This document shows positions 1 through 54,854 of a DNA stretch of 54,854 bases, one piece after another. Under the pieces are notes generated by a model, which searched no databases, was not told the DNA's origin, and saw nothing but the letters and a program-made list of their open reading frames with translations. Source of the stretch: Patescibacteria group bacterium (lineage in GTDB: Bacteria; Patescibacteriota; Microgenomatia; UBA1406; GWC2-37-13); the NCBI GenBank assembly GCA_023381015.1, contig JAMCTE010000017.1, positions 1 to 54,854 of the forward strand, in the 5' to 3' direction. Numbering within the stretch: the stretch's first letter is position 1; each line of letters begins with the position of its first letter. The position numbers and the translations under genes were made by a program.

Positions 1-2
1 AA

Positions 3-479
3 CATGAAGCTGGTAGCGCCATTTCTATACTCAGAGAAAGCAAGTTTTCCAAAGACATATCAGTTATCGCCAAAGACGACAAAACAGGAGAAATAAGACT
101 CCATCAGGTGAAAGAGAGTCCGGGGGTGGAAGAAAAGGCAGGATCGATCGCTGGAGCGGAGATCGGAGTTTTGGCGGGAATCATCAGCGGAGTGTCGGCG
201 ATCATGAATCCGGCTTTGGCGACTTTGGGGATCGTCGGCGCCTTGGCCGCCTCAATGGGTGTAGCCGGAGCTGCCGTAGGTGCCACCATCGGGGGATTTT
301 TTGGCTCTCTCAACGACGCCGGACTTCCGCCTGAGCGGGCGAAGATCTATAAGGAGAGCGTCCACAAGGGTGAGCTGCTCGTTTGCGTTTCTTCAAGATT
401 GGAAGATAGGGATAAGATTGCCGAAATGTTGAACAAAAACAATGCTTACAATGTCCACATGCTGGAAGCCAAAGATTAA
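3..479 (+). CDS. Glycine-zipper stress-type membrane protein, 5' end outside window
   Basis: The frame is open from the left edge, so the gene starts before the window; a GTG at 108 is inside it and is not a convincing start. At least 158 residues are present. A short alpha/beta-like segment leads into about 70 residues extremely rich in Gly and Ala (GAEIGVLAGIISG, GAAVGATIGGFFGS), a glycine-zipper hydrophobic hairpin, followed by a soluble tail (VHKGELLVCVSSRLEDRDKI) that again looks like a small alpha/beta unit. This order resembles DUF1269 / general-stress-protein-17M-like proteins, but the family name is my inference. It converges on the adaptor gene at 486 with a 6-bp gap. Confidence 0.6.
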   Translation, partial: HEAGSAISILRESKFSKDISVIAKDDKTGEIRLHQVKESPGVEEKAGSIAGAEIGVLAGIISGVSAIMNPALATLGIVGALAASMGVAGAAVGATIGGFFGSLNDAGLPPERAKIYKESVHKGELLVCVSSRLEDRDKIAEMLNKNNAYNVHMLEAKD

Positions 480-485
480 ATAAAA

Positions 486-1130
486 TCAGTTGGAATTCGT
501 GTAGATAGTCATCTTCGCCGACATGCCGTTTTTTATGTCGGGGTATTTTGCGGTATCGAATTTAGCATAGATGGTAAACTGCTGAGTCGGACGCTCGGTT
601 GAGGTGGAGAATGAGAACACTGCAGTATTGGCGCTTGGCGATATTTCATCGATATATCCCCAAAAAGTCTTGCCAGGTATGGCGTCGACAGTAAATGAAA
701 CCACTTGTCCGACGCGAATTTGATCGAGTCCCTTATTTTCGTCTATTGTGCCGGCTACCCTCATATTGACCGGTCTGATCATTTGAATTAATGGTGTCGT
801 TTGGTTTACTGTCGAACCGGTCAGGTCTTCGGCAGAAGTGATTAAACCATCAGTTTGGGCCCTGAGGGTTTCCGATCCGACGACGGCCAGAGTATCTCCG
901 GCTGAAACCGTTTGGCCTTCCTTGACGTCTATTTCCTGCACTTTGCCAATACTGGTTGGAGAAACAGTAATCACCGGAGTGTCTATTTTAGACTTGTCGA
1001 CGTATATCCTTCCAGTTGTTTGTTGATAAAAAACATATCCTCCTATCAATAAGGCAATCAACAAAACAATGCCGATTATTTGCAAAGAACCCTTATTTAT
1101 CAATGGATTTTTTTTGTCGTTGTTTTTCAT
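486..1130 (-). CDS. Short HlyD-type membrane fusion protein (214 aa)
   Basis: One N-terminal membrane helix (about residues 18-36, IIGIVLLIALLIGGYVFY) anchors an outside domain. Two half-lipoyl segments follow directly on each other (around VQEIDVKEGQTVSAGDTL and LRAQTDGLITSAEDLTGS), so the coiled-coil hairpin found in full-length adaptors is missing; a beta-barrel region (VAGTIDENKGLDQIRVGQVV) and a C-terminal strand domain close it. The ATG overlaps the stop of the longer adaptor upstream (ATGA), so the two are translated together. Known role of the family: periplasmic or extracellular adaptor of ABC/RND/MFS exporters. Inference: partner of the divergently encoded ABC exporter. Confidence 0.75.
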   Translation of the reverse strand: MKNNDKKNPLINKGSLQIIGIVLLIALLIGGYVFYQQTTGRIYVDKSKIDTPVITVSPTSIGKVQEIDVKEGQTVSAGDTLAVVGSETLRAQTDGLITSAEDLTGSTVNQTTPLIQMIRPVNMRVAGTIDENKGLDQIRVGQVVSFTVDAIPGKTFWGYIDEISPSANTAVFSFSTSTERPTQQFTIYAKFDTAKYPDIKNGMSAKMTIYTNSN

Positions 1131-2233
1131 AGCATTTGATATTTTTTTGCCGATATAACCATCGGATCGGTGATTATTTTGTCACCCGACGATAGTCCGT
1201 CTATGACTTCAATCTCGTTTCCGTGCACCTTTCCGACGGTGACTTTTTTTAAGGTTGGTTTGCCATCGTTATCGATCCAGATATACTTACCGGAGAGAAC
1301 TGTCCAAGCCGGAACAAGGGCGACGTGTTTGGCATTAGTGTCAATAATTGCCGTACCACCCAGGTCAAATTTCGCCAGTTTTTTCAAATCATCGCTTTGG
1401 ATGTCTATCTGATATACGGCTTGACCGGTTGACAGAGTGACTTTTGCCGGATAGATTTTTACGACAGTGCCGGAAATTTTTTTGTCTAATCCGTCGATTG
1501 CCAAACTGACCGGGCTACCCTCGGAAATGTAATAGATATATTCTGTCGGTATGTTGGCTCGGAAGACCATGGTTTCCGGGTCGGCCACGGTGAAACTGGT
1601 GGTTGAAGTAATATTTTGTCCGGCGACGTCGACGTCTTCATGGGTAACGATCCCATTGATTGGGGAAACTAGTTTAGAAAGCTGCAAGGCATAATTGGCC
1701 AATTCGACGTTGATGACGGAGTTATCCAGGTTGGCTTGATTTTGATCGATGATTCTTTTGACGACGTCATTGATGGCGTTTGTTTCGGCGGTTCCGGAGA
1801 TTCCGGCCGCATTGTAAGTATTATAAGGATAATATTGTTGAGCTTGCAAATAATTGTTTTGAGAATCGGCAACCTGTTGGTCGAAACTGTCTCTCGTTGA
1901 TCTGTAAATATTTAAAGCCGAAGTGAGTTGTCTTTGCAAAGCGTAACTGTCAAGAGAAGCAATTGTTTGTCCCTGAGAGACCTTGTCTCCTTCCTTTATT
2001 GGTAAATAAACCAATTTTCCAGCAGTTTGGAAATGAAGGTTGGCGATGTTTTGAGCGGTAACAGTACCATCGGCAGTGATTGTCGAACTGACGAATTTTA
2101 CCGAACTCGTTACGGTTGACTTGGTGTTTATGCCGGCAGGGGAGAGGGCTTGATATCTGTTGATCAGTATTGCTGAAACGAAAACAACTATCACCAATAA
2201 ACAGATCAAAATGATTCGATTTATTATTTTCAT
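1127..2233 (-). CDS. HlyD/RND-type efflux adaptor (368 aa)
   Basis: An N-terminal signal-anchor helix (about residues 5-24) is followed by a half-lipoyl motif (GKLVYLPIKEGDKVSQGQTI), a Gln/Asn-rich helical hairpin (about residues 105-180), the second lipoyl half (SPINGIVTHEDVDVAGQNI), a beta-barrel (FRANIPTEYIYYISEGSPVSLAIDG) and a membrane-proximal domain ending in GLSSGDKIITDP. This is the complete domain order of periplasmic adaptor proteins. It sits 3 bp after marR and overlaps the short adaptor by 4 bp, so marR and both adaptors form one operon. No MacB-like permease is adjacent; the nearest exporter is the divergent ABC heterodimer. Confidence 0.85.
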   Translation of the reverse strand: MKIINRIILICLLVIVVFVSAILINRYQALSPAGINTKSTVTSSVKFVSSTITADGTVTAQNIANLHFQTAGKLVYLPIKEGDKVSQGQTIASLDSYALQRQLTSALNIYRSTRDSFDQQVADSQNNYLQAQQYYPYNTYNAAGISGTAETNAINDVVKRIIDQNQANLDNSVINVELANYALQLSKLVSPINGIVTHEDVDVAGQNITSTTSFTVADPETMVFRANIPTEYIYYISEGSPVSLAIDGLDKKISGTVVKIYPAKVTLSTGQAVYQIDIQSDDLKKLAKFDLGGTAIIDTNAKHVALVPAWTVLSGKYIWIDNDGKPTLKKVTVGKVHGNEIEVIDGLSSGDKIITDPMVISAKKYQML

Positions 2234-2236
2234 TTT

Positions 2237-2662
2237 TTATTTCTGTAGTTTATTATACAAAGTTTTGAATATTTTAAATAAGGCGGTTTTGTCTTGATCG
2301 GATAAATATGATAACACTTTTTCTAGTTTCTTTTTTCGTTCCGATATGACTTGCTTGAGCAATTTTTTTCCGCCATATGTTAATGTTATCATGACCAAGC
2401 GTCGATCTTCCGGGTTTTCGTAGCGCTTAACCAATTTTTGGTCACAAAGGATATTGATCAAGTTGGTAGCCGAAGGCAACTCGATTTTGAAATAGTCAGC
2501 AATATCGCTCATGGTTACATTATCATTATGTTTAAGAAAAATAAGGGCGTGGATTTGCAAGACGCTTAAGTGCATCAAGTTATTGGTAAAGGACATTTCC
2601 TGTTTCATGAGGCGAGCTGTTTTAAACAGCAGCTCTATCAGTTCGACGTTGGGATTTTTCAT
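2237..2662 (-). CDS. MarR-family transcriptional regulator
   Basis: 141 residues, normal for MarR proteins. Winged-helix region: helix MSDIADYFKIELPSATNLINILCDQKLVKR followed by the wing signature NPEDRRLVMITLT (conserved D-R-R-L of the family), with dimerisation helices at both ends. It heads the operon with the two adaptors. Its start codon lies 3 bp from a 19-bp perfect palindrome that covers its own transcription start and the -35 region of the divergent ABC exporter, so autorepression together with control of the exporter is the natural reading (inference). The inducer is unknown. Confidence 0.93.
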   Translation of the reverse strand: MKNPNVELIELLFKTARLMKQEMSFTNNLMHLSVLQIHALIFLKHNDNVTMSDIADYFKIELPSATNLINILCDQKLVKRYENPEDRRLVMITLTYGGKKLLKQVISERKKKLEKVLSYLSDQDKTALFKIFKTLYNKLQK

Positions 2663-2665
2663 ATA

Positions 2666-2684
2666 TAGTTAGATTATCTAACTA
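2666..2684. promoter_or_regulatory. Palindromic operator for MarR
   Basis: TAGTTAGAT / T / ATCTAACTA is a perfect 19-bp palindrome, the size expected for a MarR dimer site. It overlaps the predicted start of marR transcription and the -35 of the exporter promoter. Binding is inferred from sequence and position only. Confidence 0.75.
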
Positions 2685-2698
2685 TTATATAGTATAAT
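2670..2698 (+). promoter_or_regulatory. ABC exporter promoter
   Basis: TTAGAT (2670-2675, inside the palindrome), 17-bp spacer, TATAAT (2693-2698). The -35 is weak and overlaps the operator, so MarR bound there would block polymerase. Confidence 0.5.
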
Positions 2699-2712
2699 AT
2701 ATTTTTAGTTAA
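2684..2712 (-). promoter_or_regulatory. marR promoter
   Basis: Minus-strand TTAACT (2712-2707), 17-bp spacer, TATAAT (2689-2684). Transcription would begin near 2677, leaving about 14 nt before the ATG and placing the start inside the palindrome. Confidence 0.6.
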
Positions 2713-2724
2713 AGTCAATTAATC

Positions 2725-4461
2725 GTGATTAAACTATTAAAGTTTCTTAAGCCATACAAATGGTTATTGGTCGCGGTCATCCTTTTGGCGATAGGACAGT
2801 CGGTTGCCAATCTTTATTTGCCGACTTTGATGTCCAATATAGTTACCAATGGTATTGCTAAATTCGATACCGCCTATATTGGCAGGATGGGCATTTGGAT
2901 GGTTTTGGTTACTTTGGTGGGCGCCGCCTCCGCCGTTGTCGGCATCTACTATTCTTCGCAGATCGCAGTCGGTATGACGAAGCTTATCAGGGCAGCTCTT
3001 TTCGAAAGAGTACAGCTTTTTTCCCTCCATGAGTTCGATCAGGTATCGACGGCCTCCTTGATTACGAGAACCACCAACGATACGACCCAGATCCAACAGG
3101 TCATGGTGATGATTCTCAATCTGTTTGTGACGGCGCCGATCACTTTGGTTGTCGGCATCATTCTTGCCTTGAATCAAGACGTCGGTTTGTCCTGGGTCTT
3201 GATCGCTATTCTTCCTTTTTTAGTCGGGACGATTATCTTCCTTCTCATTAAGGCCGTTCCGCTTTTTACCAAAATGCAGGTGAAGCTCGACAAGCTCAAC
3301 CTTATCCTTGATGAAAATCTGTCAGGCGTGAGGGTCATCCGTGCCTTCGATCGGATATCGCACGAGGAAAAACGTTTTGATGCCGCCAATCTTGAAGTGA
3401 CAGACCTGGCCATTGAAGTCAATCAGTGGATATCGATCATGATGCCGGTGATGATGTTTTTGATGAACATCTCGAGCTTGGCCATAATTTGGTTCGGTAG
3501 CATAAGGGTCGCATCGGGAAACTTAGACATCGGGGCGATGTTTGCCTTTTTACAATATGCCATACAGATACTTCTTTCGGTGCTGTTTGTCGCCATAGTC
3601 TTCATCACCATTCCGCGTGCCGAAGCTTCCGCGAAGAGAATAAACGAAGTCATGGAAATAGAGCCTGACATATTCGACCCAAAAAAACCCAAAAAAACCG
3701 GGAAGATGCGGGGGGTAGTCGAATTTAGAAACGTTACATTCAGTTATCACGGAGCGGAAAAACCAGCTTTGGAAAATATTTCCTTCGTGGCCGCTCCCGG
3801 CAAAGTGACGGCAATAATTGGAGGGACAGGAAGCGGTAAGTCAACGATGGTCAACCTAATTCCCCGTTTCTACGATGTCGATCGTGGAGCAGTCCTGGTC
3901 GACGGGATAGATGCGAAAGAATTGACTCAGGAAGAACTCCGGTCGAAAATAGGATTCGTTCCTCAAAAAGCTTATCTTTTTGCCGGTACCGTTGCCGATA
4001 ACCTTCGTTTCGGAAAAGAAAATGCTACTGAAAAGGAAATAGAATATGCGGCAAAAATTGCTCAAGCATCTGAATTTGTCTCAAAGATGCCGGAAAAATT
4101 CTCTTCATCCATAGCTCAAGGCGGTACGAACGTTTCCGGTGGCCAGATGCAACGCCTCTCAATAGCCCGTGCTTTGGTGAGGAAACCGGAAATCTATGTT
4201 TTTGACGATACTTTTTCCGCTTTGGATTTTAAGACCGACGCTCGACTCCGTCAGGCTCTCAAAAATGAAACAAAAAACTCGACGGTCATCATTGTCGCTC
4301 AAAGAGTCTCAACAGTGATGGACGCCGATCAGATCATCGTCTTGGATGAAGGAAAGTCGGTCGGCATAGGGAGTCATAAACAGCTGATGAAAACGTGCGA
4401 CGTTTATCGTGGAATTGTTTCCTCGCAGTTGTCGCCCGAGGAAATCGCCAAAGAAACATAA
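2725..4461 (+). CDS. Heterodimeric ABC exporter, subunit with degenerate ATP site
   Basis: Type IV exporter half-transporter of 578 residues, GTG start. Six membrane helices (to about residue 310) precede the nucleotide-binding domain. Walker A GGTGSGKST (about 366) and signature VSGGQ (about 470) are intact, but the Walker B is followed by Asp instead of the catalytic Glu (VFDDTFSALD) and the switch His is Gln (VAQRVST). These are the substitutions known from the TM287 side of TM287/288-like heterodimers. The next gene supplies the complementary defects, so the two form one asymmetric pump. TAATG coupling to the partner. MarR context suggests drug or toxic-compound export (inference). Confidence 0.92.
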   Translation: MIKLLKFLKPYKWLLVAVILLAIGQSVANLYLPTLMSNIVTNGIAKFDTAYIGRMGIWMVLVTLVGAASAVVGIYYSSQIAVGMTKLIRAALFERVQLFSLHEFDQVSTASLITRTTNDTTQIQQVMVMILNLFVTAPITLVVGIILALNQDVGLSWVLIAILPFLVGTIIFLLIKAVPLFTKMQVKLDKLNLILDENLSGVRVIRAFDRISHEEKRFDAANLEVTDLAIEVNQWISIMMPVMMFLMNISSLAIIWFGSIRVASGNLDIGAMFAFLQYAIQILLSVLFVAIVFITIPRAEASAKRINEVMEIEPDIFDPKKPKKTGKMRGVVEFRNVTFSYHGAEKPALENISFVAAPGKVTAIIGGTGSGKSTMVNLIPRFYDVDRGAVLVDGIDAKELTQEELRSKIGFVPQKAYLFAGTVADNLRFGKENATEKEIEYAAKIAQASEFVSKMPEKFSSSIAQGGTNVSGGQMQRLSIARALVRKPEIYVFDDTFSALDFKTDARLRQALKNETKNSTVIIVAQRVSTVMDADQIIVLDEGKSVGIGSHKQLMKTCDVYRGIVSSQLSPEEIAKET

Positions 4462-6401
4462 TGGATAACACTAATAAAAAAGGACAGATAAAAAAAGAAT
4501 CTTTACCAGGCGGCCCAATGAATCGTGGCGGATTTGGAGCGATGGGTCAACCAGTCAGCAAAGCCAAGGATTTCGGAGGAACTCTTAAAAGGCTCATGGG
4601 ATATTTTTGGCCGGAAAAGTACCTTTTATTCACTATAATCGGTGCGGCAGTAATCGGAACCATATTCAACATCGTTGGGCCAAAAATTTTGGGATTGGCG
4701 ACGACAAAACTTTTTGACAATTTGATTGCTAGTTTCATAGTCCAGGTCAGAAACGCGCAGGTTAAACAGGCTTTGCTTGCCAACCCATCATTGTCGTTAC
4801 AACTTTCTCCGGTGCCTGGGGTTGAGTTTGGGTATATCGGCCGGATCGCCATCATCCTTCTAGTACTCTATATTATTAGCGCAATTTTTTCATTCATCCA
4901 GCAGTATTTGATGGTGGGGTTGGCGCAAAGAACTATCTATAAAATGAGGAAACAGGTAGACGAGAAACTGTCGCGTTTGCCCCTCAAATATTTTGACGGT
5001 CGTACCCACGGCGAAATCCTAAGCCGCGCCGTCAACGACATGGACAACATCAGTTCTACCCTTCAGCAAAGTGTTTCCCAGCTGATAACCTCGGTTGTCA
5101 GTATTTTGGGCGTTTTGGTGATGATGCTATCGATCAGTTTGATTTTGACGATCATCGTTCTTTTAACCTTGCCCCTGAGTATTTTCGTGGTGACGATCAT
5201 CGCCGGTCGCTCCCAAGACTTTTTCCGGAGGCAACAAAAATCTTTGGGCGACTTGAACGGTCACGTTGAAGAGATGTACAGCGGTCATAAGATAGTCAAA
5301 GCTTTCGGTCACGAAGAAAAAGCTATTGCCCAATTCGATGTCTTCAACGAGAGCCTGTACGACGCCGGTTGGAAAGCCCAATTCGTTTCGGGAATCATTA
5401 TGCCTCTCATGAGATTTGTCGGCAATCTGGGTTATGCCTTGGTGGCAGTCGTCGGCGGACTTTTGGCGACGCAAAATTCCATATCTCTGGGTGACGTTCA
5501 GGCTTTCATCCAGTATTCGTCTCAGTTTACTTTTCCGATCACCCAACTGGCCAACATCGCCAACATAATCCAATCAGCCATAGCGTCGGCCGAGCGGGTT
5601 TTTGAACTTTTGGATGAAGAAGAACAAGTGCCTGAAGTCAAGCATCCGGTCATCATCAAGGACGAAAAAGGTGCCGTCGATTTTGAGCACGTTAAATTTG
5701 GCTACAGTCCTGACAAAATTCTCATGCATGATATGAATTTTTATGCCAAGCCCGGACAGATGGTTGCCATCGTTGGTCCAACCGGAGCCGGCAAAACTAC
5801 CCTTGTCAACCTTTTGATGCGGTTTTATGAAGTCCAGGGCGGAAAGATCCTGGTCGACCAGGTAGACATAACAAAGATGAAGCGGTCAAGTCTTCGCAGG
5901 ATGTTCGGTATGGTTCTTCAGGATACTTGGCTCTTTCACGGTACCATCAGAGACAATATCGCCTACGGGCGGGAAGACGCCAGCGAAGAACAGATTGTCA
6001 AGGCCGCCGACGCCGCCTATGCCGATCATTTCATCAGGACATTGCCTGATGGTTATGGCACCGTTTTGAACGAGGAAGCGACTAATATTTCTCAAGGACA
6101 AAAGCAATTGCTGACGATTGCCCGCGCTTTTTTGGCTGATCCGGAAATTCTTATTTTGGATGAGGCGACTTCGAGCGTCGATACGAGGACGGAACAATTG
6201 ATCCAAAAAGCGATGGCCAATGTTATGAAGGGCAGAACAAACTTTGTCATCGCCCACCGGTTGTCGACGATCCGCGATGCCGACCTGATTTTGGTAATGA
6301 ATCACGGCACGATTATCGAAAAGGGTACCCACAAGAGTCTGCTGGCTAAAAATGGTTTTTACGCCGATCTCTACAACAGCCAGTTCCGCGGGCGAGTCTG
6401 A
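4461..6401 (+). CDS. Heterodimeric ABC exporter, subunit with catalytic Glu
   Basis: 646 residues from the ATG at 4461, which overlaps the previous stop (TAATG); an in-frame start at 4395 would run into the upstream gene and gives an implausible N-terminus. A Gly/Met-rich tail of about 30 residues precedes six membrane helices. Walker A GPTGAGKTT (about 438), Walker B with catalytic Glu (ILILDEATSSVD, about 564) and the switch His (IAHRLST, about 597) are intact, but the signature is degenerate (ISQGQ for LSGGQ, about 542). Paired with the preceding subunit this makes one consensus and one degenerate ATP site, as in LmrCD, BmrCD and TM287/288. Confidence 0.93.
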   Translation: MDNTNKKGQIKKESLPGGPMNRGGFGAMGQPVSKAKDFGGTLKRLMGYFWPEKYLLFTIIGAAVIGTIFNIVGPKILGLATTKLFDNLIASFIVQVRNAQVKQALLANPSLSLQLSPVPGVEFGYIGRIAIILLVLYIISAIFSFIQQYLMVGLAQRTIYKMRKQVDEKLSRLPLKYFDGRTHGEILSRAVNDMDNISSTLQQSVSQLITSVVSILGVLVMMLSISLILTIIVLLTLPLSIFVVTIIAGRSQDFFRRQQKSLGDLNGHVEEMYSGHKIVKAFGHEEKAIAQFDVFNESLYDAGWKAQFVSGIIMPLMRFVGNLGYALVAVVGGLLATQNSISLGDVQAFIQYSSQFTFPITQLANIANIIQSAIASAERVFELLDEEEQVPEVKHPVIIKDEKGAVDFEHVKFGYSPDKILMHDMNFYAKPGQMVAIVGPTGAGKTTLVNLLMRFYEVQGGKILVDQVDITKMKRSSLRRMFGMVLQDTWLFHGTIRDNIAYGREDASEEQIVKAADAAYADHFIRTLPDGYGTVLNEEATNISQGQKQLLTIARAFLADPEILILDEATSSVDTRTEQLIQKAMANVMKGRTNFVIAHRLSTIRDADLILVMNHGTIIEKGTHKSLLAKNGFYADLYNSQFRGRV

Positions 6402-6429
6402 TTGAATCTATAAATGTTATATATATAAT
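6402..6429 (+). promoter_or_regulatory. Promoter of the P-type ATPase
   Basis: TTGAAT (6402-6407), 16-bp spacer, TATAAT (6424-6429). Transcription would begin near 6436, giving a leader of about 117 nt. Confidence 0.65.
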
Positions 6430-6435
6430 AATTAA

Positions 6436-6552
6436 TAGGGTCTCAGTCAGTCCGGAAAACGGACAGAGAGTTTGGTTTCTTCAAAGACAGGTTAATTCAA
6501 AGAGACTATTTGCACTTAATAGTTAAGGTTGCAGATGGTCTTTTATTAACCG
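6436..6552 (+). promoter_or_regulatory. Structured mRNA leader of the P-type ATPase, candidate riboswitch
   Basis: Two folded modules are visible. Module 1: UCUC (6441-6444) with GAGA (6466-6469) enclosing the hairpin GUCCG-GAAAA-CGGAC (6450-6464). Module 2: GGUUAAU (6490-6496) with AUUAACC (6545-6551), then AAAGA (6499-6503) with UCUUU (6539-6543), then ACUAUU (6505-6510) with AAUAGU (6518-6523), leaving an unpaired 15-nt stretch UAAGGUUGCAGAUGG (6524-6538). The last stem ends one base before the ATG and no ribosome binding site is free of it. It does not match the M-box, yybP-ykoY or NiCo consensus that I know. Function is inference. Confidence 0.5.
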
Positions 6553-9090
6553 ATGGAAATTCAATATGAGGGGTTATCGGATCAGGAGGCGATAGAAAGT
6601 CTTAATAAGGACGGCTACAATGAACTGCCTTCCCAAAAAAAGCCGAGCGTTTTTGTGACTTTTTTTAATGTAATTCGCGAGCCGATGCTCTTACTTCTTT
6701 TAGGAAGCGGCACGATATATCTTTTTCTTGGCGAAGTCAGGGATGCTTTACTGCTTCTAACTTTTGTTTTTGTCGTCGTCGGGATTACCTTTTACCAAGA
6801 AAGAAAGACGGAGAAAGCTCTTGATGCCCTGAAAAATCTTTCCAGTCCGAGGGCTTTGGTGATCAGAAACGGCGAGCAAAAATCGATCTACAGCCGAGAA
6901 TTGGTAAAAAACGACATCATCGTTTTACGCGAAGGCGATCGGGTGCCGGCCGACGCGGTGATTTTATCGGTGACTAATTTACTCGTCGACGAGTCGCTTT
7001 TGACCGGAGAATCTTTGTCGGTCCGGAAAAGCGTCTGGGACGGTAAAGAAAAATCTGTCCGGCCGGGAGGAGAGGATCTGCCGTTTATCTATTCCGGCAC
7101 CATGGTCACCCAGGGTCGCGCCGTCGCCCGGGTTACTTCGACAGGAATCAATACCGAGATTGGCAAAATTGGCAAATCTCTACAAACGATCAAAGAGGAG
7201 GATACCCTCTTAAAAAAGGAGACCGCCAAGATCGTCAAGGATTTTTCCATTATCGGCTTAATATTATGTTTGATCGTTTTCTCCGTCTATTTCTTGGTGA
7301 GAGGGGGATTCGTCAAGGGTTTGTTGGCCGGTATTACTTTGGGGATGGCGATGTTGCCCGAAGAGTTTCCCGTAGTTTTATTGGTATTTTTGACTTTGGG
7401 AGCTTGGCGGATGTCGAAAAGAAAGGTGTTGACCAGAAAGACGGCGGCCATCGAAACCCTGGGAGCCGCCACAGTTTTGTGCGTCGATAAAACCGGCACG
7501 CTTACTTTAAATCAGATGCGGTTGGACGGCTTAATGGTCAATAATCAATATCTTGATTTTCAAGACGGTGCGGAAAAATTGCCCGAATCCTATCATGCTC
7601 TTTGCGAATATGCTTATTTGGCGAGTCAGAAAATCCCTTTTGATCCGATAGAAAAAGGAATCAAACAAAAAACAGAACAGTATTTAATTGACACCGAACA
7701 CATTCATCCCAACTGGCAGTTGATCCGAGAATATCCTTTATCAAGAGAACTTTTGGCCTTGTCTCATGTCTGGCAGTCTCCTGACAAGCGGGAGTTTGTC
7801 ATCGCTGCCAAAGGTGCGCCAGAAGCAATTGCCGACCTTTGCCACTTGGACAAAAAACAGAAACGAATAATGATGGGCAATATTGAATTTATGTCCAAAA
7901 AAGGCCTCAGGATTTTGGGAGTGGCAAAAGCTTTGTTCGACAAATCTAATTTGCCTAAGATTCAGCACGACTATGATTTTGAATTTGTCGGTTTAATAGG
8001 TTTTACCGACCCGGTTCGTCCGACAGTACCGAAATCAATCCAGGAATGTTATGATGCCGGCGTCAGAGTCATCATGATCACCGGAGACTATCCGGGAACG
8101 GCCCAGTATATTGCCGGTCAAATCGGTTTGAAGAATCCAGGTAAGTTTATTACCGGCGCAGAACTTCAAGAAATCGACCAAATTGATCTTAGAAAGAGAA
8201 TCAAAAATATCAATGTTTTTGCCAGAGTCATTCCTGAGCAAAAATTGTCTATAGTCAACGCCCTCAAAGCCAACGGTGAAATCGTCGCCATGACCGGCGA
8301 CGGCGTTAACGATGCGCCGGCTTTACAGGCGGCTCACATCGGAATTGCCATGGGTGAGCGCGGGACCGACGTCGCCAGGGAAGCGGCCGATTTGGTATTG
8401 TTGAACGATGACTTTTCTTCGATCGTCAGCGCCATCCGCTTGGGGAGGAGGATCTTTGACAACCTAAAAAAAGCAATCGCCTTCATTCTATCGGTGCACA
8501 TGCCGATTGCTGGTATGTCGCTTTTTCCGGTGCTTTTCGGATTGCCGGTCGTCCTCATGCCTGCCCATATCGCTTTCCTGGAGTTGATCATCGATCCGGC
8601 TTGTTCGGTTGTATTTGAGTCAGAAAAAGAAGAAACCAACATCATGAAGCGGCCACCCCGGGAGCTAAAACAGCCGTTGATCAACAAAAAAATTTTGATC
8701 TTAAGTTTTTTGCAAGGTTTGAGCATTTTGGCCATCGTTTTGGTTGTGTTTCTTTTTTCTTTGCACTTCGGATTAGGAGAAAATGGTGCCAGAACGCTTT
8801 CTTTTGTTACCATTGTCTTTGGCAACCTATTTTTGATCGTTACCAATCTTTCCCACACCGATCACTTTATCAATATTTTGAAGAGCAAGAACAAGTCTCT
8901 CTACTGGGTTTTGGGGGGAGCGTTTGTTTTCTTGGTCCTAATTCTGAATTTACCCTTTCTGCGCAACGTCTTCTATTTTTCATCGATTAGTCCTTTTGAG
9001 TTTTTTATGTCTTTTACCGTCGCTGCGGTTAGCTTGAGTTGGTTTGAAATATATAAGAAAGTCAACAACAACAAAACTAACATTCTGTAA
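6553..9090 (+). CDS. P-type cation-transporting ATPase (P2-like)
   Basis: 845 residues with the complete P-type order: actuator loop TGES (about 157), phosphorylation loop DKTGTLT (about 311), nucleotide domain, hinge TGDGVNDAP (about 580) and ten predicted membrane helices with a cation-ATPase N-terminal motif (GLSDQEAIESLNKDGYNELP). The ion-binding helices differ from SERCA: M4 reads MLPEEFPVVLL where Ca pumps have PEGLP, and M6 reads LIIDPACSVVFE. So group P2 is clear but the transported ion is not; Ca2+ or another cation is possible. It has its own promoter and a folded leader, unlike its neighbours. Confidence 0.9.
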   Translation: MEIQYEGLSDQEAIESLNKDGYNELPSQKKPSVFVTFFNVIREPMLLLLLGSGTIYLFLGEVRDALLLLTFVFVVVGITFYQERKTEKALDALKNLSSPRALVIRNGEQKSIYSRELVKNDIIVLREGDRVPADAVILSVTNLLVDESLLTGESLSVRKSVWDGKEKSVRPGGEDLPFIYSGTMVTQGRAVARVTSTGINTEIGKIGKSLQTIKEEDTLLKKETAKIVKDFSIIGLILCLIVFSVYFLVRGGFVKGLLAGITLGMAMLPEEFPVVLLVFLTLGAWRMSKRKVLTRKTAAIETLGAATVLCVDKTGTLTLNQMRLDGLMVNNQYLDFQDGAEKLPESYHALCEYAYLASQKIPFDPIEKGIKQKTEQYLIDTEHIHPNWQLIREYPLSRELLALSHVWQSPDKREFVIAAKGAPEAIADLCHLDKKQKRIMMGNIEFMSKKGLRILGVAKALFDKSNLPKIQHDYDFEFVGLIGFTDPVRPTVPKSIQECYDAGVRVIMITGDYPGTAQYIAGQIGLKNPGKFITGAELQEIDQIDLRKRIKNINVFARVIPEQKLSIVNALKANGEIVAMTGDGVNDAPALQAAHIGIAMGERGTDVAREAADLVLLNDDFSSIVSAIRLGRRIFDNLKKAIAFILSVHMPIAGMSLFPVLFGLPVVLMPAHIAFLELIIDPACSVVFESEKEETNIMKRPPRELKQPLINKKILILSFLQGLSILAIVLVVFLFSLHFGLGENGARTLSFVTIVFGNLFLIVTNLSHTDHFINILKSKNKSLYWVLGGAFVFLVLILNLPFLRNVFYFSSISPFEFFMSFTVAAVSLSWFEIYKKVNNNKTNIL

Positions 9091-9098
9091 CCAGTGCT

Positions 9099-9107
9099 TG
9101 TTATAAT
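9099..9107 (+). promoter_or_regulatory. Extended -10 promoter, leaderless DUF2127 gene
   Basis: TGT-TATAAT, 6 bases before the ATG at 9114, so the transcript would start at or next to the start codon. No good -35 at the usual distance. Confidence 0.5.
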
Positions 9108-9113
9108 TTTTTT

Positions 9114-9620
9114 ATGTCTTCTTACCAAAACTTAGAAAAAAAAATTGAGAGAGAATACCACGTTTCCTGGTACATCATCGTCTATAAAGCGGTTTTCGGG
9201 TTGATCGAGTTTTTGTCAGGCATCGGCCTGGCAATATTCGGAAAGCAAATGCTCCATTTTTATAATGTGATCTTGGCCGATGAGTTAAGCGAGGAACCGC
9301 ACGACCTATTAGCGAGGCTGAGCGAAAGAATAATCCCCAATCTTTTGACCCACGATACTTTTTTGGCTATCTATCTATTGCTTCTGGGAGCGGTCAAAAT
9401 CGCGGGCGCTGCCGGACTGATATACAAAAAAAATTGGGGCGTTGATCTCTTGGTCGCCATGACGATAGTTCTTTTTCCTTTTCAAATCATTAATTTGTTT
9501 ATCCATCCATCACTTTTTGATTTTATTTACATTTCCTTCGGCATTTTGATCGCCCTTTATTTGGTCGAATTCAAGCCGAAAGCTTGGATTTCAAAAGTGT
9601 TACTTAACTTTAAAGATTGA
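9114..9620 (+). CDS. DUF2127-like membrane protein
   Basis: 168 residues with four predicted membrane helices (about 20-42, 82-104, 108-128, 132-150). The opening YHVSWYIIVYKAVFGLIEFLSGIGLAIFG and the second half with NWGVDLLVAMTIVLFPFQIINLF resemble the DUF2127 family of predicted integral membrane proteins; no biochemical role is established for it. A -10 box immediately precedes the ATG. Confidence 0.7.
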   Translation: MSSYQNLEKKIEREYHVSWYIIVYKAVFGLIEFLSGIGLAIFGKQMLHFYNVILADELSEEPHDLLARLSERIIPNLLTHDTFLAIYLLLLGAVKIAGAAGLIYKKNWGVDLLVAMTIVLFPFQIINLFIHPSLFDFIYISFGILIALYLVEFKPKAWISKVLLNFKD

Positions 9621-9694
9621 AGATGATCACAGGAGTTGGAGGCAGATTTGAAAAAAGACCGATTGATCTGACTATTTTTTGATAGCATTAAGTT

Positions 9695-10147
9695 ATGAAC
9701 GAAAAAATCAGAATCGACCCGCCTTTTTTCTTTTTTGCCTATTTGCTAATGGGAGTAATCATCTATTACTTTTTTCCGGTCGCCAACTTCATCAGTCCGC
9801 CCTTGACTTACTTGGGGATCCCGGTTATCTTATTCGGCATCACGATTGAGCTTTGGGCAGACAGCCTTTTCAAAAAAAATAAAACAACCGTCAAACCTCA
9901 TGGACGGCCGTCAATTTTAGTCACGGAAGGACCATTCGGTCTAAGCCGACATCCGATGTATACCGGATTTATCCTGATTCTTTTTGGCTTGACGCTTATT
10001 TTGGGTAATATTTTCGTCGTCTTAGCGCCTATCGCCATGTTTTTTACTTTAGAAATACTTTTTATTCCTTTCGAAGAACAAGCTCTCGAAGAAATCTTCA
10101 AGGATAAATATGTCGAATATCAAAATCGAGTCAGAAAGTGGTTATGA
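9695..10147 (+). CDS. ICMT/PEMT-family methyltransferase-like membrane protein
   Basis: 150 residues, at least three membrane helices. The C-terminal half carries the family core: GPFGLSRHPMYTGFILILFG (the R-H-P-xY motif binding S-adenosylmethionine) and EEQALEEIFKDKYVEYQNRVRKWL (the E-E...Y..Y....R.W motif). Known relatives methylate isoprenylcysteine or phospholipid headgroups; in bacteria the substrate is usually unknown, and nothing nearby suggests one. The next gene follows after 10 bp. Confidence 0.82.
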   Translation: MNEKIRIDPPFFFFAYLLMGVIIYYFFPVANFISPPLTYLGIPVILFGITIELWADSLFKKNKTTVKPHGRPSILVTEGPFGLSRHPMYTGFILILFGLTLILGNIFVVLAPIAMFFTLEILFIPFEEQALEEIFKDKYVEYQNRVRKWL

Positions 10148-10157
10148 TTGAGCCGCT

Positions 10158-10970
10158 ATGAAGAAAATAAAACAGTATCATCATCACTATCATTTTAACT
10201 ATCAAACGACGGTTAGAAGGCACCTGACTGCTTTGGTGCTTGTCGTCGCCATTACCGTTTTGTTATTCCTTTGCCTGGTCTTTTTTATCAATCCAGAAAC
10301 GACTTTTGACCTCAATCAGATTTCGTTTCTCAACGTTATAAAAGCGAGCGTTAACACCTTGACGAGGTTGACGATAGCTTACGTTCTGTCATTGATCTTT
10401 TCAATTCCTTTAGCTCTTGTCATCAATAATCCAAAAAGGGAAAAATTACTTCTGCCAATATTTGACATCGTCCAGTCGGTACCGGTTTTGGCCTTTTTCC
10501 CGGTAATCGTCGTTTTTTTTACCAGTCATCATACGTTTGAACTGGCGGCGATTTTCATACTTTTCATGTCGATGCTTTGGAATCTGGTATTTACGATTAT
10601 CGGTGGTTTGAAGACTGTCCCTGAGGACGTCGAGTCAGCCGCCCATGTTTTTAACGTCAAAGGATTGAGGAAACTTTGGTATATTACCCTTCCGGCAATT
10701 TTCCCTTATATCATTACCGGGTCCTTGTTGGCTTGGGGTCAGGGATGGAGCATAATCATCGTCGCCGAAGTCCTTCATACTTATATCAAGAACGGAACGA
10801 TGTCCCAAGACTTGCTCGGTCTTGGTAGCCTATTGGTAAACTCGTTTACCCAGGGCAAGAATTCCGTCTTTATTTTGTCGCTTTCGGTCATGATCGTCAT
10901 CATTACTTTCTTGAATTTTTTTGTTTGGCAGAAATTATTACACGTTACCCAAAGGTTTAAATTCGACTAA
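10158..10970 (+). CDS. ABC importer permease, SsuC/TauC/NrtB type
   Basis: 270 residues, six membrane helices, BPD_transp_1 fold. The coupling loop reads GGLKTVPEDVESAAHVFNVKGLRKLWYITLPAIFPYIITGS, matching the E-A-A...G....P...P..I pattern of aliphatic-sulfonate, taurine and nitrate permeases. The N-terminus has a His/Tyr cluster (YHHHYHFNY). It overlaps the ATPase gene by one base (TAATG). No periplasmic binding protein gene is adjacent, so the substrate cannot be read from context. Confidence 0.88.
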   Translation: MKKIKQYHHHYHFNYQTTVRRHLTALVLVVAITVLLFLCLVFFINPETTFDLNQISFLNVIKASVNTLTRLTIAYVLSLIFSIPLALVINNPKREKLLLPIFDIVQSVPVLAFFPVIVVFFTSHHTFELAAIFILFMSMLWNLVFTIIGGLKTVPEDVESAAHVFNVKGLRKLWYITLPAIFPYIITGSLLAWGQGWSIIIVAEVLHTYIKNGTMSQDLLGLGSLLVNSFTQGKNSVFILSLSVMIVIITFLNFFVWQKLLHVTQRFKFD

Positions 10971-11683
10971 TGGATCCTTTAATTATTTTTACCAAGGTGT
11001 TTAAGTCTTATGGTAAAGTCGGGGCGGTCGACGTCATCTCCGATTTCAACTTGACTATTAAGCAAGGAGAATTTTTCTGCTTGATTGGTCCTTCCGGATG
11101 TGGTAAGTCGACGATATTAAAAATGATTGCCGGAATCGAAGACGTCAGCCGGGGAGACTTGGTCAAGCCAGATAAAGTCGGCATGGTTTTTCAATCCGGC
11201 GCCCTATTGCCCTGGCTGACCGTCGAGGACAACGTCGCTTTTGCCGCCAGGATGCAGGGGTTTTCCGAGGAAAAGACCAAAAGAGTCACCAACGAATATC
11301 TGAAAATGGTCAAACTCGATGGATTCAGGACGAGATATCCCCGCGAGCTGTCAGGCGGACAAAGGCAGAGGGTAGGAATCGCCAGGGCATTGACCGTCGA
11401 ATCGGAAGTATTGCTTTTGGACGAACCGTTTTCCGCATTGGATCCGTTGACGAGCGAAGAATTACGGAACGATTTGCTTACCATTTGGCTAAGCACTAAA
11501 AAGACCGTCGTGATGATCTCCCACTTGTTGGAAGAGGCGGTTCTCCTTGCCGAAAGGATTGGAATAATGAAGGACGGCAGATTGAAAACAGTCATTTCTA
11601 TAAATCTTCCCCGCCCGAGGAGCGAGGAAGAAAAAAAATTCCTTACAGAGGTGGAAAGAACGAGAAAAATTTTAGAGCAATAA
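10970..11683 (+). CDS. ABC importer ATPase, SsuB/TauB/NrtD type
   Basis: 237 residues. Walker A GPSGCGKST (about 44), Q-loop VFQSGALLPWLTV, signature LSGGQRQRVGIARAL (about 127), Walker B LLLDEPFSALD and switch His MISHLLEEAVLLAERI are all intact. The P-W-L-T Q-loop is characteristic of the nitrate/sulfonate/taurine subfamily. Coupled to the permease by TAATG. It forms a two-gene unit with that permease; a substrate-binding subunit must be elsewhere or absent. Confidence 0.9.
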   Translation: MDPLIIFTKVFKSYGKVGAVDVISDFNLTIKQGEFFCLIGPSGCGKSTILKMIAGIEDVSRGDLVKPDKVGMVFQSGALLPWLTVEDNVAFAARMQGFSEEKTKRVTNEYLKMVKLDGFRTRYPRELSGGQRQRVGIARALTVESEVLLLDEPFSALDPLTSEELRNDLLTIWLSTKKTVVMISHLLEEAVLLAERIGIMKDGRLKTVISINLPRPRSEEEKKFLTEVERTRKILEQ

Positions 11684-11697
11684 CTACTCTCAAGAGT

Positions 11698-11726
11698 TTG
11701 ACTAATCGGTGCAAAACTATTAGTAT
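11698..11726 (+). promoter_or_regulatory. dipZ-like gene promoter
   Basis: TTGACT (11698-11703), 17-bp spacer, TAGTAT (11721-11726); transcription would begin within a few bases of the ATG at 11735, so the mRNA is probably leaderless. This also argues against the in-frame TTG at 11729 as start. Confidence 0.6.
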
Positions 11727-11734
11727 TTTTGTAT

Positions 11735-13414
11735 ATGTTGATACTGCTTCTTTTTGCTTTAATTGGTGGTATAGTGACGATCCTTTCCCCCTGTATTTTG
11801 CCGGTCCTTCCCATTGTATTAGCCGGTGGGGTCGATAAAGGAAACAAGAGGCCTCTTGGCATTATTGTCGGATTTATCCTAAGTTTTACTTTGTTTACTT
11901 TATTTTTTGCTGATTTGGTCAAAATGACGGGGATATCTTCGGACTCATGGAGAAATATAGCTATTGTCGTGTTGATTTTTTTTGGAGCATCTTTGCTGAT
12001 CCCTAAACTTAATTTTTTTTTGGAGAAAGTTATGTCAGGTTTCTCCAGGAAAGCGACTCTAAAAAAAAGTGGCAATGGTTTTGTCGGCGGATTAGTAATC
12101 GGGTCAAGCCTTGGTTTGCTATGGACGCCCTGCGTCGGTCCCATCCTGGCTGCTATCATTGTGCTGGCGGCCAGCAGTCAGGTCAACAGCGGGACGCTTC
12201 TGATCACTCTGGCTTATTCTTCAGGAACGGCAATCCCAATGTTTTTTATCATGATCGCTGGCCAAAAATTAATTAAGAACAACCGTTGGCTCTTAATCCA
12301 TTCGGGAAAAATCCAGCAATTTTTCGGGATCTTGATGATTGTGACTGCTTTGTTGATTTATTTTAATTTTGACAGAAAGTTTCAAGTTTATATTTTGGAT
12401 AAATTTCCCAGTTATGGAGTTGGATTGACCAAAATAGAGGATAATCAACTGGTCAAAAGTGAGTTAGCCAATTTAAAAAAAAACCGAGATGACTTTGTGA
12501 ATAATTTAAAAAATGATCTTTATCCGGAAGCACCCGAATTCATCTCCGGGGGTCAGTGGTTCAACTCTTCTCCGTTGACGATGGCGTCGCTACGGGGTAA
12601 GGTGGTTTTGGTTGACTTTTGGACATATACCTGCATAAACTGCATCAGAACTTTGCCGTATGTGGAGAATTGGTACAAGAAATATCGAGATAAAGGATTT
12701 TTAGTCATCGGAGTTCATACCCCTGAGTTTGAGTTTGAAAAAAATCCGGTCAACGTTGCCAAGGCGGTTTCCGATTTTGGTTTGACTTATCCGATCATGC
12801 AGGACAACAATTATGAAACCTGGAATGCTTATAATAACCAATACTGGCCGGCCGATTACTTAATCGACAGGAGTGGCAGGATCCGTTCGACTCATTTCGG
12901 AGAAGGCGATTACGACGGCACGGAAAACGAAATCCAGAATCTTCTCAGAGAAGCGGGAACTTTGCCGAAAGCAATGCCGATCGACAATCCGAGTTATACG
13001 GTAGATTCGTCCACGCCGGAAACCTATTTGGGATACTCAAGGATGAGCGGTTTCTCCTCCAACGAGCCAATTAGTCACGATGACCGGTTTAATTATACGA
13101 ATCCGAAGAAATTATCATTAAATAAATTCAGTTTTTCCGGATACTGGTTTGATTCGGCAGATAATGCTTTGCCGGAAGTGGGATCATCTTTGCAATATGA
13201 CTACAAGGCCAAAAACGTTTTTCTGGTCGTTGGAGCGAGAAACAACCAACCGGGCAGGATAAAAATTTTTTTGGATGGAAAGTTCGTTAAAGAAATCACC
13301 GTAAATGATTACAAGCTTTATGACATCATTAAGTTGGATAAGCCCGGGGAGCATCTATTGAGATTAGAATTTTTGGACAACAATCTGGAGTTATACGCTT
13401 TTACTTTTGGTTAA
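11735..13414 (+). CDS. DipZ-type protein: CcdA/DsbD membrane domain fused to TlpA thioredoxin
   Basis: 559 residues from the ATG at 11735. The N-terminal half is a six-helix CcdA/DsbD-like domain with the two membrane cysteines in prolyl motifs (SPCILPVLP, WTPCVGP) that pass electrons across the membrane. An extracytoplasmic TlpA/thioredoxin domain follows with the active site WTYTCINCIRTLP (about 292) and the cis-Pro region YWPADYLIDRSG. The last ~130 residues form a beta-rich, carbohydrate-binding-like domain (ending LRLEFLDNNLELYAFTFG), the same order as mycobacterial DipZ. Likely role: delivering reducing power to thiols outside the cytoplasm. Its 3' end overlaps alkD by 24 bp. Confidence 0.88.
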   Translation: MLILLLFALIGGIVTILSPCILPVLPIVLAGGVDKGNKRPLGIIVGFILSFTLFTLFFADLVKMTGISSDSWRNIAIVVLIFFGASLLIPKLNFFLEKVMSGFSRKATLKKSGNGFVGGLVIGSSLGLLWTPCVGPILAAIIVLAASSQVNSGTLLITLAYSSGTAIPMFFIMIAGQKLIKNNRWLLIHSGKIQQFFGILMIVTALLIYFNFDRKFQVYILDKFPSYGVGLTKIEDNQLVKSELANLKKNRDDFVNNLKNDLYPEAPEFISGGQWFNSSPLTMASLRGKVVLVDFWTYTCINCIRTLPYVENWYKKYRDKGFLVIGVHTPEFEFEKNPVNVAKAVSDFGLTYPIMQDNNYETWNAYNNQYWPADYLIDRSGRIRSTHFGEGDYDGTENEIQNLLREAGTLPKAMPIDNPSYTVDSSTPETYLGYSRMSGFSSNEPISHDDRFNYTNPKKLSLNKFSFSGYWFDSADNALPEVGSSLQYDYKAKNVFLVVGARNNQPGRIKIFLDGKFVKEITVNDYKLYDIIKLDKPGEHLLRLEFLDNNLELYAFTFG

Positions 13415-14101
13415 ATAAAATTTCCTTTTGGCTTCGGGAAATTTTTCAATGGCGTAGCGGAGAGCAGTCCGACCCATGACTTTGTAATATTTCGATAAAA
13501 ATTTTTCTTCCCGACTGAAATCTTTCTTGCCGATTTCCCTCAGTGTCCAACCGACTGCCTTCTGGATCAGACCGTGTTTGTCATTGACGAGAATTTCCGC
13601 AATTTTCAACCCATCGTTAAAATCATTTCGTTTTATGAAAGCAAAAGTCGAAATGATTGAAATCCTTCTTTCCCATAGATTTTTAGATTTGGAAAGCCTA
13701 TATAAAATTTTTCGATCTTTACCTACTAAGTATTCACCAATTATGTCTCTGCAGGTAACATCAACTAGATCCCAATTGTTAATATATTTAGTATTTTTAA
13801 GATAAAAATCAAAATATTCTTTTTTAGTTTTTTCAACAGCTTTTTTGTTTTTTAATATCAAAATGAAAAGGGCGGTCATTCTTATGTCATGGAACCGGTT
13901 GGATAAAAGAATTTGAACTTCATCGATAGAAATACTTTTATAGTATTTTTTCGCTATTTTTCTTTCGATAGGTGTTGTTATCCCTAAAAATTTATCACCT
14001 TCTCCGTATTCCCCGGGTCCGGTTTTAAAAAATCTGAGAGAATGAGCGGCTCGTTGCTTGTCGGCGTGTCTTTGCAGTTCTTTAATTATTTGTTTTAGCA
14101 T
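13391..14101 (-). CDS. DNA alkylation repair protein, AlkD/HEAT-repeat family
   Basis: 236 residues of HEAT-like alpha-alpha repeats. Family landmarks are FLGITTPIERKIAKKY near the N-terminus, NNWDLVDVTCRDIIGEYL (W-D-L-V-D motif that approaches the lesion), WERRISIISTFAFIK and the C-terminal KAVGWTLREIGKKD. AlkD enzymes remove N3- and N7-alkylated purines without flipping the base. Convergent with dipZ, 24-bp overlap; divergent from ldh with 23 bp of AT-rich DNA between the starts. Confidence 0.9.
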   Translation of the reverse strand: MLKQIIKELQRHADKQRAAHSLRFFKTGPGEYGEGDKFLGITTPIERKIAKKYYKSISIDEVQILLSNRFHDIRMTALFILILKNKKAVEKTKKEYFDFYLKNTKYINNWDLVDVTCRDIIGEYLVGKDRKILYRLSKSKNLWERRISIISTFAFIKRNDFNDGLKIAEILVNDKHGLIQKAVGWTLREIGKKDFSREEKFLSKYYKVMGRTALRYAIEKFPEAKRKFYLTKSKSV

Positions 14102-14124
14102 TTTTAAAATTATAAAATAAATAT

Positions 14125-15042
14125 ATGACTAATGAAACTAAGGTTGCCATCGTCGGTTGCGGCAGGGTGGGGGTAACGGCCGCATATACGATGTATCTGA
14201 AAAATACCATAGGAGAGATCGTCCTTTATGACAGGAATAAGGAGAAAATTGCCGCCGAACGATTGGATTTTTTGCACAGCCTATCGTTTTTGGGGACGAC
14301 TAAAGTCTCGATTGCCAACGACTCATCTGATCTAAAAGACAGCGACGTCATTGTCTATACCGAAGGCGTTGCCCAAGCGCCAGGAGAAAGTCGCCTCGAT
14401 CTGGTCAAAAGAAATACGCAAATTTTGGAAACGGTTCTGCCGGAAATTTTGAAGCACTCTCCCGACAGCATCATTTTAATGGTTGCCAATCCGGTCGACG
14501 TCTTGACTTACAAGGCTTATCAACTGGCGAGGTTAAAAAGGGGTAGGGTCTTCGGGTCGGGGACGACTCTCGATACCGCCAGATTCAGGTATTATCTTTC
14601 CGAAGCGCTGCACGTTAGCCCGATCAATATCCACGGCTATATTTTGGGTGAACACGGAGACAGTTCTTTTCCGACGGTTTCGACCGCCAACGTAGGTGGA
14701 GAGTTGATCGAAGTCCTGAAGGGTTATAAGAAGGATATGGTAGTTAATGCCTATAAGAAGGCGAGGGATGCCGCTTATGAAATCATCGCCGGTCAGGGTG
14801 CGACCTATTATTCGATCGCTGTCGTCATCGACCAGTTGGTCCAAGCCGTCGCCAACGACGCAAAAAGGATTTTCCCCGTATCGGTTCCTCTTCTTGGCGA
14901 ATATGGATTTAAAGACGTATCAGTCAGCGTCCCTTGCGTTTTGGGCAAAGACGGCGTCGAGAAAATCATCGAACTCGGCCTATCAACCGAAGAAAAAAAT
15001 CTGATGAAAACTTCCATCGATACCTTAAAAAAATATCTCTGA
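14125..15042 (+). CDS. ldh: L-lactate dehydrogenase
   Basis: 305 residues. Rossmann start VAIVGCGRVGVTAAY (about 8-22); substrate-specificity loop GVAQAPGESRLDLVKRN keeps Gln at the position where malate dehydrogenases have Arg, plus the catalytic Arg of that loop; NPVDVLTYKAY; GSGTTLDTARFRYYLSE with the substrate-binding Arg; catalytic His in GEHGDSSFP. So lactate rather than malate dehydrogenase. It reduces pyruvate with NADH and is the only fermentation enzyme in this window. Its stop abuts the stop of the convergent PNP-like gene (TGATCA). Confidence 0.93.
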   Translation: MTNETKVAIVGCGRVGVTAAYTMYLKNTIGEIVLYDRNKEKIAAERLDFLHSLSFLGTTKVSIANDSSDLKDSDVIVYTEGVAQAPGESRLDLVKRNTQILETVLPEILKHSPDSIILMVANPVDVLTYKAYQLARLKRGRVFGSGTTLDTARFRYYLSEALHVSPINIHGYILGEHGDSSFPTVSTANVGGELIEVLKGYKKDMVVNAYKKARDAAYEIIAGQGATYYSIAVVIDQLVQAVANDAKRIFPVSVPLLGEYGFKDVSVSVPCVLGKDGVEKIIELGLSTEEKNLMKTSIDTLKKYL

Positions 15043-16161
15043 TCAGCGGCTTGCTTTGATGGAGAAATCAGGCAGTTTTTCGGCAAGTTTTGTATTGAAT
15101 CCTCTCGCAAACCGGATGATGTGTTCGCGGTGGAATGGTCCTTCGGCGACGGCTCGATCGTGGACCTTGTCATGATCAATGCTTTTACTTTCTTGTCCTC
15201 CGACCGGATCGGTCGCCAAACCAAAAGCGATGAAATTAAATTCCTTCTCTTCGTAAAATTTTTGCCTCATCGTTGCCAGTTCGGCAGTTATGCCCATGTC
15301 ATAAGCCATTGATAATCTTTTCATGCCTTCTTCTCCAAAGACAGAGTTAACGTCATCTTTGAGAATATCCAGTTTAACAGTAGCGTCGAAAATAAAATCG
15401 GATAGGCCAACCTCCTGATAGCTTTCAAATTCAGTCGTACCAGGCGTTCCGAAGGTGACGGCCGGAAAAACTCTTTTATAGCCAGCCCGTTTAGCGTATT
15501 CAAAAAAAGCTTTGGCGACATCTAGATTGCTAGCCCGACCCGCTTTTGGTTGAAAGTGAGGAGCGATTTTTTCGTTGAGATCTTTTCTTGGTCCGTGGCC
15601 GGCATTGACGACGTTTGTTAATTCTATGTCGTCCAAAATTAACGCCAGGTCGCCGGTCGGCATCGGATGACCTTCGCGGACGCCAACGTCATACGTCAGG
15701 ACCACCAACGGATCAACTCCGTCTTTTGCCCTCTGTCTTCTTATCAATTCCTTGATGACGTTCAGTTGGTGGGAGACGATCATCGGCCCCATTTCATTGC
15801 CAGCCCATTCGTTCGGATGAGAGCGGCCGTTAAAGAACAACATGCCGTCATCGTACGAGACAGTTCCTTCGTGGCCTTTGACTTCGGCCGGAGCGAACCC
15901 GTAGAATACGCCTTTACCGTAATCTCCTATTTTTTCCGTGCCTTCGGGAGGAGTCAATCCAATGGTACAAAGGTTGTACAGAAGGGGGAGCGGAAGATTT
16001 TTTTTCTTGAAGTAATTTTCAATCGCATCGGCGTCTCTCACAATCGACTTCAACTCTTCCTTTTGCATTTTGGTTCTTTCCCGGATTTGGTAGTGAATGT
16101 CGTATTTATTAAATCGGCGCGCGTAAGCTTCTCTTAGGTTTTCTAAAACAGGCACAGACAT
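15043..16161 (-). CDS. Purine nucleoside phosphorylase-like protein
   Basis: 372 residues. The core reads like a trimeric PNP: GMLFFNGRSHPNEWAG (phosphate/ribose His loop), VVLTYDVGVREGHPMPTGDLALILDDI (the L-T-x-A-G-G...G-D-L...D-H-I region), TTEFESYQEVGLSDF (T-E-S/A-Y base loop) and MAYDMGITAELATMRQKF followed by FGLATDPVGGQE (M-S-T..E....R and N/D base-specificity site). It is longer than usual PNPs (~270-290 residues), with about 80 extra N-terminal residues. Likely nucleoside salvage. Family is fairly clear; the exact substrate is not. Confidence 0.68.
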   Translation of the reverse strand: MSVPVLENLREAYARRFNKYDIHYQIRERTKMQKEELKSIVRDADAIENYFKKKNLPLPLLYNLCTIGLTPPEGTEKIGDYGKGVFYGFAPAEVKGHEGTVSYDDGMLFFNGRSHPNEWAGNEMGPMIVSHQLNVIKELIRRQRAKDGVDPLVVLTYDVGVREGHPMPTGDLALILDDIELTNVVNAGHGPRKDLNEKIAPHFQPKAGRASNLDVAKAFFEYAKRAGYKRVFPAVTFGTPGTTEFESYQEVGLSDFIFDATVKLDILKDDVNSVFGEEGMKRLSMAYDMGITAELATMRQKFYEEKEFNFIAFGLATDPVGGQESKSIDHDKVHDRAVAEGPFHREHIIRFARGFNTKLAEKLPDFSIKASR

Positions 16162-16172
16162 ATGTAAAGTTA

Positions 16173-16200
16173 GCTATAGTATAGATCTTTTTATTGTCAA
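16173..16200 (-). promoter_or_regulatory. Promoter of the PNP-like gene
   Basis: Minus-strand TTGACA (16200-16195), 16-bp spacer, TATAGC (16178-16173); start of transcription about 5 nt before the ATG at 16161. Confidence 0.55.
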
Positions 16201-16236
16201 ATCAAGTTTTTTAAGTTAAGCAGGTATAGGCGAATC

Positions 16237-16932
16237 TTATCTTATTACCATGGTAACTTCTCCTTTATATCGTTTTCCAATCAGTTCATGACTTTTGCCC
16301 CTAACGACTTCCTCGAATTTTTTGCTGATCTCACGGGCAACGACGACGTCCGGATCCCAGCCGGACTCATTAATCAAACGGAGAGATTCATCTATCCTTT
16401 GCGCTGATTCGTAAAACACAAAAGACAGGTCGGGAAAAGCGACTTTGATTGATTGGAGTTTTTTGAATAGTTTTAATTTTTCTCCTTCCTTTTTTGGCAA
16501 GAAACCCAAGAACATGAATTGGGTCGGGTCGAAACCCGACATGACGACCGCGCTGATAGCCGCCGATGGTCCGGGAATGTAGGTAAAGGGAATTTTTTTC
16601 CTGATGCAGGTTTTGACCAGCAAATAACCCGGATCGGAGACGAGAGGCGTGCCGGATTCTGAGATCAGGCTGACGCTTTTGCCGTCTTCCAAATAGGAGA
16701 TGACTTCCGGTAGTTTTTCGAATTCTTTTTCCTTATAATAAGAGATTAAATTGGTTTTCGGTGGAGCATTGGTTTTGAGCAATTGGGGAAAACGTTCCTT
16801 GACGCCGTTAAGCAATATCATTGCTGACCTGGTATCTTCGGCTAGAATAATTTCCGAGGCCAGGAGAGTTTTCGCTTGACGTAAAGACAGATCGTCGAGG
16901 TTTCCGATGGGTGTTGAGACAATATATAGCAT
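16237..16932 (-). CDS. rsmI: 16S rRNA C1402 2'-O-ribose methyltransferase RsmI
   Basis: 231 residues of the tetrapyrrole-methylase fold: STPIGNLDDLSLRQAKTL (about 5-22), AEDTRSAMILL, SLISESGTPLVSDPGY (G-x-P and S-D-P-G-Y motif), FTYIPGPSAAISAVVMSGF, LGFLPKK, FYESAQRI and VAREISKKFEEVVRG. It lacks the ~50-residue C-terminal extension of the E. coli enzyme. It 2'-O-methylates C1402 in the decoding centre. Its start codon abuts that of dedA head to head (CATATG). Confidence 0.95.
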   Translation of the reverse strand: MLYIVSTPIGNLDDLSLRQAKTLLASEIILAEDTRSAMILLNGVKERFPQLLKTNAPPKTNLISYYKEKEFEKLPEVISYLEDGKSVSLISESGTPLVSDPGYLLVKTCIRKKIPFTYIPGPSAAISAVVMSGFDPTQFMFLGFLPKKEGEKLKLFKKLQSIKVAFPDLSFVFYESAQRIDESLRLINESGWDPDVVVAREISKKFEEVVRGKSHELIGKRYKGEVTMVIR

Positions 16933-17565
16933 ATGATCAACAAAATAATAGAATTGGCTACTGGTCTTATTATAACAGTTATCTCTTCGACTGGTTATTT
17001 GGGAGTCTTCGGTTTGATGACGGCCGAGTCGGCGCTCATCCCGATACCTTCCGAAGTCACGATGACATTTGCCGGCTACTTGGCTAGTACGGGAAGATTC
17101 AATATTTACTTATTGATTTTTGTCGGCGCTTTGGCCAATTTGGTCGGTTCGATTTTGGCCTATTGGTTAGGTTACTGGGGAGAGGAACATTTTGTTCGCT
17201 CTTTGATAAAAAAATACGGCAGATATATGCTGATCAGCGAAGATGAATACGATCGGTCGGAAAAATGGTTTAGGAAATACGGCGAAAAAATCACGTTTTT
17301 TTCCCGGTTGCTGCCGCTGGTGAGGACATTTATTTCATTACCGGCCGGTGTCGCGGAAATGAATTTTTTAAAATTCTCCATCTTCACTTTTGTCGGTTCT
17401 TTGATTTGGTCGGGATTTTTGGCTTATATCGGCTTTATTCTGGGCAGGAATTGGAATTCCCTGCACGGTTATTATCAGAAGTTTGAATATGTTATCGTCT
17501 TTGCCTTAGTTGCCGCCGCTGTTTACTATATCTTCCACAAAGTACAAAAACTCCGCAAAAAGTGA
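16933..17565 (+). CDS. DedA-family membrane protein
   Basis: 210 residues with the DedA/SNARE-associated fold: GLMTAESALIPIPSEVTMTFAGYLA (re-entrant loop motif with E and P), NLVGSILAYWLGYWGEEH, and FFSRLLPLVRTFISLPAGVAEM (the conserved F-x-R-x-x-P-x-x-R and G...M motif). DedA proteins are implicated in membrane lipid flipping and membrane-potential homeostasis. The ATG at 16933 touches the start codon of rsmI; a promoter would have to lie inside rsmI, so an internal later start is possible. Confidence 0.9.
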   Translation: MINKIIELATGLIITVISSTGYLGVFGLMTAESALIPIPSEVTMTFAGYLASTGRFNIYLLIFVGALANLVGSILAYWLGYWGEEHFVRSLIKKYGRYMLISEDEYDRSEKWFRKYGEKITFFSRLLPLVRTFISLPAGVAEMNFLKFSIFTFVGSLIWSGFLAYIGFILGRNWNSLHGYYQKFEYVIVFALVAAAVYYIFHKVQKLRKK

Positions 17566-17596
17566 TAAAATAATTGGTTAAACTTTTTTTGAAGTA

Positions 17597-19594
17597 ATGT
17601 TTCAACTTAAATCTAGTTTTCAACCAACCGGTGATCAACCTCAGGCGATTAAAAAGTTGATTTCCGGCATCGATGGCAACCTGAAAAATCAAGTCCTTCT
17701 TGGCGTCACCGGGTCGGGAAAAACTTTTACCATGGCCAACGTTATCCAGGATACCGGTTTGCCAACCTTAATCATTTCCCACAACAAGACACTGGCGGGC
17801 CAGTTATACCAGGAATTCAGGGATTTTTTTCCAGAAAATGCCGTGTCTTATTTCGTTTCTTACTATGATTTTTACCAGCCAGAAGCCTACATCCCGACAA
17901 CCGATACCTATATTGAAAAAGAAGCCCAGATCAACGAAATGATCGACAAGTTGCGTTTGCAGTCGACGACCAACATCTTGACCAGATCCGACGTCATCGT
18001 AGTTGCTTCCGTGTCTTGCATCTATAATATCGGCTCTCCGGTCGAGTACGGCAAATTCATCTTGGAAATCGAAGTCGGCCAGGAGATCGAACAAAAGAAC
18101 GTTTTGAGAAGACTGACAGAGCTTCAATATGCAAGAAGCGAGTTTGAATTCAAAAGAGGTACTTTCCGGGTCCGTGGCGAAACAGTGGACGTCTATCCCG
18201 CCTATGAAGATTTTGGTTATCGGATTGTTTCGGAAAACAGCCGGGTGATGAAAATCGAGAAATTTGAAGCTTTGACCGGTAAACAGTTTGACAATCAGGT
18301 ATCACGAGATAAGTTAATCATTTATCCAGCCAAACATTACATGACTGATCCTGACGTTTTCAAAAGCGTTGAACAGCAGATTAGAGACGATCTCAAGAAA
18401 GAGTCGGAATCATTGAAAAGGCAGAACAAACTAATAGAAGCCCAGCGGTTGATTCAACGCGTCAACTACGATCTGGAAATGATCAAGGAGGTTGGTTACG
18501 TCAATGGAATCGAAAACTATTCTCGTTATTTTGACGGCCGCAAGATCGGCGATCCGCCTTACACTTTGATTGACTATTTCAAAGAGGCTTATGGCAAGGA
18601 CTGGCTTTTATTTGTTGACGAGTCCCATATGACCATTCCTCAACTGCGGGGGATGTTTAACGGTGACTATTCAAGAAAAAAAACCTTGATAGATTTTGGT
18701 TTCCGGCTGCGGGCCGCTTTTGATAACCGTCCTCTTAAGTTCGAAGAATTTTATCCGTTGGCATCCAAAATAGTCTATGTTTCGGCGACTCCTGACGACT
18801 GGGAATTAAAGAGGTCCGGGGTTGCCGAACAGTTGATCAGACCGACCGGAATCATCGACCCGGAAATCATCATCAGGCCAGCTAAAGATGAAGTCCAGGA
18901 TTTGATCAAGGAGATCGGAAAAAGAGTCGTAAAAAAAGAAAAAATCTTGGTAACGACGTTGACGAAGAAAATCGCCGAGGACCTGACCGGCTATTTGAAA
19001 GAAAAGAGCATCCGTGCCTCTTATCTTCATAGCGACATCGAAACGCTGGAGAGAAGCGATATTCTTGACAATCTAAGAAAAGGTGAGTTTGACGTTTTGA
19101 TCGGAGTCAATCTGCTGAGGGAAGGATTGGATCTTCCCGAAGTTTCTTTGGTTGCGATACTGGACGCCGATAAGGAGGGTTTTTTGCGATCAAGAACGTC
19201 GTTGATTCAAACCATGGGGCGGGCAGCCAGGAACATCACCAGCCAGGTCATCTTGTATGCCGATACCATTACCAAATCGATCAAGGAAGCTACCGGCGAA
19301 ATCGAGAGGAGGAGATCTTATCAACTCGACTACAACAGGAAACACAAAATCGTCCCAAAGACGATTTTCAAGCCGATACGGGAAAGGATAGTTGCCAAGG
19401 AAGAAACGTTTCTTTTGTTCGACAAAAAATTTGACTCGGACTATTTGAAGAATCTTAACCCGGAAGCGATGACACCGTATGACAAGAAGAAAGTCGCCAA
19501 GAAGTTGGAGTTGGAAATGAGGAAGCAGGCAGAAGAGCTCAATTTTGAATTGGCGATAAAAATTAGGGACAAAGTCAATGAACTGAAAAACTAG
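17597..19594 (+). CDS. uvrB: Excinuclease ABC subunit B
   Basis: 665 residues, full length. Walker A GVTGSGKTF (about 37), beta-hairpin YYDFYQPEAYIP (about 92), Walker B DESH (about 336), SATP motif, helicase motif VI region QTMGRAARNITSQV, and a C-terminal UVR domain (KKLELEMRKQAEELNFELAIKIRDKVNELK) that contacts UvrC. Damage-verification helicase of nucleotide excision repair. It heads the cluster uvrB-uvrA-(transglutaminase)-uvrC; uvrA follows after 36 bp. Confidence 0.98.
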   Translation: MFQLKSSFQPTGDQPQAIKKLISGIDGNLKNQVLLGVTGSGKTFTMANVIQDTGLPTLIISHNKTLAGQLYQEFRDFFPENAVSYFVSYYDFYQPEAYIPTTDTYIEKEAQINEMIDKLRLQSTTNILTRSDVIVVASVSCIYNIGSPVEYGKFILEIEVGQEIEQKNVLRRLTELQYARSEFEFKRGTFRVRGETVDVYPAYEDFGYRIVSENSRVMKIEKFEALTGKQFDNQVSRDKLIIYPAKHYMTDPDVFKSVEQQIRDDLKKESESLKRQNKLIEAQRLIQRVNYDLEMIKEVGYVNGIENYSRYFDGRKIGDPPYTLIDYFKEAYGKDWLLFVDESHMTIPQLRGMFNGDYSRKKTLIDFGFRLRAAFDNRPLKFEEFYPLASKIVYVSATPDDWELKRSGVAEQLIRPTGIIDPEIIIRPAKDEVQDLIKEIGKRVVKKEKILVTTLTKKIAEDLTGYLKEKSIRASYLHSDIETLERSDILDNLRKGEFDVLIGVNLLREGLDLPEVSLVAILDADKEGFLRSRTSLIQTMGRAARNITSQVILYADTITKSIKEATGEIERRRSYQLDYNRKHKIVPKTIFKPIRERIVAKEETFLLFDKKFDSDYLKNLNPEAMTPYDKKKVAKKLELEMRKQAEELNFELAIKIRDKVNELKN

Positions 19595-19630
19595 GTTAGA
19601 AATTAAAAAACAAAAACTAAAAAACTTACT

Positions 19631-22516
19631 ATGGATTACATTCGTATCAAAGGTGCCAGACAGCACAATCTGAAAAACATCGATTTGGAAATTCCCAAAA
19701 ATAAATTGGTGGTTGTCACCGGGATTTCCGGATCGGGGAAATCATCTTTGGCATTCGACACCATATATGCCGAAGGACAGCGACGCTACGTCGAATCTTT
19801 GTCAGCTTATGCCAGACAGTTCCTTGGCGTTATGGACAAACCCGACGTCGACCTAATAGAGGGTTTATCGCCCTCGATATCGATCGACCAAAAAACAGCT
19901 TCTCATAACCCCCGTTCCACCGTAGGTACGATTACGGAAATATATGATTATTTTCGTCTCTTGTTCGCGCGTGCCGGACACCCTCACTGTCCTTTATGCG
20001 GAAGGGAGATTACGAAAATGTCTCTTGACGAAATCGTCGATAAAGTCGTCAAACAAGTTTTTGACAGGGTAAAACAAGACAAGATAAAACCATCCTCTTT
20101 CAACATTCTGTCGCCTGTTGTCAGATCAAAAAAAGGCGAATTTAAGGATCTTTTTGCAAATCTGGTATCCAAAGGATTTTCCCGAGCCAGAGTGGATGGG
20201 CGGGAAAAAAACCTCAACGAAGATGTTGATTTGATCAAGACCAACAAGCACGATATCGAAGTCGTCATCGACCAATTCGGCCTCAATTTCAAACAAAGCA
20301 ACGATAAAGTTTTCATGGCCAACTTAAGGTCTAGGCTGGCGACGACTATTGAACAAGCCCTCAATCTGTCAGAAGGTCTGGTTATTGTCGACTTTGACAA
20401 GAAGAATCACCTATACTCGGAAAAATTTTCCTGCCCTGTTGATAATATTTCTTTACCCGAACTGGAGCCGAGAATGTTTTCTTTTAATTCGCCATTGGGC
20501 GCGTGCGACAACTGCAAAGGCATCGGTACGATTTTTGCCGTGGACAAAAATTTGGTTTTCAACAAAAATCTGAGCATTGACGAGGGAGGAATTCTTCCTT
20601 TTAATAAATTCTTTTTCCACGAAACTTGGTATATGAGATTGCTCAAACAAGTCGCTGAAGAAGAGGGGATAGATCTTGATAAACCAATCGGCCAGTTGGG
20701 CGATAAGCAAATAAAGATCCTTCTTTTTGGAACGGAAAAAGTCTATCGGGTCCCTGGAACTAACCGTTTCGGAAAGCAAACAGTCATATACGAGAAATTT
20801 TCCGGGATCGTAGCCGAGTTGGAAAGGAAATATTACGAATCGGCAGGAGATTATAGCGGTTTCGAAATCCAAAAGTACATGCGCGAAGAAGTCTGTCCCA
20901 AGTGCCAAGGAAAAAAACTGAAACCAGAAATTCTTTCCGTAACCATTGATAAAAAAAACATCGCCGAACTATCAGACGATTCGATTGATTTTTTGACGGA
21001 CTATTTTAAAAACAAACTATCGGCGACTCTTACCCAGTACGAGGTACAGATTGCCAAGCCGATCATTAAGGAGATTTTATCCCGGTTGAATTTTTTGAAT
21101 AACGTCGGATTGTCTTATCTGACTATTGGCAGGACTGCCAAGACTCTTTCCGGCGGGGAATTGCAAAGGATAAGACTGGCCTCCCAGATTGGAACCGGTT
21201 TGACCGGCGTGCTTTATGTCTTGGATGAACCGTCGATCGGGCTTCATCCCAAAGACGTTTCTTCGCTGATAGAAACGTTAAAAAAGCTTAGAGATCTGGG
21301 CAATAGTTTGATCATTGTCGAACACGATTGGGAGACGATCGATGCCGGCGACTATTTGGTTGAGTTAGGTCCGAGAGCGGGCAAAAACGGAGGAAAAGTC
21401 GTTTTCAGCGGAACTCTGGAAGAAATCAAAAAAGATTCAAGCTCTCTGACCGGTCAGTTTCTTTCCGGGAAAAGAAAGATTGAGTCTCCGGAAAGAAAAT
21501 TGGTTTTGCATAACGGCGAAATCGTCATCAAAGGAGCCAAAGAGCATAACCTAAAAAACATCAACATCAAATTGCCGCTTGGTAATTTGATTGCGGTTAC
21601 CGGAGTTTCCGGAAGCGGAAAATCAACTCTGGTTACGGAAACGATCTATCCGGCTTTGAAATATTATCTCGACGGCTATTACAACCAAAAAATCGGTGAG
21701 TTCCAGACTATTGAGGGTTACCAGTATTTGGACAGAGTTTATTTGGTTGATCAATCTCCAATCGGCAGGACGCCGAGATCAAATCCTTCGACTTATATCG
21801 GATTCTTCGACGAAATCAGGGAAATTTTTGCGGAAACGGTCGACGCCAAAATGGCCGGTTTCAAAAAAGGCAGATTTTCTTTTAATGTCAAAGGCGGCCG
21901 TTGCGAAAAATGTCAGGGAGCCGGAGTTTTGAAAATCGAGATGCAGTTTCTGAGCGATGTCTATGTAATTTGCGACGTTTGTGACGGAAAACGGTATAAC
22001 AAAGAAACCCTAGAAGTCAAGTATAAAGGAAAGAGCATCTACGAGGTTTTGAAAATGACCGTTGACGAAGCGACTGATTTTTTTGCCAATCACTTCAGAA
22101 TTTTTGCAAAGCTTGACTTCCTGAAAAAAACCGGGTTAGGGTATTTGGAATTGGGACAACCGGCCCCGACCCTGTCAGGAGGAGAAGCCCAACGGTTAAA
22201 ACTGGTCAACGAACTGTCCCGGAGAGAAACGGGAAGGGCTTTGTATATTTTGGACGAACCGACTACCGGTCTCCATTTTTTTGACATAGAAAAATTATTG
22301 GCAACTCTTCAGGAGCTCGTCAGTCGAGGTAATACTGTAGTTGTCATCGAACACAACCTCGACGTCATAAAAAATTGCCAACATATAATCGATTTGGGAC
22401 CGGAAGGAGGCAATAAAGGAGGCAAAGTGTTATATCAGGGAGAATTAAAAGGTATACTTAAAGTTAAAGAATCGTATACCGGGCAATATCTAAAGAAAAT
22501 GATGAATAACAAATAA
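19631..22516 (+). CDS. uvrA: Excinuclease ABC subunit A
   Basis: 961 residues. Two ABC ATPase modules: Walker [10 protein letters not shown] (about 31) and GVSGSGKST (about 658), signatures [12 protein letters not shown] and [12 protein letters not shown], both with intact Walker B ([22 protein letters not shown]). The UvrB-binding region is present. The second zinc module is complete (CEKC...CDVC), but in the first one the second cysteine is replaced: CPVD then CDNC, where relatives have CxxC-CxxC. Damage recognition in excision repair, acting with UvrB upstream. The stop codon lies inside a 17-bp-arm AT-only palindrome. Confidence 0.98.
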
Positions 22517-22545
22517 TAAATATTAAAAATTTATTATTTGTTATT
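22505..22545. repeat. AT-rich perfect inverted repeat over the uvrA stop codon
   Basis: Arms AATAACAAATAATAAAT (22505-22521) and its exact reverse complement (22529-22545) with a 7-base loop. Only one G/C pair type occurs per arm, so it is a weak RNA hairpin and not a classical intrinsic terminator; it could still mark the mRNA end or impede exonucleases. The following 22546-22580 is a degenerate run of TTGTTATT/TTTGATAT words. Confidence 0.7.
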
Positions 22546-22580
22546 GAATTGTTATTTGATATTTATTGTCTGATATTGTC

Positions 22581-24395
22581 ATGCTTAAAATATTAAAAGG
22601 ACTTTTTCTTTTTTCGGTTTTTGCAATTCTGTTGAGCGTTTCTTCGCGGGTTTACGCCGCCGATTTCAAGGCTGACTACCAAGTCCAGTACAATCTGTTT
22701 CAAACAAAAGACAACCTTACTTCGAACGTCAAATTTAATATCAAGATAACCAATCTGCGCGGCGACGTATATGTCAATAAATTTGCCATCAGTTTTCCCA
22801 GGTCATTCGCGATCAGCAATCTAAAATCTTCAGACGACCATGGGGAAGTTATTCCTAAAGTGACAACCGATGATCAGAATATTAAAGTCGAAATGGAATT
22901 TTCGAACCCAAATATCGGGCGGGATACGGTCAACAATTTTTATCTTACTTTTGACCAGAGCAACCTTTTCAAAACCAACGGCAATGTATGGGAAGTCGCC
23001 ATACCGGTCATCGAAAACAGACAAGACGGCGATTATCAAGTAACCGTCAATCTACCCTCCGACACTAATAAAAAGATTTCCATTGCCAAGCCAAAACCAA
23101 CCACGATTTCCGGAAACCAGATCATTTGGGATAATCCGCAAACGAAAACTATATATGCCGTATTCGGAGATACCCAGATCTATGACGCCGAGTTAACATA
23201 TCACTTGAAAAACAGCGATGTTTTTCCCATCATAACCGAGGTTGCCTTTCCGCCCGACAGCCTATACCAAAAAATATTTCTCAAATCGATCGACCCCCCG
23301 CCAAATTCTGTTTACCAGGATAGCGATGGCAATTATATGGGGAAATATTATCTGAATCCGCTCGAATCGAAGACCATCGTATTCGACGCCCTCATAGAAG
23401 TTTTCGCCGAACCGCGTGATGAAATGATCCCCATTATTCGAAGCATGATGGACACTCAGAAGAATTATCTTCTCGATCAGCAGAAGTACTGGACAATCAC
23501 GAGTCTGGATAAAATAAGTTCTTTACAGACGCCTTTGGATATCTACAATTTTGACGTCAACGATCTACATTATAATTACAAGAAAGTTAACTCCGACAAT
23601 ACGAGGTTGGGTGCACAAACCGTTCTCGATCATCCTGACCAAGCCGTTTGCCTTGAATTTACCGACCTTTTCGTTGCCGCGGCTAGAGAAAAAGGAATCA
23701 TGTCGAGAGAAGTCGAGGGCTTTGGTTTTTCTTACGATCCGCAACTCCAGCCTTTATCGTTGGTATCGGATATTCTTCATGCCTGGCCGGAGTATTACAA
23801 CCAGGATGCCAACTACTGGGTGCCGGTGGATCCGACTTGGCAAAACACTTCGGGAATTGACTATTTTTCTTCCTTTGATTTGAATCACATTGCTTTTGTT
23901 TTTCATGGAAAAAAACCTGATTACCCTTTACCGGCCGGCATGTACAAAACAGGGGATTCAAAAGACATCTCCATCAAAGCGACGACAGAGGTTCCTTTGG
24001 ATAAAAAGGAAGTCGGCATCGAGGGTTTCGGATTGCCGGCCAATATTTTCGACAACAAAGATTACGAAGGGAAATTTTTCATAAAAAACAACGGCAACGT
24101 CTATCTTCTTGATGTTCCAATCGAGATAAGAGGAGGCAATATTTCCGTTACCGGCGATAAAACGACCATCGCCTCGTTGGCTCCGTTCGAAAAAAGGGAA
24201 ATCGATTTTCAGTACCGGTCATCCCTAAAAAATCAACCCGCTCAAGGAAAAATATCGATCTACGTTTACGGTAGCAAACTTGTCGAGTCGTCCGTCAAGA
24301 TCGTTCCGCATATTTTTGAAACGATTCTCTTCGTTTGTTTTGGATTTTTAGTCGTCTTCGGAATTATTGTCGTTTATAAAAAGGTTAGATCATGA
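22581..24395 (+). CDS. Secreted, membrane-anchored transglutaminase-like protein
   Basis: 604 residues from ATG 22581, chosen because it gives a clean signal peptide (LKILKGLFLFSVFAILLSVSSRVYAAD) whereas the TTG at 22566 does not. Beta-sandwich regions flank a transglutaminase-core domain with the papain-like triad: Cys in DQAVCLEFTDLFVAAAREKG (about 365), His in SDILHAWPEYY (about 408) and Asp in YWVPVDPTW (about 422). A C-terminal membrane helix (IFETILFVCFGFLVVFGIIVVY) anchors it, so the enzyme faces outside. Substrate unknown; peptidase or crosslinking roles are both possible. It sits between uvrA and uvrC and overlaps uvrC by 4 bp. Confidence 0.88.
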   Translation: MLKILKGLFLFSVFAILLSVSSRVYAADFKADYQVQYNLFQTKDNLTSNVKFNIKITNLRGDVYVNKFAISFPRSFAISNLKSSDDHGEVIPKVTTDDQNIKVEMEFSNPNIGRDTVNNFYLTFDQSNLFKTNGNVWEVAIPVIENRQDGDYQVTVNLPSDTNKKISIAKPKPTTISGNQIIWDNPQTKTIYAVFGDTQIYDAELTYHLKNSDVFPIITEVAFPPDSLYQKIFLKSIDPPPNSVYQDSDGNYMGKYYLNPLESKTIVFDALIEVFAEPRDEMIPIIRSMMDTQKNYLLDQQKYWTITSLDKISSLQTPLDIYNFDVNDLHYNYKKVNSDNTRLGAQTVLDHPDQAVCLEFTDLFVAAAREKGIMSREVEGFGFSYDPQLQPLSLVSDILHAWPEYYNQDANYWVPVDPTWQNTSGIDYFSSFDLNHIAFVFHGKKPDYPLPAGMYKTGDSKDISIKATTEVPLDKKEVGIEGFGLPANIFDNKDYEGKFFIKNNGNVYLLDVPIEIRGGNISVTGDKTTIASLAPFEKREIDFQYRSSLKNQPAQGKISIYVYGSKLVESSVKIVPHIFETILFVCFGFLVVFGIIVVYKKVRS

Positions 24396-25678
24396 TCAAA
24401 AAAAACGCCATCGCCGATCTTCCGACTACTTTTGGAGTTTATCTTTTCAAGCAGGGAAACAAAATTATTTATATCGGCAAATCGATCAACATCAGGGTCA
24501 GGGTTAAATCACACCTGGAAAATGCCAAACTTGACCGAAAGGAATTTTTGATCGTCAGCAATGCGGATAAAATTGACTACGTCGTTACCGACAATGAATT
24601 TGCGGCGTTGATTCTCGAATCCCAGTTGATAAAAAAATTTCACCCGAAATACAACGTCATTTGGAAGGACGGAAAGAACTACCTATATATAAAAGTGACG
24701 GTCAAGGATAGATATCCTAAGGTTCTTCTTTCCAGGAAAGAAAATGATGATAGATCGCTCTATTTTGGTCCGTTTTCTTCCGTTAGAGTCACCGAGTCTT
24801 TAGTGAACGACATAAGACGCATCGTCCCTTTTTGTACCGAAAAAAGCCTTTCCGAAAAACCCTGTTTCTATTCAAAAATTAATCTCTGCCAGCCTTGTCC
24901 AAATTTCATAAAAAAACAAAACAAAGACGACGAAAGGAAGCTAAGATTGATCTATCGACATAATATCAGGAGAGTTTTGAAAATTCTTAACGGAGGAGTT
25001 ACTGATATTCTGACCGGACTGTACCGTCAATTAAAATCTTTGACTAAATCGGAAAATTTTGAAGAAGCGATAAAAATCAGGAACAAGATTTTTCGCCTTG
25101 AGCGTTTGATCAATCATCCGACGACAGATCTGGCAATAGTTAACGAACAGAACCACAAAAAGTCTGACAGTTTGCATCTGTTGACAGAAGAGTTAAGCAA
25201 ATATTTTCCTGGAATTAAAAAACTAGATAGGATCGAATGTTATGATATTAGCAACCTCAAACAATCCAACCAGGTTGGCTCGATGGTCGTCATGAACCAC
25301 GGGCAAATCGACAAAAAAGAATACCGCCGTTTCAGGATTAAGCAGGTCGGATCCCGTTCGGACTTCGACAGGCTAAAAGAAGTCATCTCAAGAAGGTTTA
25401 AAAATCACTGGACTTTCCCGGATTTGGTCGTGGTCGACGGCGGCCGTCCACAAGTGAAAATCGTCATCGACAAACTGACGGAAATCGGTATAAAAATTCC
25501 GGTTCTTGGGATCGCCAAGAATCCTGACCGATTGGTATTGGGAATTTCCGATTATCCTACAGTTAGGTTTCCTCAAACCAATCCAGCCTTCAACCTCATC
25601 AGATTGTTAAGGGACGAGTCGCACCGATTTGCAAAAAAATACCATATTCTGCTTCGCCGCCGCCCCCTTTTGGTATAA
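24392..25678 (+). CDS. uvrC: Excinuclease ABC subunit C, short form without HhH region
   Basis: 428 residues against about 600 in most bacteria. N-terminal GIY-YIG nuclease (TTFGVYLFKQGNKIIYIGKS, 12-31), Cys-containing middle (PCFYSKINLCQPCP), UVR domain (LKSLTKSENFEEAIKIRNKIFRLE, about 210-233) and RNase H-like 5' nuclease with acidic residues in ECYDISN, LVVVDGGRPQ and RLLRDESHRFA. It stops right after the nuclease, so the tandem helix-hairpin-helix DNA-binding part is absent. The CFDISH-type motif reads CYDISN, with Asn for His. Overlaps the transglutaminase gene by ATGA. Confidence 0.93.
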   Translation: MIKKNAIADLPTTFGVYLFKQGNKIIYIGKSINIRVRVKSHLENAKLDRKEFLIVSNADKIDYVVTDNEFAALILESQLIKKFHPKYNVIWKDGKNYLYIKVTVKDRYPKVLLSRKENDDRSLYFGPFSSVRVTESLVNDIRRIVPFCTEKSLSEKPCFYSKINLCQPCPNFIKKQNKDDERKLRLIYRHNIRRVLKILNGGVTDILTGLYRQLKSLTKSENFEEAIKIRNKIFRLERLINHPTTDLAIVNEQNHKKSDSLHLLTEELSKYFPGIKKLDRIECYDISNLKQSNQVGSMVVMNHGQIDKKEYRRFRIKQVGSRSDFDRLKEVISRRFKNHWTFPDLVVVDGGRPQVKIVIDKLTEIGIKIPVLGIAKNPDRLVLGISDYPTVRFPQTNPAFNLIRLLRDESHRFAKKYHILLRRRPLLV

Positions 25679-25679
25679 T
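25671..25679 (+). promoter_or_regulatory. Extended -10 promoter inside the uvrC stop
   Basis: TGG-TATAAT, whose TAA is also the uvrC stop codon; the ATG of the next gene follows 10 bases after the box, giving a leader of only a few bases. Confidence 0.55.
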
Positions 25680-25689
25680 GTAAACACCC

Positions 25690-26088
25690 ATGAAAAAAAT
25701 ATTTCGCATGATCATTTTTTCGGCCATAGCCATCTATCTGACCTCGTTATGGGATAAGGGTTTTATTATCAAAAGCGATTGGTTAATTTATCTAAAAGCT
25801 TCTCTGGTCATCGCGGCGATTTATTATTTGGTTATTCCCGTTTCAAAACTAATCTTGCTTCCTTTGAACATTTTGACGCTCGGGATGGTTTCGGTGATTT
25901 TTTATGCCCTGGTATTGTTTTTTTTCCTCAATAAGCTGTCGCTGATACAAATTCAATCTTGGCGGTTTGGCGGTTTGTCATTTCATGGATTGATGGTGAT
26001 ACCTTTAGGGGTGAGTCAATTGGGCAACATCTTCTTGTCGGCTTTTTCGCTGTCGACCGTTATTAATTTGTTAGAAAAGCTTTTATGA
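25690..26088 (+). CDS. Phage-holin-4-like (YvlD-type) membrane protein
   Basis: 132 residues with four hydrophobic helices: MIIFSAIAIYLTSLW, SLVIAAIYYLVIPVSKLILLPLNILTLG, MVSVIFYALVLFFFL and LGNIFLSAFSLSTVINLLEKLL. The middle LPLNILTLGMVSVIFYALVL is typical of the four-helix YvlD/holin-superfamily-IV proteins, which are common chromosomal genes of unknown role and not evidence of phage. Overlaps secG by ATGA. Confidence 0.8.
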   Translation: MKKIFRMIIFSAIAIYLTSLWDKGFIIKSDWLIYLKASLVIAAIYYLVIPVSKLILLPLNILTLGMVSVIFYALVLFFFLNKLSLIQIQSWRFGGLSFHGLMVIPLGVSQLGNIFLSAFSLSTVINLLEKLL

Positions 26089-26303
26089 AGAATTTGCTTT
26101 TGATAATCAATATTGTCTTGAGTATTGCTATCGTGATTTTTATTTTGATTCAGGGAGGTGGAGCGGGGTTGGGTAGCGCCTGGGGTGGCGGCGGAGAAAG
26201 GTTCCAGACAAGGCGGGGTATAGAAAAAGTCGTTCTCTGGGCATCGACGATCGCAATCGTCCTATTTTTTATTGTCTCTTTGATTAATCTGTTCGCCAAA
26301 TAA
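26085..26303 (+). CDS. secG: Preprotein translocase subunit SecG
   Basis: 72 residues with two membrane helices (3-22 and 48-69) separated by the Gly-rich cytoplasmic loop LIQGGGAGLGSAWGGGGERFQTRRG, the SecG signature (Q..GG.G..FGG...F..R). Accessory subunit of the SecYEG channel; secD-secF lie elsewhere in this window (47634-49815). Coupled to the holin-like gene by a 4-bp overlap. Confidence 0.93.
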   Translation: MKNLLLIINIVLSIAIVIFILIQGGGAGLGSAWGGGGERFQTRRGIEKVVLWASTIAIVLFFIVSLINLFAK

Positions 26304-26330
26304 CCATCATAAAGTAAGTTTAACGGATCT

Positions 26331-27689
26331 ATGTTTCAAAAAAAAACCTTGCGTTACTATTACTGGTTGGTTATAGAATTTTTCAAAAAGAATAGTCGTT
26401 TGATCGCGATTAGTTTTTTTATCAGTTTTATCGGAATTATCGCTTTTTTGTCGGTTTCTCCTTACATTAAAATCGCCCTAAACCGGGAGGAAACGATCGG
26501 TTTGGTTGGCAATTATGATCTAAACAACCCTCCGGATGAGATAGTCAATAAGATCTCCAATGGATTGGTGACGGTGACCGACAAGGGTGAGATTATCCCC
26601 GTTATCGCCAATTCTTGGGAAGTGAAAGACGGCGGAAAAATCTACCGTTTCCATTTGAAGGACAGTCTCCTTTGGGGCGACAACAAAAAACTGGTGGCCG
26701 GTGATATAAAATATCAATTTGAGGATATCGCCGTTAAAGCCGTTGACGACCGGACTCTTGATTTTATCCTGACTAAACCGTTGGGAATATTTCCCACTTA
26801 TTTGAGCAAACCGATCTTGAGATATCCTTTGATCGGGGTGGCCGGTTATTACAAAGTTAGCAACATAAAGACAGAAGGGGGTTTCTTGAAAGAAGTCCTT
26901 CTGACTCCCAACACCAAAGACATCTCTCCTATAAGGTATAAATTTTATCAGAATGATTCCCAGCTCGTAAACGCTTATAAAAGCGGCGAAATCAACGAGA
27001 TGACCGTTTCAAAAAAGTCGATCGCCGATACATTTTTAGCCTGGAAAAACTCAACTATTACCAAGGCCGTTGATTATAGCAGGTTGATGACGATATTTTA
27101 CAACTTTAAAAATCCGCTTTTGGCGAACAAAAATGTCAGATCGGCCCTATCCCTTTTGGTCGATGACAAAAAAATCAGCGCCCTCGGTGAAGTTGCCAAA
27201 GGTCCGATTGCGCCGATTTCCTGGGCTTTCGACCCAGATTTAAAAAACTATAACTATGATCCTGATACGGCAAAAAAAATCATCCAAAAGGAAAAAATTG
27301 CCAGTTCGTCGGCTGAACTCAACTTTGTCACTTTTTTTGACTACTACGATGTCGCCGATCAATTCGTCAATGAGATAAAAAACTCCGGGCTACCGGTTAA
27401 TCTGAGCATTTCTTCTTCAGACCGTCCGGATAATTTCGATTTTCTTTTGGCGTTTTGGAAAGTGCCGGAAGATCCGGACCAGTACTATTTTTGGCATTCG
27501 ACGCAGACGGTCGGCAACATAGGAAGTTATAAAAACGTCAAAGTGGACTTGCTTTTGGAAAAGGGTCGATCGACCATCAACATCGACGAAAGGCAAAAAG
27601 ACTATTTTGACCTGCAGAAAGCCATGGCAGACGATCCGCCGGCTTTGTTTGTCTACTATCCCTACGTTTATACGATAAAGAGGAAATAA
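26331..27689 (+). CDS. Extracellular solute-binding protein family 5-like (peptide-binding)
   Basis: 452 residues. One N-terminal helix (LIAISFFISFIGIIAFLSVSPY, about 24-45) acts as signal anchor; no lipobox cysteine. The rest follows the OppA/DppA pattern: GLVTVTDKGEIIPVIANSWEVKDGGKIYRFHLKDSLLWGD (the W..S.DG..Y.F.LR....W.DG motif), an interrupted middle, NVRSALSLLVDDKKI (R.A.....D) and PDQYYFWHSTQ near the end. No oligopeptide permease genes are adjacent, so it may serve a remote transporter or a different envelope function. Confidence 0.85.
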   Translation: MFQKKTLRYYYWLVIEFFKKNSRLIAISFFISFIGIIAFLSVSPYIKIALNREETIGLVGNYDLNNPPDEIVNKISNGLVTVTDKGEIIPVIANSWEVKDGGKIYRFHLKDSLLWGDNKKLVAGDIKYQFEDIAVKAVDDRTLDFILTKPLGIFPTYLSKPILRYPLIGVAGYYKVSNIKTEGGFLKEVLLTPNTKDISPIRYKFYQNDSQLVNAYKSGEINEMTVSKKSIADTFLAWKNSTITKAVDYSRLMTIFYNFKNPLLANKNVRSALSLLVDDKKISALGEVAKGPIAPISWAFDPDLKNYNYDPDTAKKIIQKEKIASSSAELNFVTFFDYYDVADQFVNEIKNSGLPVNLSISSSDRPDNFDFLLAFWKVPEDPDQYYFWHSTQTVGNIGSYKNVKVDLLLEKGRSTINIDERQKDYFDLQKAMADDPPALFVYYPYVYTIKRK

Positions 27690-27779
27690 TCAAACTCGGA
27701 AATATCGCACGAACAAACTCAATCGTTTAAATAATTGATTTGATATTTGTTTATTTGTAGATTTGGCTATTTTTCTTAG

Positions 27780-27863
27780 TGTCGGGGAGAGGACTTGAAC
27801 CTCCACAGCCTTGCGGCCACAAGCCCCTCAAGCTTGCGCGTCTGCCAGTTCCGCCACCCCGAC
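27780..27863 (-). tRNA. tRNA-Leu (anticodon GAG)
   Basis: Minus strand, 84 nt with discriminator A. Acceptor GTCGGGG pairs with CCCCGAC; D arm GCG...CGC; anticodon stem CAAGC/GCTTG with loop TTGAGGG, anticodon GAG; long class II variable arm GGCC-GCAA-GGCT; T arm GGAGG-TTCAAGT-CCTCT. The 3' CCA is not encoded, so the CCA enzyme at 50412-51740 would be needed. A TATAAT box lies upstream at 27882-27877 on the same strand. Confidence 0.97.
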
Positions 27864-27890
27864 TTAAGTAAAGCCAATTATATCATTTTT

Positions 27891-27899
27891 TGCTATCAT
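27891..27899 (+). promoter_or_regulatory. Extended -10 promoter, leaderless small membrane protein
   Basis: TGC-TATCAT, 5 bases before the ATG at 27905. Confidence 0.45.
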
Positions 27900-27904
27900 A
27901 AACT

Positions 27905-28132
27905 ATGTGCCCAACCTGTGTTTTGACGATTGGAGCGGGATTACTCATAGCCAGAAAACTTGGAGTAAACGACGTCATTTCAATCGGCGTCATTACCGTT
28001 ATTTTCTCTTATCTTTTAGATATACTAACGAGAAAAATTAATAAGGGCAAAGTTTTCTTCCCGTACCAAAGGATATTTATTCCGATCGTTATTCTGTTGA
28101 TCTCTATCTTCGTGGCTAAGTTTCTGCTATAA
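27905..28132 (+). CDS. Small membrane protein with N-terminal CPTC motif
   Basis: 75 residues, not assigned to a family. The start MCPTCVLTIGAG places two cysteines in a CxxC pair right before the first of three helices (about 7-18, 21-40, 52-74). The CxxC at the membrane surface could bind metal or take part in thiol exchange, but nothing else supports that. It is followed 7 bp later by a 24-codon ORF that also has vicinal cysteines, then by the secreted protein at 28217; the three look like one transcript. Confidence 0.6.
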   Translation: MCPTCVLTIGAGLLIARKLGVNDVISIGVITVIFSYLLDILTRKINKGKVFFPYQRIFIPIVILLISIFVAKFLL

Positions 28133-28139
28133 ATATGAT

Positions 28140-28214
28140 ATGGATTTAGTTTCTGATTTTTTAAAAGCCCTAGCTAAATTTTTCAAAAAAATGTTCAGTT
28201 GTTGCGCCGATTGA
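28140..28214 (+). CDS. Candidate 24-residue peptide, amphipathic with CC near the C-terminus
   Basis: ATG GAT TTA ... TGA encodes 24 residues of alternating hydrophobic and Lys residues (DFLKALAKFFKKMF) ending SCCAD. It fits exactly between the stop at 28132 and the ATG at 28217 (2-bp gap), which is compatible with translational coupling. The helix would be amphipathic and membrane-seeking. Whether it is translated cannot be told from one sequence. Confidence 0.4.
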   Translation: MDLVSDFLKALAKFFKKMFSCCAD

Positions 28215-28216
28215 CT

Positions 28217-29266
28217 ATGACTTTGACAGAATTATCATATCAAGTGAGGAAGTTGCTGCCTTTTTTGGTTCTTTTTATTTTGGTTTTTTTGATAATTTTT
28301 TACTCGTTCAAGTTGTTGTTTGTTTATCTTGAGGCTAATCAAGCCAAACCGCCGATTGTGCCGACGCTTTTTGGCAAGATCGACGTACCGACTGTCAACG
28401 AGGCGACTTCGAGCGCCAACTTCAAGTTTACCCTCGATACGATCGAAGGACATCCGGTGACGACGACCGACAGCGCAAAGGTATTTTTCTTGCCAAAGCC
28501 GGCCACCCGTTTCGGCTATCGGGAAAAAATCTATTTGATGGCACAAGCTCTAGGATATGACACCCAAGTAACCGATTACAAGTTGAACGGTAATCTGGCT
28601 GTTTTCGACGACGGCATCCATGTTTTGACCATCAACATCGGTAACTTCAATTTTACGTACGAAAGCAAACCCGATTCTTCAACGCTGGCGTCAAGCGGCA
28701 CCTACATTCCTTCCCAAACCGATGTTCAAAACAAAGCGATCGATTTCTTGAAAGGAGTCGGTCGGTATCCTGAGGAGCTTGCAACCGGCACGACAAACAT
28801 TATTTATCTGAAATACGACCCCGGCTTGGATACTTATACTAACGTCGATAATCAATACAGCGCCAATTTGGTCGAAGTCGATTTCTATCGTCAGAACGTC
28901 GATGGTATTCCGGTTGCGACACCCAGGTTTTTTACCAGCCAAAATTATGTCATCATGCAGTTTAACAAGGACGGTTACCAGGTCGTCAAAGCTCAAGTCG
29001 CTTTTTTTGAGAAATCAGACACCCAGGTCGACCTTTATCCGGTAAAGACTGCCGACGTGGCCTGGCAGGAACTGCTTGACGGTAAAGGAATAGTTGTCGC
29101 AGCCACAAAAGGAGTCAGGCAGATCAGCATAAAACAGATGTCCATCTATTATTTCGATCCGGACGTTTACCAGAGCTATCTTGAGCCGGTTTATGTTTTT
29201 ATCGGCGATAACGATTTCGTTGCTTTTGTACCCGCAGTGACAGACCAGTATCTCATTGGTAATTGA
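28217..29266 (+). CDS. Membrane-anchored extracytoplasmic protein of unknown function
   Basis: 349 residues from ATG 28217; the upstream in-frame TTG at 28199 would overlap the 24-codon ORF. One N-terminal helix (FLVLFILVFLIIFYSFKLLFVYL) is followed by about 310 residues of beta-rich sequence with many Thr, Tyr, Val and Asp (NIIYLKYDPGLDTYTNVDNQ, VKAQVAFFEKSDTQVDLYPV, PVYVFIGDNDFVAFVPAV), suggesting a secreted all-beta fold. No catalytic motif seen. Convergent with the carboxypeptidase gene, overlapping it by 14 bp. Confidence 0.75.
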   Translation: MTLTELSYQVRKLLPFLVLFILVFLIIFYSFKLLFVYLEANQAKPPIVPTLFGKIDVPTVNEATSSANFKFTLDTIEGHPVTTTDSAKVFFLPKPATRFGYREKIYLMAQALGYDTQVTDYKLNGNLAVFDDGIHVLTINIGNFNFTYESKPDSSTLASSGTYIPSQTDVQNKAIDFLKGVGRYPEELATGTTNIIYLKYDPGLDTYTNVDNQYSANLVEVDFYRQNVDGIPVATPRFFTSQNYVIMQFNKDGYQVVKAQVAFFEKSDTQVDLYPVKTADVAWQELLDGKGIVVAATKGVRQISIKQMSIYYFDPDVYQSYLEPVYVFIGDNDFVAFVPAVTDQYLIGN

Positions 29267-30161
29267 CGTAGTCTACGTTGGCGTTAATCCAATTGATTAT
29301 GTTGGCAGTATCTTTGAATCTATCGAGGCTTTTCAAAACGACAATGATAAATTTGTGGCCGCTATTTTTGTAGAAAGTGACCAGGTTCTGGCCGGCTTCA
29401 TCGGTATATCCGGTTTTTAGACCACCGACTCCAGGGATTTCCCCCAATAGTTCGTTGACGTTATTTAATTGATGGAAATATTTAAAGTCGACGTCAGATA
29501 CGGTAATTTCTTTGGTGGAAGCGATTTTGGCGAGGTATTCGTTTTTGAGAAGTTCCCTAGCTGCTAAAGCCAAATCAAACGGAGAGACGTGTTGGGAGTA
29601 GGCGTCTAGACCGTTAGGGTTGACAAAATGGGTTTGTTTCATTCCCAAACTTGAGGCTTTTTGGTTCATCAAGGAAATGAACTTGGCATAGCCATAGCTG
29701 TCGGCCAGGACGTAGGCGGCGTCGTTGCCGGAATAAACGAGCATGCCGTACAGGAGGTTTTCCACCGTGATTCTTTCACCCGGAACCAAGCCCATCAATT
29801 GACCGTCAGAAATGGTTCTTTTTATGGTGATAATTTGATCCGGTTTGTAGACGTCGTAGGAGACCAGGGCGGTGATTATTTTTGTGGTGGAGGCTGGAAA
29901 AAAATCCGAGTGCTCGTTCCTTTTGAGTATTGGCGTAAAAGAAGCCAAATCGACGATATAAACGCCTTGGGCCGATATTTCCGGATAGACGAAAGGATTT
30001 TTTAGATAGGGGACGGGATTGATATTGATTTTAGGTTGGGTGGTTTTTTTTTCGAATAGGGGCCGGTTATAGGCAAACAGGTGGAAGTAATAAGAATCGC
30101 CAGGGTAAAATAGGAAAAGGAGAGTAAAAAAAATAAATAAAAGATAAAATCTGATTTTCAT
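29253..30161 (-). CDS. D-alanyl-D-alanine carboxypeptidase (peptidase S11)
   Basis: 302 residues. N-terminal signal/anchor helix (FYLLFIFFTLLFLFYPG). The three penicillin-binding motifs are in order: SxxK in FPASTTKIITALVSYD (about 88), SxN in MLVYSGNDAAYVLADSYG (about 145) and KTG in VGGLKTGYTDEAGQNLVTF (about 250). It trims the terminal D-Ala of peptidoglycan stem peptides. It ends soon after the KTG domain, without the C-terminal beta domain of PBP5. Lies downstream of aspS across a GTTAACNN repeat. Confidence 0.93.
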   Translation of the reverse strand: MKIRFYLLFIFFTLLFLFYPGDSYYFHLFAYNRPLFEKKTTQPKININPVPYLKNPFVYPEISAQGVYIVDLASFTPILKRNEHSDFFPASTTKIITALVSYDVYKPDQIITIKRTISDGQLMGLVPGERITVENLLYGMLVYSGNDAAYVLADSYGYAKFISLMNQKASSLGMKQTHFVNPNGLDAYSQHVSPFDLALAARELLKNEYLAKIASTKEITVSDVDFKYFHQLNNVNELLGEIPGVGGLKTGYTDEAGQNLVTFYKNSGHKFIIVVLKSLDRFKDTANIINWINANVDYVNYQ

Positions 30162-30166
30162 AACAC

Positions 30167-30203
30167 GTTAACCAGTTAACGCGTTAACGTGTTAACGGGT
30201 TGG
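30167..30203. repeat. Tandem octamer repeat GTTAACNN, array A
   Basis: Four exact octamers GTTAACCA, GTTAACGC, GTTAACGT, GTTAACGG (30167-30198) and a decayed fifth (GTTGG). On the minus strand the array begins inside aspS and encodes its last residues (NPLTR, stop). Related arrays lie at 44950-44991 and 47026-47061. Confidence 0.8.
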
Positions 30204-31566
30204 AAACTTTTATTCCTAATTCTTTAAGTTTTTCCGGTTTGACCTCTGACGGGGCTTTCATGATGGCGGTTTTCCCGCCGGAGGTCATCGGCATGGCAAT
30301 GACTTCCCTCAGATTTTTCTCTCCCGTGATGCAAGTCAGCAACCGGTCGATTCCCGGGGCAATCCCTCCGTGCGGAGGAGCACCGTATCCTAAAGCTTCG
30401 ATCATGTGGCCAAACTTAAGGTCGATTTCTTCCTTTGACAGTCCCATGATTTCAAAAACCGCCTTTAGTCCTTCAGGGGTATGATTTCTGATGCTTCCTC
30501 CTCCGACTTCGTAGCCATTGCAAACGAGATCATACTGGGTGGTCAGGATGTTGGCAATATTTTTCTTTTCCAGGAGGTCTTTCATGAATTCCGGTTTCGG
30601 CGCCGAAAACGGATTGTGGGTGAATGTCCAGCCATCGGTATCGGTTTTTTCAAAAAAAGGAAAGTCGACCACCCAGGCAAAGGCTTGGACGTTATTCTTT
30701 TTTTCCTCCTCGGTTCGCAAGTCGAACTTGTCCGCCCCGAATTTTTTGATTGCTTCCTGGTAGGTAAAGACAGGAAATGGTTTTTGTTTGATTGGTACCT
30801 TGAGCTTGTCATAAATGTCAATAACCATCGATTCGATCAGGTTCATGACGTCTTCACGCTCAACAAAGCTCATTTCCAAGTCCAGCTGGGTAAACTCACC
30901 GTAGGCGCGGTCTGCCCGCGGGTCTTCGTCCCTAAAGCAGCGGGCGATCTGAAAGTATTTTTCCACTCCGGCGATCATCAGGAGCTGCTTGTATTGTTGG
31001 GGCGATTGCGGCAGCGCATAAAACTTTCCCGGTTGAAGCCTTGAGGGAACGATGAAATCACGGGCACCCTCTGGGGTCGTTTCCGACAGGATCGGCGTCT
31101 CGATCTCCAAAAAACCCTGTCTGAAAAGATGCTGCCTGATCAGATCGATGAATTTGCTCCTCAGAGCCAAATTCTTGTACATCCTTGGCCGCCTAAGATC
31201 CAGATATCTGTACTTTAGCCTGACTTCTTCGTCTATCTCGTAGCCGTCGGTATTGACGGGAAGGGGAAGGGGCTTGGTTTTATTGAGGATTTTCACTTCT
31301 TTGGCTTCGATTTCGATTTTTCCAGTTGCGAGTTTCTCGTTAACCAGTTTAGCGGGTCTTTCTTTAACCAGCCCTTTGATCCAAACCACATCTTCGGTTG
31401 AAAGTTGTTTAAAATCTTCTCCGCCGACTACCTGGACGGTGCCGGTCCGGTCCCTCAGATCGATGAAGATGATTTTCTTGTGGTCTCGTTTGCTGTCGAC
31501 CCAGCCGAAAAGCTCGACTTCTTCACCAATTTTATCAATAATTTGTTCAACGTATAGCTTTTTCAT
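30184..31566 (-). CDS. aspS: Aspartyl-tRNA synthetase, compact form
   Basis: 460 residues. The ATG at 31566 gives KLYVEQIIDKIGEEVELFGWVDSKRDHKKIIFIDLRD as N-terminal OB-fold; the 14-codon upstream extension lies in the promoter. Class II motif 2 reads FQIARCFRDEDPRADRAYGEFTQLDLEMSF, motif 3 APPHGGIAPGIDRLL, and the bacterial flipping loop is present. Between KKFGADKFDLR and NVQAFAWVVDFPFFE, where bacterial AspRS carries a GAD insert of over 100 residues, there are about 8 residues. Whether it also charges tRNA-Asn cannot be told. The 3' end runs into repeat array A. Confidence 0.95.
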   Translation of the reverse strand: MKKLYVEQIIDKIGEEVELFGWVDSKRDHKKIIFIDLRDRTGTVQVVGGEDFKQLSTEDVVWIKGLVKERPAKLVNEKLATGKIEIEAKEVKILNKTKPLPLPVNTDGYEIDEEVRLKYRYLDLRRPRMYKNLALRSKFIDLIRQHLFRQGFLEIETPILSETTPEGARDFIVPSRLQPGKFYALPQSPQQYKQLLMIAGVEKYFQIARCFRDEDPRADRAYGEFTQLDLEMSFVEREDVMNLIESMVIDIYDKLKVPIKQKPFPVFTYQEAIKKFGADKFDLRTEEEKKNNVQAFAWVVDFPFFEKTDTDGWTFTHNPFSAPKPEFMKDLLEKKNIANILTTQYDLVCNGYEVGGGSIRNHTPEGLKAVFEIMGLSKEEIDLKFGHMIEALGYGAPPHGGIAPGIDRLLTCITGEKNLREVIAMPMTSGGKTAIMKAPSEVKPEKLKELGIKVSNPLTR

Positions 31567-31579
31567 GTTTGATTTTCTA

Positions 31580-31608
31580 ATCATACAGCCTTTTTTACAT
31601 TTTGACAA
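31580..31608 (-). promoter_or_regulatory. aspS promoter
   Basis: Minus-strand TTGTCA (31608-31603), 17-bp spacer, TATGAT (31585-31580); transcription would begin about 7 nt before the ATG. Its -35 shares five bases with that of the divergent promoter. Confidence 0.7.
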
Positions 31609-31630
31609 GCTAATGGGGTTTAGCTATAAT
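31602..31630 (+). promoter_or_regulatory. Consensus promoter with palindromic operator candidate
   Basis: TTGACA (31602-31607), 17-bp spacer, TATAAT (31625-31630): a perfect sigma-70-type promoter. Inside the spacer AGCTAA (31608-31613) and TTAGCT (31620-31625) form an inverted repeat with 6-bp gap, a plausible repressor site. A leader of about 31 nt with AGGAT precedes the ATG at 31668. Confidence 0.75.
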
Positions 31631-31667
31631 ATTGAGCTTTATAGTTAAATTTATAGGATAAAAATAT

Positions 31668-34010
31668 ATGGAAGTTTTTGTTCCAAAAGAAATTCAAAAA
31701 GCCAGTCGGGCTTTCCCTTTTGCTTTGAGGCCGCCTGAATCAATATTAGGTAGCTTAAACGATCCCAATGGCTCATTGTCGGTGATAGAAGTATTTTTGG
31801 GCCACAAAAGGGAAGACAGCCTATATAGTCCTAATATGTTGGCTCCGATAGGAGGAAAGATGTATCCGGGGGAAACCATTTCCCAAGCTGCTTACCGGCG
31901 CGTCATGCAGGAGACCGCATTAGCTTGTTCTCCGATGATTGAGAACGAAGAATCAAAAATGCTCGTTAAGGGGTCGTTTAAGTTCGATATCGGAAGATCC
32001 GAGGATCCTCATCGGGAAGTATATTTTTCTCTTGTTCCTGTAATCAGTCCCCATATCGTGACAGGCATTTTTCCGATCCAGGAAGACAGCAAGGTCGACC
32101 GGCTGATTGGAATGACGATTGATGAATTTCAGCGATCTCTGGTTACTGGGTTATATGATGGTCCAAATGGAAAATTCAAACTTCAGGGTCATATAACAAA
32201 ATTACAAAATCCGAACGACGTCATCATCGATGCGGAAAACCTTCCTAAAAGAGACCGAATGTTGGAGGCAGTCACAAAACGTTTACAATACCAAGAAATC
32301 AAGGCTAAGGCCAAACTTTATCGCCAGCTAAAATATTTTACTCAAGCATTTGGTAAAACTAAAGGGATTTTCCCTGATTTGCCTGGTTTGGCTAGTGAAA
32401 GTTTGATGGTTATAGAAGCTAATGATTTAAAAAAAACAATGATAAGTCTAAAAGATAGATTGGGCGTGCTATTTAATCCGATTTTCAAAAAAGCTTACAG
32501 TACAGTTGTCGGTGAACTTTACATGGATTATTTCCGAAGGAAAGAGTTACCTTTTGATCACGTTAATGTTTTTGTCGAAGACGATATGTTGAGATTAAAA
32601 GACCAAGGAGAAAATATCAAAAAAAGGCTTTTAGACGGTAATTTTGGAGTTGATTTACTGCACTTCTTACCTCTATTCGTACAACAGGAAGATTCGATCA
32701 AAGGTAAAACAACAAGATTAATTACGGAAACGTCAAGGTTCATCAGAGATTTGTTCAGGGTCATCACCAATGATTTTTCAACTATTGAAGAAAGAAGAGC
32801 AGGTGAAAGTAAAAATGATTATGAAAATAGAAGATATATGAATATCAAGGATTATTTCCTTAGTCCAAATTATTCTTCAGAGAATCAACGATACAGTCTT
32901 GACAAGATGGATAGCATACTGACAAAAGTATTATCGGAAGTATTTGGTTATACAGAAGAACAGATTAGAGAGGCTTGGTCTTCTGCCTCACATTTTATGC
33001 AAGATTTATCAAATGAAGCTAAGCTGGCTGAACCGGAGTGGAGAGCTTTTTATCAGACTACCCAGCGTCGGAACGAAATCGTTAACTCTTCTCTAGCACA
33101 ATCACTATTGATGAGTTTGGGAATAGATGTTAACTACCACCATCCAAAAGAGATGTCTCTACTTAAATTTGAAGCTTTATTGGAGATGTTGATTTTTTTG
33201 AAGGAATTACTAATACTGCCGACATACAATGAAATTATTAAATCCAGGCCGCACCCCGTTGATTTGGCAATTAGCAAGTTTTTCGGGTCGGTCCAGGAAG
33301 AAACCATGATTAAACTTGGACAAGGGAAAAATGAGAGGATAATGAGGATTACTTATCGAAAAGGCGAAAAGAGCAGGATGGTTATCGTCGATGAAAAACC
33401 GTATAAGAGTTTAATGTCCGTCATCAGGAAGAGTTTTGAGGAAAGAGTAGAGGACATCGTTGATGTTTTCAGCTGTTCTATCGTTTTACCAAACGATGCT
33501 TACGGTAATTATAGTTTTTCCGAAAGAATGAGAATGATGAATGAACAAACCGATGATTTTTTAAATTTCTTACAAGAAACCTATCCTGGTTGGAAAGTCT
33601 ATAGACTTGAAGATAAACAAACCTTTGAAAATTATTATGACGCCATTGCCGGTAAGGATTTTAGCGCCGGAGGAAAAAGGACAGGTTCGAAAGGAGACTT
33701 ACTAATCAGGCGAAAGGTTAAAATCCAGATGACTGATCCGGATGGAAAAAATTATTTTTATGAAATAGCCATATATCCGGTCGAGTCATTTTCTGATCAA
33801 GATCATGAAAAAGAAAAAGCGCTGGGATTGATGGCCTGGAAGGAAAAGATCGAGGATGATCCGGATTATTCCTTGAAAAGGATTCTTTTTCCTTTGAGAG
33901 GAGCTTTGGGTCTTCATTCAATTTATGAGTTATTTAATCCTCCTTCCGTCTATCCTGAACTGATAGACAAGGTTCGAAGCAAAAGCGTGAGAATATTTAC
34001 TTCTTCTTAA
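31668..34010 (+). CDS. Large protein with N-terminal degenerate Nudix domain, rest unknown
   Basis: 780 residues. Residues about 35-165 resemble a Nudix hydrolase: the box reads GGKMYPGETISQAAYRRVMQ then ETA, keeping GX5E, the R and one E but with R and Q at two positions that are Glu in active enzymes. Residues about 170-560 are mostly charged helix without a recognised motif. The last ~200 residues (VEDIVDVFSCSIVLPND, LLIRRKVKIQMTDPDGKNYFYEIAIYP, GALGLHSIYELFNPP) vaguely recall the RelA/SpoT nucleotidyltransferase core, a weak inference. The gene has the best promoter in the window and overlaps recJ by 14 bp. Confidence 0.75.
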   Translation: MEVFVPKEIQKASRAFPFALRPPESILGSLNDPNGSLSVIEVFLGHKREDSLYSPNMLAPIGGKMYPGETISQAAYRRVMQETALACSPMIENEESKMLVKGSFKFDIGRSEDPHREVYFSLVPVISPHIVTGIFPIQEDSKVDRLIGMTIDEFQRSLVTGLYDGPNGKFKLQGHITKLQNPNDVIIDAENLPKRDRMLEAVTKRLQYQEIKAKAKLYRQLKYFTQAFGKTKGIFPDLPGLASESLMVIEANDLKKTMISLKDRLGVLFNPIFKKAYSTVVGELYMDYFRRKELPFDHVNVFVEDDMLRLKDQGENIKKRLLDGNFGVDLLHFLPLFVQQEDSIKGKTTRLITETSRFIRDLFRVITNDFSTIEERRAGESKNDYENRRYMNIKDYFLSPNYSSENQRYSLDKMDSILTKVLSEVFGYTEEQIREAWSSASHFMQDLSNEAKLAEPEWRAFYQTTQRRNEIVNSSLAQSLLMSLGIDVNYHHPKEMSLLKFEALLEMLIFLKELLILPTYNEIIKSRPHPVDLAISKFFGSVQEETMIKLGQGKNERIMRITYRKGEKSRMVIVDEKPYKSLMSVIRKSFEERVEDIVDVFSCSIVLPNDAYGNYSFSERMRMMNEQTDDFLNFLQETYPGWKVYRLEDKQTFENYYDAIAGKDFSAGGKRTGSKGDLLIRRKVKIQMTDPDGKNYFYEIAIYPVESFSDQDHEKEKALGLMAWKEKIEDDPDYSLKRILFPLRGALGLHSIYELFNPPSVYPELIDKVRSKSVRIFTSS

Positions 34011-35679
34011 ACGGTTCTATTAATTGAATTATTCTTCCTCTCAACTTTTCCCTGTTATTCCAGCGATCTATTTCCAAGTTATAGACGACTTTTATTATTT
34101 CTCCCCGAGAGAGTTTTTTGAATTTTTCGGCCTGGTTGAAACCGATCAGTTCCAAATCGCCAAGAAAAATCTTCAGGTGATTATTGGTTTTCCCGAAGAT
34201 TTGGGCATTTGCCAAGGGTTCCTCACTATAGAAAGTCGGCCTCGGGTTGCCGATGCCGAAAGGCTCGAGTTTTTCCAGAGACTTTACTGCCTCCAGATTG
34301 ATCTTTGACACGGGGATTTTCAGGTCGGCAGCGATCACCTTTTCGAGATCTTTGTCCAAAATCAATCTGTTAGCTTCTTTTTGGGCAGCTTTGATGAAAG
34401 ATTCCAGTTTGGATTTTTCGACGGTAAATCCGGCGGCTTGTGCGTGTCCGCCGACGTCGACCAGATGTTTTTTCAGGGAACGGAGGAAGTTGGTGATATG
34501 GAAAGACGGGATCGACCTGGCGGAAGCCTTGTAATGATCGTCAATTTTTGTCAAGACGATCGTCGGCCGATAGAATTGCTCGGCGATTTTTGAGGCGATC
34601 AGACCGATAATTCCCTCGTGCCATTTATCTGATATAAGAATGATCAATTTGTTATTGATTACGGATTTCTGATTGCTGATTATAGATTTTGCTTCGTCAA
34701 CTGATTTTTGAACAAGATCCTGTCTTTCCGTATTAAGATTGCCGATCTGGTGGGCGAGTTGATAAGCTTTTTTTTCGTCGCTGGTGCAAAGGAGGCGGAG
34801 GGCGTCGATAGCATGCTTGAGTCTGCCGACGGCGTTGATACGCGGCGCGATGATGAATCCAACCTCATAAGGGGTTATTTTTTTGCCGTAGATACCGGCT
34901 TGCTGGAGGATATGTTTGACGCCAAAACGTTTGACCTTGGAAAATGCCTCGAGGCCGTATTTTGCGACCGAACGGGAAGGGCCAACCAAGGGTACGAGGT
35001 CAGCAATTGTGCCGATTGAAGCGAGGGCGAGGTAATCAGAAGAAAAGTTAGCGGTCAACAGTGATTGGTGAGTAGTTTTAGATTTAAAAATGTTAAATAC
35101 TTCCTTAGCAAAAAAATAGGCGACGCCCGATCCAGAGAGAACTGGAATATGAAAAATTGCGTAAGCTTTGGGGATTTTGTCAGACTTCAAATGATGATCG
35201 GTAACAATCACTTTGATACCTTTTTTCTTTGCGTATTCAATTTCTTTGACTTTAGTGATTCCGTGGTCAACGCTGATTATCAGAGCAGGATTAAAATTCT
35301 TGATTACATTATCAATGCCAATGATTGAAAACCCATATCCTTCTTTTTTCCGGTCGGGAACATAAGGCATGACTTTAAAACCCAGCAAATACAAGGTTTC
35401 CCAAAGAATCGTTCCACCGGTGATCCCGTCGGCGTCGTAGTCGGTATAGACGATAATCATTTGATCATTTTTTTTGACGTCTCTCAGAATTTTATCTACT
35501 TTAATTAAATAAAGTGAATATTTTGGGTCAAAATCCTTTAAGGAAATTGACAGGGGGGATTTCGGATCCAGAAATTCACTGATTTCCTTGATCCGGCGAT
35601 TTTTGATAATAAGGTCAACCAATTGTTTCGGAGTTATTTTTTCATCGGATCCTATTTCTTGTTTAAAGGTTATTTTCAT
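33997..35679 (-). CDS. recJ: Single-stranded-DNA exonuclease RecJ
   Basis: 560 residues. DHH phosphoesterase motifs: IVYTDYDADGITGG (motif I, about 81), ISVDHGITK, VTDHHLKSD (motif III) and ASIGTIADLVPL (motif IV); DHHA1 domain with SVGGHAQAAGFT-type sequence (LVDVGGHAQAAGFTVEKS); C-terminal OB-like part (KIFLGDLELIGFNQAEKF). 5'-3' exonuclease for recombination and mismatch repair. Its start overlaps rmuC by 17 bp and its end overlaps the Nudix-headed gene by 14 bp. Confidence 0.95.
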   Translation of the reverse strand: MKITFKQEIGSDEKITPKQLVDLIIKNRRIKEISEFLDPKSPLSISLKDFDPKYSLYLIKVDKILRDVKKNDQMIIVYTDYDADGITGGTILWETLYLLGFKVMPYVPDRKKEGYGFSIIGIDNVIKNFNPALIISVDHGITKVKEIEYAKKKGIKVIVTDHHLKSDKIPKAYAIFHIPVLSGSGVAYFFAKEVFNIFKSKTTHQSLLTANFSSDYLALASIGTIADLVPLVGPSRSVAKYGLEAFSKVKRFGVKHILQQAGIYGKKITPYEVGFIIAPRINAVGRLKHAIDALRLLCTSDEKKAYQLAHQIGNLNTERQDLVQKSVDEAKSIISNQKSVINNKLIILISDKWHEGIIGLIASKIAEQFYRPTIVLTKIDDHYKASARSIPSFHITNFLRSLKKHLVDVGGHAQAAGFTVEKSKLESFIKAAQKEANRLILDKDLEKVIAADLKIPVSKINLEAVKSLEKLEPFGIGNPRPTFYSEEPLANAQIFGKTNNHLKIFLGDLELIGFNQAEKFKKLSRGEIIKVVYNLEIDRWNNREKLRGRIIQLIEPFKKK

Positions 35680-36631
35680 TTTTTTCGGAAAGCAGGTTAG
35701 TTGATGTTAACTTTTGTCCAAGGGATTGGAAGTTTTTTGTAACCTGAGATGATTGATTGTAGGCGTTGACGATGTGCTTGTTCAAAACCATCAGGTTTTC
35801 TTCTGTTTTCTGGTAGTCTTTTTTTATCGCATTGAGGAGGGTAATGACTTGTTTTGCCTTTTGTTCGATTTTTTGTCCTTCGAAAGAAAGCAGAATTGCT
35901 TTGATGTAGGCATAAAAACTCATCGGCGAAACCGGCAGGACCATTTTACTCCCCGCATAATCGAAAAGTTCGTCGTCGCTGATGATTTCATAATAGACGT
36001 TTTCCGAAGGAATATACATTAAAGCATAGTCGACGGTCTTTTCATCCGGCAGGATGTATTTTTTGGAGATATCCGAGATGTGTTTTTTGACGTCACTCAT
36101 AAAAAGTTTTTTGAATTCCTGGCGTTCCTTGCTGTCTTCCGACTTGGAAAATTTTTTGAAATTATCCAAAGGAAATTTCGAATCAATCGGGATCATCCCT
36201 TGAGAAGTAACTATGACGGCGTCGACTTTTTCCCCGTTTTTAAAAGCGTATTGAAGCTTGTAGGAGTCTTTAGGAAAGTACTGCTTCAATAGGTCTTTGA
36301 GGATCTGCTCTCCGATATTTCCGCGGATTTTCGGCGAAGAGAGAAATTCCTGCAGTTCTTTCATCGACCGGCCGATTTCCGAAAATTCGCCAATATTTTT
36401 TTGTACTTGGGCAATGACGTAAGCTGCTTTGTCCAAACGGGCGTTGAAAGTATTCATCTGCTCGGTCAGTTTTCTATCAGTCGCGCTGTTTGATGATTTG
36501 AGCCATTCAATAAGTTCAGAAGATATTTTAGTTTTTTCCTCAAGTTTATTAAACCAAAGACGGAGGACTGCAAGTATTATCAAAATAATAAAAACGGCTG
36601 CGATTGCAATCATGAAGGTAATAGAAAACAT
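35663..36631 (-). CDS. rmuC: RmuC-family DNA recombination protein
   Basis: 322 residues. N-terminal membrane helix (MIAIAAVFIILIILAVLRLWF), a coiled-coil stretch (about 30-85) and the RmuC nuclease-like core: LSSPKIRGNIGEQILKDLLKQYFP, YAFKNGEKVDAVIVTSQGMIPIDSKFPLDNF (the D...DSKFP motif of the PD-(D/E)xK fold), VDYALMYIPSENVYYEII and VLPVSPMSFYAYI. It is thought to limit inverted-repeat recombination. Overlaps recJ downstream, so the two are co-translated. Confidence 0.93.
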   Translation of the reverse strand: MFSITFMIAIAAVFIILIILAVLRLWFNKLEEKTKISSELIEWLKSSNSATDRKLTEQMNTFNARLDKAAYVIAQVQKNIGEFSEIGRSMKELQEFLSSPKIRGNIGEQILKDLLKQYFPKDSYKLQYAFKNGEKVDAVIVTSQGMIPIDSKFPLDNFKKFSKSEDSKERQEFKKLFMSDVKKHISDISKKYILPDEKTVDYALMYIPSENVYYEIISDDELFDYAGSKMVLPVSPMSFYAYIKAILLSFEGQKIEQKAKQVITLLNAIKKDYQKTEENLMVLNKHIVNAYNQSSQVTKNFQSLGQKLTSTNLLSEKNENNL

Positions 36632-36711
36632 TACCTATATTTTATCATTATTGGCTAAATTATTATCGAACGAAATGAAATAAAAAGACTAAACACCTTA
36701 AGTCAGATGTC

Positions 36712-37638
36712 TTATATCAAACCGCCGCCTTTGAAGATGCGTGGCTTAAGGGCATCTTGAGGATTTTTTTCTTCAAACTGTTGCTGACTTGGTTGTTTTT
36801 CTTTTTCGACTTTATTGATTGGTGTCGTTGGCTGGGATTCTGGTCCGTTGCCGGCTCTAAAAGTCGGTATCGGGGCTGGAGGAGCATTGGCTGGTTTCCT
36901 GAATGGTTTTTTGACCGCACCCATCCTCAACAAAGTGGCGATGTTTTGAAAAGTGTCGGCGTTTGTCGAATAGGAGGTGAAATTATTGGTAGCAGCAGCC
37001 ACTCCGGCATAAAGATTGGTGGCGATATCGCGGTCAAGTTCAACCCTCAAACTTTGTAGGGCGTCGAGAGCCAGTTCCGATATCGAAGAAGCGGTTTTAT
37101 TGACGAAATTTATGGTGCCGTAATAAGCATTAGTCAAATGGCGATCAATATTGATGATGTCTTTTCCGGTAAACTGGCTTTGGTTTTCACTATAGATAGT
37201 TCCCAAACTGTTTAGAGTCGGGCTATCTAAGATGATGATAAAATCGACCACTCCACCGGTATAGGAAAAAGAGACTTGATTCGGATTTAGTTTGGAAAAT
37301 CCCTGTCTCGGGGTGACGATTAAATTGAACGATTCGCCTTGGATGTTATAGTCTACCTTATCGATCGCGCCTTCGGCATAGGGGAAGGAGATCATCAAGG
37401 AGTCTCCTCCTGCTCCAATGACGGACTGGAATTTGTCAGCGGCGATTAAATCGGAGGTAGGCTTTTGAGAGCAAGCCAGAGCAACATTTTTACCAATCTT
37501 CGTCAGGGACAGATAGATGGCGGTTGAGGAAGCGATAGAATCCAAGCTAGGATTGGGAGGGATAATAATTACCCCAGATTTACCTTTATTGACGACTTCG
37601 GCGATGCGCGATAGAGTGTTATTTTGCTGGTTATTCAT
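36712..37638 (-). CDS. Degenerate DHH-type phosphoesterase-like protein
   Basis: 308 residues. The position after infB and the layout suggest an NrnA-like DHH protein: IIIPPNPSLDSIASSTAIYLSL corresponds to motif I (usually H-x-N-P-D-x-D-A-I-G-S), DFIIILDSPTLNSLG to motif II and DIINIDRHLTNAYYG to the DHH motif, here D-R-H. Several metal ligands are therefore missing, so catalysis is doubtful. A GGV..(F)S..(T) C-terminal DHHA1 glycine motif is not evident. The last ~75 residues are Pro/Gln/Lys-rich and disordered. Separated from infB by 2 bp. Confidence 0.6.
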   Translation of the reverse strand: MNNQQNNTLSRIAEVVNKGKSGVIIIPPNPSLDSIASSTAIYLSLTKIGKNVALACSQKPTSDLIAADKFQSVIGAGGDSLMISFPYAEGAIDKVDYNIQGESFNLIVTPRQGFSKLNPNQVSFSYTGGVVDFIIILDSPTLNSLGTIYSENQSQFTGKDIINIDRHLTNAYYGTINFVNKTASSISELALDALQSLRVELDRDIATNLYAGVAAATNNFTSYSTNADTFQNIATLLRMGAVKKPFRKPANAPPAPIPTFRAGNGPESQPTTPINKVEKEKQPSQQQFEEKNPQDALKPRIFKGGGLI

Positions 37639-37640
37639 AA

Positions 37641-39092
37641 CTATAGGATAGATTTTATCACATCACCTATCCTAATGTCAAGTTTCGGATAAAACATCAT
37701 TCCAGCCTCCTGGCCTTTCTTTACTTCATCAATAACTTTGGCACGGATCCGCAAGGAAACTATTTTTGTTTTTCCTATAAGCTTATTTTCCCGATAGCAT
37801 TCCAACGGGTCGTTCAAATTAAATTTTCCTTTGCTGACCTTAACTCCGAAGATAGTTTCTTGCTCGATGACGAAAGTAGCCAATATTTTTGCTTCACCTT
37901 TGAGATTTTTTTCCTTTTCCTCTTTTTCTTTAATGAGGCTGGCGACCTCGGTTATTTCGTCGAGGAGTTCATAGATGATCTGGTAGTTTTTTATGATGAT
38001 TTTTTCTTGTTTGGCTAGATCTTGTGCTTCGGCGGTGGGCTTGACGCCAAATCCGATAATGATGGATTTAGTCGTTTTGGCAAGGAAAATATCAGATTTA
38101 TTGATTTCGCCGACGGCTTTAAGGGCGACCTCAATGTCTTTGTTGTCTTTGATTGATTCGTTGATGGCTTCCAGGCTGCCTTGGGAATCGGTTTTGATGA
38201 TGATGGACAGTTTTTTTTCTTTCGGGGCGGAATTCAGGATTGCATCAAGGGTAAAAGGTTGGTTGTTGGGCGATTGAGGTTGATCTGGGATTTTTTTCTC
38301 TTCTAGCCTGACTTGAATAAGTGAACCCACTTCCGGCATTTCATCAAAACCAAGGATCTCGAAAGGCGTCGACGGTATGACTTCCGATACGATTTGACCT
38401 CTATCGTTGTAGATAGAACGGACTTTTATTTTTTTTGTTCCCGAGTACAAAGTATCACCGGTTTTTATCTTGCCGTTTTTTATGATTGCCGAAGCGACGA
38501 TGCCGCGGCGGTCTTTTTTGGTTTCTATGATGTAGGCAACCGGATCGGCGCCAACGTCAAAAACCAAATTGAGATCGGTTGATATCAAAAGAATCGTTTC
38601 CAAAAGCTCTTTGATTCCTTGGCCGTTTTTGGCGGATACCAAAGCTACCGGTACCTGGCCCCCTTTACCTTCGGTCATGACTTCGTATTTGAGGAGATCA
38701 TTTTTAACCTTGTCAGGGTTAGCTTCAGGAAGATCTATTTTATTGATGACGACAATAAAGGGGATTTTTGCCGCTTTGATATGGGAGATCGATTCGGCGG
38801 TTTGAGGCATTACCGAGTCTTTGCCGTCTATCAAAAGTAGGGCAACATCAGCGACATTGGCACCCCTTGATCTTAATTTAGAAAAAGCTTCATGTCCAGG
38901 AGTATCGATGAAAGTGATTTGGTTGGTTTTATAGTCTTTAAAGTCGGTTTTTATTTCGTAGGCGCCGATTTTTTGAGTTATTCCGCCATATTCTTTTTCG
39001 GTCAAGTTGGTTTTCCGGATATAGTCAAGTAAGGTAGTTTTTCCATGGTCGACGTGACCGAGGATTGTGACAATTGGTGGGCGTGGTTGCAT
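37641..39092 (-). CDS. infB: Translation initiation factor IF-2, minimal form
   Basis: 483 residues starting almost directly with the G domain: G1 GHVDHGKTTLLD (11-22), G2 GGITQKIGAYEI, G3 DTPGHEAF, G4 NKIDLPEANP, G5 SAKNGQGI; then domains II-IV, ending KKGQEAGMMFYPKLDIRIGDVIKSIL. The long N-terminal region of other bacterial IF-2 is absent. It recruits initiator tRNA. A TATAAT lies at 39104-39099 on the minus strand, 6 bases before the ATG, so an internal leaderless promoter is likely. Confidence 0.97.
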   Translation of the reverse strand: MQPRPPIVTILGHVDHGKTTLLDYIRKTNLTEKEYGGITQKIGAYEIKTDFKDYKTNQITFIDTPGHEAFSKLRSRGANVADVALLLIDGKDSVMPQTAESISHIKAAKIPFIVVINKIDLPEANPDKVKNDLLKYEVMTEGKGGQVPVALVSAKNGQGIKELLETILLISTDLNLVFDVGADPVAYIIETKKDRRGIVASAIIKNGKIKTGDTLYSGTKKIKVRSIYNDRGQIVSEVIPSTPFEILGFDEMPEVGSLIQVRLEEKKIPDQPQSPNNQPFTLDAILNSAPKEKKLSIIIKTDSQGSLEAINESIKDNKDIEVALKAVGEINKSDIFLAKTTKSIIIGFGVKPTAEAQDLAKQEKIIIKNYQIIYELLDEITEVASLIKEKEEKEKNLKGEAKILATFVIEQETIFGVKVSKGKFNLNDPLECYRENKLIGKTKIVSLRIRAKVIDEVKKGQEAGMMFYPKLDIRIGDVIKSIL

Positions 39093-39141
39093 TGCTTAAT
39101 TATAATTCAAAAGTCGAAAGTTAGAAGTCTAAATTAAATTT

Positions 39142-40185
39142 TTACTTGGTAATATTGTCCTTTGCTTCGTCAACTTTATTTTCTGGAGCCACTTCCTCTT
39201 TTTCTTTTTTTTCTGCGCTTTCTTCTGTTTTTTGTTTAGTTTGGAGGATGTCTATTTCGTACTCGGCCAACTTTGAGGCGAGATTGACATTGATTCCTCC
39301 TTTTCCGATCGCTAAGGGAGCCTCTTTTTCTTCGACGGTGACTTTGGCTTTTTTTGCTTCTTCGTCGATTTCGATGTCTTGAATTTTTGCCGGCGATAGG
39401 GCGGCCGTCAAGAAAATTTTTATATCCTTGTTCCATTGGATAATGTCAATTTTTTCCGTTCCCCCCAATTCGTCGGTCACGGTTTGGACTCTGACTCCTT
39501 TTTGTCCGACGCAGGCCCCGACCGGATCGACTCCACCTTGAGTTGAATAAACGGCAATCTTGGCTCTTTCTCCCGGTTCCCGGGCGACTTTTTTGATTTC
39601 CACCGTTTCGTTGGAAACTTCAGGTACTTCGCGTTTAAAAAGTTCAATGATCAGTCTGGGGTCGGCTCGGGAAACTATGATTCGCGGGTTGCCAAACTTG
39701 TCGTCGGCAATATCTTTAAGATAAACAATTAAGCTGTCATTAACCCTGTAGCGTTCAGTTTTTATTTGTTCCTCTTTCGGTAAGACAGCTTCGGCCCGAC
39801 CGATGTCGAGGAAGGCGTTATAGCCGTCATAACGAATGACACGACCTTTTATGATCGTACCGATTTGTGATTTATAGTGGACGGCGACGGTTTTTTTCTC
39901 GGCTTCCCTGATTTTTTGCAGTATGACTTGTTTGGCGGTTTGGGCAGCGATCCTACCGAATCCAGGCGGGGTAATGTCTTTGCCTTCTTTAATGATTTTT
40001 GTTTCGCCGTTATCTTTGTTGATTTTGGCGGTAATTGTTTCGTCGGTTAAGGATTCCGGATATTCTCGTTTGTAAGCGGCGATTACGGCAGCTTCAATTG
40101 AAGCAATCACGTCGTCTGGAGAGATACCTCTTTCCGTGGCGACCTGATTTAAGGCCAAAGCAAATTCAGTTTTTATTATAGTCAT
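39142..40185 (-). CDS. nusA: Transcription factor NusA
   Basis: 347 residues: N-terminal RNA-polymerase-binding domain (FALALNQVATERGISPDDVIASIEAA), S1 domain (IGTIIKGRVIRYDGYNAFLDIGRAEAVLP), KH1 (GACVGQKGVRVQTVTDEL) and KH2 (APLAIGKGGINVNLASKLAEYEI). A Glu/Lys-rich tail replaces the acidic repeats of proteobacterial NusA. Acts in pausing, termination and antitermination. Between bL25 and infB in the usual nusA-infB order. Confidence 0.97.
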   Translation of the reverse strand: MTIIKTEFALALNQVATERGISPDDVIASIEAAVIAAYKREYPESLTDETITAKINKDNGETKIIKEGKDITPPGFGRIAAQTAKQVILQKIREAEKKTVAVHYKSQIGTIIKGRVIRYDGYNAFLDIGRAEAVLPKEEQIKTERYRVNDSLIVYLKDIADDKFGNPRIIVSRADPRLIIELFKREVPEVSNETVEIKKVAREPGERAKIAVYSTQGGVDPVGACVGQKGVRVQTVTDELGGTEKIDIIQWNKDIKIFLTAALSPAKIQDIEIDEEAKKAKVTVEEKEAPLAIGKGGINVNLASKLAEYEIDILQTKQKTEESAEKKEKEEVAPENKVDEAKDNITK

Positions 40186-40193
40186 AACTATTT

Positions 40194-40202
40194 ATTCTAC
40201 CA
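40194..40202 (-). promoter_or_regulatory. Extended -10 promoter of nusA
   Basis: Minus strand TGG-TAGAAT, ending 8 bases before the ATG at 40185; implies a leaderless or near-leaderless transcript starting inside the operon. Confidence 0.45.
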
Positions 40203-40207
40203 AATTT

Positions 40208-40942
40208 TTATTTTTGTGGGGGAGGAGATTGTGGCTTTTTTTCCGCCGGTTTTTCCTTTGTTTCAGCTTTTGCGGTTTCAGCCGTGCCAGTTGCAGCAGC
40301 TTCCTCTCCTTCTTTTGGAGCTTCGGCGATCACCTCGGGCGCAGCGGCCGTGGTGTCAGGAGTAATGCTTTCTTCCTTGTGTTCAACTACGGAAACGACA
40401 ACTTTCTCGGGAGCTGTTTTGACTTCGAATTTGTCTGATTTTTTCAGGTCGCCTACTTTTATTTCTTGACCGATTTCTTTTATGACGCTGATATCAATTT
40501 CAATTTCCGAGGGGATATCTTGCGGTAGGGCTTCAATTAATACAGTCTCGGTCTGTAAAAGAAGAACTCCTCCCTTTTGACTGACTGCTTCGGAAACGCC
40601 GGTCGTTTTGACCGGAACGGAAGCCTCGATCTTTTTCTTCAAATCTATTTTTCTGAAGTCAACATGGAGGATAGCGTCGGAAACGGGATGTCTTTGGACG
40701 TTTCTGATCAGGGCGGGGATTTCTTCTTTGCCAGATTCAAGATAGACGACACCGGTTTCTTTAACGATTTTATAAGTTTTTAAAAAGTCTTTGAAGTCGA
40801 CGCTTATAGATTGGGATTTAAAGTCAGGACCAAAGACATTGGCCAACACTAAACCATCTTTTCTTAACTTTCTCGCTTTTTTTCCAACCAACTCTCGCGG
40901 TTTAACGGTAAGTTTTACCTTGTCGGTCGCTGTTTTTGCCAT
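40208..40942 (-). CDS. rplY: 50S ribosomal protein bL25, CTC-type
   Basis: 244 residues. N-terminal 5S-rRNA-binding domain (KLTVKPRELVGKKARKLRKDGLVLANVFG, then ISVDFKDFLKTYK and ILHVDFRKIDL) followed by the C-terminal TL5/CTC beta domain (IEIDISVIKEIGQEIKVGDLKKSDKFEV). The last ~50 residues are Ala/Glu/Lys/Pro-rich and disordered. It starts 5 bp after the DUF4012 gene and precedes nusA by 22 bp. Confidence 0.95.
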   Translation of the reverse strand: MAKTATDKVKLTVKPRELVGKKARKLRKDGLVLANVFGPDFKSQSISVDFKDFLKTYKIVKETGVVYLESGKEEIPALIRNVQRHPVSDAILHVDFRKIDLKKKIEASVPVKTTGVSEAVSQKGGVLLLQTETVLIEALPQDIPSEIEIDISVIKEIGQEIKVGDLKKSDKFEVKTAPEKVVVSVVEHKEESITPDTTAAAPEVIAEAPKEGEEAAATGTAETAKAETKEKPAEKKPQSPPPQK

Positions 40943-40947
40943 ATTGA

Positions 40948-43197
40948 TTATTGTTTAGACAGTTCAATGAAAAATATTTTATCTGTCGATAAATTGGTAT
41001 TATAGATAATTTGATCGTCTTTGACAAGGGGAGAAAAATTTTGGTTGATCAGAGAGATGTTTTTATCCAGTCTGAAGTCAAGAATTAAGTCCGAATTACT
41101 GGCTCCGATTTGTTTCTGTAAAACCAATTGGTAAATTTGACCGCCGGATTTTAGTTGGTCATTTAATTGGTAGCTGATTTTTATTTCGACGGTTTTTTTC
41201 GGTGGAACTTCAAAATAAAAACCGATCTGTTTGAATTTGTCGTCTTTTTGGTCATAGTCCTCTACAAGAACACCGTCCTTGGTGATTTGTTTGACAACGG
41301 AGTTCTCAGGCAGCAAGATCTGGAAGTAGTTCCGGTAGTAACCGGTAGGAAAAATTTCCGACGGAGAATTGTTTTCGTATTGAATAGAAAGCAAATGGGT
41401 GATTTTTCCGCCGGAATCGATGGTGGTTTTTAGGTAGATTGATCGGTTGATAAAAAAATTTGCCTTGTTGGCGCCGAGATTGGCGTCGTAAGGAAACAGG
41501 TAGTCGATCAGGCAATTTTCATTACCAGTCAAACATTTCGGCTCTATGACTCGTCCGGACCAAAAAGAAGAATCAAATAAGGACTGGGTAGAAGCATCGT
41601 TCAAATAGACGACTATTTGTTTTTCATCAAGAGATTTTTTGATCGACGACAACAATTTGCCAAGCGAAGTTGTTTTCAGGTTCAAAATAATTTGTTGGAC
41701 GACCGAAGAAAGGAAAACCTGTTTTTGAATCGAACCGGGAAAAAAGTTTTTTTCCGCATAAAATTGGGTTTTCAAATAGAAGTTGTCGGCATTAATAGTT
41801 TCTTTAAAGTCCGGGATATAGATGTTGTTGAAGGCAGTCAGGACGTTTTGTACCGCCGTAGTCGTCAACAAAATCCCTCCATTGAAATCGGTTATGTTCA
41901 GCTCTTTTTGGATAAAGAATAGGGCTTTTTGGTAGTTTTCCAAAAAATCGGGCGAGAAGTCTGAATCGCGGAGGAACCAGTGAGGCAAATTCAAATATTT
42001 GGCAATTGGCTGGGGCGGATCAACGTGGGCCGTCAATTGCCCATCCGCATCGTAGACGTCGTATACTTTCAAGTCAGAAATTTCATAATTTTTCATCCGT
42101 AAAATGGCAAATGACCCCAAAAAACCTCCGCCTGGCCTCAATTCCATGTTATTGGCGAAAAAAATCAGATATTTAGACTCTGTATTTTTGGCGATGATTG
42201 ATTCAAAGTAAGTGAGGAGTTTTTTAGATTTAACCAAAAGATCAGACGCTTCCAATAGGTTATTTTTGGCGGTTTTTACGAAAGAGAAAGGCAGGTCTAG
42301 TTTTTGATTGATCGTATCGATGTCGTTGGCAAGGTCGTCCAAAGAACCATTTACCGTTTGAAATCTTAATTTTAAATTGTCGGTTTCTTCGGACGATTTA
42401 TTTTTTGTAAAAATTAAACTCTGGATCTCTTTGGCGTTGGTCAGAATAACTTTAGTTTTGGTTACGGCATCAATGCCGTGATCGTTGATGGACATGATAT
42501 TGTCGGGAAGGACCGATATGCCAAACAATAAATAGGTAGGCCGAACTGCGGAATAAAAAGTTTTGGCAATTTGGTTGAAGTAAGTTGCGGAAACGATTTT
42601 GTCATCGACGATGCTGTAATTTTCCGATTTCAATGAGGAGTAGGAACGGTAAACGAACAAAGAAGAGAGAAGGGCAAATGGAATAAACAGTATCTGAAAA
42701 AAAATAAAACCAAGAATAACCATCAACAATATATTTTTCTTTGTTAAATATTTCATGAAGAATGCCGGATTCTTGATTTGGAAAGGCCGATCTTTCTTTA
42801 TCAGCCAATTTATTCTCAGGAATTTTTCCTTAGTTGTAGAGAAAGCAAACCAGAGAATTTTGTCGATGTCTTGGGCGTTGATGTCCGGCGTTCCGATTTC
42901 GATTATCTTTATATTGCCTAAATTGGCATTCATTAATTCCGACGGCGTTTTATTATTCAGAAAAATGAAGATAAATTTTTTTCCGGGGTTGACTTGGACT
43001 TTTTTCAAGGATAAAGCAGTACCGATGACAAAAATATAGTCAAAGACCTTGAATGATTTAGGATGAAGGGATGAAAAAAAATAGTCGACGGAAAATTTTT
43101 TGAGGTGAGTTTTTAAATGTTGGATGAAAGGATAGTTGGTTTTGGCGATAATGAGAGCTTTTTGTTTTTCCAAAACTACCTCGGTTTCAAATTTCAT
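40948..43197 (-). CDS. DUF4012-family membrane protein
   Basis: 749 residues. About 170 N-terminal residues form a soluble domain; one membrane helix follows (NILLMVILGFIFFQILFIPFALLSSLFVYRS, about 172-202); the large C-terminal part lies outside. The family signature is clear: KYLIFFANNMELRPGGGFLGSFAIL (N-x-E-x-R-x-x-G-G-F-x-G-S). LytR-like folding has been suggested for DUF4012, but a role is not established; cell-envelope assembly is a guess. It leads the bL25-nusA-infB run and diverges from the nucleotidyltransferase gene with 26 bp between. Confidence 0.87.
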   Translation of the reverse strand: MKFETEVVLEKQKALIIAKTNYPFIQHLKTHLKKFSVDYFFSSLHPKSFKVFDYIFVIGTALSLKKVQVNPGKKFIFIFLNNKTPSELMNANLGNIKIIEIGTPDINAQDIDKILWFAFSTTKEKFLRINWLIKKDRPFQIKNPAFFMKYLTKKNILLMVILGFIFFQILFIPFALLSSLFVYRSYSSLKSENYSIVDDKIVSATYFNQIAKTFYSAVRPTYLLFGISVLPDNIMSINDHGIDAVTKTKVILTNAKEIQSLIFTKNKSSEETDNLKLRFQTVNGSLDDLANDIDTINQKLDLPFSFVKTAKNNLLEASDLLVKSKKLLTYFESIIAKNTESKYLIFFANNMELRPGGGFLGSFAILRMKNYEISDLKVYDVYDADGQLTAHVDPPQPIAKYLNLPHWFLRDSDFSPDFLENYQKALFFIQKELNITDFNGGILLTTTAVQNVLTAFNNIYIPDFKETINADNFYLKTQFYAEKNFFPGSIQKQVFLSSVVQQIILNLKTTSLGKLLSSIKKSLDEKQIVVYLNDASTQSLFDSSFWSGRVIEPKCLTGNENCLIDYLFPYDANLGANKANFFINRSIYLKTTIDSGGKITHLLSIQYENNSPSEIFPTGYYRNYFQILLPENSVVKQITKDGVLVEDYDQKDDKFKQIGFYFEVPPKKTVEIKISYQLNDQLKSGGQIYQLVLQKQIGASNSDLILDFRLDKNISLINQNFSPLVKDDQIIYNTNLSTDKIFFIELSKQ

Positions 43198-43223
43198 ACC
43201 ATTTATTATTGTATAATTATTAT

Positions 43224-43700
43224 GTGAAAACGAAGGCCTTAATTATATCCTACGAAAAAATCCATGACCTCCTAAAAGTTTTTAGCGAAAAAAACACCGT
43301 TTTAGTCGGCGGTTGCTTTGACTTGATTCACTACGGGCACTTACAGTTCCTTGATAAGGCCAAAGAGGCAGGTGATTATCTGGTAGTTGCCTTGGAATCC
43401 GATGAATTTATCAAAAAAACGAAGAGGTCATGGATTTTCCATACTCAGGGAGAAAGGGCAGAGATACTGGCAAGCCTTAATATGGTCGATGTCGTAATCG
43501 TGTTGCCGTTTTTCAAAGATAGCAGTCAATACTTCGATCTGGTAAGAACGATCAGGCCGAAAATTATTGCCATTACCGAAGGAGACGTTCAGACAGACAA
43601 CAAAAAAAAACAGGCAGAGGGAATCGGGGCAGAAATAAGAATAGTGACTCCTTTGATAACAAAATACTCAACGAGAAAAATTATCAACAGCATAGATTAA
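43224..43700 (+). CDS. Cytidylyltransferase-like (RfaE2/TagD-type) nucleotidyltransferase
   Basis: 158 residues from GTG 43224. An in-frame TTG at 43209 precedes a TATAAT (43212-43217), so the GTG, with a transcript starting at about the same base, is the better start. Motifs: VLVGGCFDLIHYGHLQFLDKAK (G-x-F-D-x-x-H-x-G-H), ERAEILASLNMVDVVI and the late YSTRKII (usually I-S-T-T/S-x-I). It transfers a nucleotide to a phosphorylated small molecule (glycerol-P, heptose-P or similar); the substrate is not readable. First gene of a three-gene operon. Confidence 0.85.
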   Translation: MKTKALIISYEKIHDLLKVFSEKNTVLVGGCFDLIHYGHLQFLDKAKEAGDYLVVALESDEFIKKTKRSWIFHTQGERAEILASLNMVDVVIVLPFFKDSSQYFDLVRTIRPKIIAITEGDVQTDNKKKQAEGIGAEIRIVTPLITKYSTRKIINSID

Positions 43701-43706
43701 TGCAAT

Positions 43707-44192
43707 ATGGATAAAAAGATCCGCCTAGCTCAAAAAATAATTAATAAAATCGAATACTTGAATATTGCTTCCATTACCCCGGATGGAAAACCGTGGAACA
43801 CGATGGTTTATACTGCTTTTGACGGAAACCTGAATTTCTATTGGTTGTCATGGAAAAACAATCAGCATTCCGTAAACGTTAGGAATAGCGGGAATGTTTT
43901 TTGTACGGTATATGATTCTACTCAGTTGGCCGGGACAGGCGTTGGGCTCTATTTTTCCGGAAAAGCGAAAGAGTTGGCGAATCCCTTGGAAATGTTGATA
44001 GGAATAAAAGTAATGTATAAAAGATCAAAACATAAGGTCAGAGACATAAAAGAGTTCTTGACTCATTTTCCGCGCCGGGTTTATCGATTCACCCCGGAAA
44101 AAGCTTGGGTTAACGGAGATTCTGACATAGATGGCAATTTCATTGACGTCAGAATAGAGTTAGACCTAAAGAAGTTGAAAAATAACCTATGA
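43707..44192 (+). CDS. Pyridoxamine-phosphate-oxidase-like flavin split-barrel protein
   Basis: 161 residues. Split-barrel pattern LNIASITPDGKPWNTMVYTAFDGNLNFYWLSWKNNQHSVNVRNSGNVFCTVYD with the usual alternation A-T-x-x-x-x-G-x-P...S..S.H..N....G.V, followed by YFSGKAKELA. Such proteins bind FMN, F420 or haem; true PNPOx phosphate-binding residues are not obvious, so the activity is open. Overlaps thpR by 4 bp (ATGA). Confidence 0.8.
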   Translation: MDKKIRLAQKIINKIEYLNIASITPDGKPWNTMVYTAFDGNLNFYWLSWKNNQHSVNVRNSGNVFCTVYDSTQLAGTGVGLYFSGKAKELANPLEMLIGIKVMYKRSKHKVRDIKEFLTHFPRRVYRFTPEKAWVNGDSDIDGNFIDVRIELDLKKLKNNL

Positions 44193-44731
44193 GACTATTT
44201 TTGGCAGTCGAATTGCCGGAAAAAGTTAAACAGCAACTGGACACGCAGCTCGAAAAGATAAAAAAAGAATATCCTCAGTTTATCTGGGTGACTCCGGAAA
44301 ATTTTCACGTCACCGTCCATTTTTTCGGAGAGCGTTATGATGCTGACAAAATCAAGAAAAAAATCAAAGATTTACTCTGGGATCAAACTGACTTTTATTT
44401 ATACTCGTTTGGACTCGACGTTTTTGTCAACCACAAACTGGTGGTTTATTTGACCTTCCACCGCCAGAAGAAAATTGAAGAGCTAGCAGAAACGGTTAAA
44501 TCTAATTTTGACGGCAATTCAGTTTCAGAAAGAAAATTTATTCCTCATCTGACATTGGCCAGGGGACCGAGATCTTCTAAGCAACAATATTTCGTTTTGA
44601 AAAAAAGGCTGGAAAAACTGCCGGTAGACATCTCTTTTCCCGTCAAACAGTTGGTTTTGTTTGACAGCATTTTGACTGGTAAGAAACCTATCTATAAGAA
44701 ATTAGCGTCATTCAAACTCCTAAAGAACTAA
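44189..44731 (+). CDS. thpR: RNA 2',3'-cyclic phosphodiesterase (LigT/ThpR)
   Basis: 180 residues of the 2H phosphoesterase superfamily. Start MRLFLAVELPEKVKQQL is typical; the two catalytic H-x-T-x motifs are FHVTVHFFG (about 45) and FIPHLTLARG (about 121). It opens 2',3'-cyclic phosphate ends of RNA. Last gene of the operon beginning at 43224, directly followed by an intrinsic terminator. Confidence 0.93.
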   Translation: MRLFLAVELPEKVKQQLDTQLEKIKKEYPQFIWVTPENFHVTVHFFGERYDADKIKKKIKDLLWDQTDFYLYSFGLDVFVNHKLVVYLTFHRQKKIEELAETVKSNFDGNSVSERKFIPHLTLARGPRSSKQQYFVLKKRLEKLPVDISFPVKQLVLFDSILTGKKPIYKKLASFKLLKN

Positions 44732-44756
44732 AAACCACCCCTAGGGGTGGTTTTTA
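44730..44756 (+). terminator. Intrinsic terminator after thpR (bidirectional)
   Basis: CCACCCC / TAGG-type centre / GGGGTGG flanked by A5 on the left and T5 on the right: a GC-rich 8-bp stem with U tract. The symmetry lets it also serve the DUF5679 gene converging from the right. It is the only classical terminator I see in the window. Confidence 0.92.
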
Positions 44757-44775
44757 GAATTTTATTTAAACAAAA

Positions 44776-44919
44776 TTATGCAGTTCCGATCTTATACATA
44801 CCTGTTCCACAAGTTGGGCATTTAGCTTTCATAGCTGGTTTGCCGTTTTTCATGGTGACTTTTTGTGGATTGGAAACTTCCTTTTTAGCTCGACATTTTA
44901 CACAGTACATTGATGCCAT
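44776..44919 (-). CDS. DUF5679-like small zinc-ribbon protein (47 aa)
   Basis: Minus-strand ORF of 47 residues, easily missed. Two CxxC pairs, YCVKCRAKKEV near the start and KAKCPTCGTGMYKIG near the end, frame the conserved NPQKVTMKNGKPAMK, as in DUF5679 proteins. The four cysteines form a rubredoxin-like zinc knuckle. A Shine-Dalgarno-like GGGGGTG lies about 10 bases before the ATG, unlike most genes here. Its 5' region holds the array at 44944-44995 and the palindromic element at 45001-45072. Confidence 0.88.
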   Translation of the reverse strand: MASMYCVKCRAKKEVSNPQKVTMKNGKPAMKAKCPTCGTGMYKIGTA

Positions 44920-44943
44920 ATTATTTTTCACCCCCCTTCATTA

Positions 44944-44995
44944 GAAACCGTTAACGAGTTAACAAGAGTTAACGTGTTAACGAGTTTACGGTTTC
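44944..44995. repeat. Inverted repeat containing GTTAACNN array B
   Basis: Outer arms GAAACCGTTAAC (44944-44955) and GTTTACGGTTTC (44984-44995) are complementary except one base. Within lie GTTAACGA, GTTAACAAGA, GTTAACGT, GTTAACGA, GTTTACGG (44950-44991). It precedes the DUF5679 gene. Confidence 0.75.
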
Positions 44996-45000
44996 TTATG

Positions 45001-45072
45001 TCCGCCCTAGTTTGCTCTTCGAGACGTCGAGCGAATAGCGATGAGTTTAGTCTCGAAGTAAGAACCGGCGGA
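45001..45072 (-). repeat. Palindromic intergenic element E1
   Basis: Nested inverted repeats: TCCGCC (45001-45006) with GGCGGA (45067-45072), and CTTCGAGAC (45017-45025) with GTCTCGAAG (45050-45058). GC-rich in AT-rich surroundings, ending 2 bp from the stop of the gene at 45075. Read on the minus strand it starts TTCTTAC and is 67 nt to its CAT end, matching element E2 at 53878 in start, length and end. Confidence 0.55.
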
Positions 45073-45074
45073 TC

Positions 45075-45374
45075 TTACTTTATCAGCTTAGCAAAATATA
45101 TACCAATTTCAAGAGCAATGATAAGGATAATAAAAACGACACTTTTTCTAAAATCTACAAAAAAATATTTTCTTAGGACAAAATCCTCTTTGTTTGTCTC
45201 GTTTTGTTTTTTTTGTTCGTCTTTTTGATGATGAGTTTCGACCGGTTCAGGCTTGTTGGCTGTTTTGACTGTTTCTTGGTTAGGCAATTCTGTCGGCTGA
45301 TTTGTTTGTTGGAGCAGGCGAAGTTTCTTTCTGTAGGCGGCAATAATTTTTTCCTTCTTTGTCTTTTTCGACAT
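45075..45374 (-). CDS. Small single-helix membrane protein of unknown function
   Basis: 99 residues from ATG 45374 (the in-frame start at 45395 would lie in the -10 region). Basic N-terminus KKTKKEKIIAAYRKKLRLLQQ, a Gln/Asn/Glu/Lys-rich disordered middle and one C-terminal membrane helix (VVFIILIIALEIGIYFAKLI), hence a tail-anchored cytoplasmic protein. No family recognised. Divergent from the DUF4446 gene. Confidence 0.65.
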   Translation of the reverse strand: MSKKTKKEKIIAAYRKKLRLLQQTNQPTELPNQETVKTANKPEPVETHHQKDEQKKQNETNKEDFVLRKYFFVDFRKSVVFIILIIALEIGIYFAKLIK

Positions 45375-45384
45375 AACGATTGTA

Positions 45385-45414
45385 ATTATAATCACATTGA
45401 CAGTGATATTGCAA
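45385..45414 (-). promoter_or_regulatory. Promoter of the small membrane protein
   Basis: Minus-strand TTGCAA (45414-45409), 18-bp spacer, TATAAT (45390-45385), about 10 bases before the ATG at 45374. Interleaved with the opposite-strand promoter at 45397-45425. Confidence 0.5.
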
Positions 45415-45425
45415 ATTTATAGAAT
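45397..45425 (+). promoter_or_regulatory. Promoter of the DUF4446-DUF3048 genes
   Basis: TTGACA (45397-45402), 17-bp spacer, TAGAAT (45420-45425). Near-consensus. A second TATAAT at 45468-45473 directly before the annotated TTG start has no good -35. Confidence 0.65.
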
Positions 45426-45473
45426 GTATCTAATGGTTTTTTTGTTTTTAAATTAAGAAATCATTACTATAAT

Positions 45474-45830
45474 TTGATTTCTAGATCGAGAAAGCAGAAA
45501 TTGGACGAGATCCTGGATTCGCTTTTGGACCAGGATAAGAAAAATTACGACGAAGTGGAACTTTTAAAAAAAGAGGTAAATAATCAAATCAGGATGGCCC
45601 GATTACATTTACAAAAAGTCGGCCTGATCAGATTTAATCCTTTTGATCGCGCCGGAGGAGAGCAGAGTTTCGTAATCGCTTTTCTTGACAGTCAAGATAG
45701 TGGTATAATTTTAAACTTTATTTATACCCGTGACGGTTTACGAGTCTATACGAAGAAAGTAAAGGACGGAAAAGGCGAGGAATACGACTTGTCAGAGGAA
45801 GAAAAGAGAGCCGTCGAAAAAAGCCGATAA
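45474..45830 (+). CDS. DUF4446-like protein
   Basis: 118 residues from TTG 45474; a second TTG at 45501 (start MDEILDSLLDQ) is an equally good candidate. After a charged helical stretch comes the recognisable core HLQKVGLIRFNPFDRAGGEQSFVIAFLDSQDSGIILNFIYTRDGLRVYTKKVKDGKGEEYDLSEEEKRAV, the DUF4446 pattern (G..R.(N)PF...GG..SF..A.LD....G.....Y.R...R.Y.K....G.....LS.EE). Role unknown. DUF3048 follows after 23 bp. Confidence 0.82.
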   Translation: MISRSRKQKLDEILDSLLDQDKKNYDEVELLKKEVNNQIRMARLHLQKVGLIRFNPFDRAGGEQSFVIAFLDSQDSGIILNFIYTRDGLRVYTKKVKDGKGEEYDLSEEEKRAVEKSR

Positions 45831-45853
45831 AACGTTAAAAATTTTTTAGATAT

Positions 45854-47020
45854 ATGATTAATAAAAAAATAGCCTTCATTGTTGTTTTTTTAATATTTTT
45901 GTTGGCAGGTTTTTCAACCTATTTTATCTTGTCTGGAAAAACCGGACAAAATTTGTTGTCGCCACTTTCCAACTACAAGCCTCCTACGAATAATTCTACC
46001 GGGGGAACAACTGTTGATAACGAACCAAAAACAGAACCGTGTCCCATCAACGGTGCTTTGTATTCGAAAACGCAAAAGAACAAATGGGATGGCAGGCGTC
46101 CGCTAGCCGTCATGATCGAAAATCATCCCGATGCCAGGCCGCAATCAGGCATGTCTTCAGCAGACGTCATTTTTGAGGCGGTCGCCGAAGGAGGGATAAC
46201 GAGATTCTTGAATATTTTTTACTGTCAGGACGCTCCTTTTATCGGACCGGTCCGTTCGGCAAGAATATACTTTGTAAAACTAGCCCAAGGATTTGGAAAT
46301 AATCCTTTATATGCTCACGTCGGGGGAGCCAATACTCCTGGTCCGGCAGACGCCCTTGGCTATTTGAGCGATATCGGTTGGTCTTCCAATAACGATTTGA
46401 ATCAATTTTCAGTGCCATTTCCTTACTTTTGGAGAGATTATGAAAGATTGCCGAATCGAGCAACAGAACACACGGTTTATTCGTCAACCGATAAGCTATG
46501 GCAGTATGCCAAAGCCAACAGAGGATTGACGAATGTTGACGATAAGGGAGTGTCTTGGGACAAAAACTATATTCCTTGGAAATTTAAAGACGATGCCAAA
46601 GTCGCCGATAGAGGTACTGCCACTAAGATTGATTTCGGTTTTTGGGACAATCTGGCGTCCGATTTCAGAGTAGTCTGGACTTATGACAAGGCGAACAATA
46701 TCTATATGCGCGAGGATGGCGGGGCGCCGCAGATCGATAAAGATAACAATAAGCAATTATCGGCCAAAAACGTCATCGTCATGTTTGCCAAGGAATCACC
46801 CGCCAACGACGGTTATCCAGGCGGTCATCTTCTTTACGGCGTGATCGGTAGCGGTGACGCGTTGATTTTCCAAGACGGCAACGCCATCAAAGGCACTTGG
46901 GAGAAGAAAACCGCAGAGGACCAGGTGAGGTTTTATGACGAAAACGGCAAAGAAGTTTCCCTTGTCAGGGGACAGATATTTGTAGAAATTTTGCCGATAG
47001 GGAACAAGGTTAATTATTGA
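45854..47020 (+). CDS. DUF3048 (YerB-like) extracytoplasmic protein
   Basis: 388 residues. N-terminal anchor helix (IAFIVVFLIFLLAGFSTYFILSG), a Ser/Thr/Pro-rich linker, then the two DUF3048 parts: RRPLAVMIENHPDARPQSGMSSADVIFEAVAEGGITRFLNIFYCQDAPFIGPVRSARIYF (hallmark A-V-M-I-x-N...R-P-Q-x-G...A-D-x-x-y-E...E-G-G-x-T-R...P-V-R-S-A-R) and a C-terminal beta domain (VRFYDENGKEVSLVRGQIFVEILP). Function unknown; envelope-associated. Confidence 0.92.
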   Translation: MINKKIAFIVVFLIFLLAGFSTYFILSGKTGQNLLSPLSNYKPPTNNSTGGTTVDNEPKTEPCPINGALYSKTQKNKWDGRRPLAVMIENHPDARPQSGMSSADVIFEAVAEGGITRFLNIFYCQDAPFIGPVRSARIYFVKLAQGFGNNPLYAHVGGANTPGPADALGYLSDIGWSSNNDLNQFSVPFPYFWRDYERLPNRATEHTVYSSTDKLWQYAKANRGLTNVDDKGVSWDKNYIPWKFKDDAKVADRGTATKIDFGFWDNLASDFRVVWTYDKANNIYMREDGGAPQIDKDNNKQLSAKNVIVMFAKESPANDGYPGGHLLYGVIGSGDALIFQDGNAIKGTWEKKTAEDQVRFYDENGKEVSLVRGQIFVEILPIGNKVNY

Positions 47021-47025
47021 TCACC

Positions 47026-47061
47026 ATTAACAGATTCAAGCGTTAACCAATTAGCTCGTTT
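47026..47061. repeat. Degenerate octamer repeat, array C
   Basis: Octamers ATTAACAG, ATTCAAGC, GTTAACCA, ATTAGCTC and GTTT in 8-base register fill the gap from the DUF3048 gene to the next ATG. Same period and core as arrays A and B, more decayed. Confidence 0.5.
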
Positions 47062-47637
47062 ATGTTACAACATATCATTCCTTCAAAGGCAAGGAGGAAA
47101 ATTTTAGAGCTTTTTTTCCACCATCCGGTAGAGAATTACTATTTGCGTAGGGTAGTCAGAGAAACCGAAGAAGAGGTTAACGCCGTCAAAAGAGAGCTTG
47201 ATATTTTAGCCGATGAAAAGCTGCTTTTGAAAGAAAGGCGGCTGAACAAAGTTTATTATTCGTTAAACAAGAGCTATCATTTTTACGACGAATTTTTGAG
47301 GATATTCACGAAAACGGGTTTTCTGGCCGACCTGATCTATAATAATCTTTCGAAGATCGGCAAAATCAAGTACGTCGCTTTGTCGACTAAATTTGCCAAA
47401 AACATCGTCATCAAGGAAGATGAGATTTATCTGTTGATAGTCGGAATAGTGGTAGTGCCTGAGGTTGAAGCCATTATCGCCGAATCGGAAAAAAATTTCG
47501 GTCGGTCGATCAACTACACCGTTATGACGGAAAGCGAATTTATTTTCCGGAAAAAAAATAATGATCCGTTTATCTGGCGGTTCCTCAAGCAGCCTAAAAT
47601 TATGTTGGTGGGGACGGAAGAAGAATTAAATAAATGA
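47062..47637 (+). CDS. Winged-helix regulator with nucleotidyltransferase-like C-terminal part
   Basis: 191 residues. N-terminal winged helix: SKARRKILELFFHHPVENYYLRRVVRETEEEVNAVKRELDILADEKLLLKERRLNKVYYSLN, the ArsR/MNT-linked type. Residues about 100-190 (IKYVALSTKFAKNIVIKEDEIYLLIVGIVVVPEVEAIIAESEKNFGRSINYTVMTESEF) resemble the minimal nucleotidyltransferase fold seen behind such helices, but the G-S-x-A-x-G and D-x-D residues are not evident, so it is probably a non-catalytic sensor. Overlaps secD by ATGA. Confidence 0.72.
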   Translation: MLQHIIPSKARRKILELFFHHPVENYYLRRVVRETEEEVNAVKRELDILADEKLLLKERRLNKVYYSLNKSYHFYDEFLRIFTKTGFLADLIYNNLSKIGKIKYVALSTKFAKNIVIKEDEIYLLIVGIVVVPEVEAIIAESEKNFGRSINYTVMTESEFIFRKKNNDPFIWRFLKQPKIMLVGTEEELNK

Positions 47638-48956
47638 AAACATTCAAAGCACTTTTGTTGACAGCGATCGTGATCGTCATCCTTTTGATCGATCTCCCTG
47701 AGAACTTTAAGATAGGCAAGTATACCGTTAACCCCTTATCATTGAATTTCAATCTCTTTGGAATGCCTGTCAAAAAAGACTTTAGGACCAAGTTGGGACT
47801 AGATCTTGAGGGCGGCAGCAGTTTGGTTTTTGACGCCGATACGAAGAATATAAAGCCGGCCGACGTGCAAGATGCTTTATCTTCAGCCCGGGACATCATC
47901 GAAAAACGGGTCAATCTTTTCGGTGTTTCGGAGCCGACGGTACAGACCGTTAAATCAGGCAATAATTATCGCATCAACGTTGATTTGCCTGGCATTTCTA
48001 ACACGAGCGAGGCAATTGCGTTGATCGGTAAAACGGCCCAGCTGACCTTTTATGAGCAGAATCCCGACGCTAAAGTTGCCAGCAACTCTTCTATTTTGTC
48101 GACGTTGACTAAACCGACGGGACTGACGGGAAAAGATATCACTAAAGCCAGCGTGACTTTTGATCCCCAAACTGGAAAACCAGAGGTAGCTTTGGCTTTC
48201 AACAGCGAAGGGGCCAAACTCTTTGGGGAAGTGACGCAAAGGAATATCGGCAAGCCGGTAGCGATCGTCATCGATAATTTTTTGGTTTCTGCTCCAGTCG
48301 TGAATCAGGCCATCACCGATGGGAACGCCGTGATTACCGGTAATTTTACCGTTGACGATGCGAACAAGTTGGCAATTTCCATCAATTCGGGAGCCTTGCC
48401 TTTATCGATTAATCTGATCGAACAGAAAAATATCGGGCCGACCCTGGGTAAAATCGAAGTTAAAAGAAGCGTTTATGCCGGGGCCATTGGGTTAACCGCC
48501 GTGTTGCTTTTTATGATCCTTTATTACGGGAATCTTGGCGTGATTGCTTCGCTTGCCTTGATTATCTACGGGCTCATTTCTTTTGCCATTTTCCGGACGA
48601 TTCCGGTCGTATTGACTTTACCTGGAGTTGCCGGTTTTATCTTGTCAATCGGTATGGCGGTAGATGCTAACATTTTGATCTTCGAAAGGATTAAGGAAGA
48701 ACAGCGTAAGGGGAGAGATTTCGACATTGCCGTTAAACTAGGTTTCGGTCGGGCAATCGACGCCATAAAAGATGCCAATGTAACGACATTGGTCGTGGCC
48801 TTCATTTTGTTTAATCCTTTGAACTGGGAATTCCTTCCCCAATTTGGGTTGGTGAGAGGTTTTGCCCTGACTTTGGCCATAGGCGTGGCAACAAGTTTAT
48901 TTACAGGCGTTGTTATTACAAAAAGGTTGATCGACATTTTTTATAAGCATGATTAA
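47634..48956 (+). CDS. secD: Protein translocase subunit SecD
   Basis: 440 residues. First helix, then LGLDLEGGSSLVFDAD (D1 motif), the P1 head domain with DIIEKRVNLFGVSEPTVQ, and the SecDF membrane block: LPLSINLIEQKNIGPTLG, SIGMAVDANILIFERIKEEQRKG (D4 with the proton-path Asp) and AIDAIKDANVTTLVVAFIL. Uses proton-motive force to finish export through SecYEG. Overlaps secF by 8 bp. Confidence 0.97.
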   Translation: MKTFKALLLTAIVIVILLIDLPENFKIGKYTVNPLSLNFNLFGMPVKKDFRTKLGLDLEGGSSLVFDADTKNIKPADVQDALSSARDIIEKRVNLFGVSEPTVQTVKSGNNYRINVDLPGISNTSEAIALIGKTAQLTFYEQNPDAKVASNSSILSTLTKPTGLTGKDITKASVTFDPQTGKPEVALAFNSEGAKLFGEVTQRNIGKPVAIVIDNFLVSAPVVNQAITDGNAVITGNFTVDDANKLAISINSGALPLSINLIEQKNIGPTLGKIEVKRSVYAGAIGLTAVLLFMILYYGNLGVIASLALIIYGLISFAIFRTIPVVLTLPGVAGFILSIGMAVDANILIFERIKEEQRKGRDFDIAVKLGFGRAIDAIKDANVTTLVVAFILFNPLNWEFLPQFGLVRGFALTLAIGVATSLFTGVVITKRLIDIFYKHD

Positions 48957-49815
48957 TTTTTTGAAATACAAATGGGTTTATTTTTTGATTTCCGCAATCG
49001 TTATTGTTTCTGGTTTGTTTTCTATATTCAGGTGGGGATACCGGTTTTCGATCGATTTCGTCGGCGGCACCAACCTTGACTATCAGTTCAGCAAGAAAAT
49101 CGTTTTTTCTTCGGTTCAACAGGCCGTTCAAAAAGAGAAGATCGAACCGGTAGAATATTCCTTTACGGGCAGTGCTTTGTCCCTGCGGACCAAAGCGATG
49201 ACCGACAGCCAAGAAACCAACTTTAAATCCGATTTGGAAAAAACCACCGGGTCCAAGGTGACTGTTTTGCGCTACGAAACGGTCGGTCCGTTGCTCGGCA
49301 AGGAGACCATGGTCAAAACCGGAATTGCCTCCTTACTGGCGATTTTGGGAATTCTTATCTATATGAGTTTTGCCTTTAAAGGATTTGACTATGCTTTTTC
49401 GGCGATTTTGGCGATGATTCACGATTTATTGGTGGTTTTAGGCACTTATTCGCTAATGTCACATTTTTATCATGCCGAAGTCGACACCATGTTCGTCACT
49501 GCGGTGTTGACGGCGATGTCTTTCTCGGTCCACGACACGATCATCATTTTTGACAAGATCAGGGAGTATTTCCGGGAAGAAGGCAAGGCAGAGATGGAAT
49601 ACTATGCCGACCGGGCTTTGACGGAAACCTTGGTCAGGTCGGTCAACAATTCGATGACGATAATTTTTATGCTTTTGGCGCTTTCGCTGATGGGCGGCGA
49701 CACGATAAGGTTTTTTATCATCACGCTGCTTATCGGTACGGTTACGGGAACGTATTCTTCGCCTTTTGTCGCGACGCCGATCCTTGTCTGGTTGGAGAAG
49801 AAAAGGAAAAAATGA
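48949..49815 (+). CDS. secF: Protein translocase subunit SecF
   Basis: 288 residues. FSIDFVGGTNLDYQF (F1), YETVGPLLGKETMVKTGIASLLAILGILIYMSF, MIHDLLVVLGTYSL and MSFSVHDTIIIFDKIREYFREEGK (D4-equivalent), LTETLVRSVNNSMTIIFMLLALSLMGGDTIRFF. Partner of SecD. Overlaps the MBL-fold gene by ATGA. Confidence 0.97.
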   Translation: MINFLKYKWVYFLISAIVIVSGLFSIFRWGYRFSIDFVGGTNLDYQFSKKIVFSSVQQAVQKEKIEPVEYSFTGSALSLRTKAMTDSQETNFKSDLEKTTGSKVTVLRYETVGPLLGKETMVKTGIASLLAILGILIYMSFAFKGFDYAFSAILAMIHDLLVVLGTYSLMSHFYHAEVDTMFVTAVLTAMSFSVHDTIIIFDKIREYFREEGKAEMEYYADRALTETLVRSVNNSMTIIFMLLALSLMGGDTIRFFIITLLIGTVTGTYSSPFVATPILVWLEKKRKK

Positions 49816-50441
49816 AAATCCTCAAGTTCGCCCTCGGTCAACTGCAAGCCAATTGCTATTTTTTGATCAAAGAAAATGATTGTCTGATTATAGATCCGGC
49901 CGACGATGCCCCGTTTATTTTAGAGGAATTACAAAGGAGAAGGTTGATCCTAAAAGGCATGTTGGCGACCCACGGACACTTCGACCACATCATGGCCGCC
50001 GGGGAGATTCAACTCTCGTTCGATGTTCCTTTATTCATTAATGATAAAGACAGGTTTTTGGTAAGCCGTCTCAAGCAAACTGCTGAGCATTTTTTAAAAA
50101 GCAATCAGACCCTGATCGTTCCGGAAACCCTGAAACATGAAGTTAATAGTAGTTTGCTTTCCGATTTTCAGTTAAAAATTATGGAAACACCAGGACATAC
50201 TCCAGGCGGTAGAAGCTTTTACATTCCAAGTGAAAAAATCATCTTCACGGGAGACACTTTATTTAAAGGGGCAATAGGCAGATTCGATCACTCTTACTGC
50301 GACAAAAATGATCTAAGAAATTCCCTAATAAAGATGTCAGAACTACCAGGTAAGGTAAAAGTATACCCAGGCCATGAGGAAGAAACGACCATAAAAGAGC
50401 AGCGTGACAATCTACTTCATTATATTAATATAATGAAGTAG
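49812..50441 (+). CDS. MBL-fold hydrolase, glyoxalase-II-like
   Basis: 209 residues. Metal ligands: ATHGHFDHIMAAGE (H-x-H-x-D-H), METPGHTPGG (His), FTGDTLFKGAIGRFD (bridging Asp) and VYPGHEEETTI (final His). Close to the YcbL/GloB-like small hydrolases that cleave glutathione or other thioesters; true substrate unknown. The last nine residues LLHYINIMK are encoded by a 30-bp perfect palindrome shared with the end of cca, so both proteins carry the same tail. Confidence 0.9.
   Translation: MKILKFALGQLQANCYFLIKENDCLIIDPADDAPFILEELQRRRLILKGMLATHGHFDHIMAAGEIQLSFDVPLFINDKDRFLVSRLKQTAEHFLKSNQTLIVPETLKHEVNSSLLSDFQLKIMETPGHTPGGRSFYIPSEKIIFTGDTLFKGAIGRFDHSYCDKNDLRNSLIKMSELPGKVKVYPGHEEETTIKEQRDNLLHYINIMK
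50412..50441. repeat. 30-bp perfect palindrome coding both gene ends
   Basis: CTACTTCATTATATT followed by its exact reverse complement with no loop bases. Its two ends are the stop codons of the MBL gene (TAG, plus) and of cca (TAG, minus). AT-rich; as RNA it gives the same hairpin for both transcripts. Confidence 0.9.
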
Positions 50442-51740
50442 TGGTTCTTTTTCATTTTTTATCTTTCCATCAACAACTTTATCAAAGATAGATTTTAAAA
50501 TCTCGCCAACCTTTGGGCCAGGCTTTATTTTTAGAATCTTCATGACATCTTCACCATTAACTTTAAGATCTTTAATTTGAAAAGGTTGTTTCTGGACCTC
50601 GATTAATCTTTTCCTAAATAAATCAAACCGCCAAGAATCCGGTTTTGCTCCGGAGCCGATCCGGTCGCCGAAGCGAAGATCAATGATGTCATCCAGGTAT
50701 TCTTTACCGACATTCCTGATAAAACGACGGACGGCTTTGTCCGTTTGGATTTCGGAAACGGTAAACTGGTGGAACTGTACCAGCTTGACCAGCTTGTCCT
50801 TGTCTTTGTTGGAAAGCTTGAAGCGGTCGGCGATCTGGGTGGCGAGTTTTTCGCCGACGACTTCGTGGTTATAAAAGGTAATCAATCCGGTTTTATCGTC
50901 GCGCCGGAAAGTCTTGGCTTTGCCGACGTCGTGGATCAGGGTAGCGAAGCGGGTAATAGGATCTTTTGAAGGGCAATGTTTCAAAGCCATGACCAAGTGA
51001 GTGCCAACGTCATAAATGTGGTGCCTTTTCGGACTTTTTTGGGGGATGGTAAAACAAATGTCCACTTCGGGGAGAATAAAAGTTAACAACCCGGTATTTC
51101 TTAAGAATAAAACGCCTTCCGAGGGATGCTGGCTGGAGAGGATTTTGAAAAACTCGTCCCTGATCCTTTCCCAGGAGATTTTTGTGATCAGCTTGGCGTT
51201 TTTTTCTATCGACGACCTGGTTTTTTCTTCGATCATAAATCCCAGCTGGGAAGCGAAGCGAATTCCTCGGATTAATCTCAGCGCATCTTCCCTAAAGCGC
51301 CGGTCTGGGTCTCCGACGGCGACGATGAGCTTGTCTTTTAGATGCTTTTGTCCAGAGAAAGGGTCGATGACTTGTTTTCCATCATAGGCAATGGCGTTGA
51401 TGGTAAAATCTCTTCTTCCTAAATCTTCCTCGACCGTTTCCGCCCATTCGATTTTTTCGGGGTGACGGTGGTCTTCGTAGTTGTCTTCTTTTCTAAACGG
51501 CGTCACTTCGAAAATCAGATTCCCTTTCGGAATGGAAACGGTTCCATAATCGTTGTTGTAAAACGAGTCGGAAAACATATCCTGTATCTTTTCCGGACGA
51601 GCATTGGTGGTGAAGTCCCAGTTGTCGATCTCTTCGCCAAGGATAAGATTGCGGACGGCGCCGCCGACGATGTAAATCTTAAAGCCCTTCGTATGGAACT
51701 CATTTAGAAAATCAGAAACGGATTTGGGCAGTTCGATCAT
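50412..51740 (-). CDS. cca: CCA tRNA nucleotidyltransferase / poly(A) polymerase family with HD domain
   Basis: 442 residues. Nucleotidyltransferase head YIVGGAVRNLILGEEIDNWDFTT (G-G-x-x-R-D...D-x-D), EDLGRRDFTINAIAYD, REDALRLIRGIRFASQLGF, then an HD phosphohydrolase domain (RFATLIHDVGKAKTFRR, FYNHEVVGEKLA). Adds or repairs the 3' CCA of tRNAs, consistent with the tRNA-Leu here lacking an encoded CCA. C-terminal LLHYINIMK comes from the palindrome shared with the MBL gene. Confidence 0.93.
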   Translation of the reverse strand: MIELPKSVSDFLNEFHTKGFKIYIVGGAVRNLILGEEIDNWDFTTNARPEKIQDMFSDSFYNNDYGTVSIPKGNLIFEVTPFRKEDNYEDHRHPEKIEWAETVEEDLGRRDFTINAIAYDGKQVIDPFSGQKHLKDKLIVAVGDPDRRFREDALRLIRGIRFASQLGFMIEEKTRSSIEKNAKLITKISWERIRDEFFKILSSQHPSEGVLFLRNTGLLTFILPEVDICFTIPQKSPKRHHIYDVGTHLVMALKHCPSKDPITRFATLIHDVGKAKTFRRDDKTGLITFYNHEVVGEKLATQIADRFKLSNKDKDKLVKLVQFHQFTVSEIQTDKAVRRFIRNVGKEYLDDIIDLRFGDRIGSGAKPDSWRFDLFRKRLIEVQKQPFQIKDLKVNGEDVMKILKIKPGPKVGEILKSIFDKVVDGKIKNEKEPLLHYINIMK

Positions 51741-51747
51741 GAAGTAA

Positions 51748-52293
51748 TTATAGCGCGTCTTTTAGCAATCTGACAATTTGATTGTACTTAACTGTTTTTA
51801 TCTTTGTTAATGCCTCGTCCAGTGTGTACCATCTGGCGTCGTAGAACTCCTTTTTCAAATATTTGAACTCAACTTTCGGGACATGGACCAGATACCAGAA
51901 GTCGAAATGGAGTTGGCAAGGTGACCGCGGGTTGTTGCTGACATCTTTAATCGAAAGATTGAAAATTTCAATCTTGCTTTCGTCGATTTCATAACTTAAT
52001 TCTTCCTTAAATTCCCTGGTGACGGTTTTGGTCGGGTGTTCGTTCATTTTGATGTGACCTCCTGGTGGAATCCAGTCGTCGGCTTTGATGTGGTGTCCCA
52101 GGTAGATAGATTTGGTTTTCCGGTCGACCGGGACGAAAAAAGCGCAAAAATGTTCATCAATATTGACTTCTTTAGTCAGTTTATCGGTCGAAGAAACTTT
52201 TTTCAGGAATTCATCAATTATTTTTTGGTCGACCTTTTTGTTCTTGAATTTCAGTATTTCTTTTTTAAGGTCGGCGGCAAATGATTTTGACAT
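51748..52293 (-). CDS. Nudix hydrolase
   Basis: 181 residues. The Nudix box is GGHIKMNEHPTKTVTREFKE then ELSYE: GX5E, X7, R-E-F-K-E-E-L with Ser for the final Gly, so the catalytic residues are intact. About 60 helical residues precede it. The pattern (HFCAFFVPVDRKTKSIYLGHHIKADDWIPPGGHI) fits Nudix proteins acting on nucleotide diphosphate derivatives; substrate unknown. Lies 7 bp from cca and 6 bp from nfo in one minus-strand unit. Confidence 0.9.
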   Translation of the reverse strand: MSKSFAADLKKEILKFKNKKVDQKIIDEFLKKVSSTDKLTKEVNIDEHFCAFFVPVDRKTKSIYLGHHIKADDWIPPGGHIKMNEHPTKTVTREFKEELSYEIDESKIEIFNLSIKDVSNNPRSPCQLHFDFWYLVHVPKVEFKYLKKEFYDARWYTLDEALTKIKTVKYNQIVRLLKDAL

Positions 52294-52299
52294 AAGATG

Positions 52300-53139
52300 T
52301 TATATTTTAACAAAAGACTTAAGAATGTCGAGATTTTTTTTATCCGGTCCTTCGTCTTTGAATCCGGGGGTTTCGATTATGTATGGGTAATTTTTGGTTT
52401 TCGGATGATTGAGCAGGACTTTGAATTCGGCGACGTCCATCTTGCCCTGGCCGATGTTGGCGTGACGGTCGTGGCCGGAGTCAAACTCGTCTCGGCTATC
52501 GTTAGCGTGCCAGCATTCGAGTCTATCAAATTCATCAAGTTTATAAAGTTTATCAAGAAAGAGTTCAAGCTCTTTGTTATTGTCAAACCGATAGCCGTTG
52601 GAAAATAAATGACAAGTATCAAGGCAAAGACGGACTCTTTCGTCATCGACGTCTTTGATGATTTGAGCGATTTCTTCCAAAGTTTGGCCGATCTTTTTGT
52701 TGCCGGCGTTTTCGATAATAAAGAGGGAATCGGTTGGAGTTTTTGCCAAAACTTCCTTTATGTTGGTTATCAGCCTTTTGTATTTGAAGTCAGTTTGGTT
52801 GCCTTTATAAGAGCCGAGATGGACGATGCTGCCTTTAATTTTGAGTAGGGGAGCGATGGTCATTTCGGCGATTAATGACGTCTTGGATAGGTGGCCGATT
52901 CTGCCTTCGTCGGCGAGGTTGACCAAGTATGAGGCATGGAAATAAACCGGGTCGATCCTGAGCACAGATTTTAGATTAACAAACTGGGTAGTTTGTTTAT
53001 TGTCTATTTTGGCCAAGTTCCAACCTCGGGGAGAAGAGGAAAAAACCTGGAGGCAGTTGCCGCCGATTTTCGCGACGCGTTTCAGGGCTTCTGCGTATCC
53101 GCCGGCGATCGATTGGTGGGCGCCTAGTTTTGTATTCAT
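52300..53139 (-). CDS. nfo: Endonuclease IV (AP endonuclease)
   Basis: 279 residues from the ATG at 53139, chosen because it overlaps the previous stop as ATGA; four more in-frame codons exist upstream. Zinc ligands of the TIM barrel are all visible: LGAHQSIAGG (His), YFHASYL (His), IVHLGSYKG (His), IIENAGNK (Glu), LDTCHLFSNGY (Asp, His), CWHANDSRDEFDSGHDRHANIGQG (His, Asp, His) and IIETPG (Glu). Cleaves at abasic sites, following glycosylases such as the AlkD-like protein. Confidence 0.95.
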   Translation of the reverse strand: MNTKLGAHQSIAGGYAEALKRVAKIGGNCLQVFSSSPRGWNLAKIDNKQTTQFVNLKSVLRIDPVYFHASYLVNLADEGRIGHLSKTSLIAEMTIAPLLKIKGSIVHLGSYKGNQTDFKYKRLITNIKEVLAKTPTDSLFIIENAGNKKIGQTLEEIAQIIKDVDDERVRLCLDTCHLFSNGYRFDNNKELELFLDKLYKLDEFDRLECWHANDSRDEFDSGHDRHANIGQGKMDVAEFKVLLNHPKTKNYPYIIETPGFKDEGPDKKNLDILKSFVKI

Positions 53140-53825
53140 TTTGATAGCCAATTGGTAACATCATCAGCGATGCGCTTCCTGAAGGATTCTTTGCTCAATC
53201 CGTGATCGACGACGTCGTCAATTATCAACTGTTTATTCTTTGAACCGATCTGTTGAAAAAGGCTTTTCCCGTGATCGGGGCTGACGATTTCATCGTTTCC
53301 GGCGACTATAAATAAGGCCGGCATAGATATCCGCCCGGGATGGAATTTTTGGTAATAATAATTTAAATTATCCCTGATTTTCTTTACAAACGGGTAGAGG
53401 ATAAACATCGACAGGATCATTCTCCTGAATTTCCAGATGACTTTTTTATGGAGGTACACGAATGGATTAATCAGAATCAGTTTGTCTATCGGTAGGTCGC
53501 CGGTCGCCGTCAGAAAAACGGACAAGCCGCCCAGGCTGGCGCCGACGATGACGATCCGTTTAAAACTCGACCTAAATTTTTTTATCACCAAGGCAATGTT
53601 TTCCTCCTCAACCGGAAGATAAGGGTTCTCCCGGTCGGTAAAAGTGAAGCGATAGACATTGAATTCATTTTCCAAAATTTCCGCTAATCTTTTGATAGCG
53701 AAAGTGTCTTTGGAATCCTGAAAACCGTGACAAAGGATGATCAGCGTCGATGATTTTTGGTTGACGTGGAGGTCGCCGTAGATGGTCTGGCGTTTATCGT
53801 AAACGATATTGGTCTTCTTAGTCAT
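53136..53825 (-). CDS. Alpha/beta hydrolase
   Basis: 229 residues. Strand-turn LIILCHGFQDSKDTF (oxyanion region), nucleophile elbow IVGASLGGLSVFLTA (G-x-S-x-G, Ser about 96), acid IVAGNDEIVSPDHG (Asp) and late His in VDHGLS. A serine hydrolase of the dienelactone/peptidase-like group, esterase or peptidase; substrate unknown. Stop overlaps the nfo start. Divergent from hrcA. Confidence 0.88.
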   Translation of the reverse strand: MTKKTNIVYDKRQTIYGDLHVNQKSSTLIILCHGFQDSKDTFAIKRLAEILENEFNVYRFTFTDRENPYLPVEEENIALVIKKFRSSFKRIVIVGASLGGLSVFLTATGDLPIDKLILINPFVYLHKKVIWKFRRMILSMFILYPFVKKIRDNLNYYYQKFHPGRISMPALFIVAGNDEIVSPDHGKSLFQQIGSKNKQLIIDDVVDHGLSKESFRKRIADDVTNWLSK

Positions 53826-53866
53826 ATGATGAAGTGACGGATAAATTATAGCAAAAAATACCCCTT

Positions 53867-53944
53867 GACCCCGAAGAATTCTTACCTCGTCTCAGTGGTC
53901 TACTCCCACGCCTCCGAGGAGCGAGTCTACGGGGTCGGCGAGCA
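53867..53944 (+). repeat. Palindromic intergenic element E2
   Basis: GC-rich island with outer arms GACCCCG (53867-53873) and CGGGGTC (53930-53936), inner GTGG/CCCAC and CTCC-GA-GGAG hairpins. From TTCTTAC (53878) to CAT (53944) it is 67 nt, the same as element E1 read on its minus strand. It lies upstream of hrcA. Confidence 0.5.
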
Positions 53945-53980
53945 TTTTAGATGAGTTTTTTTGAATAGTATAAAATGCTC
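53940..53980. repeat. 10-bp inverted repeat beside the hrcA -35
   Basis: GAGCATTTTA (53940-53949) and TAAAATGCTC (53971-53980), exact, 21-base spacing. The right arm touches the -35 hexamer TTGACA. Confidence 0.6.
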
Positions 53981-54009
53981 TTGACACATTAGCAGAGAGG
54001 TAGTATGAT
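53981..54009 (+). promoter_or_regulatory. hrcA promoter
   Basis: TTGACA (53981-53986), 17-bp spacer, TATGAT (54004-54009); transcription would begin near 54016. Confidence 0.85.
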
Positions 54010-54015
54010 TGCTAA
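53989..54015 (+). promoter_or_regulatory. CIRCE-like HrcA operator
   Basis: TTAGCAGAG-N9-GATTGCTAA: the outer TTAGCA/TGCTAA and the 9-9-9 spacing equal the CIRCE consensus (TTAGCACTC-N9-GAGTGCTAA), while the inner triplets differ and do not pair. It covers the promoter spacer and -10, so HrcA bound here would repress its own gene. Confidence 0.8.
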
Positions 54016-54038
54016 TCAGGTACCATTCGGCACCTGAT
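54015..54038 (+). promoter_or_regulatory. Hairpin at the 5' end of hrcA mRNA
   Basis: ATCAGGTACC, loop ATTC, GGCACCTGAT: ten-base arms with one mismatch, starting at the predicted first transcribed base. No Shine-Dalgarno follows before the ATG at 54053. Confidence 0.6.
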
Positions 54039-54052
54039 AAAATTAATAGAAT

Positions 54053-54781
54053 ATGGAAGATCTAACACAAAGGCAGGTAGACATTTTGAAGGTTATCATC
54101 AAGGAATATTCCGAGACCGGCATCGCCGTCGGTAGCGAAATTCTGGAAAAAAAATACAAACTCGGCGTATCGCCAGCCACTATTCGTAACGAGATGGTTG
54201 AGTTGGCAAAGAAGGGTTATCTTAAAAAAACCCATTTTTCTTCCGGACGGGTTCCTTCTGCTAAAGGCTTCAGGTTTTATATCAAACATTTGATGAAACA
54301 AAAGGAGTTATCGACAACCGACGAAGTAGCTTATAAGAACAGCATTTGGGATGAAAGGTCGGAAGCGCACCGTCTGTTGTCGCAAGCGACAAAAGTCCTC
54401 TCCCAAAAAACCGGCCTATTATCGTTAGCGGCCACAAACTTCGGAGATCTTTATTATTCGGGAATGGCCAATTTATTGACTCAACCTGAGTTTCTTGATT
54501 TGAATTTATCGAGAAGCTTGTTTGGGAGGCTGGATGAAATCGGTTTTTGGGAAAGAATTTTGGATGACTTCAACGGTCTTGAGGATGAAATCAGGTGCAT
54601 GCTTGGGGAAGAAGATTTTCATGACCCGATTTTCGACACTTGTGCCAGCGTTTGGGGCGAATTCGAAGGTAAAAAAATCAAGGGAATCGTCGGAGTGGTC
54701 GGTCCGAAAAGGATGTATTATGACGTTATCATTCCCCAAATGTCTACCTGCCTTTGTGTTAGATCTTCCATATTCTATTAA
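54053..54781 (+). CDS. hrcA: Heat-inducible transcription repressor HrcA, truncated by fold-back
   Basis: N-terminal winged helix is clear: QRQVDILKVIIKEYSETGIAVGSEIL, LGVSPATIRNEMVELAKKGYLKKTHFSSGRVPSAKGFRFYI, followed by the GAF-like domain (LLSLAATNFGDLYYSGMANLLTQPEF) and GIVGVVGPKRMYYDVIIPQ (the G-P-x-R-M-x-Y motif). Authentic sequence ends at about residue 228 (base 54737); the remaining 14 residues to the TAA are read from an inverted copy of the gene's own 5' end and are not real. A complete HrcA is around 340 residues. Represses chaperone genes through CIRCE and, given the site here, itself. Confidence 0.92.
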   Translation: MEDLTQRQVDILKVIIKEYSETGIAVGSEILEKKYKLGVSPATIRNEMVELAKKGYLKKTHFSSGRVPSAKGFRFYIKHLMKQKELSTTDEVAYKNSIWDERSEAHRLLSQATKVLSQKTGLLSLAATNFGDLYYSGMANLLTQPEFLDLNLSRSLFGRLDEIGFWERILDDFNGLEDEIRCMLGEEDFHDPIFDTCASVWGEFEGKKIKGIVGVVGPKRMYYDVIIPQMSTCLCVRSSIFY

Positions 54782-54854
54782 TTTTATCAGGTGCCGAATG
54801 GTACCTGATTAGCAATCATACTACCTCTCTGCTAATGTGTCAAGAGCATTTTAT
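54738..54854 (-). repeat. Right arm of 117-bp inverted repeat at window end
   Basis: Exact reverse complement of 53970-54086. It starts in the middle of hrcA and ends with the last base of the window, so the junction is probably an assembly or amplification fold-back. Confidence 0.95.

Follow-up and report, generated by a model that had tools for sequence, protein, structure and literature searches.

Among bacterial leaders that sense metal ions, the NiCo riboswitch (czcD, RF02683) acts by metal-dependent antitermination, its closing stem competing with an intrinsic terminator and its metal-bound form allowing read-through (PMC7917058). Its ligand is Co2+/Ni2+, and Fe2+ has also been proposed (PMC9294342, citing Xu and Cotruvo 2020). 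The yybP-ykoY Mn2+ riboswitch, which controls Mn exporters, forms an antitermination structure on Mn2+ or frees the ribosome site (PMC9294342), and the M-box Mg2+, Na+-I (DUF1646) and nhaA-I Li+ riboswitches are likewise ion-sensing leaders of transporter genes. A comparable architecture is seen in the LicT/BglG ribonucleic antiterminators, small imperfect hairpins that overlap the 5' arm of a terminator but depend on a protein. In the literature that we searched, we met no account of natural riboswitches from Patescibacteria. Here we set beside these systems a leader from a Patescibacteria group bacterium (contig JAMCTE010000017.1 of assembly GCA_023381015.1), lying in the window, by which we mean the whole analysed stretch of 54,854 nucleotides.

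The gene downstream of this leader codes for a P-type cation ATPase, as a prior sequence-only reading of the window had recognized. The protein is closest in sequence to Ca2+ pumps of the LMCA1/SPCA/SERCA kind and does not reach the curated cut-off of any specific NCBIfam transporter model. An alignment of the metal site shows the same residues in all 104 rows of the clade, in which some genes are represented by more than one locus: M4 has PEE, M5 a His, and M6 a Glu and an Asp. This E/H/E/D site is also seen in the covered part of two additional partial rows, whereas N/N/D predominates among the aligned Ca-type and other paralogues. The combination of a His with three acidic residues suggests, as judged from sequence, a borderline transition metal as the substrate. 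The clade with the PEE/His/Glu/Asp site fits no curated substrate-specific NCBIfam model, and its substrate is apparently uncharacterized.

Orthologues of this pump are repeatedly preceded by NiCo riboswitches or relatives thereof. Rfam NiCo riboswitches lie directly before the orthologue in the elusimicrobial loci L085 (4851-4928) and L089 (3881-3976), and NiCo matches below the cut-off precede it in the Omnitrophota loci L076 (4474-4542; 34.2 bits) and L066 (2383-2449; 22.9 bits). The NiCo boxes CAGG...CCGGGC...GGGACU are also found upstream of the orthologue at L090, L093, L096, L100, L108, L111, L125 and L128 (at a distance of 211-357 nt in the last three, with another ATG intervening in L125 and L128), and in the Microgenomatia at L073/L175 (L073:4821-4888) and L174 (1361-1428), which belong to a different family from that of the window. 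As several of these short NiCo-like leaders fall under the Rfam cut-off, RF02683 seems to miss a compact subgroup. Given the presence of NiCo or NiCo-like leaders before this clade in Elusimicrobia, Omnitrophota, Spirochaetes-type and Microgenomatia loci, this pump clade recurrently stands under metal-riboswitch control, with another RNA occupying that place in the window's family; the logic of antitermination (PMC7917058) is hence already known for this kind of gene. These NiCo leaders inform us about the pump, not about the new RNA. Two further RNA elements were seen at these loci: an nhaA-I (Li+ class) riboswitch at L066:1863-1912, which precedes the NiCo-like leader by about 475 nt and the ATPase by about 750 nt, small ORFs lying in between, and a sub-threshold T-box leader match (50 bits versus 93) on the minus strand of a Patescibacteria contig at L073:8793-9043.

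In the window, the stop codon of an upstream ABC-transporter gene ends at 6401, the promoter box starts directly after it, and a leader of about 117 nt runs up to the ATG of the ATPase at 6553. Its elements are as follows:

6402 to 6429, forward strand: promoter-like TTGAAT-N16-TATAAT, matching 10 of 12 consensus positions
6439 to 6444, forward strand: GGUCUC, 5' strand of the putative antiterminator helix P1, at or near the RNA 5' end; complementary to 6502-6507, with complementarity kept in both relatives
6446 to 6448, forward strand: the invariant GUC of CAGUC, 5' strand of the putative helix P2
6450 to 6464, forward strand: GUCCG-GAAAA-CGGAC hairpin, a variable insert
6480 to 6490, forward strand: conserved UUCAAAGACAG, with GAC at 6486-6488 as the 3' strand of P2
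6496 to 6507, forward strand: conserved box UUCAAA plus the shared switching strand GAGACU, which is the 3' strand of P1 and the first half of the terminator 5' arm
6499 to 6544, forward strand: terminator hairpin AAAGAGACUAUUUGCA...UGCAGAUGGUCUUUU with a U-rich tail
6490 to 6551, forward strand: hairpin extension GGUUAAU (6490-6496)/AUUAACC (6545-6551), reaching to one base before the ATG; window only
6553 to 9090, forward strand: P-type cation ATPase of 845 aa, PEEFP clade, with the invariant M4 Glu, M5 His, and M6 Glu and Asp

The promoter and the folded leader had both been proposed in the sequence-only reading, and both are borne out: the segment 6434-6560 folds at -40.1 kcal/mol as against -23.6 +/- 3.1 for shuffled sequences (z -5.4, with 0 of 200 shuffles as low), and the leaders of two relatives introduced below give z-scores of -6.3 and -5.0. 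The predicted fold in the window is a single long hairpin, GGUUAAU-UCA-AAGAGACUAUUUGCA...UGCAGAUGGUCUUUU-AUUAACC, wherein UGCAGAUGGUCUUUU (6530-6544) pairs with AAAGAGACUAUUUGCA (6499-6514) and, together with the closing stem, makes a continuous hairpin of about 25 bp. This closing stem does seal the 3' module one base before the ATG, as that reading held. The 15-nt core that it took to be unpaired, UAAGGUUGCAGAUGG, is mostly base-paired, being the 3' arm of the terminator hairpin, and its internal fold model was therefore wrong; it also overlooked the terminator and the complementarity of the 5' GGUCUC (6439-6444) to GAGACU (6502-6507). The U-tract of the window is broken up (UCUUUUAUUAA).

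A search of 144 related genomes recovered full-length or partial ATPase orthologues, which are 63-74% identical in family members and 47-51% identical in remoter members of the class. The same leader precedes the orthologue in G005 of the same genus (L033; ATPase 70% identical) and in G045 of the same family (L035; 67%); the refuting case named in the sequence-only reading, absence of such a leader from close relatives, thus did not arise. All three leaders contain the motif G[GA]UCUC-A-GUC...UUCAAAGACAG-N5/6-UUCAAAGAG[AG][CU][CU] followed by the terminator, with UUCAAAAAAGACAG replacing UUCAAAGACAG in G005. Their common order from 5' to 3' is a -10-like box, 8-11 nt, G[GA]UCUCAGUC, a variable hairpin (a different one in G045 and none in G005), UUCAAAGACAG/UUCAAAAAAGACAG, 5-6 nt, UUCAAAGAG[AG][CU][CU]AUUUGCA, a variable loop, GCAG[AG]UGGUCU[CU]UU, a U-run and the ATG. 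The long hairpin is followed by U7 in G005 and U6 in G045, 9-27 nt separate these tails from the ATG, and the start-proximal extension is absent in both. Local alignments between the leaders score 56-68, as against shuffled means of 18 (sd 3, maximum 34). The 170-190 nt upstream of the leaders show no similarity among the three loci, and their upstream genes are unlike, coding for an ABC transporter, a CNNM/CBS protein and a Crp-type regulator. As the leaders are alike while these flanks and genes differ, the leader evidently travels with the pump. G045 has a second P-type ATPase (L065:226-2544), whose PEMLP motif is MgtA-like, about 2.3 kb upstream of the leader.

In G047 (L034), the contig bearing the ATPase orthologue (G047:C18) starts at ATTCAAAGAGAU, inside the expected leader, and this locus may be a cut fourth member with another, shorter terminator (AAACC-GUUUU-GGUUUUU). 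No such leader is found upstream of the close orthologue of G016, or before the orthologues of G038, G029, G057, G085 and G108, all those of Omnitrophota and Elusimicrobia, and those at other loci. We built a covariance model, R1, from the three leaders and searched overlapping samples of 72 family, 374 class and 380 phylum genomes. Since the variable insert caused MAFFT to misplace the 5' box in full-length leaders, an alignment with the insert cut out was used; R1 aligns the window's own insert in place of the true 5' box. A pattern search of the 72 family genomes returned only the three members (zero with the reversed-pattern control), R1 yielded nothing beyond them in the 374 class and 380 phylum genomes, and an exact-pattern scan of viral contigs gave no match. 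The leader is thus very rare, being present in 3 of 72 family genomes. The next R1 matches, in G153, G346, G438 and G595, were put down to chance, as they are situated within genes or simple terminators or have no 5' domain; that in G153 (L148:1501-1590; 38 bits) is an intergenic terminator with GACAG-N7-CAAAGAG before an unrelated ORF, has no 5' box and is probably fortuitous. The ATPase tree places the window with G005 and G047 (support 1.00), and G016 and G045 attach to this group (0.97); the simplest history would be one gain followed by loss in G016.

By sequence, the hairpin with its U7 or U6 tail is an intrinsic terminator in G005 and G045. Resembling a stretch of the terminator 3' arm, the 5' hexamer can pair with the strand that this arm pairs with: P1 is GGUCUC/GAGACU in the window, GGUCUC/GAGGCC in G005 and GAUCUC/GAGAUC in G045, and the shared strand (AGACU/AGGCC/AGAUC) varies yet pairs with both partners. 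Across the three leaders, P1 and P2 are paired in 27 of 27 cells, versus 22-52% when slid; P1 shows one double compensatory change (G-C to A-U) and two one-sided ones. The terminator helix is paired in 95.8% of cells, with five one-sided changes and no double one, and several of the one-sided stem changes are of the G-U type. A covariation shuffle test, comprising three rows only, gave 181 of 500 and was not significant; the covariation across these three sequences is suggestive but falls short of proof.

Folding calculations tell the two structures apart along the course of transcription. For each of the three leaders, the 5' domain taken by itself is predicted to fold into P1; P2 (GUC/GAC), with 3 bp, does not figure in the minimum-free-energy fold of the window or G045 domain. 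The full RNA favours the terminator, with a cost of 7-12 kcal/mol for forcing P1 in the complete leaders; hence, P1 would need stabilizing. In the nascent RNA of the window and G045, P1 forms before the terminator 3' arm is made and the terminator thereafter. The same holds for P1 in G005 if transcription starts at GGG, and a start 6 nt further 5' results in a different 5' hairpin and no P1. Computation thus finds an intrinsic terminator, with a weaker U-tract in the window, alongside a mutually exclusive antiterminator helix, in a structured 5' leader kept before orthologous genes as in riboswitches.

Hence, we posit, with a probability of about 0.6 for the explanation as a whole, that the leader is an attenuation riboswitch that turns the pump on, with the exported divalent transition metal as its ligand. 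That it is a cis-acting, transcription-attenuating RNA of the riboswitch type is highly probable; that it is a divalent transition-metal ON switch is the likeliest option, which we favour with some reserve. Transcription would start at about the GGG at 6438, and P1 (GGUCUC/GAGACU) would close a small domain made up of the first ~70 nt, which holds the inner 3-bp P2 and, on the domain's 3' side, two UUCAAA segments. With no ligand bound, the downstream UGCAGAUGGUC would capture the 3' strand of P1, and the resulting terminator would stop transcription just before the pump gene; a ligand stabilizing the P1 domain would prevent the terminator from closing, and the ATPase would be made. On this folding model, the layout is that of an ON switch controlled by termination. 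We infer ligand binding, the ON direction, the identity of the ligand and the export activity, the most likely ligand being the exported cation itself: Fe2+, Co2+, Ni2+ or Mn2+. A metal ion as ligand is plausible by analogy, from the pump's invariant His/Glu/Glu/Asp site and the NiCo riboswitches before orthologues. As the same two-fold RNA precedes the same pump in two relatives, it looks like an undescribed, probably metal-sensing switch.

The mismatch to known ion-sensing RNAs noted by the earlier reader extends to all of Rfam 15, none of whose covariance models reaches its gathering score on the leader, with only chance matches at relaxed E-values. There is no covariance match to M-box, DUF1646 (Na+-I) or nhaA-I/II, or to yybP-ykoY at E up to 10, and neither Rfam 15 nor the literature searched describes this leader type. 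A highly diverged NiCo member would share the gene context and antitermination logic of the orthologues' leaders. Nevertheless, we consider this hardly credible: NiCo has no covariance match in the window or in the 72 family genomes (a set in which no positive control matched), a model of 12 NiCo-like leaders of these ATPases, run with filters off, recovered both positives (48 and 36 bits) and none of the three new leaders, the NiCo core boxes CAGG, CCGGGC, GCAG and GGGACU are absent, and the 45-nt domain of G005 is too small for a four-way junction. An ordinary terminator of the upstream operon, or a constitutive structure with fortuitous P1 complementarity, is very improbable too; chance terminators do attain 31-38 bits with R1 (G153, G595), but here a promoter of its own precedes the structure, conservation is as strong in the 5' domain as in the terminator, the leader accompanies the ATPase through changes of upstream gene, and the hexamer complementarity survives sequence changes.

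The main rival has the leader respond to a protein acting in trans, either a LicT/BglG-like one or some other regulator that binds RNA, rather than directly to an ion. P1 overlaps the terminator 5' arm as in the ribonucleic antiterminators and UUCAAAGAC/UUCAAAGAG resembles a repeated protein-binding box; on the other hand, the CAT_RBD domain by which LicT/BglG proteins bind RNA was not found in the window's genome (84% complete; the control matched 4 of 14 genomes), and P-ATPase orthologues elsewhere carry a metal riboswitch at the same place, making this option unlikely. Leader-peptide attenuation was rejected on inspection, with no start codon and reading frame common to the three leaders. 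Ion- or temperature-dependent translational control, with the 25-bp hairpin hiding the start region as the earlier reader supposed or acting as an RNA thermometer, is yet less likely. The window stem does reach to one base before the ATG, no Shine-Dalgarno sequence is visible and, with the U-tract interrupted, termination there may be weak, or occlusion of the start site may take its place, such that translation may be blocked as well, or instead. However, both relatives lack the extension and have U6-U7 tails 9-27 nt from the ATG in its stead, and a simple thermometer would have no use for a complementary 5' domain. Thus, the earlier proposal of a regulatory leader before the pump survives as a conserved leader, its anatomy and start-hiding mechanism giving way to terminator/antiterminator switching.

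Riboswitch classes that newly come to light are expected to be rare (PMC10043782). The new RNA works like a riboswitch attenuator outside NiCo and all Rfam families, and is a candidate for such a class. We give even odds to its being a new, very rare and compact class (core of ~45 nt in G005), confined to one Patescibacteria family, that would sense a divalent transition metal through a fold bearing no relation to NiCo or yybP-ykoY while taking the position that NiCo holds upstream of this pump elsewhere. Being short, the RNA lends itself to tests in a purified system even though its host has not been cultured. A second RNA solution to the control of one metal pump would let the ways in which unrelated RNAs may recognize the same ion be compared directly, and the new leader could help assign a substrate to an uncharacterized P-type ATPase clade present in many phyla.
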